Shown one piece after another: positions 1-64,000 of a stretch of DNA of 64,000 nt. The stretch spans positions 6,103,501 to 6,167,500 of the forward strand of contig NZ_CP029078.1 in assembly GCF_005222485.1 (NCBI RefSeq), given 5' to 3'. Position 1 is the stretch's first letter, and each line of letters starts with the position of its first letter. A program made the position numbers and the translations under genes. The DNA is from Streptomyces griseoviridis. GTDB lineage: Bacteria; Actinomycetota; Actinomycetes; Streptomycetales; Streptomycetaceae. The notes below the pieces were generated by a model that was given only the letters and a program-made list of their open reading frames with translations, was not told where the DNA came from and made no database searches.

Positions 1-809
1 AGGGCCAGGCGCGAAGGGGTCTCCGGCCGGGACCTGCTGAAGAAGCCGCCGCTGGGGCGCGGTGCGGGCGAGGCGCAGGCGAGCCAGACCGGGGTGCGCA
101 CCCCTTCGTCCGGGGTGATGGAGAACGGACGGAACAGCGGGGCGGTCAGCCGCATCAGGCCGCCCGCGTTGCTGTTCATCCCGGTGCCCTTGACCATCCC
201 GGGATCGGCGTTGTAGACGCTCATGCCGTCAGGGAGGCGGTGCGCGAGTTCCCGCGCGGCCAGGAGGCTGACGAGTTTGCTCGTCGCGTAGACGTTCATC
301 TGGTGGAAGAAGCGCCTGTTCCACGAGGTTCCCGCGACATCCGGATCGGTGGCGTCGAGCCTGGCGCGCTTCTCCACGAACGAGGACATGTTGATGATCC
401 GCGCGTCGGGTGTGAGCGCCTTCTCGGCCAGCAGGGCGTGGGTGAGCAGGAACGGGGCGTGGTGATTGAGCGCGTAGGTGCGCTCCACGCCGTCCGGCGT
501 CTGCTCGTACCGGGGGAACGCCGCCCCCGCGTTGTTGACGAGGACGTCCACGTGCTGTCCGTCGGCGGCCAGTCGCGCTGCCAGTGCCTGGACCTGCGAC
601 CACTGTTCCAGGTCGGCGGTGTACGTCCTCGGCGGTGCCGCGTCACCGCCCGCCGGGGCCAGGCCGCGCAGGCTGTCGGCGGCGGCCCGGGTGCGCGTCG
701 CGTCCCGGCCGACGAGGACGACGCGCTGGCCGGCCCTGACCAGGTGGCGTGCCGTCACGAGACCCAGGCCCGAGGCTCCGCCCGTGACGACCGCCGTCCT
801 GCCGCTCAT
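1..809 (-). CDS. SDR-family NAD(P)-dependent oxidoreductase (3' end outside window)
   Basis: The reverse strand is open from an ATG at 809 to the window edge, so the C-terminus is missing. The N-terminus has the Rossmann motif TGGASGLG (residues 9-16), NNAG (92-95), a serine at 142-143 and a YATSK active site (Y174, K178), all typical of short-chain dehydrogenases. The long Ser-Tyr spacing and the tail resemble the retinol-dehydrogenase/WW-oxidoreductase-like branch. Its ATG overlaps the TGA of the upstream marR gene by 4 nt (ATGA), so the two are probably translationally coupled. A redox enzyme under MarR control is inferred; the substrate cannot be told. Confidence 0.85.
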   Translation of the reverse strand, partial: MSGRTAVVTGGASGLGLVTARHLVRAGQRVVLVGRDATRTRAAADSLRGLAPAGGDAAPPRTYTADLEQWSQVQALAARLAADGQHVDVLVNNAGAAFPRYEQTPDGVERTYALNHHAPFLLTHALLAEKALTPDARIINMSSFVEKRARLDATDPDVAGTSWNRRFFHQMNVYATSKLVSLLAARELAHRLPDGMSVYNADPGMVKGTGMNSNAGGLMRLTAPLFRPFSITPDEGVRTPVWLACASPAPRPSGGFFSRSRPETPSRLA

Positions 810-1279
810 CGCCGCTCCTTCTTCTCGGTGCCCTTGACGCCGGTGGCCTCACCTGTCGGGCGGGCGCCGTCGATCACTTCGCGGAGAAGCGCGTGGAGGC
901 GCTGCCTGCTCTCGCGGTCGAGGTGGGCGAAGGGCGAGTGCTCGGTGGTGTGCTGGATGACGCGGTCGCGCAGCGCGCATCCCTCGGGGGTGAGCTGGAT
1001 GACTTTCGCGCGGCGGTCGGTGGGGTGAGGCACCCGGCGGACCAGGCCGCGCCTCTCCAGCCGGTCGATCATCGCCGTGGCGGTCGAGGCGTCGCACTGC
1101 AGGAGTTCGGCCAGACGGCGCGCGGTCATCTCCCGCCCGCGGCTCAGCCTCCACAGCGCGTCGGCCTGCGTGTCGGTGAGCCCCGCATCCCGCGCCAGCT
1201 CCTTGAGCTCGCCCTGCACCTGGGTGCGGATCGCGAACAGGCAGTCGTAAAGCTCTTCGTTCAGCTGCCGATCATCCAT
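806..1279 (-). CDS. MarR-family transcriptional regulator
   Basis: The product is 157 residues from the ATG at 1279. It has a winged-helix core with the MarR pattern (LAELLQCDASTATAMIDRLE, then VRRVPHPTDRRAKVIQLT in the wing). A longer reading to 1354 is open but would translate through the operator palindrome, so the start just downstream of it was chosen. MarR proteins are dimeric, ligand-released repressors that usually control themselves and a neighbour. Here the neighbour is the overlapping SDR gene, and a perfect inverted repeat 14 nt upstream of the start is the likely operator. Confidence 0.85.
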   Translation of the reverse strand: MDDRQLNEELYDCLFAIRTQVQGELKELARDAGLTDTQADALWRLSRGREMTARRLAELLQCDASTATAMIDRLERRGLVRRVPHPTDRRAKVIQLTPEGCALRDRVIQHTTEHSPFAHLDRESRQRLHALLREVIDGARPTGEATGVKGTEKKERR

Positions 1280-1292
1280 GACTCCCACGGTA

Positions 1293-1323
1293 CATGGATT
1301 ATCCAATGATTGGATAATCCATG
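1293..1323. promoter_or_regulatory. Perfect 31-bp palindrome, probable MarR operator
   Basis: Two 14-bp arms (1293-1306 and 1310-1323; core GGATTATCCAA / TTGGATAATCC) are perfectly complementary around a 3-nt spacer TGA. The site is AT-rich in GC-rich DNA and lies directly upstream of the marR start. Size and position fit a MarR dimer site used for autoregulation; this role is inferred. Confidence 0.8.
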
Positions 1324-1696
1324 CATTGCGCTCCGGTCCCGCCCCACGGCGCACGGATCACGGATCACGGATCACGGGCCCACGCACCACGGACCACGCG
1401 GATCCTTCGCGCGTCCGGGGCGCGGAATCGTCCCCGTGCCCGTGCCCGTCCTCCACTCGGACCGGCTAAGGGGCGGCTCCCAGAGTGGCGGCCGGGTTCG
1501 GCCCCGCCGCGTCGGTAGCGTTCGCCGACGGATCGTCGTCGGGGACGGATCGTCGGCAGGGACTGGTTGCGGTCGCGGACAGGTCGTCGGGGACGGGCCG
1601 GGGTCATGGACAGTTCGGCAGGGACGGGCCGGGGTCATGGACGGTCGTCGGGGACGGGCTGGGGGTCACGGACAGATCGGCAGGGACGGAGCAACG
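1324..1696. other. Intergenic region with short tandem repeats upstream of the flavoprotein gene
   Basis: No gene is supported here. It contains three 7-bp copies of ACGGATC (1353-1373) and three ~31-bp degenerate copies beginning GGGACGGG (1590-1620, 1621-1650, 1651-1682), with a partial fourth ending near the next start. The frame of the downstream gene stays open through this stretch, but the translation is repetitive low-complexity Gly/Arg sequence, so it is treated as untranslated leader. Confidence 0.5.
1590..1689. repeat. ~31-bp tandem repeat, three copies plus partial fourth
   Basis: Units start at 1590, 1621 and 1651 with GGGACGGGC, then a run close to GGGGTCATGGAC. Units 1 and 2 share about 23 identical leading bases; unit 3 is more diverged. 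A partial unit begins at 1683. The array ends 8 nt before the ATG at 1697, so it could affect the 5' UTR. Confidence 0.7.
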
Positions 1697-3412
1697 ATGG
1701 GCCGCTCGACGGAGGAACCGCTGAGGCGTCGCCAACTGCTGGGCCGGGCGGGCGCGGTGGCCGCCGGCCGGGTGGCGGGTGTGGCCGGTGCGGCGGCCGG
1801 GCCGGGCGGCGAGCGCCCCGACGACGCGAACGGCCCCGGCCACGGCCCCAGTTCCGTGTGCCGGCCCGGTGCCGGGCCGGACGGCGGGGTGTCCTGGCCG
1901 GTCGTGGTCCGACCGGGCGACCTCCGCTACGACAGCCTGCTGCGCGGCGACAACTTCCGCTTCGTCGGCCGCCCGGACGAGATCCGGGTGGTCGGCTCCA
2001 CCGAGCAGGTGGTGCGGGCCGTCGACGACGCCGTCCGCTCCGGACGGCGGATCGCGGCGCGCAGCGGCGGCCACTGCTTCGAGAACTTCACCGCCGCCCC
2101 CGAGATCCGGCTCCTGCTCGACCTCTCGCCGCTGGACGCCGTCGGCTTCGACCCGGCGATGGACGCGTTCTCGGTGCGGCCGGGGGCGACCCTCGGCCAG
2201 GTGTACCGGACGCTGTTCACCGGCTGGGGCGTGACGATCCCGGCGGGCGGCTGCCCCGAGGTGGGCGCGGGCGGGCATCTGTGCGGCGGGGGATACGGTC
2301 CGCTGTCCCGGCGCTACGGGTCCGTGGTCGACCATCTGCACGCCGTCGAGGTGGTGGTGGCCGACCGGGCCGACGGCGCCCGCGTCGTCGTCGCCACCCG
2401 CGACCCGGACGATCCCCACCACGACCTCTGGTGGGCCCACGCCGGAGGCGGCGGCGGCAACTTCGGTGTCGTCACCCGCTACTGGCTGCGCTCCCGGGAC
2501 GTTCCGGCCGGGGCCGGCCGGCACGACCCCGCGCGGCTGCTGCCGCCCGCGCCGGGCGAGTTGCTGGAGACCCTGGTCACCTGGGCCTGGGACGCGACGA
2601 TGGACGAGCGGACCTTCACCGCTCTGCTGCGCGGCTTCGGGACCTGGCACGAGCGGGACAGCGCACCAGGCTCGCCCGCGACCGCCCTGTATGCCAACTT
2701 TCTCGCCGGGCACCGCAGTTCGGGCGTGCTCCAGATGGTCGCGCAGATCGACGCGGGGCTCCCGGACGCCGGGGCCCTGCTCGACGGACTCGTCTCCGCC
2801 GTGACGGCCGAGGCGGGCGTGCCACCGCTCGCCACGCTCCGCCGCACGATGCCCTGGCTGCACGCCATGACCTGGCCGGGGACGGGCGAGGCGGGCAACG
2901 TGGTCTCCCGCCGCTACAAGGACAAGGCCGGCTATCTGCGCCGCCGCTTCACCGACACGCAACTCGCCACGGCGTACCGGCACTTGACGGACGACACGGA
3001 CGGCACCGAGAGCGGTCTGCTCCTCGTCGGCTACGGCGGCCAGGTCAACACGGTGGCCCCGCACGCCACCGCCGTCGCCCAGCGCGACTCGGTGATGAAG
3101 GCCATCTACTACACGGTGTGGACCGACCCGTCGGACGACGCGGCGCGGCTGGCCTGGATCAGGGACTTCTACCGCGAGGTGTACCAGGACACCGGCGGCG
3201 TCCCGGTGCCCGGCGGGATCAGCGACGGGTCGTACATCAACTACCCCGACGTCGACCTCGCCGACCCCGCGTGGAACACCTCGGGCGTTCCTTGGCACAC
3301 CCTGTACTACAAGGACAACTACCCCCGCCTGCAACGGATCAAGGCCCGCTGGGACCCGCGCGACGTCTTCCACCACGCCCTGTCGATCGAGCCGCCACGC
3401 CGACGGTCCTGA
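1697..3412 (+). CDS. Tat-exported FAD-dependent oxidoreductase, berberine bridge enzyme type
   Basis: The product is 571 residues from the ATG at 1697, preceded by GGAG. The N-terminus has a twin-arginine motif (RRRQLLGRAG) and an Ala/Gly-rich hydrophobic run, so Tat export is likely. A PCMH FAD domain follows, with RSGGH (His126) and GGCPEVGAGGH (Cys186); these match the two positions used for bicovalent FAD attachment in BBE-like oxidases. The C-terminus has the BBE domain (YINYPDVDL, then YYKDNYPRLQRIKARWDP). The family oxidises sugars, alkaloids or antibiotic intermediates with O2. The substrate here is unknown and no biosynthetic cluster adjoins it. Confidence 0.85.
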   Translation: MGRSTEEPLRRRQLLGRAGAVAAGRVAGVAGAAAGPGGERPDDANGPGHGPSSVCRPGAGPDGGVSWPVVVRPGDLRYDSLLRGDNFRFVGRPDEIRVVGSTEQVVRAVDDAVRSGRRIAARSGGHCFENFTAAPEIRLLLDLSPLDAVGFDPAMDAFSVRPGATLGQVYRTLFTGWGVTIPAGGCPEVGAGGHLCGGGYGPLSRRYGSVVDHLHAVEVVVADRADGARVVVATRDPDDPHHDLWWAHAGGGGGNFGVVTRYWLRSRDVPAGAGRHDPARLLPPAPGELLETLVTWAWDATMDERTFTALLRGFGTWHERDSAPGSPATALYANFLAGHRSSGVLQMVAQIDAGLPDAGALLDGLVSAVTAEAGVPPLATLRRTMPWLHAMTWPGTGEAGNVVSRRYKDKAGYLRRRFTDTQLATAYRHLTDDTDGTESGLLLVGYGGQVNTVAPHATAVAQRDSVMKAIYYTVWTDPSDDAARLAWIRDFYREVYQDTGGVPVPGGISDGSYINYPDVDLADPAWNTSGVPWHTLYYKDNYPRLQRIKARWDPRDVFHHALSIEPPRRRS

Positions 3413-3465
3413 TCGCCCGAGTCCTGCGAGGGGGGCGAGCGGAGGGGTCTATCTAGGCGTCGGGA

Positions 3466-3753
3466 TCAGGGCGTGCCACGCTCCAGTTCGTCCACGACCC
3501 GCGCGTGGAACCGGAGTTCACGGCCTCGCCCCGGACTCGTCAGCACGATGGTCTTGGCCGCACCGAGAGCCCCCGGACCCGCCCCCAGAAGTTCACGCGT
3601 GATCACCACCGCGTCGAGCACCTCGACCCGGCGCTCACTCAACAGCGCCTGCACGGCGGCCATCCCGCCGTCCGTGCCCAGCAGCGACCGGCACTCGTCC
3701 ACCAGCGGCTCGACCCGAGCCGCCCTGTCAGGACTCAGCCCTCTGATCACCAT
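3466..3753 (-). CDS. Small hypothetical protein, possible L7/L12 C-terminal-like fold
   Basis: The product is 95 residues from the ATG at 3753, with GAGGGGA 7-8 nt upstream. A GTG at 3819 would add 22 residues but has no ribosome site. The central segment (AVQALLSERRVEVLDAVVITRELLGAGPGALGAAKTIV, read around residues 35-75) loosely resembles the amphipathic helix-turn-helix of ribosomal L7/L12 C-terminal domains found in small Streptomyces proteins. That likeness is weak and by eye. It is divergent from the MMPL gene, with a 22-bp palindrome between them. Confidence 0.45.
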   Translation of the reverse strand: MVIRGLSPDRAARVEPLVDECRSLLGTDGGMAAVQALLSERRVEVLDAVVITRELLGAGPGALGAAKTIVLTSPGRGRELRFHARVVDELERGTP

Positions 3754-3865
3754 CGCGCCGTCCCCTCGCTCTGTTCCGACGAGCCACGCGGGCCATTCTC
3801 CCGTCCGACGCCGAAGCACCTCGGACAGGGGGACTCCCTCCAGCCCGGACGACGGCGCGTCCGCC

Positions 3866-3887
3866 GGGGTGTAGCCCGCTACACCCC
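3866..3887. promoter_or_regulatory. 22-bp perfect palindrome between divergent genes
   Basis: Arms GGGGTGTAG (3866-3874) and CTACACCCC (3879-3887) flank CCCG. The site lies between the small hypothetical gene on the minus strand and the MMPL transporter gene. This suits a dimeric repressor or activator, but no regulator gene adjoins, so the cognate protein is unknown. Confidence 0.6.
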
Positions 3888-4037
3888 AGGTCCGGGAGGG
3901 TGCTCCCTCGTGGTGGGGGTCGGTGGGCGGGATCGTGGAGATCGATGAGGCACGCCGCGCCGGCCCCCGGCCGACGCGGACAAAGACGCCTCTCTTCCCC
4001 TGTTCCGCACCGCCGACGTGGAGGCTCTCTCACCGCC

Positions 4038-6275
4038 ATGGCAACTCTCCTTTTTCATGTGGGCCGTATCGCCTTCCGCCGGCGGTGGCTGGTCACCCTG
4101 CTGTGGGTGGCCGTCCTGGGCGCCGTCGGCTTCGCCGCCGTGAAGGCCCCGGCCGCTCCCGACGACGGCTTCGCCATGCCGGGCATCGAGTCGCAGAAGG
4201 CGTTCGACCTGCTGGACCAGCGCTTCCCCGGTTCGGGGGCGGACGGCGCGAGCGCCCGCATCGTCTTCATCGCGCCGGGCGGCGAGAAGGTCACCGCCGC
4301 AGGGAACAGGGCCACGATCGAGCACCTGGTTACCGAGGCCGCCGAAGGACCGCAGGTGACCGGCGTGGCCGACCCCTTCCAGGCGAAGGCGGTCAGCGAG
4401 GACGGCTCGACGGCCTACGCCACCGTCTCCTTCAAGGCCCCCGCCGCCGATCTGACCGACGCGGGCAAGGAGCATCTGGAGCGCGCCGTCGAGCAGGCCA
4501 GGGACGCGGGTCTGACCGTCGAGGTCGGCGGTGACGCCCTGGCCACCCAGCCGGCCGCGGGCGGCTCCGCCGAGGTGATCGGCATCGCGATAGCCGCCGT
4601 GGTCCTCCTGGTCACCTTCGGGTCCATGGCCGCGGCCGGGCTGCCGCTGCTGACCGCGATCATCGGCGTCGCCGTCAGCATGACCGCCATCATCGCCCTG
4701 GGCAGCACCTTCGGCCTCTCCCTGACCAGCGGCACCCTCGCCTCGATGCTGGGCCTCGCCTGCGGCATCGACTACGCCCTGTTCGTCGTCTCCCGCTACC
4801 GCGAGGAACGCGGCAAGGGCCGCGCGCCGAGGGAGGCCGCGGCGATGGCCGTCGGCACGGCCGGGTCCGCGGTGGTCTTCGCCGGCCTGACCGTCGTCAT
4901 CGCGCTCGCGGGACTGTCGGTGGTCGGTATCCCGATGCTCACCAAGATGGGCCTCACCGCGGCCGGCGCGGTCGTCGTCGCCGTGCTGATCTGCCTCACG
5001 CTGGTCCCCGCCCTCCTCGGCTTCTGGCCCGACGCCGTCCTCGCCCGGCGGGTCCGCAAGGGCGGCAGGCCCCGCCGCACCAGGACGGACGGCGCGGGCA
5101 CCGTGCGGAACGCCGGCAGCCGCTGGGCCCGCCTGGTGGTGCGCCACCCGCTGCCCGTGCTGCTGCTCGGCGTCGTGGGCCTCGGCGCCCTCGCCGTACC
5201 GGCCGCCGACCTCCAACTGGGCATGCCGGGCGACGAGGCGAAGTCCACCGCCACCACCGAACGCCGCGCCTACGACGCCCTCGCCGACGGCTTCGGACCC
5301 GGCTTCAACGGCCCGCTGACCATCGTCGTCGACACCAAGGGCGCCGCCGACCCGAAGGCCGCCGCCACCCTGATCAGCGACCGGATCGCGGCCACCGACG
5401 GCATCGTCTCCGTCTCACCCGCGCGGTTCAACGAGAGCGGCGACGCCGCGATCCTCTCCGCCACCCCGTCCACCAGCCCCACGGACGCCAGGACGATCGA
5501 CCTGGTCAAGACCATCCGCGCCGAACGCCCCGGCACGGAAAGGGAGTCGGGGGCGACCTACGAGGTCACCGGCAGCACCGCGATGAACATCGACGTCGCG
5601 AAGCGGTTCCAGGACGCGCTGGTGCCGTACCTCGTCGTGGTGGTCGGCCTGGCGATCGTGCTGCTCCTGCTGGTCTTCCGGTCCCTCCTGGTCCCGCTGA
5701 AGGCGGCCCTCGGCTACCTGCTCTCCGTCCTCGCCTCGCTGGGGGTGGTCGTCTCCGTCTTCCAGTACGGCCACGGCGCGGAACTCCTCGGGGTCGAGCA
5801 GACCGGCCCGATCATGTCCATGATGCCGATCTTCCTGGTGGGCATCGTGTTCGGCCTCGCCATGGACTACGAGGTCTTCCTGGTCTCCCGGATCCGCGAG
5901 GCGTACGTCCACGGCGCACGGCCCCGGCAGGCGATCGTCTCCGGGTTCCGCACCAGCGCCCGGGTGGTCGTCGCCGCCGCGCTGATCATGATGGCGGTCT
6001 TCGCCGGATTCGTCGGCGCCGACGAATCCATGATCAAGATGATCGGGTTCGGCCTGGCCACCGCCGTCCTCTTCGACGCCTTCGTGGTCCGGATGGCGAT
6101 CGTGCCCGCCGTCCTCGCCCTCCTCGGCGACCGCGCCTGGCGCCTGCCGCGTTGGCTCGACCGGATCCTGCCCGGCGTCGACATCGAGGGCGAGGCGATC
6201 ACCCGCAGGCACCCGGCCCCCGCGGCGCCGTCCCCGGTCGACCAGGACGACCCGGAACCCGTCCTCAGCCGGTAG
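4038..6275 (+). CDS. MMPL-family RND-type membrane transporter
   Basis: The product is 745 residues. The chosen ATG (4038) gives MATLLFHVGRIAFRRRW, a typical start for the family with the first membrane helix following. Two repeats each have a large extracytoplasmic loop and a five-helix block. The signature GxDYxxF occurs twice (Asp245 in CGIDYALFVVSRYREER, Asp610 in LAMDYEVFLVSRIREAY). MMPL proteins export lipids, siderophores or drugs using proton flow through these aspartates. The gene stands alone and is followed by a strong terminator hairpin. The substrate cannot be told. Confidence 0.9.
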   Translation: MATLLFHVGRIAFRRRWLVTLLWVAVLGAVGFAAVKAPAAPDDGFAMPGIESQKAFDLLDQRFPGSGADGASARIVFIAPGGEKVTAAGNRATIEHLVTEAAEGPQVTGVADPFQAKAVSEDGSTAYATVSFKAPAADLTDAGKEHLERAVEQARDAGLTVEVGGDALATQPAAGGSAEVIGIAIAAVVLLVTFGSMAAAGLPLLTAIIGVAVSMTAIIALGSTFGLSLTSGTLASMLGLACGIDYALFVVSRYREERGKGRAPREAAAMAVGTAGSAVVFAGLTVVIALAGLSVVGIPMLTKMGLTAAGAVVVAVLICLTLVPALLGFWPDAVLARRVRKGGRPRRTRTDGAGTVRNAGSRWARLVVRHPLPVLLLGVVGLGALAVPAADLQLGMPGDEAKSTATTERRAYDALADGFGPGFNGPLTIVVDTKGAADPKAAATLISDRIAATDGIVSVSPARFNESGDAAILSATPSTSPTDARTIDLVKTIRAERPGTERESGATYEVTGSTAMNIDVAKRFQDALVPYLVVVVGLAIVLLLLVFRSLLVPLKAALGYLLSVLASLGVVVSVFQYGHGAELLGVEQTGPIMSMMPIFLVGIVFGLAMDYEVFLVSRIREAYVHGARPRQAIVSGFRTSARVVVAAALIMMAVFAGFVGADESMIKMIGFGLATAVLFDAFVVRMAIVPAVLALLGDRAWRLPRWLDRILPGVDIEGEAITRRHPAPAAPSPVDQDDPEPVLSR

Positions 6276-6848
6276 CTCCCCCGGTGGCCGCCTCCCCTCG
6301 GTGGCCACCGCCCGAGACCGGGGCCGCCATGGCGGTATCGGCCCCGCACTCGCCGCACCCGTGGGGACGGGGAACGGCGAGAACCCGAGCCCGGCGGCGA
6401 GCACCTGCTCGCCGCCGGGCTCGGCCGTCGTCCGGAAGGACGGCGGTCAGGTGCGCTGATCACGCCGTGAAGTACCGCGCGGTGGAACGCCGTTGTCTCA
6501 CCGGCAAGGCCCGCCGCGTCACGGGTCTGTCCCGGCGGGCCGGCCGGCGAGGCGGCTTCGGCCGTGCGGCGGCCGGGGCCCGGACGCCCGCCGATGTCCC
6601 CGGCGACGACGGCTGCCGCGCCCGGCCTCGTGTAACAGGGATGTCTTGGCGGGTGACCGCGAGGAACGCACCGTCCGCCGACCCGGTCCTGCTGGGCACA
6701 ACGGGCCACCGGCACCGCCGCGGTGACGAACGGCCGGCCCACCACCCGGGACCCACGGGCCCGATGGGAACCACGGGACCCACAGCACCCGCCGGACACA
6801 CAGCACCCACCGGTCCCGCCGGACCCACAAGACTGAGGAAGCCACACC
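6276..6848. other. 573-nt intergenic region with terminator and Pro/Gly-coding repeat
   Basis: No gene is supported. After the MMPL stop there is a long hairpin (6386-6423). The stretch 6745-6835 is a CCC-ACN-GGN-type repeat that would read as Gly-Pro-x triplets on the plus strand and similar Gly-Pro triplets on the minus strand. It runs up to the DUF4232 lipoprotein start. A 122-codon minus-strand frame (6460-6828) covers it but has no gene-like character beyond the repeat. Confidence 0.4.
6386..6423 (+). terminator. Strong hairpin terminator after the MMPL gene
   Basis: A perfect 16-bp stem (6386-6401 with 6408-6423) has a 6-nt loop CACCTG. It lies 111 nt after the transporter stop. There is no T-run, which is usual for GC-rich actinobacteria. 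Confidence 0.75.
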
Positions 6849-7535
6849 ATGCGCGCTCACAAGCTCACCTTCGCCGCCCTGATCGTCGCCGCGGGACTCT
6901 CGCTCACGGCGTGCCAGAACGACGACGGCGCCGTGGGACAGAGCGACCCGTCGGCAGCGTCCACCGGCGCCTCCGCGTCCTCCGGCACCGCAGGTTCGGG
7001 CCAGAACGGCACGGAGGGCTCCGCCGGGAACGGCTCGACCGGGAACACCTCGGGCGCCAAAAGCTCCGGCGGACCGGGGACGACCACGGGGTCCGGCTCC
7101 TCGGGCGGACAGTCGGGGGCGGAAGCGTGCCGCACCGACGACCTGGCGATCACGGCGGCCGACGGCACCGTCGGCGGCGACGAGGAGAACACCGTCGCGG
7201 TGGAGTTGCGGAACCGCGGCGGCAAGGACTGTGTGATCTCCGGGTGGGCGGGCGTCGACCTGAAGACCGGCGCGGGTGTGGTGTCCGCGGAGCGCGCGGG
7301 CCGGAACAGCGGTCCTGACACTCTGAAGGACGGGGATTCGACGTTCTTCGGGATCACCTACCCGGCCAACGACTCGGGCGGCAGCGGTGTCCGCGTCACG
7401 TCCCTGCTGGTGACCCCGCCGAACCAGACCAAGACGGTCACCCTCACCTGGCCGGGCGGCACCCTGCCCGTGACCGAGGGCGGCGGCCCCTCGGTGAAGG
7501 TCGGTCCGATGGGCGGCGTGGGGCAGGGCGGCTGA
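6849..7535 (+). CDS. DUF4232-domain lipoprotein
   Basis: The product is 228 residues. A lipoprotein signal peptide ends in the lipobox LTAC (Cys18 or near it). A ~75-residue Ser/Gly/Thr linker follows, then a DUF4232-like domain beginning EACRTDDLAITAA with a second cysteine in GGKDCVISGWAGVDL. The AGGAAG-like site lies just upstream of the ATG. Such proteins are anchored outside the membrane; their role is unknown. It is transcribed convergently with the next regulator gene. Confidence 0.8.
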   Translation: MRAHKLTFAALIVAAGLSLTACQNDDGAVGQSDPSAASTGASASSGTAGSGQNGTEGSAGNGSTGNTSGAKSSGGPGTTTGSGSSGGQSGAEACRTDDLAITAADGTVGGDEENTVAVELRNRGGKDCVISGWAGVDLKTGAGVVSAERAGRNSGPDTLKDGDSTFFGITYPANDSGGSGVRVTSLLVTPPNQTKTVTLTWPGGTLPVTEGGGPSVKVGPMGGVGQGG

Positions 7536-7637
7536 TCCGGGCGGACTGTCCCGCACGGGCGGCAGCCGGTGGCACACCCAGGTCCCGCGCCGCTCCGCGT
7601 CGATCGGCCCGGCCTGGCCCTGGCATCCGTGGCTCGA

Positions 7638-8270
7638 TCAGGACGCGGACGCGGATACGGACGCGGATGTGGACGCGGGCGCGGGCGCGGGGGGCAGGTG
7701 GACGGTCATGATCAGATGGCAGGTCTCGTCGCCCGCTCCCCGATAGGTGTGGGGGGCGTCGCCGTCGAACGTGGCGGTCTGCCCGGCACGGACCGGATGC
7801 TCCACCCCGTCCACCACCAGGACCATGTGCCCGGCCGTGACGCTGACGGTCTCCACGACGCCGGCCTGATGGGGGTGGCTGGGGTACTCCTCGCCCGGCG
7901 CGAGCCGCCAGCGCCACACCTCGACCGGGGCGGGGCCCGAGGTCGTCAGCATGAGCCGGGCCTCGCTGCCCCGCTCTCCCGCCCACAGCGGCATCACGGC
8001 GTCGGCCGAGACCACGCGGACGCGCCCTTCGGCCGGACCCTCCATCAGCGCGGAGACCGAGACGCCCAGCGTGTCGGCGAGCCGCACCAGGGTCGCGAAG
8101 TTCGGGTTGCCCTGCGCCTTCTCCAGCCCGACCAGGGCCCCCTTGCTGACTCTGGCCCGGCGGCCGAGTTCGTCGAGGGACAGTCCGGCGCGCGTGCGGG
8201 CTGAGCGGACGTTGTGCGCGAGCGTGCGCAGGGCCGCCTCTGTCTCGGCCACGTGGTCACCTGCTCCCAT
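7638..8270 (-). CDS. XRE-family regulator with C-terminal cupin domain
   Basis: The product is 210 residues from the ATG at 8270; a GTG 18 nt inside (VAETEAALRTL) is an alternative with AGGTGA before it. The N-terminus is a HTH_XRE domain (RAGLSLDELGRRARVSKGALVGLE). The C-terminal half is a cupin barrel (EVWRWRLAPGEEYPSHPHQAGVVETVSVTAGH). A short Ala/Ser-rich tail ends the protein. HTH-cupin regulators sense small molecules and often repress a divergent catabolic gene, here the B3/4-domain gene. Three GTCGTTC repeats in the shared promoter region are its likely sites. Confidence 0.85.
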   Translation of the reverse strand: MGAGDHVAETEAALRTLAHNVRSARTRAGLSLDELGRRARVSKGALVGLEKAQGNPNFATLVRLADTLGVSVSALMEGPAEGRVRVVSADAVMPLWAGERGSEARLMLTTSGPAPVEVWRWRLAPGEEYPSHPHQAGVVETVSVTAGHMVLVVDGVEHPVRAGQTATFDGDAPHTYRGAGDETCHLIMTVHLPPAPAPASTSASVSASAS

Positions 8271-8293
8271 CGGTCGGTGGAATGCGCCACTCG

Positions 8294-8343
8294 GTCGTTC
8301 GGTTGACAAAGGGCGGTCGTTCCGTTGTGCGGTTCAGTCGTTC
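8294..8343. promoter_or_regulatory. Three phased GTCGTTC direct repeats with a TTGACA box
   Basis: GTCGTTC occurs at 8294-8300, 8316-8322 and 8337-8343, spaced 22 and 21 bp, i.e. two helical turns on one DNA face. A consensus TTGACA lies at 8303-8308 between the first two copies. The array sits between the divergent cupin-XRE and B3/4 genes and probably binds the XRE protein; this is inferred. Confidence 0.6.
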
Positions 8344-8368
8344 CACTGTAATCGTAAGGGATCATCCC

Positions 8369-9085
8369 GTGACAGCCATGACCACCTTCCGTATCGCCCC
8401 CGCCGTCGCCGACGCCTTCCCCGACACGCTGATCGCCGTAGTCACCGCCGGCGGACTGCGCGGCCGTGAGCCCTGGCCCGACACCGCCGCCGCACTCGAC
8501 GACCTGGAACAGCGGCTCGCCGCCGGCACCTGGGCGCCGGCCGACGAGGCCGACCCCCGGATCGAGGCGTGGCACACCGCCTACCGCTCCTTCGGCACCA
8601 ACCCGCGCCGTATCCGCCCCAGTGTCGATGCCCTGGGGCGGCGCATGGCCAAGAAGGGCGCCCTGCCGCGCGTCAATCCGGCCGTCGACTCCTACAACGC
8701 CGTCTCCGTCCACCACGGCCTGCCCGCCGGAGCCTTCGACCTCGACCACGTCACCGGCGCCGTCGAGATCCGGTACGCCGACGGCACCGAGGAGTTCACC
8801 CCGCTCGGCGAACCCGACACCACCGAGAACCCCAAGCCCGGCGAGATCATCTACGCCGACGCCGCTGGTGTGCTGACCCGGCACTGGAACCACCGTGACG
8901 CCCACCGCACCCGCGTCACCGAGGACTCCACCCGCGTGGCCTTCGTCCTCGAGACCCTCCGTGCCACCCGCGACGCCCACCTGCTCAAGACGGCCGCCGA
9001 GGAGCTGCACGGCCTGCTGATGCTCCACGCCGCGCAGACGCGCCTGTACTACCTCAGCCCCGAGGAGCCGGAAGTCACCGTGTGA
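8369..9085 (+). CDS. B3/4 (tRNA-binding-like) domain protein
   Basis: The product is 238 residues. The GTG at 8369 is preferred because AAGGGA lies 7 nt upstream; the ATG at 8378 would be 16 nt away. The sequence has the free-standing B3/4 pattern of phenylalanyl-tRNA synthetase beta-type domains (WHTAYRSFGTNPRRIRPSVDALGRRM, PRVNPAVDSYNAVSVHHGLPAGAFDLD, and a conserved YADAAGVLTRHWNHRDAHRT). Such single-domain proteins may edit mischarged aminoacyl-tRNA or bind amino acids; the exact role is not established. Control by the divergent cupin-XRE regulator is likely. Confidence 0.8.
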   Translation: MTAMTTFRIAPAVADAFPDTLIAVVTAGGLRGREPWPDTAAALDDLEQRLAAGTWAPADEADPRIEAWHTAYRSFGTNPRRIRPSVDALGRRMAKKGALPRVNPAVDSYNAVSVHHGLPAGAFDLDHVTGAVEIRYADGTEEFTPLGEPDTTENPKPGEIIYADAAGVLTRHWNHRDAHRTRVTEDSTRVAFVLETLRATRDAHLLKTAAEELHGLLMLHAAQTRLYYLSPEEPEVTV

Positions 9086-9097
9086 GCCCGCCGGTTC

Positions 9098-9154
9098 GGT
9101 GACCGAGCGCCCAGGTGACCGAGCGCCCAGGTGCCCACGTGCCCATGTGCCCAA
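9098..9154. repeat. Tandem repeats between convergent genes
   Basis: Two perfect 16-bp copies of GGTGACCGAGCGCCCA lie at 9098-9113 and 9114-9129. Shorter GTGCCCA units follow from 9130 to about 9154 (GTGCCCAC, GTGCCCAT, GTGCCCAA). They lie between the stop of the B3/4 gene and the stop of the opposing hydrolase gene. Confidence 0.8.
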
Positions 9155-9210
9155 CTGGCCATGGAGTTTGGTGCTTTCGTGGTCGCCGCTCGGCCGTCGC
9201 TCGGCCGGTG

Positions 9211-10239
9211 TCAGGGTCGGGTGAACCGGCGCAGGGCGTCGAGTGCGGGCGGCGCGAGCGTCGCCTGATGGCCGGCGTCGTGCAGCAGATGGTCCACGCC
9301 CGGCAGCGCCACTCGGGCAGGGCCACCGGTACGCGCGCGGCGCAGGGCGGCCGTCAGGGCGTCCGTGGTGGCACAGGGGACCTGGGCGTCGTTCGTGCCG
9401 CAGGTCAGCAGCACCTTCGTCGCCGGCCGGAGCGCGGCGGCGGTGTCCGGCGGGTGAACGGCGTCGTCGCTCCGCACGAACCGGGCGTTGGGCCCTTGGA
9501 ACGCCTCGAAGAGCCGGGCGACCGGCGGGGGCAGGTCGGTGGTGTCGACCGGTCGGTTCTCCCGCAGGGCGGTGACGGCGTCGTCGACGGCCGCGTCGAC
9601 GACGCGTCGCTGCTCCGGTGTGAACTGGCCCTGCCGGGCCGCTTCGGCGATCTGGGCCTTGAGCTGGAGCGCGACCAGGTCCAGCAGACGGATCGCCTGC
9701 GGTTGCAGCAGCGCGAGCCCGGCGGGGCGCGGGCGGACGGTGCCGCCGAGCAGCAGTGCCGTCATCGCGCCCTCGCTGTGTCCGACGACCAGCAGGGCGT
9801 GCGGGTCGGTCTCCGGCTGAGCGCGCAACGACTCGTAGGCGGCCCGTGCCTGGCGGACGAACGCCGGGTAGTCGAGTTCCTCCGGGTGTTCCCGGTAGGC
9901 GCCGAGTCCGGTGCGGCCGGTGCCGTACTTGTCGAACCGCAGCGTGGCGATCCCCTCCGTGCCGAGGGCGTCGGCCAACTGCGCCAGGGTGTCGGGCACG
10001 GCCCCGGGCGGTTGGTTGCCGTCGCGGTCGGTGGGGCCGCTGCCGGGCAGCAGCAGTGCGGCCCGCAGCCGCTGTCCCGCCCGATGTCCTGGAATGTGCA
10101 GGGTGCCGTACGCGGTCGTTCCGTCGGCCGTGAAGACGACCTCGCGGTCGACGGCGGCCACCTGACGGGGCGTCGCCGCGGCCGGAGTGGCGGTGGTGAC
10201 GACCAGGGCCGTCACAGCCGCTGCCAGGTGGCGAAGCAT
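9211..10239 (-). CDS. Secreted alpha/beta hydrolase
   Basis: The product is 342 residues. An N-terminal Sec signal (LAAAVTALVVTTATPAAATP) predicts export. The fold is an alpha/beta hydrolase with oxyanion region LLLPGSGPTDRDGN and nucleophile elbow VVGHSEGAM. The probable acid is in TCGTNDAQVP and the histidine in GVDHLLHDAGH near the C-terminus. It resembles alpha/beta hydrolases of the Fermentibacter/YqiA-esterase type with unknown substrate. A good AGGAGGTGGT site lies before the start. It is last in a three-gene run after tetR and the PH-like gene. Confidence 0.85.
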   Translation of the reverse strand: MLRHLAAAVTALVVTTATPAAATPRQVAAVDREVVFTADGTTAYGTLHIPGHRAGQRLRAALLLPGSGPTDRDGNQPPGAVPDTLAQLADALGTEGIATLRFDKYGTGRTGLGAYREHPEELDYPAFVRQARAAYESLRAQPETDPHALLVVGHSEGAMTALLLGGTVRPRPAGLALLQPQAIRLLDLVALQLKAQIAEAARQGQFTPEQRRVVDAAVDDAVTALRENRPVDTTDLPPPVARLFEAFQGPNARFVRSDDAVHPPDTAAALRPATKVLLTCGTNDAQVPCATTDALTAALRRARTGGPARVALPGVDHLLHDAGHQATLAPPALDALRRFTRP

Positions 10240-10255
10240 CGGTCCACCACCTCCT

Positions 10256-10606
10256 TCAGGTCAGGGCGTTCTCGACGAGGGCGACCGTCGCGCGGGGGTC
10301 GTCGACCTGGAGGATCAGGCGGGTGTACTCCTCGTCGGCGAGTTCGACCACGACCGCCTTCGACGGATCCCTGACGTCCCAGAAGACCTTGTCGCCGTCC
10401 TGATGGAAGGTGCCCGCGATGATCACACCGGGCAGGTGGGAGCCCGGCGCGCGGATTCCCTTGGGTTCGGCGGCGATGCCCGGATCGGCGGTCGCGCCAC
10501 GGACGTTGGCCAGCGGGACGGTCAGGCTGCCCTTGAAGGCCCAGAGCTTGTCGAGCCCCTCCATCACGACGACGAGGTCGTCGCCGACGATACGTATCTG
10601 TGCCAT
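10256..10606 (-). CDS. Conserved small protein, bacterial PH-like domain
   Basis: The product is 116 residues, starting MAQIRIVGDDLVVVMEGLDKLWAF. The pattern (short beta strands, then VPLANVRGATADP, GIRAPGSHLPGVIIAGTF, DGDKVFWDV, VVVELADEEYTRLILQVDDP) matches a widespread actinobacterial family with a predicted bacterial pleckstrin-homology fold; this is from memory of the family. No catalytic residues are visible. AAGGGA lies before the ATG, 14 nt after the tetR stop, and the hydrolase gene starts 16 nt after this stop. The three genes look like one operon. Confidence 0.7.
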   Translation of the reverse strand: MAQIRIVGDDLVVVMEGLDKLWAFKGSLTVPLANVRGATADPGIAAEPKGIRAPGSHLPGVIIAGTFHQDGDKVFWDVRDPSKAVVVELADEEYTRLILQVDDPRATVALVENALT

Positions 10607-10620
10607 GTCAGCTTCCCTTT

Positions 10621-11121
10621 TCAGGTGAGAGGGCCCAGTTGGTGGGCCAGCGCGGTGGCGACCTTGTCGGGGTCGCCGCGCAGGAGGATGCCCAGCGCGG
10701 CGGCGGTGAGGGCGGCGGCCAGGTCGGCGGGCACGCCGAGCGCGTCGGCGATCGCCCGGTCGACGGCGGCCAACGCGGCCGTCACCTCCGAGGCGACCTC
10801 CTCGTCGACCGGCGCGCGTTCGACCGCCGCGAGGAGCAGCAGACCGAGGTCGGCCGAGGTGACGAGCCGCAGCACGGCCGCCGCGTCCGCCGCGCCGGCG
10901 AGGGCGTCGAGCAGCGGGCGGACGTCGTCGGCGAGGTGGCGGCGCAGGGCCATCAGGTAGAGGCCACGTTTGCTGCCGAACGTCTTGTACAGGCTGTTGC
11001 GGTGCACGCCGAGGTGGGTGACGAGGTCGTCGACGGACACCCCGTCGTACGCGCGCCCGCCGAACAACCGCACGGCGGCGCGCACCACTTCGTCCTCGTC
11101 AAACGCTCTCGGCCTGCCCAT
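10621..11121 (-). CDS. TetR-family transcriptional regulator
   Basis: The product is 166 residues from the ATG at 11121 (MGRPRAFDEDEVVRAAVRLFG); a GTG 9 nt upstream is possible. The TetR HTH is clear (YDGVSVDDLVTHLGVHRNSLYKTFGSKRGLYLMAL). The C-terminal ligand domain is Ala/Leu-rich. A perfect inverted repeat lies 19-54 nt upstream, the expected autoregulatory operator. It leads an operon with the PH-like and hydrolase genes, so it probably controls them. Confidence 0.88.
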   Translation of the reverse strand: MGRPRAFDEDEVVRAAVRLFGGRAYDGVSVDDLVTHLGVHRNSLYKTFGSKRGLYLMALRRHLADDVRPLLDALAGAADAAAVLRLVTSADLGLLLLAAVERAPVDEEVASEVTAALAAVDRAIADALGVPADLAAALTAAALGILLRGDPDKVATALAHQLGPLT

Positions 11122-11139
11122 GACCGCCACCGTAGACGG

Positions 11140-11175
11140 TTGAGGAACGATCGGTCAAGAACGATCGTTCCTCAA
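11140..11175. promoter_or_regulatory. TetR operator, 14-bp inverted repeat
   Basis: Arms TTGAGGAACGATCG (11140-11153) and CGATCGTTCCTCAA (11162-11175) are perfectly complementary with an 8-nt spacer. GAACGATCG also occurs as a direct repeat across the spacer. The site lies right upstream of the tetR start, so autorepression is likely. Confidence 0.85.
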
Positions 11176-11215
11176 AGTGGGTCCTGTTCTGACGGGCTGT
11201 CAATACGTGGCGCGG

Positions 11216-11226
11216 GGAAAGTTTCG
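11216..11226. promoter_or_regulatory. Xylanase-type operator box, distal copy
   Basis: GGAAAGTTTCG matches 10 of 11 bases of CGAAAGTTTCG, the complement of the CGAAACTTTCG palindrome that I recall from Streptomyces xylanase promoters. It lies about 300 nt upstream of the arabinofuranosidase gene. Function inferred. Confidence 0.5.
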
Positions 11227-11425
11227 AATCTGCTTCCGGCAATTTCCGGAACTCCGGTGAGCCGCACCCGACCCCTGGGTGGCTGTCATGGGGTCGCGAA
11301 CAGGGCGATTGAGCAGGGTACTTCCCGTCGACACGGGGCCTGGCGGGCTCGGAGTGGAGGCGCTGTTTGTGGACAGAACCGCGCCATCCCTTGACCGGAC
11401 GGTCCCGCATTCCTAACTTGTGGCG

Positions 11426-11460
11426 TCGAAGAGTCGACGAACTCTTCGAATCTTTCGAAG
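11426..11460. promoter_or_regulatory. Overlapping inverted repeats incl. proximal xylanase-type box
   Basis: TCGAAGAGT (11426-11434) pairs with ACTCTTCGA (11441-11449). CTTCGAA (11444-11450) pairs with TTCGAAG (11454-11460), giving CGAATCTTTCG at 11447-11457, 10 of 11 bases of CGAAACTTTCG. The cluster lies ~70 nt before the GH62 start, a fitting place for repression in the absence of xylan or arabinoxylan products. Confidence 0.6.
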
Positions 11461-11527
11461 TGAGCGCTGACAGCCGCTCAGCACTTCACCCCGGTCGCCT
11501 CACCCCCACCCCGAAGGAGGCCATCCG

Positions 11528-12598
11528 ATGTGGTTCCGCCACTCGTTCCCGGCCCGTTCAGAACGCTTGTGGGCCGTTCTCGCGCCCCTGCTCCTCGTGA
11601 CCGCCTTCCTCGCCGCCCAGCCCGCCGGCGCGGCCACCGCCGACCCCGGCACCTCATCCGCGCTGGTCAGGGCCAGCGACAACGCCAGTGCGTGCGACCT
11701 TCCGTCGGCGTACCGCTGGGCGTCGACGGGCGCGCTGGCGCAGCCCAAGGCGGGATGGGTCTCGCTCAAGGACTTCACCGTCGTCCCCTACAACGGCAGG
11801 CAACTCGTCTACGCGACCACGCACAACACGGGGACGAGCTGGGGTTCGATGAACTTCAACCTGTTCACCAACTGGTCGGACATGGCCTCGGCCGGGCAGA
11901 ACACGATGTCGAACCCCACCGTCGCGCCCACGCTCCTCTACTTCGCGCCGAAGAACATCTGGGTGCTCGCCTACCAGTGGGGCGGGACCGCCTTCTCCTA
12001 CCGGACGTCGAGCGACCCCACCAACCCGAACGGCTGGTCGTCGCAGCAAGTGCTCTTCTCCGGAAGCATCTCCGGCTCCGGAACAGGCCCCATCGACCAG
12101 ACGCTCATCGGTGACGGGACGAACATGTACCTGTTCTTCGCCGGTGACAACGGCAAGATCTACCGGGCCAGTATGCCGATCGGGAACTTCCCGGGCAGCT
12201 TCGGCAGCAGCTCGACCGTGGTCATGAGCGACACGACGAACAACCTGTTCGAAGCGCCCCAGGTCTACAAGGTGCAGGGCCAGAACCGCTACCTCATGAT
12301 CGTCGAGGCGATCGGTTCGCAGGGCCGCTACTTCCGCTCGTTCACGGCCACCAGTCTCAGCGGCTCGTGGACACCCCAGGCGGCGACCGAGGGCAACCCC
12401 TTCGCGGGCAAGGCCAACAGCGGCGCCACCTGGACCAACGACATCAGCCACGGCGAACTGATCCGCACCAGCCCCGATCAGACCATGACCGTCGACCCCT
12501 GCAACCTCCAGTTGCTCTACCAGGGACGCAGCCCCAGCAGCGGCGGCGACTACGGTCTCCTGCCCTACCGTCCCGGACTGCTGACACTGCAACACTGA
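11528..12598 (+). CDS. Secreted alpha-L-arabinofuranosidase, glycoside hydrolase family 62
   Basis: The product is 356 residues. A long N-terminal signal peptide (cleavage near [10 protein letters not shown]) precedes one GH62 five-bladed propeller domain that starts [19 protein letters not shown]. Family hallmarks include [15 protein letters not shown], the strand [61 protein letters not shown] and the end [18 protein letters not shown]62 enzymes release arabinose from arabinoxylan outside the cell. Many homologues carry a CBM13 or CBM2; none is present here. AAGGAGG precedes the ATG. The upstream boxes suggest co-regulation with xylanases. Confidence 0.95.
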
Positions 12599-12613
12599 CG
12601 ATGTGACACCGGC

Positions 12614-12633
12614 CCGGCTCGGAAAGGAGCCGG
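12614..12633 (+). terminator. Hairpin after the GH62 gene
   Basis: CCGGCTC (12614-12620) and GAGCCGG (12627-12633) form a 7-bp stem with loop GGAAAG, 15 nt past the stop. A second GGCGGGC/GCCCGCC pair follows, so the region may stop transcription from both sides. Confidence 0.55.
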
Positions 12634-12768
12634 TCGTGGCGGGCTCGGTCTCACGGCCGGGCCCGCCCGGTCACGCGACGAGGTGCGCCGCCCACGTGGT
12701 CCCGCAGCCGCCAGGTGGCACCGCACGCCTGACGGGCAGCCGCGAGCGGCCCGCGGCGGACCCCGTGG

Positions 12769-13734
12769 TCAGACGAGGGTCTTCCGCACCACGGGTTCGC
12801 TCTCCAGGAGCCCGGCCCTGGAGAGTTCCTCGGCGACTTCGAGGGTCACCTCGGCCAGCCGGGTCAGTACGGCGGCGGTCGGCGCCGGCGTCCCGCCGCG
12901 GGCGGTGAGCCGGTACAGGGCCAGCGTCTCGAACATGCCCGGCACCGGCAGCGGGAGCAGGGTCAGCCCGGGGGTGCGCGAGGCGACCGAGTCGGGCAGG
13001 ACGACCGCGCCGAGACCGGCGCGCACCATCGCAGCCACCGCGGACCAGTTGGTCGCCAGGTGGGCGGTCGGCCGGTCCGGCAGCCCGATCTCGGCGGCCA
13101 GCCGGGCGTGGGCCCAGGCCCGCGCGCTTCCCTCCGGGGCCCCGATCCAGGCCACCGCCGCCAGTTCGGCCGCCCCGGCCGGGGGATCGCCCCAGGCGCC
13201 GGGGACTCCGACCCGGTAGTGCTCCCGCGCGAGGATCCGCAGCCCGCAGTCCGGCGGCGGGACAGGGCGGTGCTCCTGGTCGCCGGTGATCAGCAGCACG
13301 TCCAGAGCGCCCTGGCGCAGCGCCCGCAGGCCGTCAGGGGCGGATGTCTCGCGCAACTGCGGCCGCAGGTCGGGACAGCGCTCGACGAGCGACGCGGTCG
13401 TGCGGGCCACCAGCGTGGTGAGGACGGCCAGCACCGACCCGATCACCACCGGACCCTCGACCGTCTCCGGGCCCGTGTCGGTCAACTCCCGCGCGGCGGC
13501 TGCGAGTTCATCGGCGATGCGGCCGCCGTGCGCGGCGAGCGCCAGGCCGGCGCGGGTGAGTTCGGCCCGGCCCTCGGCCCGGTCCAGCAGCGGGACCCCG
13601 GCCTCCTGCTCCAGCCTGCGGACCGTCTGGGAGACGGCGGAGGGGCTGACGCCGAGCAGCCGCGCGGCGGCGGCGATCCCGCCGGCCTGCCGCACGGTGT
13701 GCAGCACGACGAGCCGCCTGGGGTCCACATCCAT
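12769..13734 (-). CDS. LysR-family transcriptional regulator
   Basis: The product is 321 residues. The N-terminal HTH is clear (DPRRLVVLHTVRQAGGIAAAARLLGVSPSAVSQTVRRLEQEAGVPLLDR). The periplasmic-binding-like effector domain follows from about residue 95 (GPVVIGSVLAVLTTLV). It lies 42 nt after the stop of the lipoprotein gene on the same strand, so the two may be co-transcribed. No divergent target gene is present, unlike many LysR loci; the target is unknown. Confidence 0.88.
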   Translation of the reverse strand: MDVDPRRLVVLHTVRQAGGIAAAARLLGVSPSAVSQTVRRLEQEAGVPLLDRAEGRAELTRAGLALAAHGGRIADELAAAARELTDTGPETVEGPVVIGSVLAVLTTLVARTTASLVERCPDLRPQLRETSAPDGLRALRQGALDVLLITGDQEHRPVPPPDCGLRILAREHYRVGVPGAWGDPPAGAAELAAVAWIGAPEGSARAWAHARLAAEIGLPDRPTAHLATNWSAVAAMVRAGLGAVVLPDSVASRTPGLTLLPLPVPGMFETLALYRLTARGGTPAPTAAVLTRLAEVTLEVAEELSRAGLLESEPVVRKTLV

Positions 13735-13776
13735 GTCCGCTCCCTCGGCGGCGGTCGGTCGGGTGAGGACAGTCCA

Positions 13777-14490
13777 TCACGATCCCGCGGGCCGTTCGAC
13801 GGCGTCCCTGACCTTCCGCATCAGCGGGGCGACGACGCCGGCCGGGGTGTTGGTCAGGAAGTGGTCGCTGCGGGTGTTCGGGTAGTACGTGACCAGGCCG
13901 AAGGTGGTCGGGGTCAGCCACAGGCAGGACGAGGACAGGGCCGCGAGGCCACCGGAGCCGATCATGGTCTCCTGGCAGCCGGCCTGTCCGCCGTGGTCGC
14001 CCGTCGCGGTCGGCTGCCAGTCCTGGGTGATCCGGTCACCGGTCCCGTCCTGGCGGGTGGCGGGCACCTGGTCCATCCGCTTCAGCGTCGACGGGTCGTA
14101 GCCGGAGCCGTTGAGACCGGCGAAGACGAGATAGCCGCCCTGGCCGGGATCGTCGTAGACCGCCTCGACCGCGCTGCCGGTGATGCCCAGTTCCGCGGCG
14201 GTCCGGTCGAGTGCCCCGGTCAGCTTCGCCAACGGGGCGGCCGGCGGCCGGAACCTCGCGAGCCCGGCCGCCGAATCCGGCGCGGTCAGGGTCCAGCCGT
14301 TCCCGGCCCGGTTCCCGGATTCCCTGCCGGAAGCCGCCGGACCGCCGGCGACGGCGGCCGAGTCGTCATGGGCCCGGGGTGTCGCCGTGGCCTCCGTGGC
14401 GGCGGTCCCACCGGCGCACCCGGTGGCCACCACGCACAGAACGGCACTCAGGACGAGCAGGGCGGCCGAGGCGACGGGCTGCTTGGGCAT
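13777..14490 (-). CDS. Putative lipoprotein, unknown function
   Basis: The product is 237 residues from the ATG at 14490, with AGGAG 6 nt upstream. A signal peptide ends in the lipobox VATGC. An Ala/Thr-rich linker is followed by a ~160-residue domain with two cysteines (AGCQETMIG, SSCLWLTPTTFGLVTYYP), which may form a disulfide outside the cell. I do not recognise the domain with certainty; similar Streptomyces lipoproteins are annotated only as hypothetical. It precedes the lysR gene. Confidence 0.75.
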   Translation of the reverse strand: MPKQPVASAALLVLSAVLCVVATGCAGGTAATEATATPRAHDDSAAVAGGPAASGRESGNRAGNGWTLTAPDSAAGLARFRPPAAPLAKLTGALDRTAAELGITGSAVEAVYDDPGQGGYLVFAGLNGSGYDPSTLKRMDQVPATRQDGTGDRITQDWQPTATGDHGGQAGCQETMIGSGGLAALSSSCLWLTPTTFGLVTYYPNTRSDHFLTNTPAGVVAPLMRKVRDAVERPAGS

Positions 14491-14706
14491 GACGACTCCT
14501 GGACGGAACGGGCGAGCGGAGGGGAACCACTCCACTGTGCCGACCGACCCACGAACGAGGAAGCAAGCTCCACTTCACCCCGGCAGAAAGCTCAGCTTCG
14601 TCCATGGTCGTCCGGCACCAGCACTGATCCTGTGGTGGATGCCCATGGAAGCCGGTGGATCGAGATCGGCCCCTTCCTCATGCGTAGGTTCCGGGGTTGC
14701 CCCGAA

Positions 14707-14730
14707 GGGCCTGGTCGGTCGGCCAGGCCC
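14707..14730 (-). terminator. Hairpin after abiEii
   Basis: GGGCCTGG (14707-14714) and CCAGGCCC (14723-14730) form an 8-bp stem with an 8-nt loop, 3 nt beyond the abiEii stop. The rest of 14491-14733 shows no supported gene. Confidence 0.6.
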
Positions 14731-14733
14731 GGT

Positions 14734-15633
14734 TCATGACCACCTGAGGGTCGCCGCACTCCATGTGAGGTTGGCAGCCTCGCCGTTGAGCACCGGATCC
14801 GCGAAAACGGTGACCTGCCGGACGACGTCCGAGAACCGTCCGGGGTAGCTCGTTGCGGCGGTACCCTGCCGGCGGCGCCAGGCGGTGTAGGAGGTCTGGC
14901 GGCGCTCGCCGAGGTCGGTGATGGTGGTGCTGAGGGGTTTCAGAGTGACGCCGCGGTGCGCGGCGGTGGCGGTCAGCGCTGTGGTGAGTTCCTGGCCGTC
15001 CAGGTCGTTGAGGGTGAGCAGGAGGTACAGGTCGCCGTAGTCGCGGTCCCGGGTGTTGAGGTCGCCGAGTGAGATGGCGGTGGAGAGTTTTTCGGCGATG
15101 ACGGTGGCGAGTGGGTAGCCGAGGAGCTGGAAGCTGTCCGTCGTGAGTTGCTGCGGATAGTCGATGATCCGGGGGCCGGGGGTGACGGGGTCGCCGAAGC
15201 TGATGTCCAGTTGGAGCTTGAGTCGTGCTCGGGCGATGGAGGCGGCCATGGACAGGCGTAGACCGTGGTACTGGTCCTCCTCGCGAATAGGGACCGTCTT
15301 GAGTGTCGCGGGATCGAATACGACGCCGTCATCGCTCTCGGTGGCGGCGATGGCCGCGATTCTGCGGATGATCTCTGTTTCCGTGCCGGGGAAAGACCGA
15401 CCGAGGATGTCGACGTCCCGGGTCATTCGACGGGCGCCGAACTGAGCGAGCAGCAGGCCACCTTTGAGGACGAAGTGCTCCCGGCCCAGGGGCGATGAGG
15501 CCAGCCGGTAGAGGAACCGTTCGAGGACGTACTCGACCATGACCTCGTCCGTGGACCGGCTGTTGCGGCGCGCCAGGTTGCGCAGGTCGTTGTAGACGCG
15601 GCCTGCGGTGGTGTCGCGGGTGGGGTTGGCCAT
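14734..15633 (-). CDS. AbiEii/AbiGii-family nucleotidyltransferase toxin
   Basis: The product is 299 residues. Motifs of the DUF1814 nucleotidyltransferase fold are intact: KGG (57-59), the metal-binding DVD in RDVDILG (73-75), a third acid in QLDISFGDP (Asp143) and EKLSTAISLG with RDYGDLYLL (Lys182, Asp198). AbiEii toxins of type IV systems transfer nucleotides to tRNA or otherwise block growth and can abort phage infection. The ATG overlaps the antitoxin stop by one base (TGATG), showing coupling. All catalytic motifs are present, so the toxin is probably active. Confidence 0.92.
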   Translation of the reverse strand: MANPTRDTTAGRVYNDLRNLARRNSRSTDEVMVEYVLERFLYRLASSPLGREHFVLKGGLLLAQFGARRMTRDVDILGRSFPGTETEIIRRIAAIAATESDDGVVFDPATLKTVPIREEDQYHGLRLSMAASIARARLKLQLDISFGDPVTPGPRIIDYPQQLTTDSFQLLGYPLATVIAEKLSTAISLGDLNTRDRDYGDLYLLLTLNDLDGQELTTALTATAAHRGVTLKPLSTTITDLGERRQTSYTAWRRRQGTAATSYPGRFSDVVRQVTVFADPVLNGEAANLTWSAATLRWS

Positions 15634-16247
15634 CAGGCGAGCACCGCCTCTACGGCGGGGCGGACGACGGAGAGGGCGTCCAACTCGTGTGCGATGTGCT
15701 GGAGTTCGCCAACCCCGCCGCGCCCGCTTCGACGCAGGTAGCGGCCGAGCGCGGACAGGGCAAGGGTTTCGCCGAGGCGGCTGCGGTGGCGCATCGCGTC
15801 GACGACGCTGCGAGCTGCGCTGTACAGGGGGATGGTTTCTCCCGGGGCCGCTTCGAACCGTTCGATACCGAGGTCGAAGGTCCTTGCGGCGTACTGCGCC
15901 ACCACGGTCGGCGGGTAGGAGATCGTCGGGCGGCGTGAACCGCGCGGCACGGCGATGTGTACTGCTGCGGGGATGTCGTCGATCAGTTCATGCAGGGCCA
16001 GGGCGGATTCACCGCACACGACGGCGCGATGGGCCCGTGCGCACACGGCCAGCAAATCCGCGTGCGCCGTCTCCGGGGCGTCTGCCCGCCGGTACACCCC
16101 ACGGGACAGTTCGTCTATCTCCCCCTCCGTGACCAAGTGCGCCAGATCGCGAGGGGAGAGCAGGGCCTGTCGCGCCTGCGCCGTCGTGAATGTGGGGGAG
16201 AGGCCGGCCAGCCGCTGCTCCAAGCGCGGGTTTTCCGCAGCGTTCAT
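15633..16247 (-). CDS. AbiEi-type antitoxin, winged-helix DNA-binding
   Basis: The product is 204 residues. The N-terminal winged-helix (FTTAQARQALLSPRDLAHLVTEGEIDELSRGVYRRAD) is the AbiEi antitoxin motif; the middle part (ALALHELIDDIPAAVHIAVPRGSRR, YSAARSVVDAMRHRSRLGE) fits the AbiEi C-terminal domain. AbiEi antagonises AbiEii and represses its own operon through inverted repeats. No ribosome site is evident at normal spacing, so translation may be leaderless. An inverted repeat upstream overlaps the start codon. Confidence 0.88.
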   Translation of the reverse strand: MNAAENPRLEQRLAGLSPTFTTAQARQALLSPRDLAHLVTEGEIDELSRGVYRRADAPETAHADLLAVCARAHRAVVCGESALALHELIDDIPAAVHIAVPRGSRRPTISYPPTVVAQYAARTFDLGIERFEAAPGETIPLYSAARSVVDAMRHRSRLGETLALSALGRYLRRSGRGGVGELQHIAHELDALSVVRPAVEAVLA

Positions 16248-16296
16248 GTATCGAATGGTACCCCTCGGGTGGGAGTGAGGGAGCGATTTGATACAT
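16246..16296. promoter_or_regulatory. Inverted repeat at the abiEi start, likely antitoxin operator
   Basis: ATGTATCGAAT (16246-16256) pairs with ATTTGATACAT (16286-16296) with one mismatch; the arms are 29 nt apart. The first arm overlaps the start codon. AbiEi of other bacteria binds paired inverted repeats in its promoter, so this fits autoregulation. The arms are AT-rich against their surroundings. Confidence 0.7.
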
Positions 16297-16487
16297 CAGC
16301 TAGTGGGTGAGCGGCGCATCCGGCGTTGCTCACGATGCCGCGAACCCGCAGGTCAAAAGCCCCTTCCAGGGGATGTCCAGGGGCTTCCACGTCTGTCCCA
16401 GGGCGTCTCCGGGAACTTCCACCGCGTGAGCAGCGAAGGCCCCGACAGCGCCGAAAGACATGAAGGCGCTGGTCAGGGCCCATTCCC
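16297..16487. other. Intergenic region between toxin-antitoxin module and sdaA
   Basis: No gene is supported. AAGCCCCT and AGGGGCTT occur near 16357-16386 as a loose 8-bp inverted repeat downstream of sdaA, possibly its terminator. This stretch marks the change from variable genes to the conserved glycine/serine cluster. Confidence 0.4.
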
Positions 16488-17855
16488 CTAGCACTCGATG
16501 ATGTTCACCGCCAGCCCGCCCCGCGCCGTCTCCTTGTACTTCACGCTCATGTCCGCCCCGGTCTCCTTCATCGTCTTGATGACCTTGTCCAGGGACACCT
16601 TGTGCGAGCCGTCCCCCCGCATCGCCATCCTCGCCGCCGTGACCGCCTTCACCGCGGCCATGCCGTTGCGTTCGATGCACGGGATCTGGACCAGGCCGCC
16701 GACCGGGTCGCAGGTCAGGCCGAGGTTGTGCTCCATGCCGATCTCCGCCGCGTTCTCGACCTGCTCGGGGGAGCCGCCGAGGACCTCGGCGAGGGCGCCC
16801 GCCGCCATCGAGCAGGCCGAGCCGACCTCGCCCTGGCAGCCGACCTCGGCGCCGGAGATGGACGCGTTCTCCTTGAACAGCATGCCGATCGCGCCCGCCG
16901 CGAGGAGGAAGCGGACGACGCCGTCCTCGTCCGCGCCGGGGACGAAGTTGATGTAGTAGTGCAGGACCGCGGGGATGATGCCCGCCGCGCCGTTGGTCGG
17001 TGCGGTGACGACCCGGCCGCCGGCCGCGTTCTCCTCGTTCACCGCCATCGCGTACAGCGTGATCCACTCCATCGCGTGCGCCAACGGGTCGCCCTCGGCC
17101 CGCAGTTGGCGCGCGGAGTTGGCGGCGCGACGGCGCACCCGCAGCCCGCCGGGCAGGATGCCCTCCCGGGACATGCCCCGGGTCACGCACGCCCGCATCA
17201 CGCCCCAGATGTCGAGCAGGCCGTCGCGGATCTCGTCCTCGGAGCGCCAGGCGCGTTCGTTCTCCAGCATCAGCGCGGAGATCGAAAGGCCCGTCTCCCG
17301 GGTCAGCCGCAGCAGCTCGTCCCCGGTGCGGAACGGGTACTTGAGGACCGTGTCGTCCAGCTTGATGCGGTCGGCGCCGACCGCGTCCTCGTCGACGACG
17401 AAGCCGCCGCCCACCGAGTAGTAGGTCTTGGAGAGGAGTTCGGCGCCGTGCGCGTCGAACGCCCAGATCGTCATGCCGTTCGCGTGGTACGGCAGGGTCC
17501 TGCGGCGGTGCAGGACGAGGTCGTCGTCGAAGGAGAACGGGATCTCGTGGTCGTCGAGGAGGCGCAGCGCGCCCGACGCCTTGATCTCCTCGATCCTGAG
17601 GTCGGCCTTCTCGACGTCGACGGTGCGCGGCGAGGCGCCCTCCAGGCCGAGCAGGACCGCCTTGGGCGTGCCGTGCCCGTGCCCGGTCGCGCCGAGCGAG
17701 CCGTACAGCTCGCAGCGGACGGAGGCGACGGGCTCCAGCAGCCCTTCGTTGCGCAGCCGGAGCGCGAACAGGCGGGCCGCCCGCATCGGGCCGACCGTGT
17801 GGGAGCTGGACGGGCCGATGCCGATCGAGAACAGGTCGAAGACCGAGATGGCCAC
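16488..17855 (-). CDS. sdaA: L-serine ammonia-lyase (iron-sulfur dependent)
   Basis: The product is 455 residues from a GTG at 17855 with AGGAGTC upstream. It is the single-chain SdaA form: N-terminal beta domain ([22 protein letters not shown]) and C-terminal alpha domain. Likely cluster-binding cysteines are in [17 protein letters not shown] and [14 protein letters not shown]. It converts L-serine to pyruvate and ammonia. It lies 191 nt after glyA on the same strand, but a strong hairpin separates them, so it may have its own promoter or be read through at a lower level. Confidence 0.96.
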
Positions 17856-17993
17856 GGTGACTCCTCACATACGGGGGTGGTGCCAGGGGCGGGTCCGACG
17901 GTTCGCGGCGTCGCCCGGCGGGCGGTGGCGCGGTGACAGGCGGGTGCGTGGCGTCGCGCGTCAGACGGGGATCGTCAAACACGCCCTGGGGTA

Positions 17994-18034
17994 CGGGCAC
18001 CGCGCACGTGTCCTTCCAGTGTGCGCGGTGCCCG
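17994..18034 (-). terminator. 14-bp hairpin after glyA
   Basis: CGGGCACCGCGCAC (17994-18007) pairs perfectly with GTGCGCGGTGCCCG (18021-18034), loop 13 nt. It is 12 nt beyond the glyA stop and before sdaA. Confidence 0.8.
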
Positions 18035-18046
18035 GCGGAAGCGGTC

Positions 18047-19309
<1,263 letters not shown>

Positions 19310-19323
19310 CGTGTCGCTCCTTC

Positions 19324-19701
19324 TCAGCCGGCGGTGAACGCGGCGTACTCGTCGGCGGAGAGCAGGTCGCCCGGCTCCTCGGAGACGCGGACCTTGAAGA
19401 GCCAGCCACCCTCGAAGGGCTCCGAGTTGACCAGCGACGGGTCGTTCTGGACGTCCTCGTTGACCTCGGTGACCTCACCCGAGACGGGGGAGTACAGCTC
19501 GCTGACCGACTTGGTCGACTCCAGCTCGCCGCAGGTCTCGCCCGCGGTCACCGCCGATCCGGTGCCCGGGAGGTCCGCGTAGACGACGTCGCCGAGGGCG
19601 TTCGCCGCGAACTCCGTGATGCCGACCGTCGCGACGCCGTCCTCGGCGACCGACAGCCACTCGTGCTCCTTGCTGAACCGCAGGTTCTGGGGGTTGCTCA
19701 T
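19324..19701 (-). CDS. gcvH: Glycine cleavage system H protein
   Basis: The product is 125 residues from the ATG at 19701. The lipoyl site is Lys64 in [19 protein letters not shown]. The fold order ([37 protein letters not shown]) is standard. It carries the aminomethyl group between GcvP, GcvT and lipoamide dehydrogenase. gcvP is not in this window. A longer open frame reaches 19950 but only this start gives the conserved N-terminus. Confidence 0.96.
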
Positions 19702-19824
19702 GGCCTGAATTCTCCTGTACGCGGTGATGTGGTGGTGAAGGGGGCGTGCCGGGAGCGGCACGGAGGAAGCGCTGAGGGGGCGGGCGGGCGCTTCCGGACG
19801 GCGGCTCCCGCGCGGGCGTGCCGT

Positions 19825-19878
19825 CGCCCCGGCGGCCGGGGCGGGCTCCGCCGGGACCGGACGGCTCCCGCCGGTCCC
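19825..19878 (-). terminator. Two GC hairpins between gcvT and gcvH
   Basis: CGCCCCGG/CCGGGGCG (19825-19832, 19836-19843) and GGGACCGG/CCGGTCCC (19853-19860, 19871-19878) lie in the 178-nt gap, the second touching the gcvT stop. They may attenuate reading into gcvH-glyA or stabilise the gcvT mRNA end. Confidence 0.5.
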
Positions 19879-19879
19879 G

Positions 19880-20998
19880 TTACTTCTGGCGCTTGTAGAA
19901 CGGCAGCGCCACGACCTCGTACGGCTCGTGGGTACCCCGGATGTCCACACCGACCCCCGGCGTGCCCGGCGTCGCGTGCGCCGCGTCGACGTACGCCATC
20001 GCGATCGGCTTGCCCAGCGTGGGGGAGGGGGTGCCGGAGGTGACCTCGCCGACCACCTCGCCGCCGGCGACGACCTGGTACCCGGCGCGCGGGACCCGGC
20101 GGCCCTCGGCGATCAGGCCGACCAGCACCCGGGGTGCCCGCGACGCGGCCCGGTCGGCGGCCTCGCGCAGCGCCTCGCGGCCCACGAAGTCGCCCTCCTT
20201 CTCGAACTTCACCACCCGGCCGAGCCCGGCGTCGAAGGGGGTGAGCGACGTCGACAGCTCGTGCCCGTACAGCGGCATGCCCGCCTCGAGGCGCAGCGTG
20301 TCCCGGCAGGACAGGCCGCAGGGGACCAGGCCGACGCCCTCGCCCGCCTTGGTCAGCGCCTGCCACAGCTCCACGGCGTGCTCGGGGCGCACGAACAGCT
20401 CGAAGCCGTCCTCGCCGGTGTAGCCGGTGCGGGCGATCAGCGCGGGGACGCCCGCGACGGTGCCGGGCAGTCCCGCGTAGTACTTCAGGCCGTCCAGGTC
20501 GGCGTCGGTGAGCGAGGCCAGGATGCCGGAGGACTCCGGGCCCTGGACGGCGAGCAGCGCGTAGGCGTCCCGGTCGTCGCGGACCTCGGCGTCGAACCCG
20601 GCGGCCCGGTCCGTCAGCGCGTCCAGCACGGTCTGCGCGTTGGAGGCGTTGGCCACGACCAGGTACTCGTGCTCGGCGAGCCGGTAGACGATCAGGTCGT
20701 CGAGGATGCCGCCGTCGGTCCGGCAGATCATGGTGTAGCGGGCGCGGCCGACGCCCACCGACGCGATGTTCCCGACCAGGGCGAAGTTCAGCAGGGCGGC
20801 GGCGTCGGGGCCGGTCACCGTGATCTCGCCCATGTGGGAGAGGTCGAAGAGGCCGGCCTTCGCGCGCACGGCCAGGTGCTCGTCGCGCTCGGAGCCGTAG
20901 CGCAGCGGCATGTCCCAGCCGGCGAAGTCGGTCATCGTGGCACCGAGCGAGCGGTGCAGGGCGTCCAGCGCGGTATGGCGGAGTTCGGTACTGCTCAT
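19880..20998 (-). CDS. gcvT: Glycine cleavage system T protein (aminomethyltransferase)
   Basis: The product is 372 residues from [20 protein letters not shown]; the open frame runs further upstream but through the riboswitch, so it was trimmed. Conserved features are [15 protein letters not shown], the folate-domain motif [30 protein letters not shown] and [18 protein letters not shown]. It takes the aminomethyl group from H protein to tetrahydrofolate, giving methylene-THF and ammonia. First gene of gcvT-gcvH-glyA, controlled by the tandem glycine riboswitch. Confidence 0.96.
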
Positions 20999-21065
20999 CG
21001 GACGGTTGTCTCCCAGGGCGATGGGGACCCCGCGCGCGGAGCCGGGCACGGGGGGAGGAGAGGTC

Positions 21066-21283
21066 GTTCCTCCCCATCTGTCATCGGAACCTGAGAGGTT
21101 CGCCGTGAACACGTCGTGATCACGGCTTGCACCTTGGGTGGAGCCACCGGTCAGCGGCTCGCTTTTCAGATGTGCCTCGCCCGCGCGGTACGGGGCCTGA
21201 GAGATTCAAGGGAGGGACTTGCTCCTTCGGCGCCCCGGGCGACGCGCTTCCATCGAAGCGCCGCCGGGGACTCTCCCGCGCGG
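21066..21283 (-). ncRNA. Tandem glycine riboswitch upstream of gcvT
   Basis: Read on the minus strand, the first aptamer starts near 21283 with GCGCGGGAGAGTCC and contains GGCGCCGAAGGAGCAA and TCTCAGG; the second contains CACCCAAGGTGCAAGCC and ends with ACCTCTCAGGTTCCGATGACAGA near 21070. These are the conserved glycine aptamer boxes in duplicate. A GGGGAGG stretch follows, and gcvT starts ~68 nt later. Glycine binding should turn on the cleavage operon. Boundaries are approximate. Confidence 0.93.
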
Positions 21284-21467
21284 ATTCAAGCGGCCGGTAT
21301 GCAGTTGGCGGGCACATCATCGCACGCCGCGTCGCGGCACGGCAGGCCCCCTCTGTAACGGGGCTGTGGCACGACGATGACAGAAAAGCGAGACACCGCA
21401 CATTACCTTCTCTTTACACTCTGAGGGGATGGGGAATCCGTAGGGGCCCCAGGGGAGGACGATCACG

Positions 21468-22166
21468 GTGAACAGGACCACGGCGTACGCCACGACGTCG
21501 GCCGTCGCGTTGCCCGAGCAGCCCGCGGGCCCGGCCCGCACGGCCTGCCGGGACCGCCGGGCACCGGTGGTCCGCGATCTGCGCGACCGCTCGGGCCGCA
21601 GCCCGCACGCCCTGCTCTTCGGCCCCCACGACCTGGTCGTCGTCACGGGACTGCCCGGCAGCGGCAAGTCCACGCTGATGCGCAGGGCGGTGCGCGGCCC
21701 GCGCGTCGACTCGCAGGACACCCGCGACACCTGGGACGGCCGGCTCGGCCACCGGCTGCCCTACGCGGTCTACCGCCCGCTGGTCAGGCTCGCCCACTAC
21801 GCGGGCCTGGCGCGGGCCCTGCGCGGCGGCGACGGCGTCGTCGTGCACGACTGCGGCACCCAGTCCTGGGTGCGCGGCTGGCTGGCCCGCGCCGCCAGAC
21901 GGCGCGGCGGCACCCTGCACCTGCTGCTGCTCGACGTCACCCCCGACACCGCCCTCGACGGCATGCGCGAGCGCGGCCGGGGCGTCTCCCGGTACGCGTT
22001 CCTGCGCCACCGGGGCGCCGCCGCCCGGCTGATCCGCGCCGTCGAGCGCGGCGATCTGCCCCCCGGGGTGGGTTCCGCGGTCCTGCTCGACCGGGACGCG
22101 GCGGACGTGCTGCGCGGGATCGGCTTCACCGGCAGGTCCCGACCGCCCGCCCACCGGTTAGCCTGA
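21468..22166 (+). CDS. P-loop ATP-binding protein (kinase-like)
   Basis: The product is 232 residues from a GTG at 21468, with GGGGAGGA 8 nt upstream. The Walker A is GLPGSGKST (about residue 64), followed by a zeta-toxin/kinase-like pattern: RVDSQDTRDTWDGRLG, VVVHDCGTQSWVRGWLARAARRRG, LHLLLLDVTPDTALDGMRERGRGVSRYAFLRHR. It probably phosphorylates or adenylylates a small substrate, unidentified. It is divergent from the gcv operon. Confidence 0.85.
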   Translation: MNRTTAYATTSAVALPEQPAGPARTACRDRRAPVVRDLRDRSGRSPHALLFGPHDLVVVTGLPGSGKSTLMRRAVRGPRVDSQDTRDTWDGRLGHRLPYAVYRPLVRLAHYAGLARALRGGDGVVVHDCGTQSWVRGWLARAARRRGGTLHLLLLDVTPDTALDGMRERGRGVSRYAFLRHRGAAARLIRAVERGDLPPGVGSAVLLDRDAADVLRGIGFTGRSRPPAHRLA

Positions 22167-22206
22167 GCCACCCACCAGTGGTACTCAGCAGGCGGTCGGT
22201 ACAGAG

Positions 22207-22998
22207 ATGGACTTCCCGGCGGAACTTCCCGCGGACTTTCCCCAGCAGGCACACCCCCAGCCGCACGGCGGCTGGCCGGGCAACGAACTGGAGGAGGTGC
22301 TCTCCGCGTCGTTCGGCGTTCCCACGGCAGGCGGCCGGATCGTCGAGGTGCTGGCCCGCAGCTTCCTCTGGATCCCGCTGCCCAACGGCGGCGGCCCCGA
22401 CAGCGTCCCCCTCGATCTGCCCACCCTGGAGATCGAGGGCCAGGCGTACGTCCCGGTCTTCAGCTCCGAGGAGCAGTTCCGGCACGTCGTCGGCTCGCAC
22501 ATGTCGTTCACCATCGCGCCGGCCGTCGAGTTCGCCCGCGGCCTGCCCCCGCAGGTCGGGGTCGCGGTGAACCCGGACGGCACGGTCGGCGTCCCGCTGC
22601 CGCCCGCCGCCGTCGCCGAGCTGTGCCGGGCCGGCCACTCCTCGCCCGCCGGACCCGCCACCGGCGGCCGGGTGCGCCTGTTCGAACCCGACTGGCAGCA
22701 CGACCCGGTCGACTTCCTCAACGCGGCCGCCGCCGAGTTCGCGACGACCGGCGTGGTCCGCACCGCCCGCCGCTGCCTCGCCGAGGTCGAGACGGCCCCG
22801 CCGGTGATGTTCGTGGGCGTCGAACTCACCCACTGGGAGGGCGACATCCACGCCCTGCCCACCCAGGCCCTCGGCCGGGCGATGGGCCTGGCCGCGCCCC
22901 CCTGGCCGGTCAACCTGGTCCTGCTCGACGTCACCGACGACCCGGTCGCCGGCTGGCTCCGCGACCACGTACGGCCCTTCTACCAGAGGGCGTTCTGA
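22207..22998 (+). CDS. SseB-family protein (enhanced serine sensitivity), copy 1
   Basis: The product is 263 residues. It has the SseB N-terminal layout (NELEEVLSASFG, GGRIVEVLARSFLWIPLPNGG, YVPVFSSEEQFRHVVG) and the SseB C-terminal part (VRTARRCLAEVETAPPVMFVGVELTHWEGDIHALPTQALGRAM, ending WLRDHVRPFYQRAF). In E. coli, overexpressed SseB raises serine sensitivity; its mechanism is unknown. Presence next to serine/glycine genes may be meaningful. The next gene is a diverged relative. Confidence 0.85.
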   Translation: MDFPAELPADFPQQAHPQPHGGWPGNELEEVLSASFGVPTAGGRIVEVLARSFLWIPLPNGGGPDSVPLDLPTLEIEGQAYVPVFSSEEQFRHVVGSHMSFTIAPAVEFARGLPPQVGVAVNPDGTVGVPLPPAAVAELCRAGHSSPAGPATGGRVRLFEPDWQHDPVDFLNAAAAEFATTGVVRTARRCLAEVETAPPVMFVGVELTHWEGDIHALPTQALGRAMGLAAPPWPVNLVLLDVTDDPVAGWLRDHVRPFYQRAF

Positions 22999-23091
22999 GC
23001 CCGCGGCCGTCCCGCACGGGCGACCGCCGCGGGCCCCTGGGCGCTTAAGCTGGTTCCATACTCCGGGCAACCTCCAGAAGGGGCGGTACAG

Positions 23092-23892
23092 GTGAGCGCC
23101 AGCGGCACCGCGGCGGCCGGACAGGTCGAGCACATGCTGCGCCAGGTGACCCCAGGGCGCTACGACGCCTACGAGGCCCTGCTGCGCGCCCTGGCGATGC
23201 CCTCCTCCGGCCAGATCTGGATGCTCCTGTGGCACGGTCAGGCCGGCTCCCCCGACGCCCAGTACGGGAACATGGAGGTCGAGGGGCACGGCTACGCGCC
23301 CTGCGTGACCTCCGCCCAGGAGCTGTCCGCCAGTGGCTGGAACCGCTCCTACGAAGTGGTCGACGGGCTCGACGTGGCGCGCACGCTCTACCCCGACCAC
23401 TTCGGCCTCTGGCTCAACCCGCACGCGCCGGGCGGCGGCCTCGGCATCCCCTGGCTCGATCTGCGCCGTATCGCCACCGGCCTCGAGCGCCAGCCCGCCG
23501 GGCCGCTGCGGCTCTCCGAACCCGGCATCGAGGTGCCGCAGTTCTACGCCCTGCTCGCGCAGAACGCCCACCGCACCCCGGCCGTGCGCTCGTTGCGCCG
23601 CGCCTGGGTGCAGCCGGCCCTCGGGGCGCCGTATCTGGCCATCGGGCTCGACGTCTACGACACCTCGCCGCCGGCCGTCGACTCGGTGCGGGCGATGATG
23701 CAGCAGTCGATCGGCGCGGTCCCTGACGGGCTGCCGGTGTCGACGGTCGCGATGACCGACGAGAACGATCCGGTGGCGATGTGGATGCGGGCGAGCGCGC
23801 GTCCGTTCTACGACCGCGAGGCGCACGCCGCTCCCGGCGGCCACGCGCCGTCGGCCGGCTACGGCTACCCACCGGCGCACGGCGGTTACTGA
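23092..23892 (+). CDS. SseB-family protein, copy 2
   Basis: The product is 266 residues from a GTG at 23092, with AAGGGG upstream. It shares the order of the preceding protein (beta-rich N-terminal half, VRSLRRAWVQPALGAPYLAIGLDVYD, and a C-terminal MWMRASARPFYDRE matching WLRDHVRPFYQRA). A Gly/Pro/Tyr-rich tail (GGHAPSAGYGYPPAHGGY) ends it. It probably arose by ancient duplication; the two may form a pair. Confidence 0.8.
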   Translation: MSASGTAAAGQVEHMLRQVTPGRYDAYEALLRALAMPSSGQIWMLLWHGQAGSPDAQYGNMEVEGHGYAPCVTSAQELSASGWNRSYEVVDGLDVARTLYPDHFGLWLNPHAPGGGLGIPWLDLRRIATGLERQPAGPLRLSEPGIEVPQFYALLAQNAHRTPAVRSLRRAWVQPALGAPYLAIGLDVYDTSPPAVDSVRAMMQQSIGAVPDGLPVSTVAMTDENDPVAMWMRASARPFYDREAHAAPGGHAPSAGYGYPPAHGGY

Positions 23893-24126
23893 GACGGTGC
23901 GAGCGGTTCTGCGCGCGTAGATGCAGCCGGAAGATCGACAAATGTCCGGTATTTAGGAATTCAGACCTGTCCGGCCCCCGTTACCCGCCGTCCGGATAAC
24001 GGAACCCCCCTAACCGCATCACGTTTACGCATCCATTCACCGTCAACCCTGGCAGCAGATCGCCAAAGCGTTGAAGACTCCCGCACCAGGGGCCTTGTGC
24101 CTCGTGAGTACGACGGACTGAATCAC

Positions 24127-24140
24127 GCCGCTACAGCGGC
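24127..24140. promoter_or_regulatory. Short palindrome upstream of the opp operon
   Basis: GCCGCT-AC-AGCGGC is a perfect 6-bp inverted repeat 44 nt before the first permease start. The remaining 23893-24183 stretch includes an AT-richer segment (23930-23970) that may hold the promoter. Function inferred only from place. Confidence 0.35.
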
Positions 24141-24183
24141 AAGTGCGGGCCGGCTACCGCCGGTTGAGAGGGGTCCCTGCCAG

Positions 24184-25191
24184 ATGACGGCACCATTGCA
24201 CGAGCCGACCGCGGAAGCGGCCCCGAGCGCGGCCGAGGAAGCGGCGGTCGCCACCACCGGGGTGACGGCCGTACAGGGGCGTTCCCTGGGGCGGATCGCC
24301 TGGGAGCGGCTCAAGCGGGACAAGCTCGCCCTCACCGGCGGCGTCGTCGTCCTCGTGCTCATCCTGCTGGCGCTGCTGGCCCCGGTGATCACGCACCTGG
24401 TCGGCCAGGACCCGGACGCCTACAACGAGAGCCTGATCGACCCCCTGTTCGGCACCCCGAAGGGTTCCCTGGGCGGCATCAGCGGCGACCACCTGCTCGG
24501 CGTCGAGCCGGTCAACGGCCGCGACATCTTCGCCCGCGTCCTCTACGGCGCCCGCGTCTCGCTCCTGGTCGGCTTCCTGTCCGCCATGGTCGCGGTGTTC
24601 CTCGGCACGATCCTCGGCATCCTCGCCGGATTCTTCGGCGGCTGGGTCGACTCGGTCATCAGCCGCGTGATGGACGGCCTGCTGGCCTTCCCGCAGCTGC
24701 TGTTCACGATCGCCCTGGTCTCCGTCATGCCGAACGCGATGCTGGGCCTCACCGGCTCGAACGTGCGCGTCTTCGTGATGATCCTGGTCATCGGGTTCTT
24801 CGGCTGGCCCTACATCGGGCGCGTGGTGCGCGGCCAGACCATCTCGATGCGCGAGCGCGAGTACGTCGAGGCCGCCCGCTCGCTGGGCGCCGGACGCCTG
24901 TACATCCTGTTCAAGGAGCTGCTGCCGAACCTCGTCGCCCCCATCGTCGTGTACACGACGATGATGATCCCGACGAACATCCTCACCGAGGCCGCGCTCA
25001 GCTTCCTCGGCGTGGGGGTCAAGCCGCCCACGTCCTCCTGGGGACAGATGCTCTCCAGCGCGATCGACTACTACGAGTCCGACCCCATGTACATGGTGGT
25101 CCCGGGTGTGGCGATCTTCATCACCGTCCTTGCCTTCAACCTCTTCGGCGACGGCGTGCGGGACGCGCTCGACCCGAAGGCGTCCCGCTGA
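24184..25191 (+). CDS. Oligopeptide/dipeptide ABC transporter permease (DppC/OppC type)
   Basis: The product is 335 residues from the ATG at 24184 (GAGAGGGG upstream). It has a ~60-residue cytoplasmic N-terminal extension, then six membrane segments. The EAA loop (EYVEAARSLGAGRLYILFKELLPNLVAPIVV) marks the ATPase contact. The C-terminus DGVRDALDPKASR is typical of OppC/DppC. First gene of the peptide-import operon; the permease gene precedes the binding-protein gene, an order common in Streptomyces but not in E. coli. Confidence 0.93.
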   Translation: MTAPLHEPTAEAAPSAAEEAAVATTGVTAVQGRSLGRIAWERLKRDKLALTGGVVVLVLILLALLAPVITHLVGQDPDAYNESLIDPLFGTPKGSLGGISGDHLLGVEPVNGRDIFARVLYGARVSLLVGFLSAMVAVFLGTILGILAGFFGGWVDSVISRVMDGLLAFPQLLFTIALVSVMPNAMLGLTGSNVRVFVMILVIGFFGWPYIGRVVRGQTISMREREYVEAARSLGAGRLYILFKELLPNLVAPIVVYTTMMIPTNILTEAALSFLGVGVKPPTSSWGQMLSSAIDYYESDPMYMVVPGVAIFITVLAFNLFGDGVRDALDPKASR

Positions 25192-25261
25192 AATCGCCGC
25201 ACTCCAAGCGTCCCGTGGCTCCAACACGGGGTCTCTCATCTAATCCGGAGGATCCGAGATC

Positions 25262-27055
25262 GTGACTACCCAACGCACCCCAGGGCGGCGCAAGCAGGCG
25301 TTTGCCGCCGCTGCCGCGGTCGCCGCGCTGCTGACCACGGCGGCGTGCGGCGGCGGCGATGACGACAACGGCGGTTCGAAGAACGGCGCGGCCGGCTTCG
25401 ACGCCGCCAACAACAAGGTCGCCCAGGCCTCCGAGGCCAAGAAGGGCGGCACGCTGAAGTTCGGTGGCGCCCAGGACGCCGACTCGTGGGACACCACGCG
25501 CGGCTACTACGGCTTCATGTGGAACTTCGCGCGCTACTACTCGCGCCAGCTCGTCACGAACAAGACCGAGGCCGGCAAGCCCGGCGCGGAGATCACCCCG
25601 GACCTCGCCTCGGGTCTCGCCAAGGTCACCGACGACGGCAAGACCTACACGTACACGCTGCGCGACGGTGTGACGTGGGAGGACGGCAAGCCGATCACGT
25701 CCAAGGACGTCAAGTACGGCATCGAGCGCGTCTGGGCCCAGGACGTCCTGTCCGGCGGCCCGACGTACCTGAAGGACTTCCTCGACCCCAAGGGCGAGTA
25801 CAAGGGTCCCTACAAGGACACGTCCAAGGACAAGCTCGGTCTGAAGGCGATCGACACGCCCGACGACAAGACGATCGTCTTCCACCTGCCCGAGGCCAAC
25901 TCGGACTTCGAGGAGGTGCTCGCCCTGGTCTCGGCCTCCCCGGTCCGCCAGGACAAGGACACCAAGTCGAAGTACAGCCTGCACCCGTTCTCCTCCGGTC
26001 CGTACAAGTTCGAGGCGTACAGCCCCGGCAAGAACCTGACCCTGGTGCGCAACCCGGAGTGGAAGCAGGCGTCGGACCCGGTCCGCAAGGCCTACCCGGA
26101 CAAGATCACCGTCCAGTTCTTCTCGGACGCCAACCAGCTCGACCAGCGCCTGCTCAACGGTGACCTGGACCTGGACATCAACCAGACCGGCATGTCGCCG
26201 CAGGGCCGCACCACCGCCCTGAAGGAGCACAAGGCCAACCTGGACAACCCGGTCTCCGGCTACGTCCGTTACGCCGTCTTCCCGCAGAGCGTGAAGCCGT
26301 TCGACAACATCGAGTGCCGCAAGGCCGTCATCTACGGCGCCGACCACGTCTCGCTGCAGACCGCGCGCGGCGGCCCGGTCGCCGGTGGCGACATCGGCAC
26401 CAACATGCTCCCGCCGTCCGTCCCGGGCGCCGAGGGCCAGAAGTACGACCCGTACGAGATCGCCGGTGCCAACAAGACCGGTAACGCCGACGAGGCCAAG
26501 AAGGCCCTGAAGGCGTGCGGCAAGCCGAACGGCTTCTCCACCACGATCGCGGTGCGCAACAACAAGCCGGTCGAGGTCGCCACGGCGCAGTCGCTCCAGG
26601 CGTCGCTGAAGAAGGTCGGCATCAACGCCCAGATCGACCAGTACGACGGTTCGCAGACGGCCGGCATCATCGGCTCCCCGTCGAACGTCAAGAAGAAGAA
26701 CTACGGCATCATCATCATGGGCTGGGGCCCGGACTTCCCGTCCGTCCAGGGCTACGGTCTGCCCCTGTGGGACAGCAAGTACATCCTCGACAGCGGTAAC
26801 AACAACTACGCGCTGATCAAGGACAAGGCGATCGACGGTCTCTTCGACACCTACGTCAAGACCCTCGACGACGCCGGCAAGACCAAGATCTCGACCGAGA
26901 TCAACCACAAGGTCATGGAGGGCGCGTACTACCTGCCCTTCACCTTCGAGAAGTTCATCAACTGGCGCTCGGACAACCTGGCGAACGTGTACACGTCGAA
27001 CGGCTACAGCGGCATGTACGACTTCGTCAACCTCGGTCTGAAGTCCGCGAAGTAA
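25262..27055 (+). CDS. Peptide ABC transporter substrate-binding lipoprotein (family 5)
   Basis: The product is 597 residues from a GTG at 25262, with GGAGGA upstream. The lipobox is TTAAC (Cys near residue 29). The SBP_bac_5 fold is clear (ITPDLASGLAKVTDDGKTYTYTLRDGVTWEDGKPITSKDVKYGIERV). It binds peptides outside the membrane for import. Codon use is highly biased with many AAG/GAC, suggesting high expression. A strong hairpin follows, which would keep its mRNA above that of the downstream genes. Confidence 0.95.
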   Translation: MTTQRTPGRRKQAFAAAAAVAALLTTAACGGGDDDNGGSKNGAAGFDAANNKVAQASEAKKGGTLKFGGAQDADSWDTTRGYYGFMWNFARYYSRQLVTNKTEAGKPGAEITPDLASGLAKVTDDGKTYTYTLRDGVTWEDGKPITSKDVKYGIERVWAQDVLSGGPTYLKDFLDPKGEYKGPYKDTSKDKLGLKAIDTPDDKTIVFHLPEANSDFEEVLALVSASPVRQDKDTKSKYSLHPFSSGPYKFEAYSPGKNLTLVRNPEWKQASDPVRKAYPDKITVQFFSDANQLDQRLLNGDLDLDINQTGMSPQGRTTALKEHKANLDNPVSGYVRYAVFPQSVKPFDNIECRKAVIYGADHVSLQTARGGPVAGGDIGTNMLPPSVPGAEGQKYDPYEIAGANKTGNADEAKKALKACGKPNGFSTTIAVRNNKPVEVATAQSLQASLKKVGINAQIDQYDGSQTAGIIGSPSNVKKKNYGIIIMGWGPDFPSVQGYGLPLWDSKYILDSGNNNYALIKDKAIDGLFDTYVKTLDDAGKTKISTEINHKVMEGAYYLPFTFEKFINWRSDNLANVYTSNGYSGMYDFVNLGLKSAK

Positions 27056-27110
27056 TCCCGGCACACCCGCCGTACGGCACGAAAGGCAGGTGAAGGCCGG
27101 CGCGGCGGAT

Positions 27111-27145
27111 CCGCGGGCCACCGGAAGACCTCCGGTGGCCCGCGG
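27111..27145 (+). terminator. 15-bp hairpin after the binding-protein gene (attenuator or mRNA stabiliser)
   Basis: CCGCGGGCCACCGGA (27111-27125) and TCCGGTGGCCCGCGG (27131-27145) pair perfectly around AGACC. There is no T-run. It sits 56 nt after the binding-protein stop and 21 nt before the next GTG, so partial termination or 3'-end protection within the operon is likely. Confidence 0.85.
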
Positions 27146-27165
27146 TCCGCAGCGGGCCGTTAGCT

Positions 27166-28164
27166 GTGCTCGCTTACCTCATCAGGCGGTTGTTCGCCGC
27201 CGCAGTGATGCTCGTGGTCATCGTCATGGTGGTCTTCGGCATCTTCTTCCTCGTCCCGAAGTGGGCGGGCGTCGACATCGCCGCGAGCTTCGTGGGCAAG
27301 CAGGCCGACCCTGCCGCCGTCGAGGCGGTCCGGGAGAAGCTCGGACTGAGTGACCCGATCTACCACCAGGTCTGGGAGTTCTTCAAGGGCATCTTCGTCG
27401 GACGCACCTACTCGGGCGGCGGCGACGTCACCGAGTGTGCCGCGCCCTGCTTCGGCTACTCCTTCCGCAGCGAGCAGGCCGTCTGGCCGGTGCTCACCGA
27501 CCGCTTCCCGGTGACCCTGGGTCTCGCGCTCGGTGCCGCCGTGCTGTGGCTGGTCCTCGGCCTCGCGGCGGGTGTGCTCTCCGCGCTCAAGCGCGGCACC
27601 TTCTGGGACCGCGGCGCCATGGTCGTCGCCCTGGCGGGTGTCTCCCTCCCCATCTACTTCACCGGTCTGCTCAGCCTCGCGATCTTCGCGTTCGGGCTGC
27701 ACTGGCTGGACGCCCAATACGTGCCCCTCGACCAGAGCTTCGGCGGCTACCTCGGCGGCATGATCCTGCCCTGGATCACCCTCGCGTTCCTGTACGCGGC
27801 GATGTACGCCCGGATCACCCGCGCCACCATGCTGGAGATCCTCGGCGAGGACTACATCCGCACCGCGCGCGCGAAGGGGCTCAAGGAGCAGGTCGTCATC
27901 GGCAAGCACGCCATGCGCTCCACGATGACGCCCATCCTGACCATGCTCGGCATGGACCTCGGCGCCCTCATCGGCGGCGCCATCCTGACGGAGTCGACGT
28001 TCAACCTGCCCGGCCTCGGCCGCGCGGTCCTCGACGCCATCAAGACCCAGGACCTGCCGATCATCCTGGGCGTCACCCTCATCACTTCTCTCGCGGTGCT
28101 GCTCGCCAACCTCGTGGTCGACATCCTGTACGCCGTGATCGACCCCCGAGTGAGGCTCACATGA
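27166..28164 (+). CDS. Oligopeptide/dipeptide ABC transporter permease (DppB/OppB type)
   Basis: The product is 332 residues from a GTG at 27166. The start [30 protein letters not shown] is the standard first helix. The EAA loop is [31 protein letters not shown]; the end [13 protein letters not shown] is standard. No clear ribosome site was seen close to the start, and the strong hairpin lies right upstream. The stop overlaps the next ATG (ATGA). Confidence 0.93.
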
Positions 28165-29258
28165 GCGACCTGAGCAAGAGCGGCGCGGCCGTGGGCGAGC
28201 CCACCGGGGCCTCGCCCGCGCCGACGGCCTTCCTCGAGGTGCGCGACCTCAAGGTGCACTTCCCGACCGACGACGGCCTCGTGAAGTCCGTCGACGGACT
28301 CAGCTTCCAGCTGGAGAAGGGCAAGACCCTCGGCATCGTGGGCGAGTCGGGTTCCGGCAAGTCGGTGACCTCGCTCGGCATCATGGGCCTGCACACCGCC
28401 GGCCAGTACGGCAAGCGCAAGGCCCAGCTGTCCGGCGAGATCTGGCTGGACGGCACCGAGCTGCTGTCGGCCGACCCGGACCACGTGCGCAAGCTGCGCG
28501 GCCGCGAGATGTCCATGATCTTCCAGGACCCGCTGTCCGCGCTGCACCCGTACTACACGATCGGCCACCAGATCGTGGAGGCCTACCGGGTCCACCACGA
28601 CGTCGACAAGAAGACCGCCAAGCGGCGCGCGGTCGAGATGCTCGACCGGGTCGGCATCCCGCAGCCCGACAAGCGGGTGGACAACTACCCGCACGAGTTC
28701 TCCGGCGGCATGCGCCAGCGCGCGATGATCGCCATGTCGCTGGTCAACAACCCCGAGCTGCTGATCGCGGACGAGCCGACGACCGCCCTGGACGTGACCG
28801 TCCAGGCGCAGATCCTGGACCTGATCAGGGACCTGCAGAAGGAGTTCGGCTCCGCGGTCATCGTCATCACCCACGACCTGGGCGTCGTCGCCGAACTCGC
28901 CGACGACATCCTGGTGATGTACGGCGGACGGTGCATCGAGCGCGGCCCCGCCGAGAAGGTGTTCTACGAGCCGAGGCACCCCTACACCTGGGGTCTGCTC
29001 GGCTCGATGCCGCGGCTCGACCGCGAACAGCAGGAGCGCCTGATCCCGGTGAAGGGCTCGCCGCCCTCGCTGATCAACGTTCCGTCGGGCTGCGCGTTCA
29101 ACCCGCGCTGCCCCTACGCCGACATCCCGAAGGACAACGTCACCCGCACGGTCCGCCCCGAGCTGACCGAGGTCGACACCCGGCACTGGGCCGCCTGCCA
29201 CATGACGCAGGAGCAGCGGGAGCGTATCTGGACCGAAGAGATTGCGCCGAAGCTGTGA
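28161..29258 (+). CDS. Peptide ABC transporter ATP-binding protein (DppD/OppD type)
   Basis: The product is 365 residues. Walker A GESGSGKS, signature FSGGMRQR, Walker [13 protein letters not shown] and the switch histidine in VIVITHDLG are intact. The C-terminus has the oligopeptide-transporter extension with cysteines ([20 protein letters not shown]) that in relatives binds an iron-sulfur cluster. The start overlaps the permease stop by 4 nt and the stop overlaps the next start by 4 nt, so the cassette is translationally coupled. Confidence 0.95.
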
Positions 29259-30604
29259 GCGAGAAATCCAAGGACACGGCAGTGACCATTCCCGCCCAGG
29301 GTGACGGCGCGAGGACGGCCGACGACCCCGAGATCCTGCTGAAGGTGACCGGGCTCCAGAAGCACTTCCCGATCAAGAAGGGCCTGCTCCAGCGGCAGGT
29401 CGGGGCGGTGCACGCGGTCGACGGCATCGACTTCGAGGTCCGCGCGGGCGAGACGCTCGGCGTCGTGGGCGAGTCCGGCTGCGGCAAGTCGACGATGGGC
29501 CGGCTGATCACCCGGCTGCTCGAACCGACCGGCGGCACGGTCGAGTTCCAGGGCAAGGACATCACGCACCTCGGCATGGGCGGCATGCGCCCGCTGCGCC
29601 GCGACGTGCAGATGATCTTCCAGGACCCGTACTCGTCGCTGAACCCGCGCCACACCATCGGCACCATCGTGGGCGCCCCCTTCAAGCTGCAGAACGTCAC
29701 CCCCGAGGGCGGTCTGAAGAAGGAGGTCCAGCGGCTGCTGTCGGTGGTCGGCCTCAACCCCGAGCACTACAACCGCTACCCGCACGAGTTCTCCGGCGGC
29801 CAGCGCCAGCGCATCGGCATCGCCCGCGCGCTCGCGCTCAACCCGAAGCTGGTCGTGGCGGACGAGCCGGTCTCCGCGCTCGACGTGTCGATCCAGGCGC
29901 AGGTCGTCAACCTGCTGGACGACCTCCAGCAGGAGCTGGGCCTGACGTACGTGATCATCGCGCACGACCTCTCGGTGGTCAGGCACGTCTCGGACCGGAT
30001 CGCGGTGATGTACCTCGGCAAGATCGTGGAGCTGGCCGACCGCGAGTCGCTGTACAAGGCGCCGATGCACCCGTACACCAAGGCGCTGATGTCGGCGGTG
30101 CCGATCCCCGACCCGCGCCGCAAGGACGCCAAGAGCGAGCGCATCCTGCTCCGCGGCGACGTGCCCTCGCCGATCTCGCCGCCCAGCGGCTGCCGCTTCC
30201 ACACCCGGTGCTGGAAGGCGACGGAGATCTGCAAGACGACCGAGCCGCCGCTGCTTGAGCTGCGTCCCGGTCAGCGGGTGGCCTGCCACCACCCGGAGAA
30301 CTTCGAGGACCAGGCCCCGCAGGACACTGTGCTGCTGACGGTGGCGAAGGAGGCGGCCGAGCTGGTCGCCGACGAGGTGCTCGCGGAGTCGGCGGAGACG
30401 TCGGCGGCGGTCGCGGCCGAGGTCTCGGGCGCGACGACGGCTGAGACGACGGCGACGACGGCCGGGACGACGACGACGACGGACGCCTCAGGCGCGGAGG
30501 CCGGCACCGCGTCGACCGCGCCCGCGTCCACCGGCACCCCGGCGCCCGGCACCCCGGCGACCGGCACCGAGCCGGCCGCGGGTCAGGAGCCGACCGACAA
30601 GTAG
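29255..30604 (+). CDS. Peptide ABC transporter ATP-binding protein (DppF/OppF type) with Ala/Thr-rich tail
   Basis: The product is 449 residues from a GTG at 29255 overlapping the previous stop (GTGA). Walker A GESGCGKS, signature FSGGQRQR and Walker [13 protein letters not shown] are intact, with the C-terminal cysteine region [10 protein letters not shown] ... RVACHH. Beyond about residue 350 there is an unusual ~95-residue tail of Ala, Thr, Glu and Pro (e.g. [17 protein letters not shown]), not part of the ATPase fold. Its role is unknown; it may be a disordered extension. Confidence 0.93.
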
Positions 30605-30625
30605 CGCATGATGGCTTGGCAAAGT

Positions 30626-30635
30626 CATGTACATG
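30626..30635. promoter_or_regulatory. CATGTACATG palindrome after the opp operon
   Basis: A perfect 10-bp palindrome lies 22 nt past the last opp stop and 4 nt before the long inverted repeat leading into the M1 peptidase gene. It may be part of the M1 gene's promoter control. Function unknown. Confidence 0.35.
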
Positions 30636-30638
30636 TCT

Positions 30639-30717
30639 GAACGGGAGAGTTCAGAGTCGTCCGTGCCCGCATGATCGGTCACGCTCGAAAGGGACGACTC
30701 ATGGAACTCTCCCGTTC
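30639..30717 (+). promoter_or_regulatory. Long inverted repeat enclosing the start codon of the M1 peptidase gene
   Basis: The left arm (30639-30662) pairs with the right arm (30692-30717). The outer 14 bp (GAACGGGAGAGTTC with GAACTCTCCCGTTC) and inner 9 bp (GAGTCGTCC with GGACGACTC) are perfect. Between them, the single A at 30653 faces the ATG start codon at 30701-30703. The ribosome site AAGGGA is at the edge of the 29-nt apical loop. In RNA, the hairpin would bury the start codon, suggesting translational control or, alternatively, termination of the opp transcript. Confidence 0.8.
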
Positions 30718-32092
30718 GGCACGTCGGGGAGCCGTCGCGGTCGCGGCGGCTTCCTTCTTCGCCATCGCGGCCGCCCCGGCCCCCGCCCCCGGCGCCCCCG
30801 GCATCGGCGACCCCTACTTCCCCGAGCTGGGCAACGGCGGCTTCGACGCCCGCCACTACGCCCTCGACATCGCCTACGACCCGGACACCGACCGCCTCGA
30901 CGGCCGCACCACGCTCACCGCCCGCGCCACCCGGAACCTCTCCTCCTTCGACCTCGACCTCCAGAAGCTCGACGTCACCGGCGTCCAGGTCGACGGCAGA
31001 CGGGCCGCGTTCACCCGGCAGGGCGACGAACTGCGCGTCACCCCGCGCGCCTTCCTGCGCGAGGGCCGCGACTTCGACGTCACCGTCACCTACGGCGGGA
31101 CACCCGAACCGCTGAACGGCCCCATCGTCTTCGGCTCCGACTACGGCTGGATGAAGACCCCCGACGGCGTCTTCGTCGCCTGCGAGCCCAACGCGGCCTC
31201 CACCTGGTTCCCGTCCAGCGACCACCCCTCCGACAAGGCCACCTACGACATCCGCATCAAGGCGCCCCGCGGCCTGACCGGAGTCTCCAACGGGCGGCTG
31301 GTGTCCACGCGCGACAAGGGCGGCTCCACGTACACCCACTGGCGCGAGTCGCGGCCCATGGCCAGCTACCTCGCCACCGCCACCATCGGGAAGTTCGACG
31401 TCAGGACCGGCCGGACACCCGGCGGCACCCCGATCTACGTGGCGATCGACCCGGTCCTCGCCGACAGCAACAGCGTCGACGTGTACGCCGTGACCGCCGC
31501 CGCCACCGACTACTGGTCGACGCTGTTCGGGCCCTACCCCTTCGAGGAGACCGGCGCGATCGTCGACGACATGCCGGAGGCCGGCTTCTCCCTCGAAGTG
31601 CAGTCGAAACCGGCCTACTCGGCGGTGCGCAGCGAGACGACGATCGTCCACGAACTGGCCCACCAGTGGTTCGGCGACTCCGTGTCGGTGGCCCACTGGA
31701 AGGACATCTGGCTCAACGAGGGCTTCGCCACCTACGCGCAGTGGCTGTGGGGCGAGCACCAGGGCACCCGCACCGCGCACGACGCGTTCCTGGCCGGCTA
31801 CGGCTCCCGCCCCGCGGACAGCGCCTTCTGGCAGACCCTCCCCGGCGACCCCCAGCGCGACACCATGTTCGCCTCCGCCGTCTACCAGCGCGGCGCGATG
31901 ACCCTCCAGATGCTGCGCGAACGCATCGGCGACAGGGCCTTCTTCGCGCTGCTGCCCGCCTGGACGAAGCTGCACCGCTACGGCAACGCGGACACCGCCG
32001 ACTTCGTGCGGCTGGCCGAGAAGGTCTCAGGACAGCGGCTGGACGACCTCTTCGACACCTGGCTGTTCACGGCGGGCAAGCCCGCCCTGTAG
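30701..32092 (+). CDS. Secreted M1-family metallopeptidase (aminopeptidase N-like)
   Basis: The product is 463 residues from the ATG at 30701; an in-frame ATG at 30671 lies in the hairpin loop without a ribosome site. A signal peptide (LSRSARRGAVAVAAASFFAIAAAPAPAPGAP) is followed by the M1 beta domain and the thermolysin-like domain with zinc motif HELAHQ (His317, His321) and Glu340 in LNEGF (HExxH-18-E). It lacks the C-terminal helical domain of full-length PepN. Being next to the peptide importer, it may trim peptides outside the cell for uptake; inferred. Confidence 0.93.
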   Translation: MELSRSARRGAVAVAAASFFAIAAAPAPAPGAPGIGDPYFPELGNGGFDARHYALDIAYDPDTDRLDGRTTLTARATRNLSSFDLDLQKLDVTGVQVDGRRAAFTRQGDELRVTPRAFLREGRDFDVTVTYGGTPEPLNGPIVFGSDYGWMKTPDGVFVACEPNAASTWFPSSDHPSDKATYDIRIKAPRGLTGVSNGRLVSTRDKGGSTYTHWRESRPMASYLATATIGKFDVRTGRTPGGTPIYVAIDPVLADSNSVDVYAVTAAATDYWSTLFGPYPFEETGAIVDDMPEAGFSLEVQSKPAYSAVRSETTIVHELAHQWFGDSVSVAHWKDIWLNEGFATYAQWLWGEHQGTRTAHDAFLAGYGSRPADSAFWQTLPGDPQRDTMFASAVYQRGAMTLQMLRERIGDRAFFALLPAWTKLHRYGNADTADFVRLAEKVSGQRLDDLFDTWLFTAGKPAL

Positions 32093-32188
32093 CCCCTCGG
32101 CTACGAAAGTCGGGAAAGCCGGGCCGACGGGCCGCCGGGATTCCCGCCCCCGAACGGTCCGTTCCGGTTCCCGGGTGAGAATACGGGG

Positions 32189-32845
32189 GTGCTCCCGCAA
32201 CTCTTCAATCCCTCCGTCCAGCACACCCTCGACCTCGTCGGGATCTTCGTGTTCGCCATCTCCGGCGCGCTGCTGGCGGTCCGCAAGAACTTCGACGTGT
32301 TCGGCATCGCCGTCCTCGCCGAGGTCACCGCGCTGGGCGGGGGACTCTTCCGCGACCTGGTCATCGGGGCCGTGCCGCCGGCCGCCTTCACCGACCTCGG
32401 CTACTTCCTCACCCCGCTGCTCGCCGCCCTCCTGGTCTTCTTCCTGCACCCCCATGTGGAGCGCATCCAGGCCGGGGTGAACGTCTTCGACGCGGCGGGC
32501 CTCGGCCTGTTCTGCGTCGCCGGGACGACGAAGGCGTACGAGTACGGGCTCAGCCTCACCTCGTCCGCGGTCCTCGGCCTGGCCACCGCCGTCGGCGGGG
32601 GTGTGCTGCGGGACGTGCTCGCCAACGAGGTGCCGTCGCTGCTGCGCTGGGACCGCGACCTCTACGCGGTCCCGGCGATCGTCGGCGCCACCATGGCCGT
32701 CCTGTGCATCCGTTACGACGTGCTCACCCCGCTCACCGGCGGCTTCGCGGCCGTCACCGCCTTCGCCCTGCGCCTGCTCGCGATGCGGTACCACTGGCGA
32801 GCGCCGCGTGCGTGGAACCGCCGCTCGACGGTGCGCGAGGAGTAG
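32189..32845 (+). CDS. TRIC cation channel family membrane protein
   Basis: The product is 218 residues from a GTG at 32189. Two UPF0126 repeats of three helices are seen, each with a glycine-rich motif (GIAVLAEVTALGGGLFRDLVIG and SAVLGLATAVGGGVLRDVLANEVP). Prokaryotic TRIC proteins are trimeric potassium-permeable channels. A GAGAAT box lies 5 nt before the GTG, so the mRNA may be leaderless. Its 3' end overlaps the opposing hydrolase gene by 92 bp. Confidence 0.9.
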   Translation: MLPQLFNPSVQHTLDLVGIFVFAISGALLAVRKNFDVFGIAVLAEVTALGGGLFRDLVIGAVPPAAFTDLGYFLTPLLAALLVFFLHPHVERIQAGVNVFDAAGLGLFCVAGTTKAYEYGLSLTSSAVLGLATAVGGGVLRDVLANEVPSLLRWDRDLYAVPAIVGATMAVLCIRYDVLTPLTGGFAAVTAFALRLLAMRYHWRAPRAWNRRSTVREE

Positions 32846-33974
32846 CGCCGCCGGCCGCCCGGCGCCCGCCCATCTGCTGGGTGAGCCACTGGAACGACGG
32901 CACCACCTGCGGCCGCCACAGCGCCATGGTGTGCCCGCCTGCGCTCTTCGGGACGTACACCACGTGCACGGTCGTCGGCGCCTTCGCGCTCTGCGCCAGG
33001 GCCACGGCGGCCTCGTAGCCGTCGTGCGGCTGGCCGGAGAGGTAGAGCGCGATGCGGGGCGGCGCGGCGGCCCCGCGCAGCAGCAGGTAGGGGTTGTTGG
33101 CCGCGCGCAGCGCGGGCGTCTGGGCGGCGAGCGAGGCGCGTTCGCCGATCGGGTCGTTGTAGCCGGACATGCTGACGGCGGCCAGATAGCGGTCCGGGTG
33201 CGCGATCGCCAGCTTGGTGGCGCAGTGGCCGCCCGCCGAGTACCCGGACACCGCCCACCCCCTGGGCGCGGGCTCGGCGCGGAAGGTGTCGAGGACCATG
33301 CGCGGCACGTCGACGCTGAGCCAGCTGTCGGCGTCGACCGTGCCGGGGATGTTGGCGCAGCCGGTGTCCACGCCTGCCAGCAGGTTGGTGCGCGGCGCGA
33401 CCAGGATGAACGGCGTGATCCGGCCGTCGCGCATCAGCGGGGCGAGCTGCCGGGTGGCGTCCATCGACCCGAACCACGCCTTCGCCGAGCCGGGGTAGCC
33501 GGGCAGCAGCTCCACGACGGGGAACGCGTGGTGCCGGTAGGCCGGTTCGTCGTACTGGGGCGGCAGCCAGACGTAGACCTCGGCGTCGACCCCGGAGACG
33601 CGGCCCTTCAGCTGGGTGACGCGGACACCGGCCATGCCTGGACCGGTCGCGGGGGTGAAGGTCTGGCGCACCTTGGGCAGCCGTTCCAGCGCTATCCCGC
33701 CGGTGCCGTCGGCGCCCAGATCGGCGGCCCGCCGCACGTGGTCGCCGGTGCCGAGCAGGTCGGCCCAGTTGTCGTAGAGGCTGTTGGCGTTGTTGACCAG
33801 GACGAAGACCAGGGCGACCGCGGTGCCCTGGGCGAACAGCAGCATCAGTGTCCGGGCCGCGGCTCGCAGGGTCCTGGGGCCGCGCAGGCGGGACCAGAGG
33901 CCGAGGGGGAGGGCGAGTGCGATCGCGAACAGCACGATCAGCAGGTAGAGGAACGGAGTCCCGGTGAGGCTCAT
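32754..33974 (-). CDS. Membrane-anchored alpha/beta-hydrolase-fold protein (esterase/mycolyltransferase-like)
   Basis: The product is 406 residues from MSLTGTPFLYLLIVLFAIALALPLG, the conserved start of this Streptomyces family; an upstream GTG at 34025 lacks a ribosome site. Two N-terminal membrane helices precede an exported catalytic domain like esterase D/antigen 85 proteins (PVVELLPGYPGSAKAWFGSMD, nucleophile WAVSGYSAGGHCA, His in KSAGGHTMALW). The C-terminal ~25 residues (after MGGRRAAGGATP) are encoded in the antisense of the TRIC gene end. Substrate unknown. Confidence 0.85.
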   Translation of the reverse strand: MSLTGTPFLYLLIVLFAIALALPLGLWSRLRGPRTLRAAARTLMLLFAQGTAVALVFVLVNNANSLYDNWADLLGTGDHVRRAADLGADGTGGIALERLPKVRQTFTPATGPGMAGVRVTQLKGRVSGVDAEVYVWLPPQYDEPAYRHHAFPVVELLPGYPGSAKAWFGSMDATRQLAPLMRDGRITPFILVAPRTNLLAGVDTGCANIPGTVDADSWLSVDVPRMVLDTFRAEPAPRGWAVSGYSAGGHCATKLAIAHPDRYLAAVSMSGYNDPIGERASLAAQTPALRAANNPYLLLRGAAAPPRIALYLSGQPHDGYEAAVALAQSAKAPTTVHVVYVPKSAGGHTMALWRPQVVPSFQWLTQQMGGRRAAGGATPRAPSSGGSTHAALASGTASRAGAGRRR

Positions 33975-34222
33975 GTCCCGGTAGAGGGGGACGCGGAGGG
34001 CCCGGTTTCGGGCGGGTGGGGACACTTACCAAGAAATTGCCGGTCCCTCACCGAGGTCGAACCCCGCGCGGCGCACGGGCCCTGGGGGTCCCGCAGGTCC
34101 CGGGGGCCGCACGGGGCTCGGGGCCGCCCGGGTCTCAGGGGCGCGCGGCTCCCGGCCTGACAGGGCACGGGCCGCACGGGTGAAAGCTACCGCTTAGTAA
34201 TGCCTTGTTGTACGGTTCGGGC

Positions 34223-35083
34223 ATGTCAGACGCAGCTTCCGCGCCCGCCGTCCGGGCCGCGATCGGCGACAGCGAGTTCGACCGGGACACCGCCCTCGTC
34301 CCGCGCGGGCCCGGTGTCCACGACATCGACCTCTCGGCCGGCTGGACCATCATGAACGCCGTCAACGGCGGCTACCTCCTCGCCGTCATCGGCCGCGCCC
34401 TCGGACAGACGCTGCCGCACGCCGACCCGTTCACGATCTCCGCGCACTACCTCACCGCGTCCCGCCCGGGGCCGGCCGTCGTGCGCACCGAGACCGTCCG
34501 CACCGGCCGCACCCTCTCCACCGGCCAGGCCTCCCTCGTCCAGTACGACGACGACGGCACCGAGGTCGAGCGCATCCGCGTCCTCGCCTCCTACGGCGAC
34601 CTCGACGCCCTCCCCGACGACGTCCGCACCACCGCCGAGCCCCCGGCGATGCCGCCGCTCGAACAGTGCGTCGGCGCCGAGGACGGACCCGCGCCCGGCT
34701 CCGTCAGCTCGCCCATCGCCGACCGGCTGCGGCTCAGGCTCGACCCCTCGACGCTCGGCTGGGCGGTCGGCGCCCCCTCGGGCCGGGGCGAGATGCGGGC
34801 CTGGTTCGCGCTCGCCGACGGCCGGGACGCCGACCCGCTCTCGCTGCTGCTCGCGGTGGACGCGCTGCCGCCCACCGCGTTCGAGATCGGCCTGTCCGGC
34901 TGGGTCCCGACGGTCGAGATGACCGTCCACGTCCGCCGCCGCCCCGCGCCGGGACCGCTGCGGGTCTCCATCACCACCCGCAACCTCGCCGGCGGCTTCC
35001 TGGAGGAGGACGCCGAGGTCTGGGACAGCGACGACCGGCTGGTCGCGCAGTCCCGCCAGCTCGCCCGGGTCAGGCTCGGCTGA
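34223..35083 (+). CDS. Acyl-CoA thioesterase-family protein (double hot-dog)
   Basis: The product is 286 residues from the ATG at 34223. Residues 30-120 form a hot-dog domain (WTIMNAVNGGYLLAVIGRALGQTLPHADPFTISAHYLTASRPGP) and the C-terminal half a second (PTAFEIGLSGWVPTVEMTVHVRRRPAPG, LEEDAEVWDSDDRLVAQSRQLARV), as in TesB-like thioesterases. It probably hydrolyses acyl-CoA. TACGGT lies exactly 6 nt before the ATG with no ribosome site, pointing to leaderless mRNA. The 3' end overlaps the opposing gene by 14 bp. Confidence 0.87.
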   Translation: MSDAASAPAVRAAIGDSEFDRDTALVPRGPGVHDIDLSAGWTIMNAVNGGYLLAVIGRALGQTLPHADPFTISAHYLTASRPGPAVVRTETVRTGRTLSTGQASLVQYDDDGTEVERIRVLASYGDLDALPDDVRTTAEPPAMPPLEQCVGAEDGPAPGSVSSPIADRLRLRLDPSTLGWAVGAPSGRGEMRAWFALADGRDADPLSLLLAVDALPPTAFEIGLSGWVPTVEMTVHVRRRPAPGPLRVSITTRNLAGGFLEEDAEVWDSDDRLVAQSRQLARVRLG

Positions 35084-35657
35084 CCGGCTCCCGGCCGAGC
35101 CAGGCCGCCAACCGGCCGTAGACGTCGGCCCCTTCGGGGGCCGGCCGGGCCGACGCGAACGGCAGGCCCGAGCCCTCACGGTCCTCCGGCAGCATCTGCC
35201 GCGCCGACGCGAGCGCGAACTCGCCCACCACCGGGTCGAGTTCGACCGGGTGGCCGAGGGCGTCGGACAAGTCCCAGGTGTGCGCGACCAGTTCCATCAC
35301 ATACCCGGGCAGCGCCTCCCGGCCAGGCACCTCACCCCACGGCGCCCGCACCGGCGCCGCCATCCGCTCGTCGCTCTCCCAGGCCCGCAGCACCCGCACC
35401 CTGACCTCGTCGAAGGCGGCGGGCCAGCCGTCGTCGGGCACCCCCTCGGCGAGCGCCCGCACCCCGCCGCCGTCGCCGTTCTCGCCGACCACCGCGATCC
35501 TGAGGGTGCCGCCGACGATGTGCGCGAGCAGCGTCCGGACGTCGAACTCGGCGCAGGCCGTGGGACCGGCGAGCACCTCGGGCGTCACCGCCTTGATCAC
35601 CGCGGCGGTCTGCTCGGTGGCGCGGGCGTAGAGCGGTCGGGGGTCGATGGCGTCCAT
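35070..35657 (-). CDS. TIGR03086-family metal-binding protein (DinB/maleylpyruvate isomerase-like)
   Basis: The product is 195 residues from the ATG at 35657, with AGGAAGG upstream. The fold is the mycothiol-dependent maleylpyruvate isomerase N-domain: ARATEQTAAVIKAVTPE, CAEFDVRTLLAHIVGGTLR, and ELVAHTWDLSDALG, where the histidines (in LLAHI, VAHTWD) bind metal. The family's exact reactions are mostly unknown; many are thought to use mycothiol. Confidence 0.85.
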   Translation of the reverse strand: MDAIDPRPLYARATEQTAAVIKAVTPEVLAGPTACAEFDVRTLLAHIVGGTLRIAVVGENGDGGGVRALAEGVPDDGWPAAFDEVRVRVLRAWESDERMAAPVRAPWGEVPGREALPGYVMELVAHTWDLSDALGHPVELDPVVGEFALASARQMLPEDREGSGLPFASARPAPEGADVYGRLAAWLGREPVSRA

Positions 35658-35964
35658 GGCGGGCCTTCCTGTCCGGGGGTGCGTCGCCTGTGAGGTTCCC
35701 CCACGGGAGGTGACGGTATCCGCGGAGGGTGCCGCGAACGGCGGTCGCAGTGAGGTGAGTTGGGCCCGCGTGGGCGGACGTCCTGTCACGGAGCTGTACC
35801 GGTCGGCGGGCCGGTGCGGGCGTGAAGTGCCTGGTCGCAGACGGCACTTGAAGGTCCCTTTGCCTCGCTGACAGGCCGCCCACAGAGCAGCCCCAACGCC
35901 CGCCTAAGCGCCGTTGGTTGAGTGCCGGTCTAAGCCCCCCTCATCGTCCCTGGAGCTGTTCCTC
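35658..35964. other. 307-nt intergenic region between divergent genes
   Basis: No gene is supported. It must hold promoters for the TIGR03086 gene (minus) and the small lipoprotein gene (plus). No convincing operator or -35/-10 pair was recognised. CGCCTAAGCGCCG and GTCTAAGCC near 35903-35938 are the only AT-containing boxes close to the lipoprotein start. Confidence 0.35.
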
Positions 35965-36336
35965 ATGAAGCGTGCGCGTCTCCTTTCCGCCGTGGCCCTG
36001 CTGGCGCTCTCGCCCCTGGCCCTGGCGGCCTGCGGCTCGGGCGACTCGTCGTCCTCGTCGAGCGGAGGCGGCTCCGGGCAGGGGCAGTCCTGCGCGCCGC
36101 CCTCCGGCATGCCGACCGGCAACGCCTCCGCCCGGCCCAGCGGCGCCCCCTCGGGCGCCCCCACCGGCGATGCCTCCGCCCGGCCGAGCGGTGCCCCCTC
36201 GGGCATGCCGTCCGGCGGTCCGGGCGGCGGCGAGGGGGGTCCCGGCGGGCAGGGCGGCGGCTGCGGCGGCCCCGGCGGCGGTCAGGGCGGTGCCGCGCCG
36301 AGCGGGGCCCCCAGCAGGCAGGCCACGGCGAACTGA
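35965..36336 (+). CDS. Small low-complexity lipoprotein
   Basis: The product is 123 residues from the ATG at 35965, with GGAG upstream. The lipobox is LALAAC. The mature part is disordered: a poly-Ser/Gly stretch, then two near-identical ~16-residue units (NASARPSGAPSGAPTG and DASARPSGAPSGMPSG), then a Gly-rich, Cys-containing end. No known domain. It may be a cell-surface spacer or metal-binding protein; this cannot be told. Confidence 0.65.
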   Translation: MKRARLLSAVALLALSPLALAACGSGDSSSSSSGGGSGQGQSCAPPSGMPTGNASARPSGAPSGAPTGDASARPSGAPSGMPSGGPGGGEGGPGGQGGGCGGPGGGQGGAAPSGAPSRQATAN

Positions 36337-36397
36337 CGCCGGGGCGGGGGCGGTTGGCCCGCCGCCCGGGGGAGGGCCGCCCCGCCGCCGGTCCCGG

Positions 36398-37024
36398 TCA
36401 GTCCAGCCAGTGGGCGCGTCCGGTGCTGATCAGCCGCAGCTGCCGGGCCGCGAGGCGGGCCACCCGCTCGCGCTCCCCGGGCGCGTCCCGCGGGGTCTCC
36501 AGGAAGAGGGAGGCCGTGCTGAGCATCTGGTCCACGTAGAGGTGGGCCAGCATCAGCAGGTCGTCGTCGCTCCAGCCCGCCGCGTGCGGGTCCTTGGCCA
36601 GCTCCGCCTTCACCTCCCCGGCGAACCGGGCCAGTTGCTCCCCGATCGCCTCCCGCACCGGCTGCACCCCGCCGTGCCGCTCGCGCGCGACGAAGCGGAC
36701 GTGCGCGGGATGGGCGTCCACATGGCCGGCGATCAGGGCGACCGCGCGGGCGATGCGGCGGTCGCTGTCGTCGTCGGGCGAGACCGTCGTCCCGATCATC
36801 GGGTGCAGGCTGTCGAGGGCCTCCTCGACCAGCGCCACCCCGAGGTCGGCGGTGGAGCGGAAGTGCCGGTAGAAGGCGGTCGGGGCGACCCCGGCGGCCC
36901 GGGTGACCTCGCGCAGCCCCAGGCTGCTCAGGCTCTGCTCCGCCAGCAGTCCGAGCGCCGCGTCCAGGAGCGCCTGCCGGGTCCTCCGCTTCTGGGCCTG
37001 CCGGACGCCGAGCGTGTGACTCAT
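36398..37024 (-). CDS. TetR-family transcriptional regulator
   Basis: The product is 208 residues. The N-terminal HTH is typical (RRTRQALLDAALGLLAEQSLSSLGLREVTRAAGVAPTAFYRHFRSTADLGVALV). The C-terminal part (ALVEEALDSLHPMIGTTVSP) resembles FabR/DesT-like regulators of lipid genes, from memory. Two AACAACTGTT boxes lie in the region shared with the divergent 59-residue membrane protein gene, one right at this gene's start, so it probably represses both. Confidence 0.87.
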   Translation of the reverse strand: MSHTLGVRQAQKRRTRQALLDAALGLLAEQSLSSLGLREVTRAAGVAPTAFYRHFRSTADLGVALVEEALDSLHPMIGTTVSPDDDSDRRIARAVALIAGHVDAHPAHVRFVARERHGGVQPVREAIGEQLARFAGEVKAELAKDPHAAGWSDDDLLMLAHLYVDQMLSTASLFLETPRDAPGERERVARLAARQLRLISTGRAHWLD

Positions 37025-37035
37025 GTCATCCAGTT

Positions 37036-37101
37036 AACAACTGTTCTCCCTCTTGGGGAAGTGACCCGCGCGCTAGACTGGGTAGTCAGTGAACAACTGT
37101 T
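37036..37101. promoter_or_regulatory. Pair of AACAACTGTT boxes, likely TetR sites
   Basis: AACAACTGTT occurs at 37036-37045 and 37092-37101 in the same orientation, 56 bp apart. Each is an imperfect dyad (AACA/TGTT), AT-rich in GC-rich DNA. One lies 11 nt before the tetR start and the other 67 nt before the divergent small gene, where TAGACT and TAGTCA boxes also occur. Confidence 0.65.
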
Positions 37102-37167
37102 ACCGCATTCGTTCACCGACATGACACGAGAGACGCCCGAGGCGTCTCGGAGGGGGTACTCCTTCCC

Positions 37168-37347
37168 ATGCTGTTCCTCGTCGCCGCTCTCCTCCTGCTG
37201 GGCATCGTCATGGGCACCGTCGCCCACGCGCCCGTCCCCGTCAGCCTGGCCGCCGCCGCCGTCATCGGCGTCTGGCTCGTCGTCTTCGCGGTCCGCGAAC
37301 GCCACGGCCGCCGCCGTGCCGCGTCGACCTCGACGACGGCGCGCTGA
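37168..37347 (+). CDS. Small membrane protein, 59 residues
   Basis: An ATG at 37168 with GGAGGGGG 11 nt upstream opens a 59-codon frame. The product starts MLFLVAALLLLGIVMG and has two hydrophobic helices (about residues 2-19 and 26-43), then a basic tail (RERHGRRRAAS). Third-position GC bias fits coding sequence. It is divergent from the TetR gene across that regulator's probable operators, so it is likely the regulated target. Function unknown. Confidence 0.7.
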   Translation: MLFLVAALLLLGIVMGTVAHAPVPVSLAAAAVIGVWLVVFAVRERHGRRRAASTSTTAR

Positions 37348-37444
37348 CCCGCGGTCCCCAGGGGCCCGCAGGTCGCCCCGGCTGGACCCGCCGCGCGCAC
37401 CGACCGTTCCCATCCCACCCCCGACCGTCGGGAGCTGATCCGTC

Positions 37445-37714
37445 ATGCACCTCACCGCACCCGCCGCCGGCCGCCGGGCCGGCGCCCGTGACGCCGACGG
37501 CATGGCCGTCGCGTCCTTCGTCCTCGGCCTGCTCGGCCTGCTGGTCCTCAATGTCTTCCTCGGCCCGATCGCCATCGCGCTGGCCGGCGTCGCCCTCTGG
37601 CGCGGCACCGCCCGCCGGGGCCGCGCCCTGCTCGGCCTCGGCCTCGGCGTGGCCGACCTGCTGGTCCTGGTCGCCGCCATGCAGTGGAGCGACACCGTCT
37701 CCTGGAGCCTGTGA
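37445..37714 (+). CDS. DUF4190-type small membrane protein
   Basis: The product is 89 residues. Two membrane helices ([34 protein letters not shown] and the C-terminal [14 protein letters not shown]) with the [15 protein letters not shown] motif match DUF4190 domains. The GGGAG site is 10 nt upstream. It follows the 59-residue membrane gene by 97 nt on the same strand and may belong with it. Function unknown. Confidence 0.75.
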
Positions 37715-37800
37715 CCCGCACCGGCCGCCCCGCGGACGACGGGGCGCCGCCGACCTGCCCCACGGACCGGCCGGTGCGGCGCCGTAGACTCGGGCCCACC

Positions 37801-38964
37801 ATGGCTTACCTCGACCACGCCGCGACCACCCCGATGCTCCCCGAGGCCGTCGAGGCCCTCACGGCGCACCTGGGCACCACCGGCAACGCCTCCTCCCTCC
37901 ACGCCTCCGGCCGCGGGGCCCGCCGCACCGTCGAGGAGTCCCGCGAGACGCTGGCGGAGGCGCTCGGCGCCCGCCCCAGCGAGATCGTCTTCACCTCCGG
38001 CGGCACCGAGGCCGACAACCTCGCCGTCAAGGGCCTGTACTGGTCCCGCAGGGACGCCGACCCGGCCCGCACCCGCGTTCTGTCGAGCCCCGTCGAGCAC
38101 CACGCGGTCCTCGACGCCGTGCACTGGCTCGGCGAGCACGAGGGCGCCACCGTCGAGTACCTGCCGGTCGACCGCCACGGCCGGGTCCACCCGGACGCGC
38201 TGCGCGAGGCCATCACCCGCAACCCCGACGACGTCGCCCTGGCCACCGTGATGTGGGCCAACAACGAGATCGGCACCATCCTGCCGGTCCGTGAACTCGC
38301 CTACGTCGCCGCCGAGTTCGGCGTCCCGCTGCACGCGGACGCGGTCCAGGCGTTCGGCCAGGTCCCGGTCGACTTCGCCGCCTCGGGGCTCGCCGCGATG
38401 ACCGTCTCCGCGCACAAGGTGGGCGGCCCCTACGGCATCGGCGCGCTGCTGCTGGGCCGCGAGCACACCCCCGTCCCCGTCCTGCACGGCGGCGGCCAGG
38501 AACGGCATGTGCGCTCCGGCACCCTGGACGTCCCGGCGGTCGCTTCCTTCGCGGTGGCCGGCCGGCTCGCCGCCGAGCGGCGCGCGTGGTTCGCCCGCGA
38601 GATCGGGGCCCTGCGCGACAGCCTCGTCGAGGCGGTCAGGGGCGCGGTGCCCGACGCGATCCTCGGCGGGGACCCGGCCCACCGGCTCCCCGCCAACGCC
38701 CACTTCACCTTCCCCGGCTGCGAGGGCGACTCGCTGCTGCTGCTGCTCGACGCCCAGGGCATCGAGTGCTCCACCGGCTCCGCCTGCACCGCGGGCGTCG
38801 CCCAGCCGAGCCACGTCCTGCTGGCCACCGGCACCGATCCCGACCTGGCCCGCGGCACCCTGCGCTTCTCCCTGGGCCACACCTCGACCCCGGCCGACGT
38901 CGAGGCCGTGGGCAAGGCGATCGGCCCGGCGGTGGAACGCGCCCGCGCCGCGGGCCTGACCTGA
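37801..38964 (+). CDS. Cysteine desulfurase (IscS/NifS type)
   Basis: The product is 387 residues from the ATG at 37801 ([20 protein letters not shown]). The PLP lysine is Lys206 in [11 protein letters not shown] and the persulfide cysteine is Cys329 in STGSACTAG. It takes sulfur from cysteine. With mnmA 950 bp downstream, its likely task is to supply sulfur for tRNA 2-thiouridine. TAGACT lies 10 nt before the ATG and no ribosome site is visible, so a very short leader is possible. Confidence 0.94.
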
Positions 38965-39173
38965 CGGGCCCTGGCTCTCCGTCGCCATCAAGGGCGCCAT
39001 CATGAAGTCGGAGGTGTCGTACCGGCCGATGGTGGGGACGGAGCCGGCAGCGGGCCAGGACCGCCGTGCGATCACCCTGGAAGCGCCGGGCTCTTGCTAG
39101 CTGGGCGAATTGCGGTGCCGCTGCTCACCCGGCGGGCGCGGGACGAGTCGGACACATGGTTCTCGGAGCCCGC

Positions 39174-39851
39174 TCACAACTCCGCCTTCGAGTGATCTGC
39201 GTCACGTTTCGCCTCGCGGACGAGCTTCATGTACCGCTTCCAGTCCCAGTGCGGACCCGGGTCCGTGTGGTCCGTCCCCGGCACCTCCACGTGCCCGATC
39301 ACATGCCGCCGGTCGACGGGTATGCCGTACCGCGCGCAGATCCCCGCCGTCAGCCGCGCCGACGCCGCGTACATCGCGTCCGTGAGGTCCTGCGGACGGT
39401 CCACGAAACCCTCGTGCTCGATGCCCACGCTCCGCTCGTTGTACGACCGGTTCCCCGCGTGGAACGCCACGTCCAGCTCCCGGATCATCTGCGTGATCCG
39501 GCCGTCCTTGCGCACGATGTAGTGCGCGGCGGCCTGGTGCGACGGGTCCTTGAACACCCGCACCGCGCTCTGGTAGCTGCCCTGCGTGACATGAATGATC
39601 ACGCGGTCTATCCGGTAGTCGTCCGGCCGCTGTGCCCACCGGAAGTTCCCCGACGACGCCGCCGTCCACAGCGCGCCCCTGAAGTCCACCGCGCCCTCGA
39701 CCCGCGGCGTGCGGGGACCGGGCAGCCGCCCCCACAGCCGGGCCAGCTCGTCGCGGGCCAGCGCGGCCGTGCCGAGCGCCGCCGCGGCGCCGCCGATCAG
39801 CAGCCCGCGCCGGCCGAGGTGCCGGTCCGTGTCCTTCTTCGTCGCCCCCAT
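39174..39851 (-). CDS. N-acetylmuramoyl-L-alanine amidase, Tat-exported
   Basis: The product is 225 residues. The twin-arginine motif [14 protein letters not shown] marks export. The Amidase_2 domain has zinc ligands in [20 protein letters not shown] and [16 protein letters not shown]. It cleaves between muramic acid and the peptide stem of peptidoglycan. It sits convergent to the desulfurase gene and divergent from mnmA with a 60-nt gap. The 38965-39173 stretch downstream shows no supported gene. Confidence 0.92.
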
Positions 39852-39911
39852 GTGATCCACAACGGATATCCGCGAGATCCGGTTCCCGACCGCCCTTACC
39901 CTGGAAGGGCT

Positions 39912-41042
39912 ATGACTGACACCCCGCAGCGTTCCCGTCCCCTCCGCGTCCTCGCCGCCATGTCGGGCGGCGTGGACTCCGCCGTGGCCGCCGCCCGCGC
40001 GGCCGACGCGGGTCACGACGTGACCGGCGTCCACCTGGCGCTCTCGGCCAACCCCCAGTCGTTCCGCACGGGCGCCCGGGGCTGTTGCACCATCGAGGAC
40101 TCCCGCGACGCCCGCCGTGCCGCCGACGTCATCGGCATCCCGTTCTACGTCTGGGACCTCGCCGAACGCTTCCGCGAGGACGTCGTCGAGGACTTCGTCG
40201 CCGAGTACGAGGCCGGCCGCACCCCCAACCCCTGCCTGCGCTGCAACGAGAAGATCAAGTTCGCCGCGCTCCTCGACAAGGCGCTCGCCCTCGGCTTCGA
40301 CGCCGTCTGCACCGGCCACTACGCCCAGGTCGTCACCCGCGCCGACGGCAGCCGCGAACTGCACCGCGCCTCCGACATGGCCAAGGACCAGTCCTACGTC
40401 CTCGGCGTCCTGGACGAGCGGCAGCTCGCGCACGCCCTCTTCCCGCTCGGCGACACCCTCACCACCAAGGACGAGATCCGCGCCGAGGCCGAACGGCGCG
40501 GCCTCGCCGTCGCCAAGAAGCCCGACTCCCACGACATCTGCTTCATCGCCGACGGCGACACCCAGGGCTTCCTCGCGAACCGGCTGGGCAAGGCCGAGGG
40601 CGACATCGTCGACGAGTCGGGCACGGTCGTCGGCTCGCACGAGGGCGCCTACGGCTTCACCATCGGCCAGCGCAAGGGCCTGCGGATCGGCACCCCGGCC
40701 GCCGACGGCAAGCCCCGCTACGTCCTCGACATCTCCCCGGTCGACAACACCGTCACCGTCGGCCCGGCCGCCGCCCTCGACGTCAGCGCGCTGACCGCCG
40801 TCCGCCCCCGCTGGTGCGGCACCGCCCCGATCGCCCCCGGCACCTACACCGCGCAACTGCGCGCCCACGGCGGCGAGACGGAGGTCCACGCGGCGCTCGT
40901 CGACGGCACCCTGGAGGTCACCTTCACCGAACCGGTCCGCGGGGTCGCGCCCGGCCAGGCGATCGTCCTGTACGACGGCACACGTGTGGTGGGGTCGGCG
41001 ACGATCGCGACGACGGCGCGGGCGGCCACCGCCGACGTCTGA
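39912..41042 (+). CDS. mnmA: tRNA-specific 2-thiouridylase
   Basis: The product is 376 residues from the ATG at 39912 (GGAAGGG upstream). The PP-loop AMSGGVDSA, catalytic Cys108 in [14 protein letters not shown] and second Cys210 in [11 protein letters not shown] are present, with the MnmA central and C-terminal beta domains ([27 protein letters not shown]). It thiolates U34 of Lys, Glu and Gln tRNAs using ATP and sulfur from a cysteine desulfurase, probably the one encoded upstream. Confidence 0.96.
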
Positions 41043-41103
41043 CCGGCCCCGCACGGCGGAAGGCCACGGACGCGGGCTCGCACCCGCGCCCGTGACCCGC
41101 GGC

Positions 41104-41439
41104 TCAGGCCGCCTCCTCCAACTCCTCGACCTCGTAGAAGCACAGGTGGTCCTTGATCTCCGCCACCCCGGGCTTCGGCTCGGGGTAGGACCACACCAGG
41201 TCCGCCGCGTCCGGCAGCGACCAGTAGCGGGCGTCGCCCTTGAAGGGGCAGTGGGTGCGGGTGTCCGACGGCGTCAGCAGGTCGAGGCGGACGTCCTCGG
41301 CCGGCAGGTAGTAGCGCACCGGACAGCCCGTCTCTCTCAGCAGCAGGGGGCGCCCGCTCTCCGCCAGGATCTGGTCGCCGTGCCTGACCCTGACCCGCCG
41401 GGTGCCCTGTTCGATGGTGATCGTGTGTCCTTCGGCCAT
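41104..41439 (-). CDS. DUF427-domain protein
   Basis: The product is 111 residues. The DUF427 pattern is clear: VRVRHGDQILAESGRPLLLRETGCPVRYYLPAEDV, then THCPFKGDARYWSLP and DLVWSYPEPKPGVAEIKDHLCFYE. The family is a small beta-fold of unknown function. It is on the opposite strand between mnmA and the LOG-family gene. Confidence 0.9.
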   Translation of the reverse strand: MAEGHTITIEQGTRRVRVRHGDQILAESGRPLLLRETGCPVRYYLPAEDVRLDLLTPSDTRTHCPFKGDARYWSLPDAADLVWSYPEPKPGVAEIKDHLCFYEVEELEEAA

Positions 41440-41489
41440 ACCCGGAAAACGACTGCGGGGCCCCGGATGTTCCGCCGTACCGTGACCCC

Positions 41490-42029
41490 ATGCGTATCTG
41501 TGTCTTCCTCTCCGCCGCCGACCTCGACGACCGCTACACCCGCCCCGCCGCCGAATTCGGGAAACTCCTCGGAGAGGGCGGCCACACCCTCGTCTGGGGC
41601 GGCTCCGACACGGGCCTGATGAAGGTCGTCGCCGACGGCGCCCAGGAGGCGGGCGGCCGGCTGGTCGGCGTCTCCGTCGGCTTCCTCGCCGCCAAGGCGC
41701 GCGCCGGCGCCGACGAGATGGTCATCGCGGCCGACCTCGCCGAACGCAAGCGGCTGCTCCTGGAGAAGGCCGACGCCGTGGTCGTCATGGTCGGCGGCAC
41801 CGGCACCCTCGACGAGGCCACCGAGATCCTGGAACTGAAGAAGCACCGGCACACCGACAAGCCCGTCGTGGTGCTCAACACCGACGGCTTCTACGACGGC
41901 CTCAAGCAGCAGTTCCAGCGCATGGAGGACGAGGGGTTCCTGACCCGCCCCCTGACCGAACTGGTCCTCTTCGCCGAGGAGCCGGTGGGCGCGCTCGCCT
42001 TCCTGGAGGAGAGCCAGGGCATCCAGTAG
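41490..42029 (+). CDS. LOG-family (TIGR00730) Rossmann-fold protein
   Basis: The product is 179 residues. The motif VGGTGTLDEATE replaces the usual PGGxGTxxE, with the nearby ERKRLLLEKADA matching the RK part. LOG proteins are cytokinin riboside 5'-monophosphate phosphoribohydrolases or PpnN-like nucleotide hydrolases that cleave an N-glycosidic bond. TACCGT lies exactly 6 nt before the ATG with no ribosome site, suggesting leaderless mRNA. Confidence 0.85.
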   Translation: MRICVFLSAADLDDRYTRPAAEFGKLLGEGGHTLVWGGSDTGLMKVVADGAQEAGGRLVGVSVGFLAAKARAGADEMVIAADLAERKRLLLEKADAVVVMVGGTGTLDEATEILELKKHRHTDKPVVVLNTDGFYDGLKQQFQRMEDEGFLTRPLTELVLFAEEPVGALAFLEESQGIQ

Positions 42030-42051
42030 CCGCCACCGGCGAGGTGCGAGC

Positions 42052-42750
42052 ATGGCCGGCATGGCAACCCATGTGATCACCGGAGCCGGTTCCGGCATCG
42101 GCGAGGCCGTCGCCCACCGCCTGCACGCGCGCGGCGACGACCTCGTCCTGCACGCGCGCGACGCCGGCCGCGCCAAGGAACTCGCCGCCGCGTTCCCCGG
42201 CGCGAAGACCCTGGTCGGCGACCTCGCCGACCCCGACAAGCTGTCCTGGGCCTTCTCCCACCAGCCGCTGCCCGAGCGGGTGGACTCGCTGCTGCACATC
42301 GCGGGCGTCGTCGACCTCGGCCCGGTCGGCGACCTCACCCCCAAGTCCTGGCACCACCAGCTCAACGTCAACCTCGTCGCCCCCGCCGAGCTGACCCGGC
42401 ACTTCCTGCCCCAGCTCCGCGCGGCCCGCGGCCACGTCCTCTTCGTCAACTCCGGCGCCGGCCTGGCCGCGCACGCCGACTGGTCCGCCTACGCGGCCTC
42501 CAAACACGGCCTCAAGGCGCTCGCCGACGCGCTGCGCAACGAGGAGCACGGCAACGGCGTCCGCGTCACCTCCGTCTACCCGGGCCGCACCGCGAGCCCC
42601 ATGCAGGTCAAGGTCCACCAGCAGGAGGGCAAGGCGTACGACGCGGCCCGCTGGATCGACCCCGAGTCCGTCGCGACGACCGTCCTCACCGCCCTCGACC
42701 TGCCCAGGGACGCGGAGGTGACCGACCTGACGGTCCGCCCGGGGCGCTGA
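42052..42750 (+). CDS. SDR-family oxidoreductase
   Basis: The product is 232 residues from the ATG at 42052 (GAGGTG upstream); a second ATG is at 42061. Motifs: TGAGSGIG (cofactor), HIAG in place of NNAG, FVNSGAG with the catalytic serine and YAASK (active Tyr/Lys). It begins 22 nt after the LOG-family gene and may share its transcript. Substrate unknown. Confidence 0.9.
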   Translation: MAGMATHVITGAGSGIGEAVAHRLHARGDDLVLHARDAGRAKELAAAFPGAKTLVGDLADPDKLSWAFSHQPLPERVDSLLHIAGVVDLGPVGDLTPKSWHHQLNVNLVAPAELTRHFLPQLRAARGHVLFVNSGAGLAAHADWSAYAASKHGLKALADALRNEEHGNGVRVTSVYPGRTASPMQVKVHQQEGKAYDAARWIDPESVATTVLTALDLPRDAEVTDLTVRPGR

Positions 42751-42851
42751 CCGCGCGCCCACCCGCCGAACTGTCCACGCGCCCGCGTCCGCCCGGCGGC
42801 CGGTGGCGCCCGCCGTGCCCCGCCCCCCGCGCGGGCGCATAGTCTTCCCGG

Positions 42852-46147
<3,296 letters not shown>

Positions 46148-46516
46148 AGCGGCGGGCGGCGGCACCGGCCGAGGGGCCCGGCGAGGGGCCCGGCGGGGGG
46201 CCCGGCGAGGGGAGGGGACGATGGCCGGGAAACGGCCCAGGAGCAGCGACCTGGGGCGGTTGAAGGTCACCCGATCGGCGCATACCAGATGCATAAGGGT
46301 GGCGGGGGCGCATTCGGGCAACCGTCGGCGACCGCTGCCCCTGGAAGCCTTCCGCGGCCTACTGTTGAGGGATGCGCCTGCCGCGCCCAGCTGCGGTCGG
46401 GGCATCTTCCCGCTCCTGACGAGCGGGGCAAGGGCTTTCCGACGCGGTGCCGTTGAAGGCTGTCGGACAGCGGACCGCATGGCGTGGGCACCGCCGGCTG
46501 GGTGAGAGGGACGCGA
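46148..46516. other. 369-nt region between ligA and rmdB
   Basis: It starts with a 12-bp tandem repeat (46171-46206). A 94-codon open frame (46221-46505) has a good GGGAGGGG site before its ATG but a product (MAGKRPRSSDLGRLKVTRSA...) without recognisable features, so it is not called as a gene. A TACTGT box at about 46361 may serve the rmdB promoter. No riboswitch was recognised. Confidence 0.4.
46171..46206. repeat. 12-bp tandem repeat downstream of ligA
   Basis: GAGGGGCCCGGC occurs at 46171-46182 and 46183-46194, and GGGGGGCCCGGC at 46195-46206, followed by GAGGGGAGGGG. Each unit contains the palindrome GGGCCC. Confidence 0.85.
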
Positions 46517-48769
46517 ATGGAACCGACCGAGAGCGCCGCCCCGGACTCCCGGCTGCCCCGACGCCGGGTCACCGGCCCCCTGCGGGCGGGCCGGTGGACG
46601 GTGCGGGCGTCGGAGCGTCCCGGCCTGGAGACCCGAGCCGTCGGACAGTTCGCGGTACCCACCGGGCCCGGCTCCCCGCGCCAGGGAGCGGGCCACCTCG
46701 GCGTCGGCCACCCGGCGGGGACCGCGCACGACGCCGAACGGCAGCCGGCCTGGCCCGCGCTGCCCGCGGCGGTCGTCACGGCGGCGGTCCTCGTCCTGGG
46801 CGCCGGTTTCTACCGGGCGTTCAGCGGAGCGCACGCGCTCTTCCCGGCCGGCACCGTCGGCTGGTCCCTCGCCCTGCTCACCGGCGTCATCGTCGGCCAC
46901 CTCGTGATGCTCGGCCGCGCCCGCTGGTGGGGCGGCACCGGGTCGGGCGCCGCGCTCACCCTCGCCGTGCTGCTGCTGTACGGCTGGGTGCCGGCCGGCA
47001 TGGTCAGCCTCGTCGTCGTCGTGCTGGTCGGCACCGCCCGCCGCAACCGCTGGCGCCAGGGCGTCAGACACGGCGCGGTCGACATCCTCGGCATCGGCGC
47101 GGGCGCCCTGGTGCTCAGCGCCTGCGGCCGGGTGCCGTCGGTCGAGCACCCCTGGAACCCGGACGGCTGGACCCTCTACACCGTCCCCGAGGTCCTCCTC
47201 GTCGCCGCCGCCTACCTCCTCGTCACCCGCGCCCTGCTCTGGTTCCTGAACGTGCCGCACCGCGGCGGACTGCCCACCGCCGCCCGCACCGCCCTGGTCA
47301 GACAGGGCCTGGTGGCCGTCGCGCTGCTCGGCATCGCCCCGCTGGTCTGCGTGGTCGCCGTCGCCCAGCCGGTGCTGCTGCCGCTGTTCGCGATCCCGCT
47401 GATCGCCCTCGACTCCACCCTGTGGATCGCCCGCGCCCGCGCCGAGGAGCAGCTGCGCGACCCGCTGACCGGACTCCCCAACCGGCAGTGGCTCCTCGAA
47501 CGCATCTGGACCGCGCTCGACGACGCCGAACGCATCGGCGCCCGCTCCGCGCTGATGCTCATCGACCTCGACCGGTTCCGGTCCGTCAACGACACCCTCG
47601 GCCACCTCGCCGGGGACCGGCTGCTGCTCCAGATAGCGGACCGGCTGCGGGTGGCGCTGCCGCGCGGCGCGGAGGCCGCGCGGCTCGGCGGCGACGAGTT
47701 CGCGGTGCTGCTGCCGGTCGCCGACTCCACGACGTCCGCCACCCGGGTGGCCCGCGCCCTGGTCTCCGCGCTCTCCTCGCCGCTCGACCTCGACGGCCTC
47801 ACCCTCGTCCTGGAGGCCAGCGCGGGCGTCGCCGTCTTCCCCGACCACGCGCTGGACGCCGAGGGGCTGCTGCGCCGGGCCGACGTGGCGATGTACCAGG
47901 CGAAGCGGGACCGCACGGGCGTCGAGGTCTACGAGTCCAAGCGGGACTCCAACACCCCCGACCGGCTCGGTCTCCTCGGCGATCTGCGCCGGGCGCTCGA
48001 CGCCCACGAGGTGCAGCTGCACTACCAGCCCAAGGTCCGCTTCGACGGCCAGGTGGCCGGTCTCGAGGCGTTGGTGCGGTGGGTGCACCCGGAGCGCGGC
48101 AAGGTCCCGCCGGACGAGTTCATAGCGATCGCCGAGTCGTCGGGCCTCATGCCCCACCTCACCGAGTACGTCCTGGACACGGCGCTCGCGCAGGTCGCCA
48201 GGTGGCGGGCGCAGGGCCTGTACGTGCCGGTGGCCGTCAACGTCTCCCCGCGCGACGTGCACACCCCGGGGTTCGCCGGGTCGGTCGCCGCGCGGCTCGC
48301 CCGGCACGGTGTTCCGGCCGGCTCGCTCCAGCTGGAGATCACCGAGCACGTGCTCCTCGAGGACCCGCAGCGGGCCGCCGACACCCTCGCCGGGCTGACC
48401 GGGCACGGCGTCAAGATGTCCCTCGACGACTTCGGCACCGGGTACTCGTCGCTGGTGCACCTGCGGCGGCTGCCGGTCAGCGAGCTGAAGATCGACCGCT
48501 CGTTCGTGGCCCGGCTCGCCGTCGACACCGAGGACGCGGAGATCGTGCGCTGCACGGTCGACCTCGCGCACTCCCTCGGGCTGCTCGTCGTCGCGGAGGG
48601 CGTCGAGGACGACGAGACCTGGGAGCGCCTGCGCGACCTCGGCTGCGACGCCGTGCAGGGCTGGCTGGTCGCCGCGGCGATGCCTCCCGAGGAGACGACG
48701 GCCTGGCTGCTGGCCCGGGGCTCGCGGGGCTGGCAGCGCCCGCGCGCCGTGCTCCCGGCCGCCGAGTGA
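46517..48769 (+). CDS. rmdB: Membrane GGDEF-EAL protein, c-di-GMP turnover
   Basis: The product is 750 residues from the ATG at 46517 (GAGAGGG upstream). About eight membrane helices span residues 75-310. The GGDEF domain has an intact motif (391-395, RLGGDEFAVLL). The EAL domain is also intact: EALVRW (517-519), NVSPRDV, EITEHVLLED, DDFGTGYSSLVHL and KIDRSF. It resembles RmdB of S. coelicolor and S. venezuelae, a c-di-GMP phosphodiesterase affecting development. The symbol rests on the ligA-rmdB-gatC order, from memory. Confidence 0.88.
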   Translation: MEPTESAAPDSRLPRRRVTGPLRAGRWTVRASERPGLETRAVGQFAVPTGPGSPRQGAGHLGVGHPAGTAHDAERQPAWPALPAAVVTAAVLVLGAGFYRAFSGAHALFPAGTVGWSLALLTGVIVGHLVMLGRARWWGGTGSGAALTLAVLLLYGWVPAGMVSLVVVVLVGTARRNRWRQGVRHGAVDILGIGAGALVLSACGRVPSVEHPWNPDGWTLYTVPEVLLVAAAYLLVTRALLWFLNVPHRGGLPTAARTALVRQGLVAVALLGIAPLVCVVAVAQPVLLPLFAIPLIALDSTLWIARARAEEQLRDPLTGLPNRQWLLERIWTALDDAERIGARSALMLIDLDRFRSVNDTLGHLAGDRLLLQIADRLRVALPRGAEAARLGGDEFAVLLPVADSTTSATRVARALVSALSSPLDLDGLTLVLEASAGVAVFPDHALDAEGLLRRADVAMYQAKRDRTGVEVYESKRDSNTPDRLGLLGDLRRALDAHEVQLHYQPKVRFDGQVAGLEALVRWVHPERGKVPPDEFIAIAESSGLMPHLTEYVLDTALAQVARWRAQGLYVPVAVNVSPRDVHTPGFAGSVAARLARHGVPAGSLQLEITEHVLLEDPQRAADTLAGLTGHGVKMSLDDFGTGYSSLVHLRRLPVSELKIDRSFVARLAVDTEDAEIVRCTVDLAHSLGLLVVAEGVEDDETWERLRDLGCDAVQGWLVAAAMPPEETTAWLLARGSRGWQRPRAVLPAAE

Positions 48770-48892
48770 CCCGCGGGCCGCGCCTCCTCGCGCCCGCGGC
48801 CCGGGGCCCCCGCGAAACCGTTTAACGGGTATCCGGTCGCGCGGCCTAGGATTGGGCCCACATCACTCCCACTCACCCCAGAGGAACGCTGC

Positions 48893-49189
48893 ATGCCTGG
48901 CATCACGCGCGAGGAGGTCGCCCACCTCGCCCGGCTGGCGCGTCTGGAGCTGCAGAGCGAAGAACTCGACCACTTCGCGGGACAGCTGGACGACATCATC
49001 GGCGCGGTCGCCCGCGTCAGTGAGGTCGCCGACCAAGACGTGCCGCCGACCTCGCACCCGCTCCCGCTGACGAACGTCATGCGGGCGGACGAGGTCCGTC
49101 CGTCGCTCACCCCCGAGCAGGCGCTCTCCGGCGCCCCGGCCCAGGAGCAGCAGCGTTTCAAGGTGCCGCAGATCCTGGGGGAGGACTAA
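48893..49189 (+). CDS. gatC: Asp-tRNA(Asn)/Glu-tRNA(Gln) amidotransferase subunit C
   Basis: The product is 98 residues. [22 protein letters not shown] and [19 protein letters not shown] are GatC hallmarks; the subunit holds GatA and GatB together. TAGGAT at 48846-48851 and GAGGAA before the ATG suggest the operon promoter and ribosome site. gatA starts 5 nt after the stop. Confidence 0.96.
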
Positions 49190-49194
49190 CCACC

Positions 49195-50684
<1,490 letters not shown>

Positions 50685-50688
<4 letters not shown>

Positions 50689-50927
50689 GCAATGCACTGA
50701 CCAAGGCCAAGGGCTTCAAGAAGTCCAAGTCCGGCACGTACCTGTCCATGGCAACCACGGCCTTCGGCGCGCTGAGCGTCGCCAAGCAGATCAAGAAGGC
50801 CCGGACCGAGCAGGACACCCTGCGGCTGGTCGACGCCACCGTCTCGGCGGTCGCGATCGCCACCGGCCTCGCCATCCTGTACCGCGAGCTGAAGCGGCTG
50901 GGCGACGACGACGTCCTGCTGGGCTGA
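50685..50927 (+). CDS. Small conserved protein inside the gatCAB operon
   Basis: The product is 80 residues from a GTG overlapping the gatA stop (GTGA). It is basic at the start ([12 protein letters not shown]), with two hydrophobic helices ([16 protein letters not shown] and [21 protein letters not shown]). It lies between gatA and gatB with tight spacing, so co-expression is certain in practice. It is not a known amidotransferase subunit; its function is unknown. Confidence 0.8.
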
Positions 50928-50942
50928 GAGGGAAGTTTCACC

Positions 50943-52457
50943 GTGACCACCACGACCGACCTGGTGTCGTACGAGGACGCGCTCGCGTCCTACGACCCCG
51001 TCATGGGCCTTGAGGTCCATGTCGAACTCGGCACCAGGACCAAGATGTTCTGCGGCTGCTCGACCGAGCTGGGCGCCGAGCCCAACTCGCAGACCTGCCC
51101 GACCTGCCTCGGCATGCCCGGCGCGCTCCCGGTCGTCAACGCGATCGGCATCGAGTCCGCCATCAAGATCGGTCTCGCGCTGAACTGCGAGATCGCCGAG
51201 TGGTGCCGGTTCGCCCGGAAGAACTACTTCTACCCGGACATGCCGAAGAACTTCCAGACCTCCCAGTACGACGAGCCGATCGCCTTCGACGGCTACCTCG
51301 ACGTACAGCTGGAGGACGGCGAGACCTTCCGGGTGCAGATCGAGCGCGCCCACATGGAGGAGGACACCGGCAAGTCCACCCACGTCGGCGGTGCGACGGG
51401 CCGTATCCACGGCGCCTCGCACTCGCTCCTGGACTACAACCGGGCCGGCATCCCGCTCATCGAGATCGTCACCAAGCCGATCGAGGGCGCGGGCGAGCGC
51501 GCCCCCGAGGTCGCGCGGGCGTACGTCCGCGAGCTGCGCGAGGTCATCAAGGCGCTCGGCGTCTCCGAGGCCCGGATGGAGATGGGCCAGATGCGCTGCG
51601 ACGTGAACCTGTCGCTGCGCCCGAGCCCCACCGCGAAGTTCGGCACCCGCTCGGAGACCAAGAACGTCAACTCGCTGCGGTCCGTGGAGCGCGCGGCCCG
51701 CTTCGAGATCCAGCGGCACGCGGCCGTGCTGTCCTCGGGCGGCACGATCATCCAGGAGACCCGCCACTTCCACGAGGACACCGGGTCGACGACCTCGGGC
51801 CGCGTGAAGGAGGAGGCCGAGGACTACCGGTACTTCCCGGAGCCCGACCTGGTGCCGGTCGCGCCGTCCCGCGCGTGGGTCGAGGAGATCCGCTCCGCGC
51901 TGCCCGAACTGCCGCTGGCCCGCCGCAACCGGCTCCTCGCCGACTGGGGCATCTCGGCCACCGACATGCAGTCCATCACCAACGCGGGCGCGCTCGACCT
52001 GATCGTCGCCAGCATCGACGCCGGTGCCGACGCGGCCTCGGCCCGCAAGTGGTGGATGGGCGAACTGGCCCGCAGCGCCAACGAGTCGGGCACCCCGCTC
52101 GACGAACTGCCGATCACCCCCGAGCAGGTCGCCCGGGTCACCGCACTGGTCAATTCCGGTGACCTCAACGACAAGCTGGCCCGCCAGGTCATCGAGGGCG
52201 TCCTCGCGGGCGAGGGCACCCCGGACGAGGTCGTCGACAAGCGCGGTCTGAAGGTCGTCTCCGACGACTCCGCGCTCGGCACCGCCGTCGACGAGGCCAT
52301 CGCCGGCAACCCGGGCGTCGCCGACAAGATCCGCGGCGGCAAGGTCGCCGCGGCCGGCGCCCTGGTCGGCGCGGTCATGAAGGCGACCCGCGGACAGGCC
52401 GACGCGGCCCGCGTCAAGGAACTCATCCTGGAGAAGCTGGGCGTCAGCGAAGGCTGA
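50943..52457 (+). CDS. gatB: Asp-tRNA(Asn)/Glu-tRNA(Gln) amidotransferase subunit B
   Basis: The product is 504 residues from a GTG at 50943. Signatures: [69 protein letters not shown] and [16 protein letters not shown], followed by the YqeY tail domain. It binds the misacylated tRNA and activates its side chain. Last gene of gatC-gatA-small protein-gatB; a strong terminator follows. Confidence 0.97.
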
Positions 52458-52470
52458 GCCACGGCGGACC

Positions 52471-52503
52471 GAAGCCCCGGAGGTCTCCTCCGGGGCTTCT
52501 TCC
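52471..52503 (+). terminator. Intrinsic terminator after gatB
   Basis: GAAGCCCCGGAGG (52471-52483) and CCTCCGGGGCTTC (52487-52499) form a perfect 13-bp stem with loop TCT, then TTCTTCCGT. It lies 13 nt past the gatB stop. Confidence 0.93.
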
Positions 52504-52595
52504 GTCCGTCGGGATCCGGCCACCGCGGTGCCCCGCCGCCCATGAAAGGCTGATCACCACGACGGACGCCGGGACGGCGGAGGGGCGGGAGCAGC

Positions 52596-53159
52596 ATGTA
52601 CGTGACATCCCTGGGGGACGGGGCCGAACTGAGGCCGCTGGAGCCTTGGCGGGCCGAGGAGTTCCTCGCACACCTGGACCGCGGACGGGAGTTCATCACC
52701 CGGTTCATCTCCTTCGGCGCCCAGGCGACGGACGTCGAGTCCGCGCGGGCGCTGCTCCAGCGGTACGCCGACATGCGCGCCGCCGACACCGGCGCCCTGC
52801 ACGGACTGTGGCGGGACGGCACCCTCGTCGGCGGTGTCCTGTTCCTCAACTTCGACGCCGCGAAGGGCAACTGCGAGGTCGGCTGCTGGCTGGAACCCGA
52901 CGGTACCGGGCACGGTCTGGTGACCCGCGCGATGCGCGTGCTCCTCGACCACGCCGTCGAAGAGCGCGGCATGCACCGCGTCGAATGGGTCGCCGCGGCC
53001 GGCAACGAACCCAGCATCAAGGTCGCCCGGCGGCTCGGAATGCGCCGCGATGCCGTGCTCCGGGAGGCGCACCCCTATGGTGGGGTGCGGCACGACGTCG
53101 AGGTGTGGTCGATCCTCGCCCCGGAATGGCGGGAAGCACGCGCGCGTGCCACGCAGTAA
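52596..53159 (+). CDS. GNAT-family N-acetyltransferase (RimJ/RimL type)
   Basis: The product is 187 residues from the ATG at 52596, with GGAG upstream. The GNAT core is clear: LRPLEPWRAEEFLAHLDRGREFI, GGVLFLNFD, GCWLEPDGTGHGLVTRAMRVLLDHAVEERGMHRVEWVAAAGNEPSIKVARRLGMRRDAVLRE. The acetyl-CoA loop is degenerate (DGTGHGLV) but usable. RimL-like enzymes acetylate ribosomal-protein N-termini or small amines; the substrate is unknown. Confidence 0.9.
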   Translation: MYVTSLGDGAELRPLEPWRAEEFLAHLDRGREFITRFISFGAQATDVESARALLQRYADMRAADTGALHGLWRDGTLVGGVLFLNFDAAKGNCEVGCWLEPDGTGHGLVTRAMRVLLDHAVEERGMHRVEWVAAAGNEPSIKVARRLGMRRDAVLREAHPYGGVRHDVEVWSILAPEWREARARATQ

Positions 53160-53236
53160 CGACAGGTAATGAGGGCTCGACGATCGCCAGCCGATCATTA
53201 AGAGACCTCTCAGACAGCGTCCGTACGGTGCGAGGT

Positions 53237-53824
53237 ATGGGAACCAAGACTGAAGACGAGGCCGGGACCGAGGTCTCGGCAGTGAAGCCCGCCGACTCCG
53301 CCGAGGAGCAGGCCGAGGCCGCCGAGCCCAGGACGACCGAGCCGGTCGAGCCGACCGACGCCGAGCAGGTGGCGGACGGCGACGACGAGGAACCCGACGA
53401 GGACGTACCCGCCGTCGAGCAGAGCGCCGCGGGCGTCGGCCAGGGCGCGGGCGCGGTGGTGTCCGCCGCGCTCGGTCTGGTGTCGCTGACCGGCAGCTGG
53501 CTCGGCACGGTCGCCTCCGCCCGCGAGACCCTCATCGGCCAGCTCCGCACGTCGTCCTCGGCGTCGGTGGCCACGCAGGTCAAGGAGATCTACGGCGACG
53601 CCTGGCACGCCAGCGCCCTCTACGGCGGCCTCTTCGCGCTGCTCGCGCTGGTCGTCGGCGTCGTGGTGCTCGCCCGGCCCGCGTTCGGCGTCCCCGGCCG
53701 GGTCCAGCAGGCGCCGTGGATCAAGTCCGTCGCCTGGGCGGGCGTCGCCCTCGGCGTGATCGGCCTGATCCTCGCCGTCCTCAAGTACACCGACGTCCTG
53801 CTCGGCCTGCCTTCCACCAGCTGA
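53237..53824 (+). CDS. Hypothetical membrane protein with acidic N-terminus
   Basis: The product is 195 residues from the ATG at 53237. The first ~65 residues are highly acidic and probably disordered (EDEAGTEV ... DGDDEEPDEDVPAVEQ). Three or four hydrophobic segments follow (VVSAALGLVSLTGSWLG, SALYGGLFALLALVVGVVVLARP, SVAWAGVALGVIGLILAVLKYTDV). TACGGT lies 7 nt before the ATG, so leaderless mRNA is possible. Its terminator hairpin has been split by a MITE. Confidence 0.75.
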   Translation: MGTKTEDEAGTEVSAVKPADSAEEQAEAAEPRTTEPVEPTDAEQVADGDDEEPDEDVPAVEQSAAGVGQGAGAVVSAALGLVSLTGSWLGTVASARETLIGQLRTSSSASVATQVKEIYGDAWHASALYGGLFALLALVVGVVVLARPAFGVPGRVQQAPWIKSVAWAGVALGVIGLILAVLKYTDVLLGLPSTS

Positions 53825-53840
53825 GCGGGGTCCGCACCTA

Positions 53841-54078
53841 GGAGGGGCCTTAGGGTCTGTCGTTTGGATCAGGCGGCGCCTATGTGCGGCGCCTGATCAG
53901 CCGACCCGAGCGGGTCAGGACGCGTGCAGCTGCAAGGCGGAGGAGGGCGGCGACGCGGAGCGTCGGCAACCGACGACAACGCCGCAGATGTGCGTGGCCT
54001 GACCCGCGACCGCCGCATGATCCAAACGACAGGCCCTTAGGCGTCCGCAAGTCTCTCGCGGACGCCTAAGGCCCCTCC
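53841..54078. terminator. 21-bp terminator hairpin interrupted by a MITE
   Basis: GGAGGGGCCTTA (53841-53852) lies left of the element, and GGCGTCCGC (54040-54048), a 9-nt loop and the full right arm (54058-54078) lie right of it. Removing the element and one TTA copy restores a perfect 21-bp stem with a 9-nt loop. A 14-bp part of the stem (54035-54048 with 54058-54071) can still form. Confidence 0.85.
53853..54036. mobile_element. 184-bp MITE-like element (IS5-type ends), TTA target duplication
   Basis: The terminal inverted repeats are GGGTCTGTCGTTTGGATCA (53853-53871) and its complement at 54018-54036, with one mismatch in 19. TTA flanks both ends (53850-53852, 54037-54039). There is no transposase inside. 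The interior (e.g. TGCAAGGCGGAGGAGGGCGG) resembles short elements I recall from many Streptomyces genomes with ends ending in AAACGACAGGCCC. It would need a transposase in trans. Confidence 0.85.
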
Positions 54079-54206
54079 CGTGCGTTCCTAAGGCCCCCGC
54101 CACCTCGGAAGATGCGGAACTCTCCCGATGTGGCCCACCCCTCCGGGAGACGAGAGTCGAGGCATCGCACTCCGCGATGTCGCCCCGACTCCCCGAGGGA
54201 AACCCC

Positions 54207-54446
54207 ATGTTCGAGTACCAGGCCCACCGCCAGCGCTCCGCCGACATCATCCGCCGCGCCGAACAGGAACGGCTGGCCCGCCAGCTGATCCGCACCCGCC
54301 GCGCGGCCCGCCGCACGGCGGCGGAGCACAGCGGGCACGCAGAGCACGCAGAGCACGCAGAGACCACCGAGACCACCGCAGAACCGGAAGCCGAGGCCCG
54401 CACCACCCGACCGCATCGCGAGGGGCTGTTTCCGGCCGTCCGCTGA
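54207..54446 (+). CDS. Small hypothetical protein, His/Ala/Glu repeat
   Basis: The product is 79 residues from the ATG at 54207 (GAGGGA upstream). The N-terminal half is an Arg-rich amphipathic helix (HRQRSADIIRRAEQERLARQLIRTRRAARR). A 9-bp tandem repeat (GCAGAGCAC) codes AEHAEHAE, and a Thr/Glu/Ala stretch follows. Similar small proteins are common in Streptomyces; no known function. Confidence 0.6.
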   Translation: MFEYQAHRQRSADIIRRAEQERLARQLIRTRRAARRTAAEHSGHAEHAEHAETTETTAEPEAEARTTRPHREGLFPAVR

Positions 54447-54516
54447 GGGGAGTGCGCCGGGGTGGGTTCGGGGCGCCGGGCGTACCGTGGAGGGACCGGC
54501 GTACAGGGGAGGTGCC

Positions 54517-54729
54517 GTGTTCAGTCCCTTCGAGGAGTTGTTCTCACCGGGCCGCAAGCACACCACCGACGAACAGAACCGCCTGGAACTGACCCGCGAG
54601 GACGTCGGCGACGGCGATCCGGGCCGCGGTCCCGTCGACCTCGCTTCGGGCAAGGTCGTCGTCCGAAGGCCCGACCGGGAACCCGCGGACACGCGGCCGA
54701 CGACGGGCGAGGAGCCCACGGAGAGCTGA
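54517..54729 (+). CDS. Small conserved protein (DUF6191-like)
   Basis: The product is 70 residues from a GTG at 54517, with GGGGAGG 4 nt upstream. FSPFEELFSPGRKHTTDEQNRLELTREDVGDGDPGRGPVDLASGKVVVR is a recurrent motif of tiny Streptomyces proteins, which I recall as DUF6191. No catalytic features; function unknown. Confidence 0.7.
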   Translation: MFSPFEELFSPGRKHTTDEQNRLELTREDVGDGDPGRGPVDLASGKVVVRRPDREPADTRPTTGEEPTES

Positions 54730-54871
54730 CGGGACGGGACGGGACGAGGGCCTACGGTCGGGGACGTGACCGGGAGCCGATAGCCGTGGACGGGACGGGG
54801 GCGGGAGCCTACGGCCGGGCGCGGAAGCCGATAGCCGGGTACGGGACGGGCGCGGGAGCCGATGGCCGGGG
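54730..54871. repeat. Degenerate ~30-bp repeats
   Basis: Units around GGGAGCCGATAGCCG recur at about 54772, 54802 (GGGAGCCTACGGCCG), 54822 (GGAAGCCGATAGCCG) and 54854 (GGGAGCCGATGGCCG), mixed with runs of GGGAC. They fill the gap between the small plus-strand gene and the opposing dehydrogenase gene end. Confidence 0.7.
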
Positions 54872-54927
54872 CGTCCGGCCGTCTGTCCACTCGCCGGGCA
54901 GCCCCTCCCGTCGGTCGCGACGCGTGG

Positions 54928-56097
54928 TCACTTCACCTTCAGTTCCAGGATTCTGTCGTCGCCCTTGCGCGGGGTGCCCCGGCCGTCCGTCGCGCTCGTC
55001 ATCAGCCACAGCTTGTCGCCGCCCGCCGCCACCACCGTCCGCAGCCGGCCGTACTCGCCCTTCAGGAAGGGCTGCGGGTCCGCCGCCGCCTCCGTGCCCT
55101 TCAGCGGGATCCGCCACAGCCGCTCACCGCGCAGGCCCGCCATCCAGATCGAGCCACCGGCGTAGGCGATGCCGCTGGGCGAGGCATCGGCCGTGTGCCA
55201 CTGGGCGATCGGGTTCTGGTAGGCCGGGTCCTTGGAGGTGCCCTCCGCGCTCGGCCAGCCGTAGTCGCCGCCCGGCTTGATCGCGTTGAGTTCGTCCCAG
55301 GTGTCCTGGCCGAACTCCGAGGCGTAGAGGCGCTGGTCGGAGTCCCAGGCGAGGCCCTGCACATTGCGGTGGCCGTAGGAGTACACGGGGGAGTCGGGGA
55401 ACGGGTTGCCGGGCGCTGGTTCGCCCTCCGGGGTCAGCCGCAGGATCTTGCCGCCGAGGGACTTCCGGTCCTGGGCGAGTCCGCGGTCACCGCTCTCCCC
55501 GGTGCCCGCGTACAGCATCTTGTCGGGACCGAACGCGATCCGGCCACCGTTGTGGATCATGCCCTTGGGGATGCCGCGGAAGATCGTGTTCGGCGCCCCC
55601 AACTGCTGGCCCGACGGCTTGCGCGGGTCGTACACCATGCGGGCGATGCGGTTGTCGGACGCGGAGGTGAAGTACGCGTAGACCATGTGGTCCGCCGCGT
55701 AGTCAGGGGAGAGCGCGATGCCCAGGAGGCCGCCCTCGCCCGCGGCCGAGACCCCGGGCACCTCGCCCAGCTCGGTCTTCCCGCCGGTCTTCTCGTCGAT
55801 CCGGGTGATCGTCCCCTCGTCGCGCGAGGAGACCAGCAGCCCGCCCTCGGGCAGCGCGGCGAGCCCCCACGGCGACTTCAGGTTCTCGGCGACCGTCCGC
55901 ACCACCGTCACCGACCCCTTGGCGGGCGCGGCCGACGCGGTCGCCCGGGGCGGCGCGGCGGAGCTGGAGGGTCCGGTGCCCGACGGGGTGCCGGCGTCCC
56001 CCGAAGGGCCGCCGTCCGGAGCTGAGGAGCAGCCCGCGGTCAGCAGGAGGGCCGACACGGCCCCCACAGCGAGCACAGCCGGCAGTGGTCGTCGCAC
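54928..56097 (-). CDS. PQQ-dependent sugar dehydrogenase-like lipoprotein
   Basis: The product is 389 residues from a GTG at 56097 (AGGGA upstream). The lipobox is LTAGC. After a Ser/Ala-rich linker, a six-bladed propeller of the soluble glucose/sorbosone dehydrogenase family follows: LKSPWGLAALPEGGLLVSSRDEGTITRID, GLLGIALSPDYAADHMVYAYFT, GKILRLTPEGEPAPGNPF, VYSYGHRNVQGLAWD and EFGQDTWDELNAIKPGGDYGWP. It would oxidise sugars outside the membrane with PQQ if the cofactor is available. Confidence 0.9.
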   Translation of the reverse strand: MRRPLPAVLAVGAVSALLLTAGCSSAPDGGPSGDAGTPSGTGPSSSAAPPRATASAAPAKGSVTVVRTVAENLKSPWGLAALPEGGLLVSSRDEGTITRIDEKTGGKTELGEVPGVSAAGEGGLLGIALSPDYAADHMVYAYFTSASDNRIARMVYDPRKPSGQQLGAPNTIFRGIPKGMIHNGGRIAFGPDKMLYAGTGESGDRGLAQDRKSLGGKILRLTPEGEPAPGNPFPDSPVYSYGHRNVQGLAWDSDQRLYASEFGQDTWDELNAIKPGGDYGWPSAEGTSKDPAYQNPIAQWHTADASPSGIAYAGGSIWMAGLRGERLWRIPLKGTEAAADPQPFLKGEYGRLRTVVAAGGDKLWLMTSATDGRGTPRKGDDRILELKVK

Positions 56098-56189
56098 GAT
56101 CTCGGTCCCTTCGACGCGGCGGGTTCTCCCTGTCATACACCGCCCGCGCCCCACAGGTTCCCGATCACCGCGATCCGATGCGCGGTCCC

Positions 56190-56332
56190 GCCGATCCCGG
56201 CAACCCCGTCAACCGCGCCAGCCCCGCCGATCCCGCCAGCCCCGCTGATCCCGCCAGCCCCGCCGGTCCCGCCAACTCCGTCAACCGCGCCAGCCCCGCC
56301 GATCCCGTCAACCCCGCCGCCCCCCTCAGTCC
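56190..56332. repeat. GC-rich 9/15-bp repeats between two minus-strand genes
   Basis: Units such as CCGCCAGCCCCGCCGATCC recur at least eight times in mixed order with CCGTCAACCGCGCCAGC. They would read as Gly/Ala-rich triplets on the minus strand (a 69-codon frame there) and Pro/Ala/Ser on the plus strand. No gene is supported. Confidence 0.75.
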
Positions 56333-57324
56333 CAGGAACCAAGCGCCCGGGGCAGTTCCGCGATCTCTGCGAGGTCCCGTGGGGTCAGCCGCAGCCGGGA
56401 CGCCGCGCTGTTCTCCGTCACCCACCGCTCCCGCTTGGCGCCCGGCACCGGCACCACGTGCCGCCCCTGCGCCAGCACCCACGCCAGGGCCACCTGCGCC
56501 GGAGTGACGTTTCTGCCGTGCCGGGCGGCCACCCGGCGCAGGCCCACCACGATCGGCTGGTTCGCGGCCATCATCTCGGCCGTGAAACGCGGATGGCGGG
56601 CGCGCAGATCGTCCCGTTCGAACCCCTCGCCCGGGGTGAGCGTCCCGGTCAGGAAGCCGTTGCCGAGCGGCATCGCGGCGAGGAAGCCGATGTCCCGCGC
56701 CACGCACCACGGCAGCAGCGACTCCAGGGCCTCGGGCGACCACACCGACAGCTCCGCCTGCACCGCGCTCACCGGGAACACCTGCTGCACGCGCCGCAGT
56801 TGCCGCAGCGTCCCGTCGTGCAGACCGCCGACCGAGCGCCGGCCGCCGCGCGCGCCCACCGCGCAGAGCCCGAGCGCCCGCACCTTCCCGGCCCCGACCA
56901 GCTCCGCCATCGCCCCCCAGGTCTCCTCGACCGGCACCTCGGGGTCGGCCCGGTGCAGCTGGTAGAGGTCGATCACCTCGGTGCCGAGCCGCCGCAGGGA
57001 GGCGTCGCAGGCGCGACGCACATAGCCGGGACGGCCGTTGGCCACGATGTGCTGCTCGCCCACCAGCAGCCCGACCTTCGTCGACACGAACGCCTCGTCG
57101 CGCCGCTCCCGCAACGCCCGCCCCAGTAAGAGCTCATTGGTGAACGGGCCGTACATGTCGGCCGTGTCCAGCAGGGTCACCCCCAGGTCGAGTGCCCGGT
57201 GCACCGCCCTGAGCGACTCGTCGCCGCGCTGCCGCGACCCGTTGTACGCCCAGCTCATCGGCATGCACCCGAGCCCGACGGCACCCACCGAGAGCGCCCC
57301 GGCGCCGATCGTCCTGCGCTCCAC
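56326..57324 (-). CDS. Aldo/keto reductase
   Basis: The product is 332 residues from a GTG at 57324 (VERRTIGAGALSVGAVGLGCMPMSWAYN). The AKR barrel catalytic set is visible: Asp in LDTADMYGPFTNE (with Tyr), Lys in FVSTKVGLL and His in DLYQLHRADPEV. The NADPH-binding end (VVPVPGAKRERWVTENSAASRLRLT) is present. Substrate unknown. The frame is open further upstream, but without the conserved start. Confidence 0.92.
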   Translation of the reverse strand: MERRTIGAGALSVGAVGLGCMPMSWAYNGSRQRGDESLRAVHRALDLGVTLLDTADMYGPFTNELLLGRALRERRDEAFVSTKVGLLVGEQHIVANGRPGYVRRACDASLRRLGTEVIDLYQLHRADPEVPVEETWGAMAELVGAGKVRALGLCAVGARGGRRSVGGLHDGTLRQLRRVQQVFPVSAVQAELSVWSPEALESLLPWCVARDIGFLAAMPLGNGFLTGTLTPGEGFERDDLRARHPRFTAEMMAANQPIVVGLRRVAARHGRNVTPAQVALAWVLAQGRHVVPVPGAKRERWVTENSAASRLRLTPRDLAEIAELPRALGSWD

Positions 57325-57397
57325 CTGCCGTGACCCTCCCTCTCCCTGACCCCAACCTAACCTCTGCCTCGCAGATGGCCTGACATAGCCTCCTGGC

Positions 57398-58339
57398 ATG
57401 ACTGCCGACGTGTGGCTCCCCATCCCCCCGGACGAGATCGACGGCCTCCCCGAGGGCCTCACCCCCCGCTACTGGAACGGTGCCGAGGAGTACCCGGCGG
57501 ACCCGGCCGACTGCGTCTTCTACGTCGTCCCCTACATGCGGCCCGCCGAGACCGCGCTGCGCCCGCTCGCCGACCTGACCGGCGTGAACGTCGTCCAGAC
57601 CCTCTCGGCGGGCGTCGACAGCGTGGAGCCGGGGCTCGGACTGCTGCCCGCGGGCGTGCGGCTCTGCAACGCGCGCGGGGTGCACGAGGCGAGCACCGCG
57701 GAGCTGGCGCTCACCCTGACCCTGGCCTCGCTGCGCGGCGTCCCGGACTTCGTGCGCGCGCAGGACCGGGGCGAATGGAACGGCGGTTTCCGGCCCGCGC
57801 TCGCCGACCGCACCGTCCTCATCGTGGGGTACGGCTCGATCGGGTCCGCGATCGAGGACCGGCTCGTCCCGTTCGAGGTCGCACGGGTGGTACGGGTCGC
57901 ACGGTCGGCGCGCACCACGGAGCGCGGGCCGGTGCACCCCCTGACCGACCTGCCCGCGCTGCTCCCGGACGCCGACGTCGTCATCCTCTCCACGCCCCTC
58001 ACCGCCACCACCCGTCACCTGGCCGACGCCGGGTTCCTGGCCCGCATGAAGGACGGCGCGCTCCTGGTGAACGTCGCCCGCGGCCCCGTCGTCGACACCG
58101 AGGCGCTCCTCGCCGAGCTGCGGGACGGCCGGATCACCGCCGCCCTCGACGTCACCGACCCCGAACCGCTGCCCCGCGCCCACCCGTTGTGGACGGCGCC
58201 AGGAGTGCTCGTCACCCCGCACGTGGGCGGGCCCACGTCCGCGTTCGCGCCCCGCGCCAAGCGCCTGCTGGTCGATCAGCTGACCCGGTTCGTGAACCGG
58301 GAACCGCTGCGGAACGTGATCCTCACGACGGGGGAGTAG
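57398..58339 (+). CDS. D-isomer-specific 2-hydroxyacid dehydrogenase family protein
   Basis: The product is 313 residues. NAD-binding motif VGYGSIGSAIEDRL; LSAGVDSVEPGL and ARGVHEASTAELALTL (arginine/substrate region); NVARGPVVDTEAL with the catalytic Arg-adjacent loop; TDPEPLPRAHPLWTAPGVLVTPHVGG with catalytic Glu and His. It reduces a 2-oxoacid or oxidises a D-2-hydroxyacid. TAGCCT lies exactly 6 nt before the ATG with no ribosome site, suggesting leaderless mRNA. Confidence 0.92.
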   Translation: MTADVWLPIPPDEIDGLPEGLTPRYWNGAEEYPADPADCVFYVVPYMRPAETALRPLADLTGVNVVQTLSAGVDSVEPGLGLLPAGVRLCNARGVHEASTAELALTLTLASLRGVPDFVRAQDRGEWNGGFRPALADRTVLIVGYGSIGSAIEDRLVPFEVARVVRVARSARTTERGPVHPLTDLPALLPDADVVILSTPLTATTRHLADAGFLARMKDGALLVNVARGPVVDTEALLAELRDGRITAALDVTDPEPLPRAHPLWTAPGVLVTPHVGGPTSAFAPRAKRLLVDQLTRFVNREPLRNVILTTGE

Positions 58340-58487
58340 CCGTCGCCGGCACCGCCGCCCGCCGTCGGTCCTGTCGCGGCCGGGGCCGCCGTGGGTGGCC
58401 CGAACGCCCTCCCGGGCACCCTCCGCAACCCTCCGGGCGCGTACCGTGCCCGCATCGCCGCTGGTCGTCACGGAGAGTAGAGGAACT

Positions 58488-58760
58488 ATGTCCCTGAGTG
58501 ACGAGTCTGGTGTATCGTCCGGGCAGGGGCTGCGCCGTGCACCGCTCGGCGCCGGGGATGACATGGAGACGGTGAGGGGGGCGACGGGCGATGCACGGCC
58601 TATGGACGAACGATCCGACGCGGCGAAGCCGCCGGCGGCGACCCTGCTGGTGTACGGACGCGCGCAGAAGCGGTCACGAGGGCGGCCACGGCTGCCGGCA
58701 CAGCCATCACCACCCGCGGCACAGCGAGCGCCGCGGTCGGACGCATCCGGCGCACTGTGA
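58488..58760 (+). CDS. Small hypothetical protein upstream of the second GGDEF gene
   Basis: The product is 90 residues from the ATG at 58488 with AGAGGA 4 nt upstream, a good site. The sequence (MSLSDESGVSSGQGLRRAPLGAGDDM, then RGRPRLPAQPSPP) is basic, Pro/Ala-rich and probably disordered. No domain recognised. It ends 39 nt before the GGDEF gene and could be its leader cistron. The gene call rests mainly on the ribosome site. Confidence 0.5.
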   Translation: MSLSDESGVSSGQGLRRAPLGAGDDMETVRGATGDARPMDERSDAAKPPAATLLVYGRAQKRSRGRPRLPAQPSPPAAQRAPRSDASGAL

Positions 58761-58799
58761 ACGGCGCGATCCGGGAGCGGCAAGCACCGGGAGGGCCCG

Positions 58800-61700
58800 G
58801 TGAGTTGGTCGACTTCCACCACCACCGTCGACGCGGCGCTGCGGGTGCACTCCGCCCCCACGCCGCCCCGGCCCCCGGCCGCCGGCGGTTGGACGAGCCT
58901 GGTCCACCAGCTTCTGCTGGCCCTGGTCTGCGCGGGATACGGCGTGGGCTCCGCACTCGGCTGGGGTTCCGAGCAATCCGCCCGTGTCATGGGTGACTTC
59001 GGGCTGAGTGCCGCGGCCGGCACCGCCGCGGTGTCCTGTTTCTTCTACGCGCGCACCCGTCGGATCCGCTTCCGACCCGCCTGGCTGCTGTTCGCGCTCT
59101 CCTCGGCGATGGCGGCTCTCGGCAACGGGGTCTGGGGGTGGTACGAGGTCGTCCTGGAGCGTCCGGTGCCCACTCCCAGTTACGCCGATCTCTTCTTCCT
59201 GTGCTTCGCGCCGCCGGCCATCGTCGGACTCCTGGTGCTCGCCAAGCGGCCCGTCACCAAGGCCGGTTGGGTCTGCCTCGGCCTCGACGCCTGGCTGATC
59301 GGCGGCTCGCTGCTCACCCTGTCGTGGAGCCTCGCGCTCGCCCAGGCCGCCAAGTTCGACGGCCCGAGCGTCGCCCACACCGCGCTGTCCCTGGCGTATC
59401 CGCTGCTGGACATCGCCCTGGTCAGCATGGTCCTCGCGCTGCACTTCCGGCGCTCAGCCGTCAACCGCACGGCGGTCAACATGGCGATCGGCGCCCTGGC
59501 GCTGACCGTGATGAGCGACGCCCTGTTCACCTCGCCGCTGCTGCACAACAACTACCGCTCGGGCCAACTCCTGGACGCGGGCTGGTTCGCGGGCTCGCTG
59601 CTGCTCGCCTACGCGCCCTGGGCCGCGACCCGGCACGCCTTCCCCGACGACGAGGGACTCGAACCGGAGCCGGCCACCCGCGTGGTGCGCGAGCACGTGC
59701 CCGGACGCCCGGCGGGCGGGCCGCCGTACCTGGCGCCGCCGCCCGGCGCCGACCACGGGCGCTACCCGGTCTCCCGGCCGATCGCCGGATCGCTGGCCGC
59801 GCTCACGCCCTATCTGGCCGCCGCCGTCTGCACGTTGGGGATTCTCTACAACGTCCTCAACGGCCGCAGCGTCGACCGGGTGGTGCTGATCACCGGCGGC
59901 ACCGTGGTGCTCGCCCTCGTGGTCCGGCAGGGCATCATGCTGCTCGACAACATCACCCTCACCCAGGAACTGGCCCAGAAGGAGAGCCACTTCAGGTCGC
60001 TGGTGCAGGGGTCGAGCGACGTCATCATGATCGCCGCGCCGAGCGGGGTGCTGCGCTATGTCTCCCCGGCCGCCGCCGGTGTCTACGGCCGCTCGGCCGA
60101 CGACCTGGTCGGCAGCGAACTGGCCGGTCTCATCCACCCGGAGGACCTGGGCTGCGTGGTGCACGAGGTGCGCCGGTTCCTCGCCGCCAGCCCGCTCACC
60201 GAACCCACCACCCGCATCGAGTGCCGCTTCCGCTCCGGCGACGGCGGCTGGCTCAACGTCGAGTCCACCGTCAACCGGCACCACGGCGGCCTCATCTTCA
60301 ACAGCCGGGACGTGACCGAACGGGTCCGCCTCCAGGCCCAGTTGCAGCACAACGCCGAGCACGACCCGCTCACCGACCTGCCCAACCGCGCCCTGTTCAC
60401 CCGGCGGGTCCAGCAGGCGCTCTCCGGCCGCCGCGTCTCCGACCGCGGAGCCCATCTGCGCGGCACCGCCGTGCTCTTCATCGACCTCGACGGCTTCAAG
60501 GCCGTCAACGACACCATCGGCCACCAGGCGGGCGACGAACTGCTGGTGCAGGCAGCCCGCAGGCTCCAGGACGCGGTACGGCACGGCGACACCGCCTCCC
60601 GGCTCGGCGGTGACGAGTTCGCCGCGCTGATCGTCGGGGACGGCACCCGGGACATGGCCGCCAGAGAGCGCCAGATCATGGAGCTCGCCGACCGGCTGCG
60701 CGTCACCCTGTCCCAGCCCTACCTGATCGACGGCAACGATGTCCGGGTCGCCGCCTCCATCGGCGTCGCCTTCGCCGAACCCGGGCTCGGCGCGGGCGAG
60801 TTGCTGCGCAACGCCGACCTCGCCATGTACCGGGCCAAGGCGGCGGGCAAGGGGCGCGTCGAGCTGTACGCGCCGCAGATGCAGCAGGACGTCGCGCGCA
60901 AGGCGGAGCTGGCCACCCGGCTGCGGGCCGCCCTGCACGACGGCGAGTTCACGCTGCTGCACCAGCCCGTGGTCTCCCTCGCCGACGGCCGGATCGCCTC
61001 GCTCACCGCGCAGGCGCGCTGGCGGTCCTCGCAGGGCGTCCTGTTCACCCCCGCCGAGTTCCTGCGGGTCGCCGAGGACAGCGACAAGACGCAGGAGCTG
61101 GGCCGCTGGGTCCTGGAGGAGGCCGTCGCGCGGGCCGCCGAGCGGTCCGCCACCGGTCTGAACGTACCGGTGGGCGTGCGGATGAGCGCAAGGAGGCTGC
61201 TCGACCGGTCGATGCCGCTCGGCTCCGTCGAGGCGCTGCTGACCCGGCACGGGCTGCCGTCCGGGTCCCTGGTGATCGAGCTGTCCGACACCGACCCCCG
61301 GGTCTCCCTCGACGAGCTGGAACGGCGTCTGGCGGCGCTCAGGCGGCTCGGCGTACGGATCGCGCTGGACGGCTTCGGCAGCGGCTACGCGGCCATCACG
61401 GCGCTGCGCAGGCTCCCCGTGGACATCCTGAAGCTCGACCGGGGGCTGGTCGAGGGCGTCGTCGAGTCGGCCAGGCTGCACAAGATCACCAGCGGGCTGC
61501 TGCGGATCGCGGGCGACCTCGGGCTCCAGTCCGTGGCCGAGGGCGTGGATCTGCCCGAGCAGGTGGTGGCGCTGCGCGCGATGGGCTGCACCCACGGGCA
61601 GGGCATGGCGTTCTCGGGACCGCTCGACGAGTACCGGCTGCGCCGCGCCCTGGGCTCGGGCAACTACCCGCTGCCGCACGGGCCCGTCGAACCGGTCTTC

Positions 61701-61805
61701 GCCGGCGGCGGCGGCGCCGGGGTGTACGGCGCGGGGGTGACCGCCGTCCTGGGAGGCGGCAGTATCCTCCGCTCACATAATGAGACTCCCGTCCCACCCA
61801 CTTGA
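58800..61805 (+). CDS. Membrane PAS-GGDEF protein with degenerate EAL domain
   Basis: The product is 1001 residues from a GTG at 58800 (GGGAGGG upstream). Nine or ten membrane helices fill residues 40-385, then PAS (about 395-510), GGDEF (motif 603-607, RLGGDEFAALI, intact) and an EAL-like domain. In the latter, EAL is replaced by TAQ (736-738), NxSxxxL is altered and DDFGTGYS is LDGFGSGYA. It is therefore likely a diguanylate cyclase with an inactive, perhaps c-di-GMP-sensing, EAL domain. It probably corresponds to one of the Cdg proteins of Streptomyces. Confidence 0.88.
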   Translation: MSWSTSTTTVDAALRVHSAPTPPRPPAAGGWTSLVHQLLLALVCAGYGVGSALGWGSEQSARVMGDFGLSAAAGTAAVSCFFYARTRRIRFRPAWLLFALSSAMAALGNGVWGWYEVVLERPVPTPSYADLFFLCFAPPAIVGLLVLAKRPVTKAGWVCLGLDAWLIGGSLLTLSWSLALAQAAKFDGPSVAHTALSLAYPLLDIALVSMVLALHFRRSAVNRTAVNMAIGALALTVMSDALFTSPLLHNNYRSGQLLDAGWFAGSLLLAYAPWAATRHAFPDDEGLEPEPATRVVREHVPGRPAGGPPYLAPPPGADHGRYPVSRPIAGSLAALTPYLAAAVCTLGILYNVLNGRSVDRVVLITGGTVVLALVVRQGIMLLDNITLTQELAQKESHFRSLVQGSSDVIMIAAPSGVLRYVSPAAAGVYGRSADDLVGSELAGLIHPEDLGCVVHEVRRFLAASPLTEPTTRIECRFRSGDGGWLNVESTVNRHHGGLIFNSRDVTERVRLQAQLQHNAEHDPLTDLPNRALFTRRVQQALSGRRVSDRGAHLRGTAVLFIDLDGFKAVNDTIGHQAGDELLVQAARRLQDAVRHGDTASRLGGDEFAALIVGDGTRDMAARERQIMELADRLRVTLSQPYLIDGNDVRVAASIGVAFAEPGLGAGELLRNADLAMYRAKAAGKGRVELYAPQMQQDVARKAELATRLRAALHDGEFTLLHQPVVSLADGRIASLTAQARWRSSQGVLFTPAEFLRVAEDSDKTQELGRWVLEEAVARAAERSATGLNVPVGVRMSARRLLDRSMPLGSVEALLTRHGLPSGSLVIELSDTDPRVSLDELERRLAALRRLGVRIALDGFGSGYAAITALRRLPVDILKLDRGLVEGVVESARLHKITSGLLRIAGDLGLQSVAEGVDLPEQVVALRAMGCTHGQGMAFSGPLDEYRLRRALGSGNYPLPHGPVEPVFAGGGGAGVYGAGVTAVLGGGSILRSHNETPVPPT

Positions 61806-61838
61806 CACGTGATACGTGCCGGGGGGAGGGTCAGTTCC

Positions 61839-61880
61839 ATGCGCACCCGAATTCTCGTACTTGGAAAGCGCGTCGGCTGA
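61839..61880 (+). CDS. Leader peptide of ilvB (13 residues)
   Basis: ATG at 61839 behind GGGGGGAGGG opens MRTRILVLGKRVG and stops at 61880. Four consecutive branched-chain codons (Ile, Leu, Val, Leu) are the mark of an ilv attenuation leader: a ribosome stalled by scarce charged tRNA would prevent formation of the terminator 54 nt downstream. Confidence 0.88.
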   Translation: MRTRILVLGKRVG

Positions 61881-61934
61881 AGCTGGTGACGTCCGGTCGG
61901 ACCCGGAACTCCTGGCTGACACACCCGGCGCGCT

Positions 61935-61968
61935 CCCCTCGCTTGCCTTATGGCACGAGGGGTTTTTT
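61935..61968 (+). terminator. ilvB attenuator terminator
   Basis: CCCCTCG (61935-61941) pairs with CGAGGGG (61956-61962), with an inner TGCC/GGCA pair, and is followed directly by six T (61963-61968). This is the only U-tract terminator in the window. It lies 80 nt before the ilvB start. Confidence 0.92.
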
Positions 61969-62048
61969 GTTGCACAGACACCCGTGACGCAACAGTCAAA
62001 TCCCGTACAAACCTCGCAAAAACCCTCAGCATCGAGAAGAGAATGCCG

Positions 62049-63899
62049 ATGACCGAGCAGGCCTCCGGGGCCCACCATCCGCAGCCGCGGCCCCGATCCG
62101 GAGGACAGCACTCCGCCCCCGAGCACGTCACGGGTGCGAAGTCCCTCATCCGCTCGCTCGAGGAGGTCGGGGCCGACACGGTGTTCGGCATTCCCGGCGG
62201 CGCGATCCTTCCCGCGTACGACCCGCTCATGGACTCCACCCGGGTCCGCCACGTCCTGGTCCGCCACGAGCAGGGCGCGGGACACGCGGCCACCGGCTAC
62301 GCCCAGGCCACCGGCAGGGTCGGCGTCTGCATGGCCACCTCGGGCCCCGGCGCCACCAACCTCGTCACCCCGATCGCCGACGCGCACATGGACTCCGTGC
62401 CGCTGGTCGCCATCACCGGCCAGGTCGCCTCCAAGGCGATCGGCACGGACGCCTTCCAGGAAGCGGACATCGTCGGCATCACCATGCCGATCACCAAGCA
62501 CAACTTCCTGGTCACCAAGGCCGAGGACATCCCCCGGGTGATCGCGCAGGCGTTCCACATCGCCTCCACCGGACGTCCGGGCCCGGTCCTGGTCGACATC
62601 GCCAAGGACGCCCTCCAGGCGCAGACCACCTTCTCCTGGCCGCCCGTCATGGACCTGCCCGGCTACCGCCCGGTCACCAAGCCGCACGCCAAGCAGATCC
62701 GCGAGGCCGCCAAGCTCATCACCGCCGCCAAGCGCCCGGTCCTCTACGTCGGCGGCGGCGTCCTCAAGGCGCGGGCCACCGCCGAGCTGAAGGTCCTCGC
62801 CGAACTCACCGGAGCGCCCGTCACCACCACCCTGATGGCGCTCGGCGCGTTCCCCGACAGCCACCCGCTGCACGTGGGAATGCCGGGCATGCACGGTGCG
62901 GTCACCGCCGTCACCGCGCTGCAGAAGGCCGACCTGATCGTCGCCCTCGGCGCCCGCTTCGACGACCGCGTCACCGGCAAGCTGGACAGCTTCGCCCCCT
63001 ACGCCAAGATCGTCCACGCGGACATCGACCCGGCGGAGATCGGCAAGAACCGCGAGGCGGACGTGCCGATCGTCGGGGACGCCCGCGAGGTCATCGCCGA
63101 CCTCGTCCAGGCCGTCCAGAAGGAGCACAGCGAGGGCCACCGCGGCGACTACACCGCCTGGTGGAAGGACCTCAGCCGGTGGCGCGACACCTACCCGCTC
63201 GGCTACGAGCAGCCCGCCGACGGCTCGCTCTCCCCGCAGCAGGTCATCGAGCGCATCGGACAGCTCGCCCCCGAGGGCACGATCTTCGCGGCGGGCGTCG
63301 GCCAGCACCAGATGTGGTCCGCCCACTTCATCCAGTACGAGAAGCCCGCCACCTGGCTCAACTCCGGCGGCGCGGGCACCATGGGCTACGCGGTCCCGGC
63401 CGCGATGGGCGCCAAGGCGGGAGCCCAGGACCAGACCGTCTGGGCGATCGACGGCGACGGCTGCTTCCAGATGACCAATCAGGAACTGACCACCTGCGCC
63501 CTGAACAACATCCCGATCAAGGTCGCCATCATCAACAACGGCGCCCTCGGGATGGTCCGCCAGTGGCAGACCCTCTTCTACAACCAGCGCTACTCCAACA
63601 CCGTGCTGCACAGCGGCCCCGGCGCCGACGGCAAGCAGCCCAGCGCCGGCACCCGCGTCCCCGACTTCGTGAAGCTGTCGGAGGCCATGGGCTGCTACGC
63701 GATCCGCTGCGAGTCCCCCGACGACCTCGACAAGGTGATCGAGGAGGCGAACTCGATCAACGACCGCCCGGTCGTCGTCGACTTCATCGTCCACGAGGAC
63801 GCGATGGTGTGGCCGATGGTCGCCGCCGGCACCTCGAACGACGAGATCCTGGCCGCCCGGGACGTCCGCCCCGACTTCGGCGACAGCGAAGACGACTGA
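62049..63899 (+). CDS. ilvB: Acetolactate synthase, large (catalytic) subunit
   Basis: The product is 616 residues. The ATG at 62049 is preferred over that at 62043 because AGAAGAG is 8 nt upstream. ThDP-enzyme features: [18 protein letters not shown], catalytic Glu in [19 protein letters not shown] domain ([14 protein letters not shown]) and the ThDP motif [12 protein letters not shown] ... NNGALGMV. It condenses two pyruvates, or pyruvate with 2-oxobutyrate, first step of branched-chain amino acid synthesis. Controlled by the upstream attenuator; ilvN follows. Confidence 0.97.
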
Positions 63900-63921
63900 G
63901 CGAGAGAGACGAATCAGACCC

Positions 63922-64000
63922 ATGTCCAAGCACACGCTCTCCGTCCTGGTGGAGAACACACCGGGCATCCTGGCCCGGATCGCCGCCCTCTTCTCCCGCC
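63922..64000 (+). CDS. ilvN: Acetolactate synthase, small regulatory subunit (5' part only)
   Basis: The first 26 codons are present (MSKHTLSVLVENTPGILARIAALFSR), the beginning of the ACT domain that binds valine. It starts 22 nt after ilvB with GAGAGAG upstream and runs out of the window. Confidence 0.95.
   Translation, partial: MSKHTLSVLVENTPGILARIAALFSR

Follow-up and report, generated by a model that had tools for sequence, protein, structure and literature searches.

The start of an M1-family metallopeptidase gene in Streptomyces griseoviridis lies in a long stem whose left arm occupies the short gap behind an oligopeptide ABC transporter (opp) operon, and we interpret this stem, with a probability of roughly 0.6, as a fold-back insulator between the operon and the peptidase gene. 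This reading is based on the structure itself, its covariation among relatives and a link between loss of the stem and distance from opp. Judged from comparison of sequences, the stem is genuine, and selection maintains it in many Streptomyces species.

The stem and its locus

The window, the 64,000-nucleotide stretch of DNA analysed here, is part of a single-contig 8.96 Mb genome. Within the opp operon, Pfam identifies the SBP_bac_5 binding protein and the last ATPase; two permeases and the other ATPase were recognised from the appearance of their reading frames. The peptidase ATG at 30701 stands 96 nt past the opp end at 30604, a distance from opp stop to ATG that is typically about 97 nt among relatives, and the encoded enzyme, by the look of its N terminus, would be secreted. 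The neighbourhood, with a glycine riboswitch and opp, presumably matches S. coelicolor SCO5470-SCO5480. Genes SCO5476-SCO5480 have been termed an oligopeptide transporter operon (PMC4398421). Tandem glycine riboswitch aptamers score above the Rfam gathering threshold at 21068-21288 on the minus strand, and a gene with a glycine transporter domain (PF03458) occupies 32189-32842, directly past the peptidase gene. The parts of the element and its flanking genes are as follows.

29300..30604, forward strand: last opp operon gene, an ATPase (Pfam ABC_tran and oligo_HPY); start approximate, stop codon 30602-30604
30606..30630, forward strand: dyad or hairpin A, arms 30606-30612 and 30624-30630, GCATGAC-N11-GTCATGC; covaries (z 6.8)
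30626..30635, forward strand: conserved box CATGNNCATG, 16 nt before CAGAGT; possible -35 region or operator
30637..30652, forward strand: P1 left arm, 16 pairs with 30704-30719; sits between the two boxes, in their spacer, and is what decays in loci far from opp
30652..30657, forward strand: CAGAGT, candidate -10 element (TANNNT-like), with a predicted transcription start near 30664
30654..30662, forward strand: P2 5' strand, pairs with 30692-30700; weaker covariation (z 2.7, P 0.014)
30662..30683, forward strand: P3 hairpin, 30662-30669 with 30676-30683, imperfect in the window; would be the 5' end of the gene's own mRNA
30687..30694, forward strand: Shine-Dalgarno-like GAAAGGGA; its region (30686-30694) is also complementary to codons 4-7 (30710-30718), the candidate pairing P4 of 8 pairs
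30692..30700, forward strand: P2 3' strand, pairs with 30654-30662
30701..32092, forward strand: M1-family metallopeptidase gene with both Peptidase_M1 domains (Pfam); its ATG (30701-30703) falls within the stem's internal loop
30704..30719, forward strand: P1 right arm, codons 2-7; near-invariant, including the synonymous sites of codons 3-7

An earlier note had described a stem of 23 bp with a single unpaired A opposite the ATG, and we confirmed this geometry. The outer helix comprises 14 Watson-Crick pairs (30639-30652 with 30704-30717), A30653 is unpaired and faces the ATG, and nine further pairs (30654-30662 with 30692-30700) form the inner helix P2. Two more pairs, the wobble U30638-G30718 and C30637-G30719, extend the base of the stem, and the window reads CACGTCGGGGAGCC from 30720 onward. 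None of 200 dinucleotide shuffles folded as stably (z -5.0). Perfect 14-bp inverted repeats as such are not rare, with 12 overlapping counts in the 64-kb window, and the case against chance therefore rests on the relatives. The window holds two further near-perfect inverted repeats, at 6385-6424 (19 bp, perfect) and 11140-11175 (17 bp, 94%), both with arms separated by 2 nt.

Conservation and covariation among relatives

Relatives were gathered in three ways: a DNA search covered 61 genomes, a protein search of genome contigs contributed the best 80 of its 174 loci, and 392 genomes were scanned for the right-arm pattern. A filter that allowed up to three changes in the right arm, and which would miss peptidase genes with a very different start, recognised the peptidase start in 151 of 204 loci, leaving 53 without; among the best 80 of 174 protein-found loci it passed 79, L107 being cut by a contig end. 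The 151 loci reduce to 121 distinct sequences, the window's included, and L115-L204 came mostly through the right-arm pattern, so that the sample favours a conserved right arm. The usual order is dyad A, CATGNNCATG, the left arm GAACGGGAGAGTG, CAGAGTC, a variable loop with P3, GAA(A)GGGACGA, ATG and the right arm. At least 10 of 12 P1 pairs are kept in 109 of the 121 sequences, all with the stem in the identical register relative to the AUG, while 11 keep eight or fewer and L039 keeps nine. The spacing of the P1 arms varies with the loop.

For a wider search, model R1, built on an RNAalifold consensus, was replaced by R2, for which the structure was supplied. Under stricter filters and at E 0.001, R2 has matches in 46 of 297 genomes of the family (a count of model matches), with one match per genome in all 46, six of them from a second genus. 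A diverged set of 20 loci includes six for which the finder gave no start; L245, L246 and L249 of these match R2.

Covariation in M1 orthologues behind opp, the check that the earlier note had proposed, found the arms both conserved and covarying. As the null, columns were simulated independently on a FastTree tree of the downstream codons with fitted rates; the P1 test needs no alignment choice, because the alignment of left block and first codons is free of gaps. Summed excess pairing of P1 over the 121 distinct sequences was 0.323 against a null of 0 ± 0.05, a value reached in none of 1000 simulations, with z 6.3-6.9 over repeat analyses. Eight slid registers (-3 to +5) served as a control and gave z -2.0 to 1.1 and P 0.12 to 0.97. 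The signal is carried by pairs 1-4, 12, 14 and 15, whose right side varies at all; P1 covariation is limited to these few pairs because the right arm hardly varies. Dyad A and P3 also covary (z 6.8 and 4.3), and P2 does so more weakly (z 2.7, P 0.014). In alignment A1, pair 17-100 occurs as GC, UA and CG, and pair 16-101 as UA, CG, GC and UG; with the given structure 86.7% of cells pair, versus 30-45% when it is slid. The second genus shows an A-U/G-C double change in P1, with G-C where Streptomyces has A-U, in the five of its six loci that were readable (L236, L238, L243, L244 and L247), which have GGGAGGGTGC opposite GCACCCTCCC.

RNAalifold did not predict P1 when run on 59 diverse sequences with outliers; it returned only five pairs, three between Shine-Dalgarno G and codon 4-5 C and two others. 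In a reconstruction that included the lineages that lost P1, one-sided left-arm changes from the paired state broke the pair 93 times and kept it 73 times, and two-sided changes kept it nine times and broke it six times. Template-switch correction of inverted repeats could mimic covariation but would not explain the link between loss and distance described below.

Loss of the stem, the candidate promoter and opening of the start site

The distance analysis covered 135 distinct sequences (the 121 plus 14 diverged loci), of which 134 were used and L171 (259 nt upstream) was left out. P1 was called lost when nine or fewer of 12 pairs remained; loci were near when the opp stop lay at most 125 nt from the peptidase start, and far when it lay more than 125 nt away or no opp was found within 1.05-2.4 kb (three loci). 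P1 was lost in none of 103 near but in 12 of 31 far sequences (Fisher 3e-9, uncorrected and on related tips), and the mean arm duplex measured -30.2 kcal/mol in near versus -20.4 kcal/mol in far loci (Mann-Whitney 1e-6). When events were placed on a tree of 120 sequences, all eight independent losses fell on far branches, which account for 18.3% of branch length (P 1.3e-6). The 125-nt limit was chosen after a first look at the data; with other cut-offs, losses numbered 0/85 versus 12/49 at 105 nt, 1/108 versus 11/26 at 150 nt and 5/115 versus 7/19 at 200 nt (P 2e-4). The protein-found loci by themselves (L035-L114, best 80 of 174) gave 0/54 near versus 10/20 far (P 2.6e-7).

P1 is still kept in 19 of the 31 far loci. 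Additional sequence, frequently including a long GC-rich hairpin, lies in the far gaps. Their strongest hairpin reaches -32 kcal/mol or lower in 11 of 12 losers and -42 kcal/mol or lower in 14 of 19 far keepers, values that are minima over unequal lengths, taken without a shuffled control and with an arbitrary 298 nt for the three loci lacking opp. A second hairpin in the gap may permit loss of P1, but it does not force it, since far keepers have strong gap hairpins too.

What decays in the 12 losers is the left arm, whose identity to the near consensus over 12 positions falls from 91% in near loci to 42%. Over the same comparison CAGAGTC goes from 97% to 90%, the right arm from 97.2% to 97.1%, and the first box, CATGNNCATG, from 93% to 74%, a drop that is partly an artefact, as L094, L095 and L108 have a shorter spacer and were compared out of step. 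A pattern that places a CANNNT-like box 15-16 nt from CATGNNCA[TC]G matches in 11 of 12 losers and 23 of 31 far loci; L095, the loser without a match, has the first box, and its second box reads GAGAGTC. In the eight far loci where the two-box pattern is absent, the first box is missing (L010, L186, L187, L248 and L250) or one letter off (L065 and L072), or the second box is off (L095).

Two boxes at a fixed distance with a free interval between them look like a promoter. Promoters of S. lividans carry a -10 TANNNT and a -35 TGAC, mostly 18-19 nt apart (PMC6742748); CAGAGT fits TANNNT except at the first base, and by eye we saw no TGAC-type -35 element 18-19 nt upstream of it, so that the upstream box may instead be an operator or activator site. 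In one assembly (locus L009; genome G014, contig C275) about 35 nt of leader and loop are missing and CAGAGT stands 7 nt from the ATG; that is about the right distance, and this layout would give a leaderless mRNA starting at the ATG. Three further ideas were rejected. A regulon defined by CATGNNCATG-N15..17-CANNGTC has only three places in the genome, one of which is the present locus; for an ECF-type promoter GAAC-N15-CGTC across the left arm, CGTC is by eye not kept where GAAC is; and a small reading frame from a GTG in the left arm has, again by eye, neither its start nor its frame conserved.

Dyad A averages 5.3 of 7 pairs in far versus 5.9 of 7 in near loci. Since the dyad mostly persists next to the peptidase gene even in far loci, it is probably part of that gene's own control region, where it may act as an operator or an RNA hairpin. 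It stands before the peptidase gene even with opp about 1 kb away (for example in L085 and L156), and in L094 and L095 it has GNRA-type loops.

The predicted cost of opening positions -14 to +15 of the mRNA was computed for 102 near loci, with L009 and L171 left out. On average these require 29.6 kcal/mol when the left arm is included, 11.4 for a transcript that begins inside the stem and 15.4 with the left arm shuffled; the corresponding values are 26.0, 11.8 and 15.6 kcal/mol for the 19 far keepers and 13.8 (natural upstream sequence), 12.3 and 13.4 kcal/mol for the 12 losers. For 34 gene starts selected in the window by simple rules, each with 100 nt upstream, the mean is 16.6 kcal/mol and the highest value, 32.2, belongs to the peptidase. 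By these models only mRNA coming from upstream would be locked. In the predicted fold the AUG is mostly unpaired and the Shine-Dalgarno half open, and codons 2-7 close the site. Taken by itself, the accessibility of the Shine-Dalgarno gives the short mRNA no advantage (in near loci its mean unpaired value is 0.51 in the long and 0.24 in the short form); the predicted difference between the two mRNAs sits in codons 2-7.

The synonymous sites of codons 3-7 are near-invariant (CTC 116/117, TCC 121/121, CGT 118/121, TCG 112/119 and GCA 118/120), counts to which loci gathered by this same stretch contribute, and many later peptidase codons do vary at such sites. Loss of P1 leaves the right arm conserved, and this arm therefore has a further role. 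A candidate reason is P4, the pairing of GAA(A)GGGA with codons 4-7, which is complete or nearly so in the near, far and lost groups, and is so nearly invariant that covariation cannot test it. In structural models P4 would be a possible second, milder lock on the gene's own mRNA; it is absent from the minimum-energy fold of the window's own short mRNA. Codon 9 is TTA, the rare bldA-dependent leucine codon, in 57 of 105 sequences with leucine there, which suggests developmental control of peptidase translation; the window has CGG at this place (30725-30727).

The insulator reading, its rivals and known systems

For the insulator we infer a promoter, its start site, the existence of read-through and the step that is blocked. 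The peptidase gene would have its own promoter in the gap, marked by the boxes CATGNNCATG and CAGAGT and with transcription predicted to begin near 30664, and this promoter's spacer would be taken up by the stem's left arm. mRNA made from it would lack the left arm and be translatable, whereas read-through mRNA from opp would carry both arms, cover the Shine-Dalgarno region, the AUG and codons 2-7 with P1 and P2, and stay untranslated. Candidate blocked steps for opp-derived mRNA are translation, termination and RNase cleavage of the 25-bp stem, and the opp transcript itself may be terminated or destabilised by this hairpin.

The earlier interpretation holds in part. Its central idea, RNA-level pairing that occludes the peptidase start region, is supported by structure prediction and covariation. 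It had listed transcription starting at or after 30660 among the findings that would speak against its reading; here, such a start is predicted for the peptidase's own mRNA, in which case only transcripts that enter from opp would contain the stem. The RNA thermometer and the ligand switch that it had entertained are not supported. At a predicted opening cost of about 30 kcal/mol (37 °C parameters) the helix would be too strong to melt at growth temperatures. The conserved letters lie in stems, boxes and the Shine-Dalgarno, with no aptamer-like unpaired ligand core of the riboswitch kind among them, and no Rfam family reaches its gathering score at the element, the best sub-threshold hit being a microRNA model at 29.5 of 90 bits. 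Nor is the alternative ATG at 30671 supported. It shares the reading frame of the peptidase but is not conserved: L035, a close relative with 94% protein identity, has CACGATCGG at this place.

The hairpin may double as the opp terminator, as the earlier note had also proposed. As a rival, the hairpin would be only a terminator or 3'-end stabiliser of opp that overlaps the next gene for compactness, with hiding of the start as a side effect. In near loci the element takes up about 95 of the at most 125 nt, so that apart from A hardly any other hairpin could fit between the opp stop codon and the stem, and many far loci have other strong GC-rich gap hairpins, by eye without an evident U run in L039, L072 and L150 and with one in L006, L057 and L083. 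In S. clavuligerus, moreover, highly structured 3' ends without a U-rich tract (353) exceed those with one (182), according to PMC8269248. Yet in the window the right arm is not followed by a U run, so it is not a U-tract intrinsic terminator, and the 3' strand lies inside the peptidase codons in one register to the AUG in 109 of 121 sequences, a placement that a terminator does not need; we consider this rival unlikely.

Still less probable, in our estimate, is that every peptidase transcript begins ahead of the left arm, or arises only as part of the opp operon, so that each one would contain the stem, which would act as a constitutive damper or as a switch opened by a protein, RNA or ligand. 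The candidate promoter is not canonical, and dyad A, which lies upstream, also covaries (z 6.8) and holds more G-U than A-C cells (102 versus 27), as an RNA helix would, although base composition may contribute. An always-present stem, however, predicts neither the loss of P1 only where opp is far nor the decay of the left arm between two boxes held at fixed spacing. A DNA operator of two half-sites with no RNA role would fit the conservation of the right arm where the left is lost, but it is at odds with arm spacing that varies with the loop, with pairing that tolerates G-U above A-C (63 versus 31 cells) and with covariation in P2 and P3, between the arms; we give it very little credence.

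Insertion sequences IS10, IS50 and IS200 protect their transposase genes by a fold-back that leaves outside read-through mRNA translationally silent and own-promoter mRNA not. The insulator proposed here would share this split between silent read-through mRNA and translatable own-promoter mRNA; those systems are mobile elements with arms at their termini, whereas the present gene is immobile and the element occurs in one copy per genome (46/46 matched genomes). The closest described logic, in our analysis, is that of the phage T4 gene e leader, and we would claim a likeness of working without homology. For gene e (lysozyme), and also soc, 49 and I-TevI, the review PMC3014915 describes a long early mRNA that folds a helix over the ribosome site; late promoters of gene e lie in the DNA of the 5' strand, and the short mRNA without the helix is translated. 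Common to both is a helix over the Shine-Dalgarno/AUG region in the long transcript, predicted here and supported by covariation. The T4 promoter in the 5'-strand DNA would have as its counterpart two conserved boxes with a free spacer, a putative promoter. T4 shows temporal control of phage genes by experiment; here the evidence is from sequence only and concerns a chromosomal gene behind an unrelated operon. Unlike in T4, the stem is longer and reaches codon 7, is found in two genera of one family and is lost in lineages with a distant neighbour. With the U-tract-less hairpin 3' ends of Streptomyces (PMC8269248), the element shares a GC-rich hairpin past a stop codon without a U run, but this hairpin holds the next gene's start codon and a candidate promoter.

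In titles and the starts of abstracts of the open-access literature we found no description of such an element for a conserved chromosomal gene, and what seems new is the setting of a kind of insulation known from phage T4. Taken more generally, the element would be a gene-boundary device: the 5' strand of a start-locking hairpin would sit inside the downstream promoter's spacer, the promoter used would decide translatability, and the device would replace a terminator between head-to-tail genes and decay once the genes are really separated. We give this wider proposal an even chance. Packed bacterial genes need shielding from read-through of their neighbours, and evolution seems to have run the test repeatedly. 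If the promoter reading is true, the device would have a searchable signature, an inverted repeat that spans a promoter and the next start codon.
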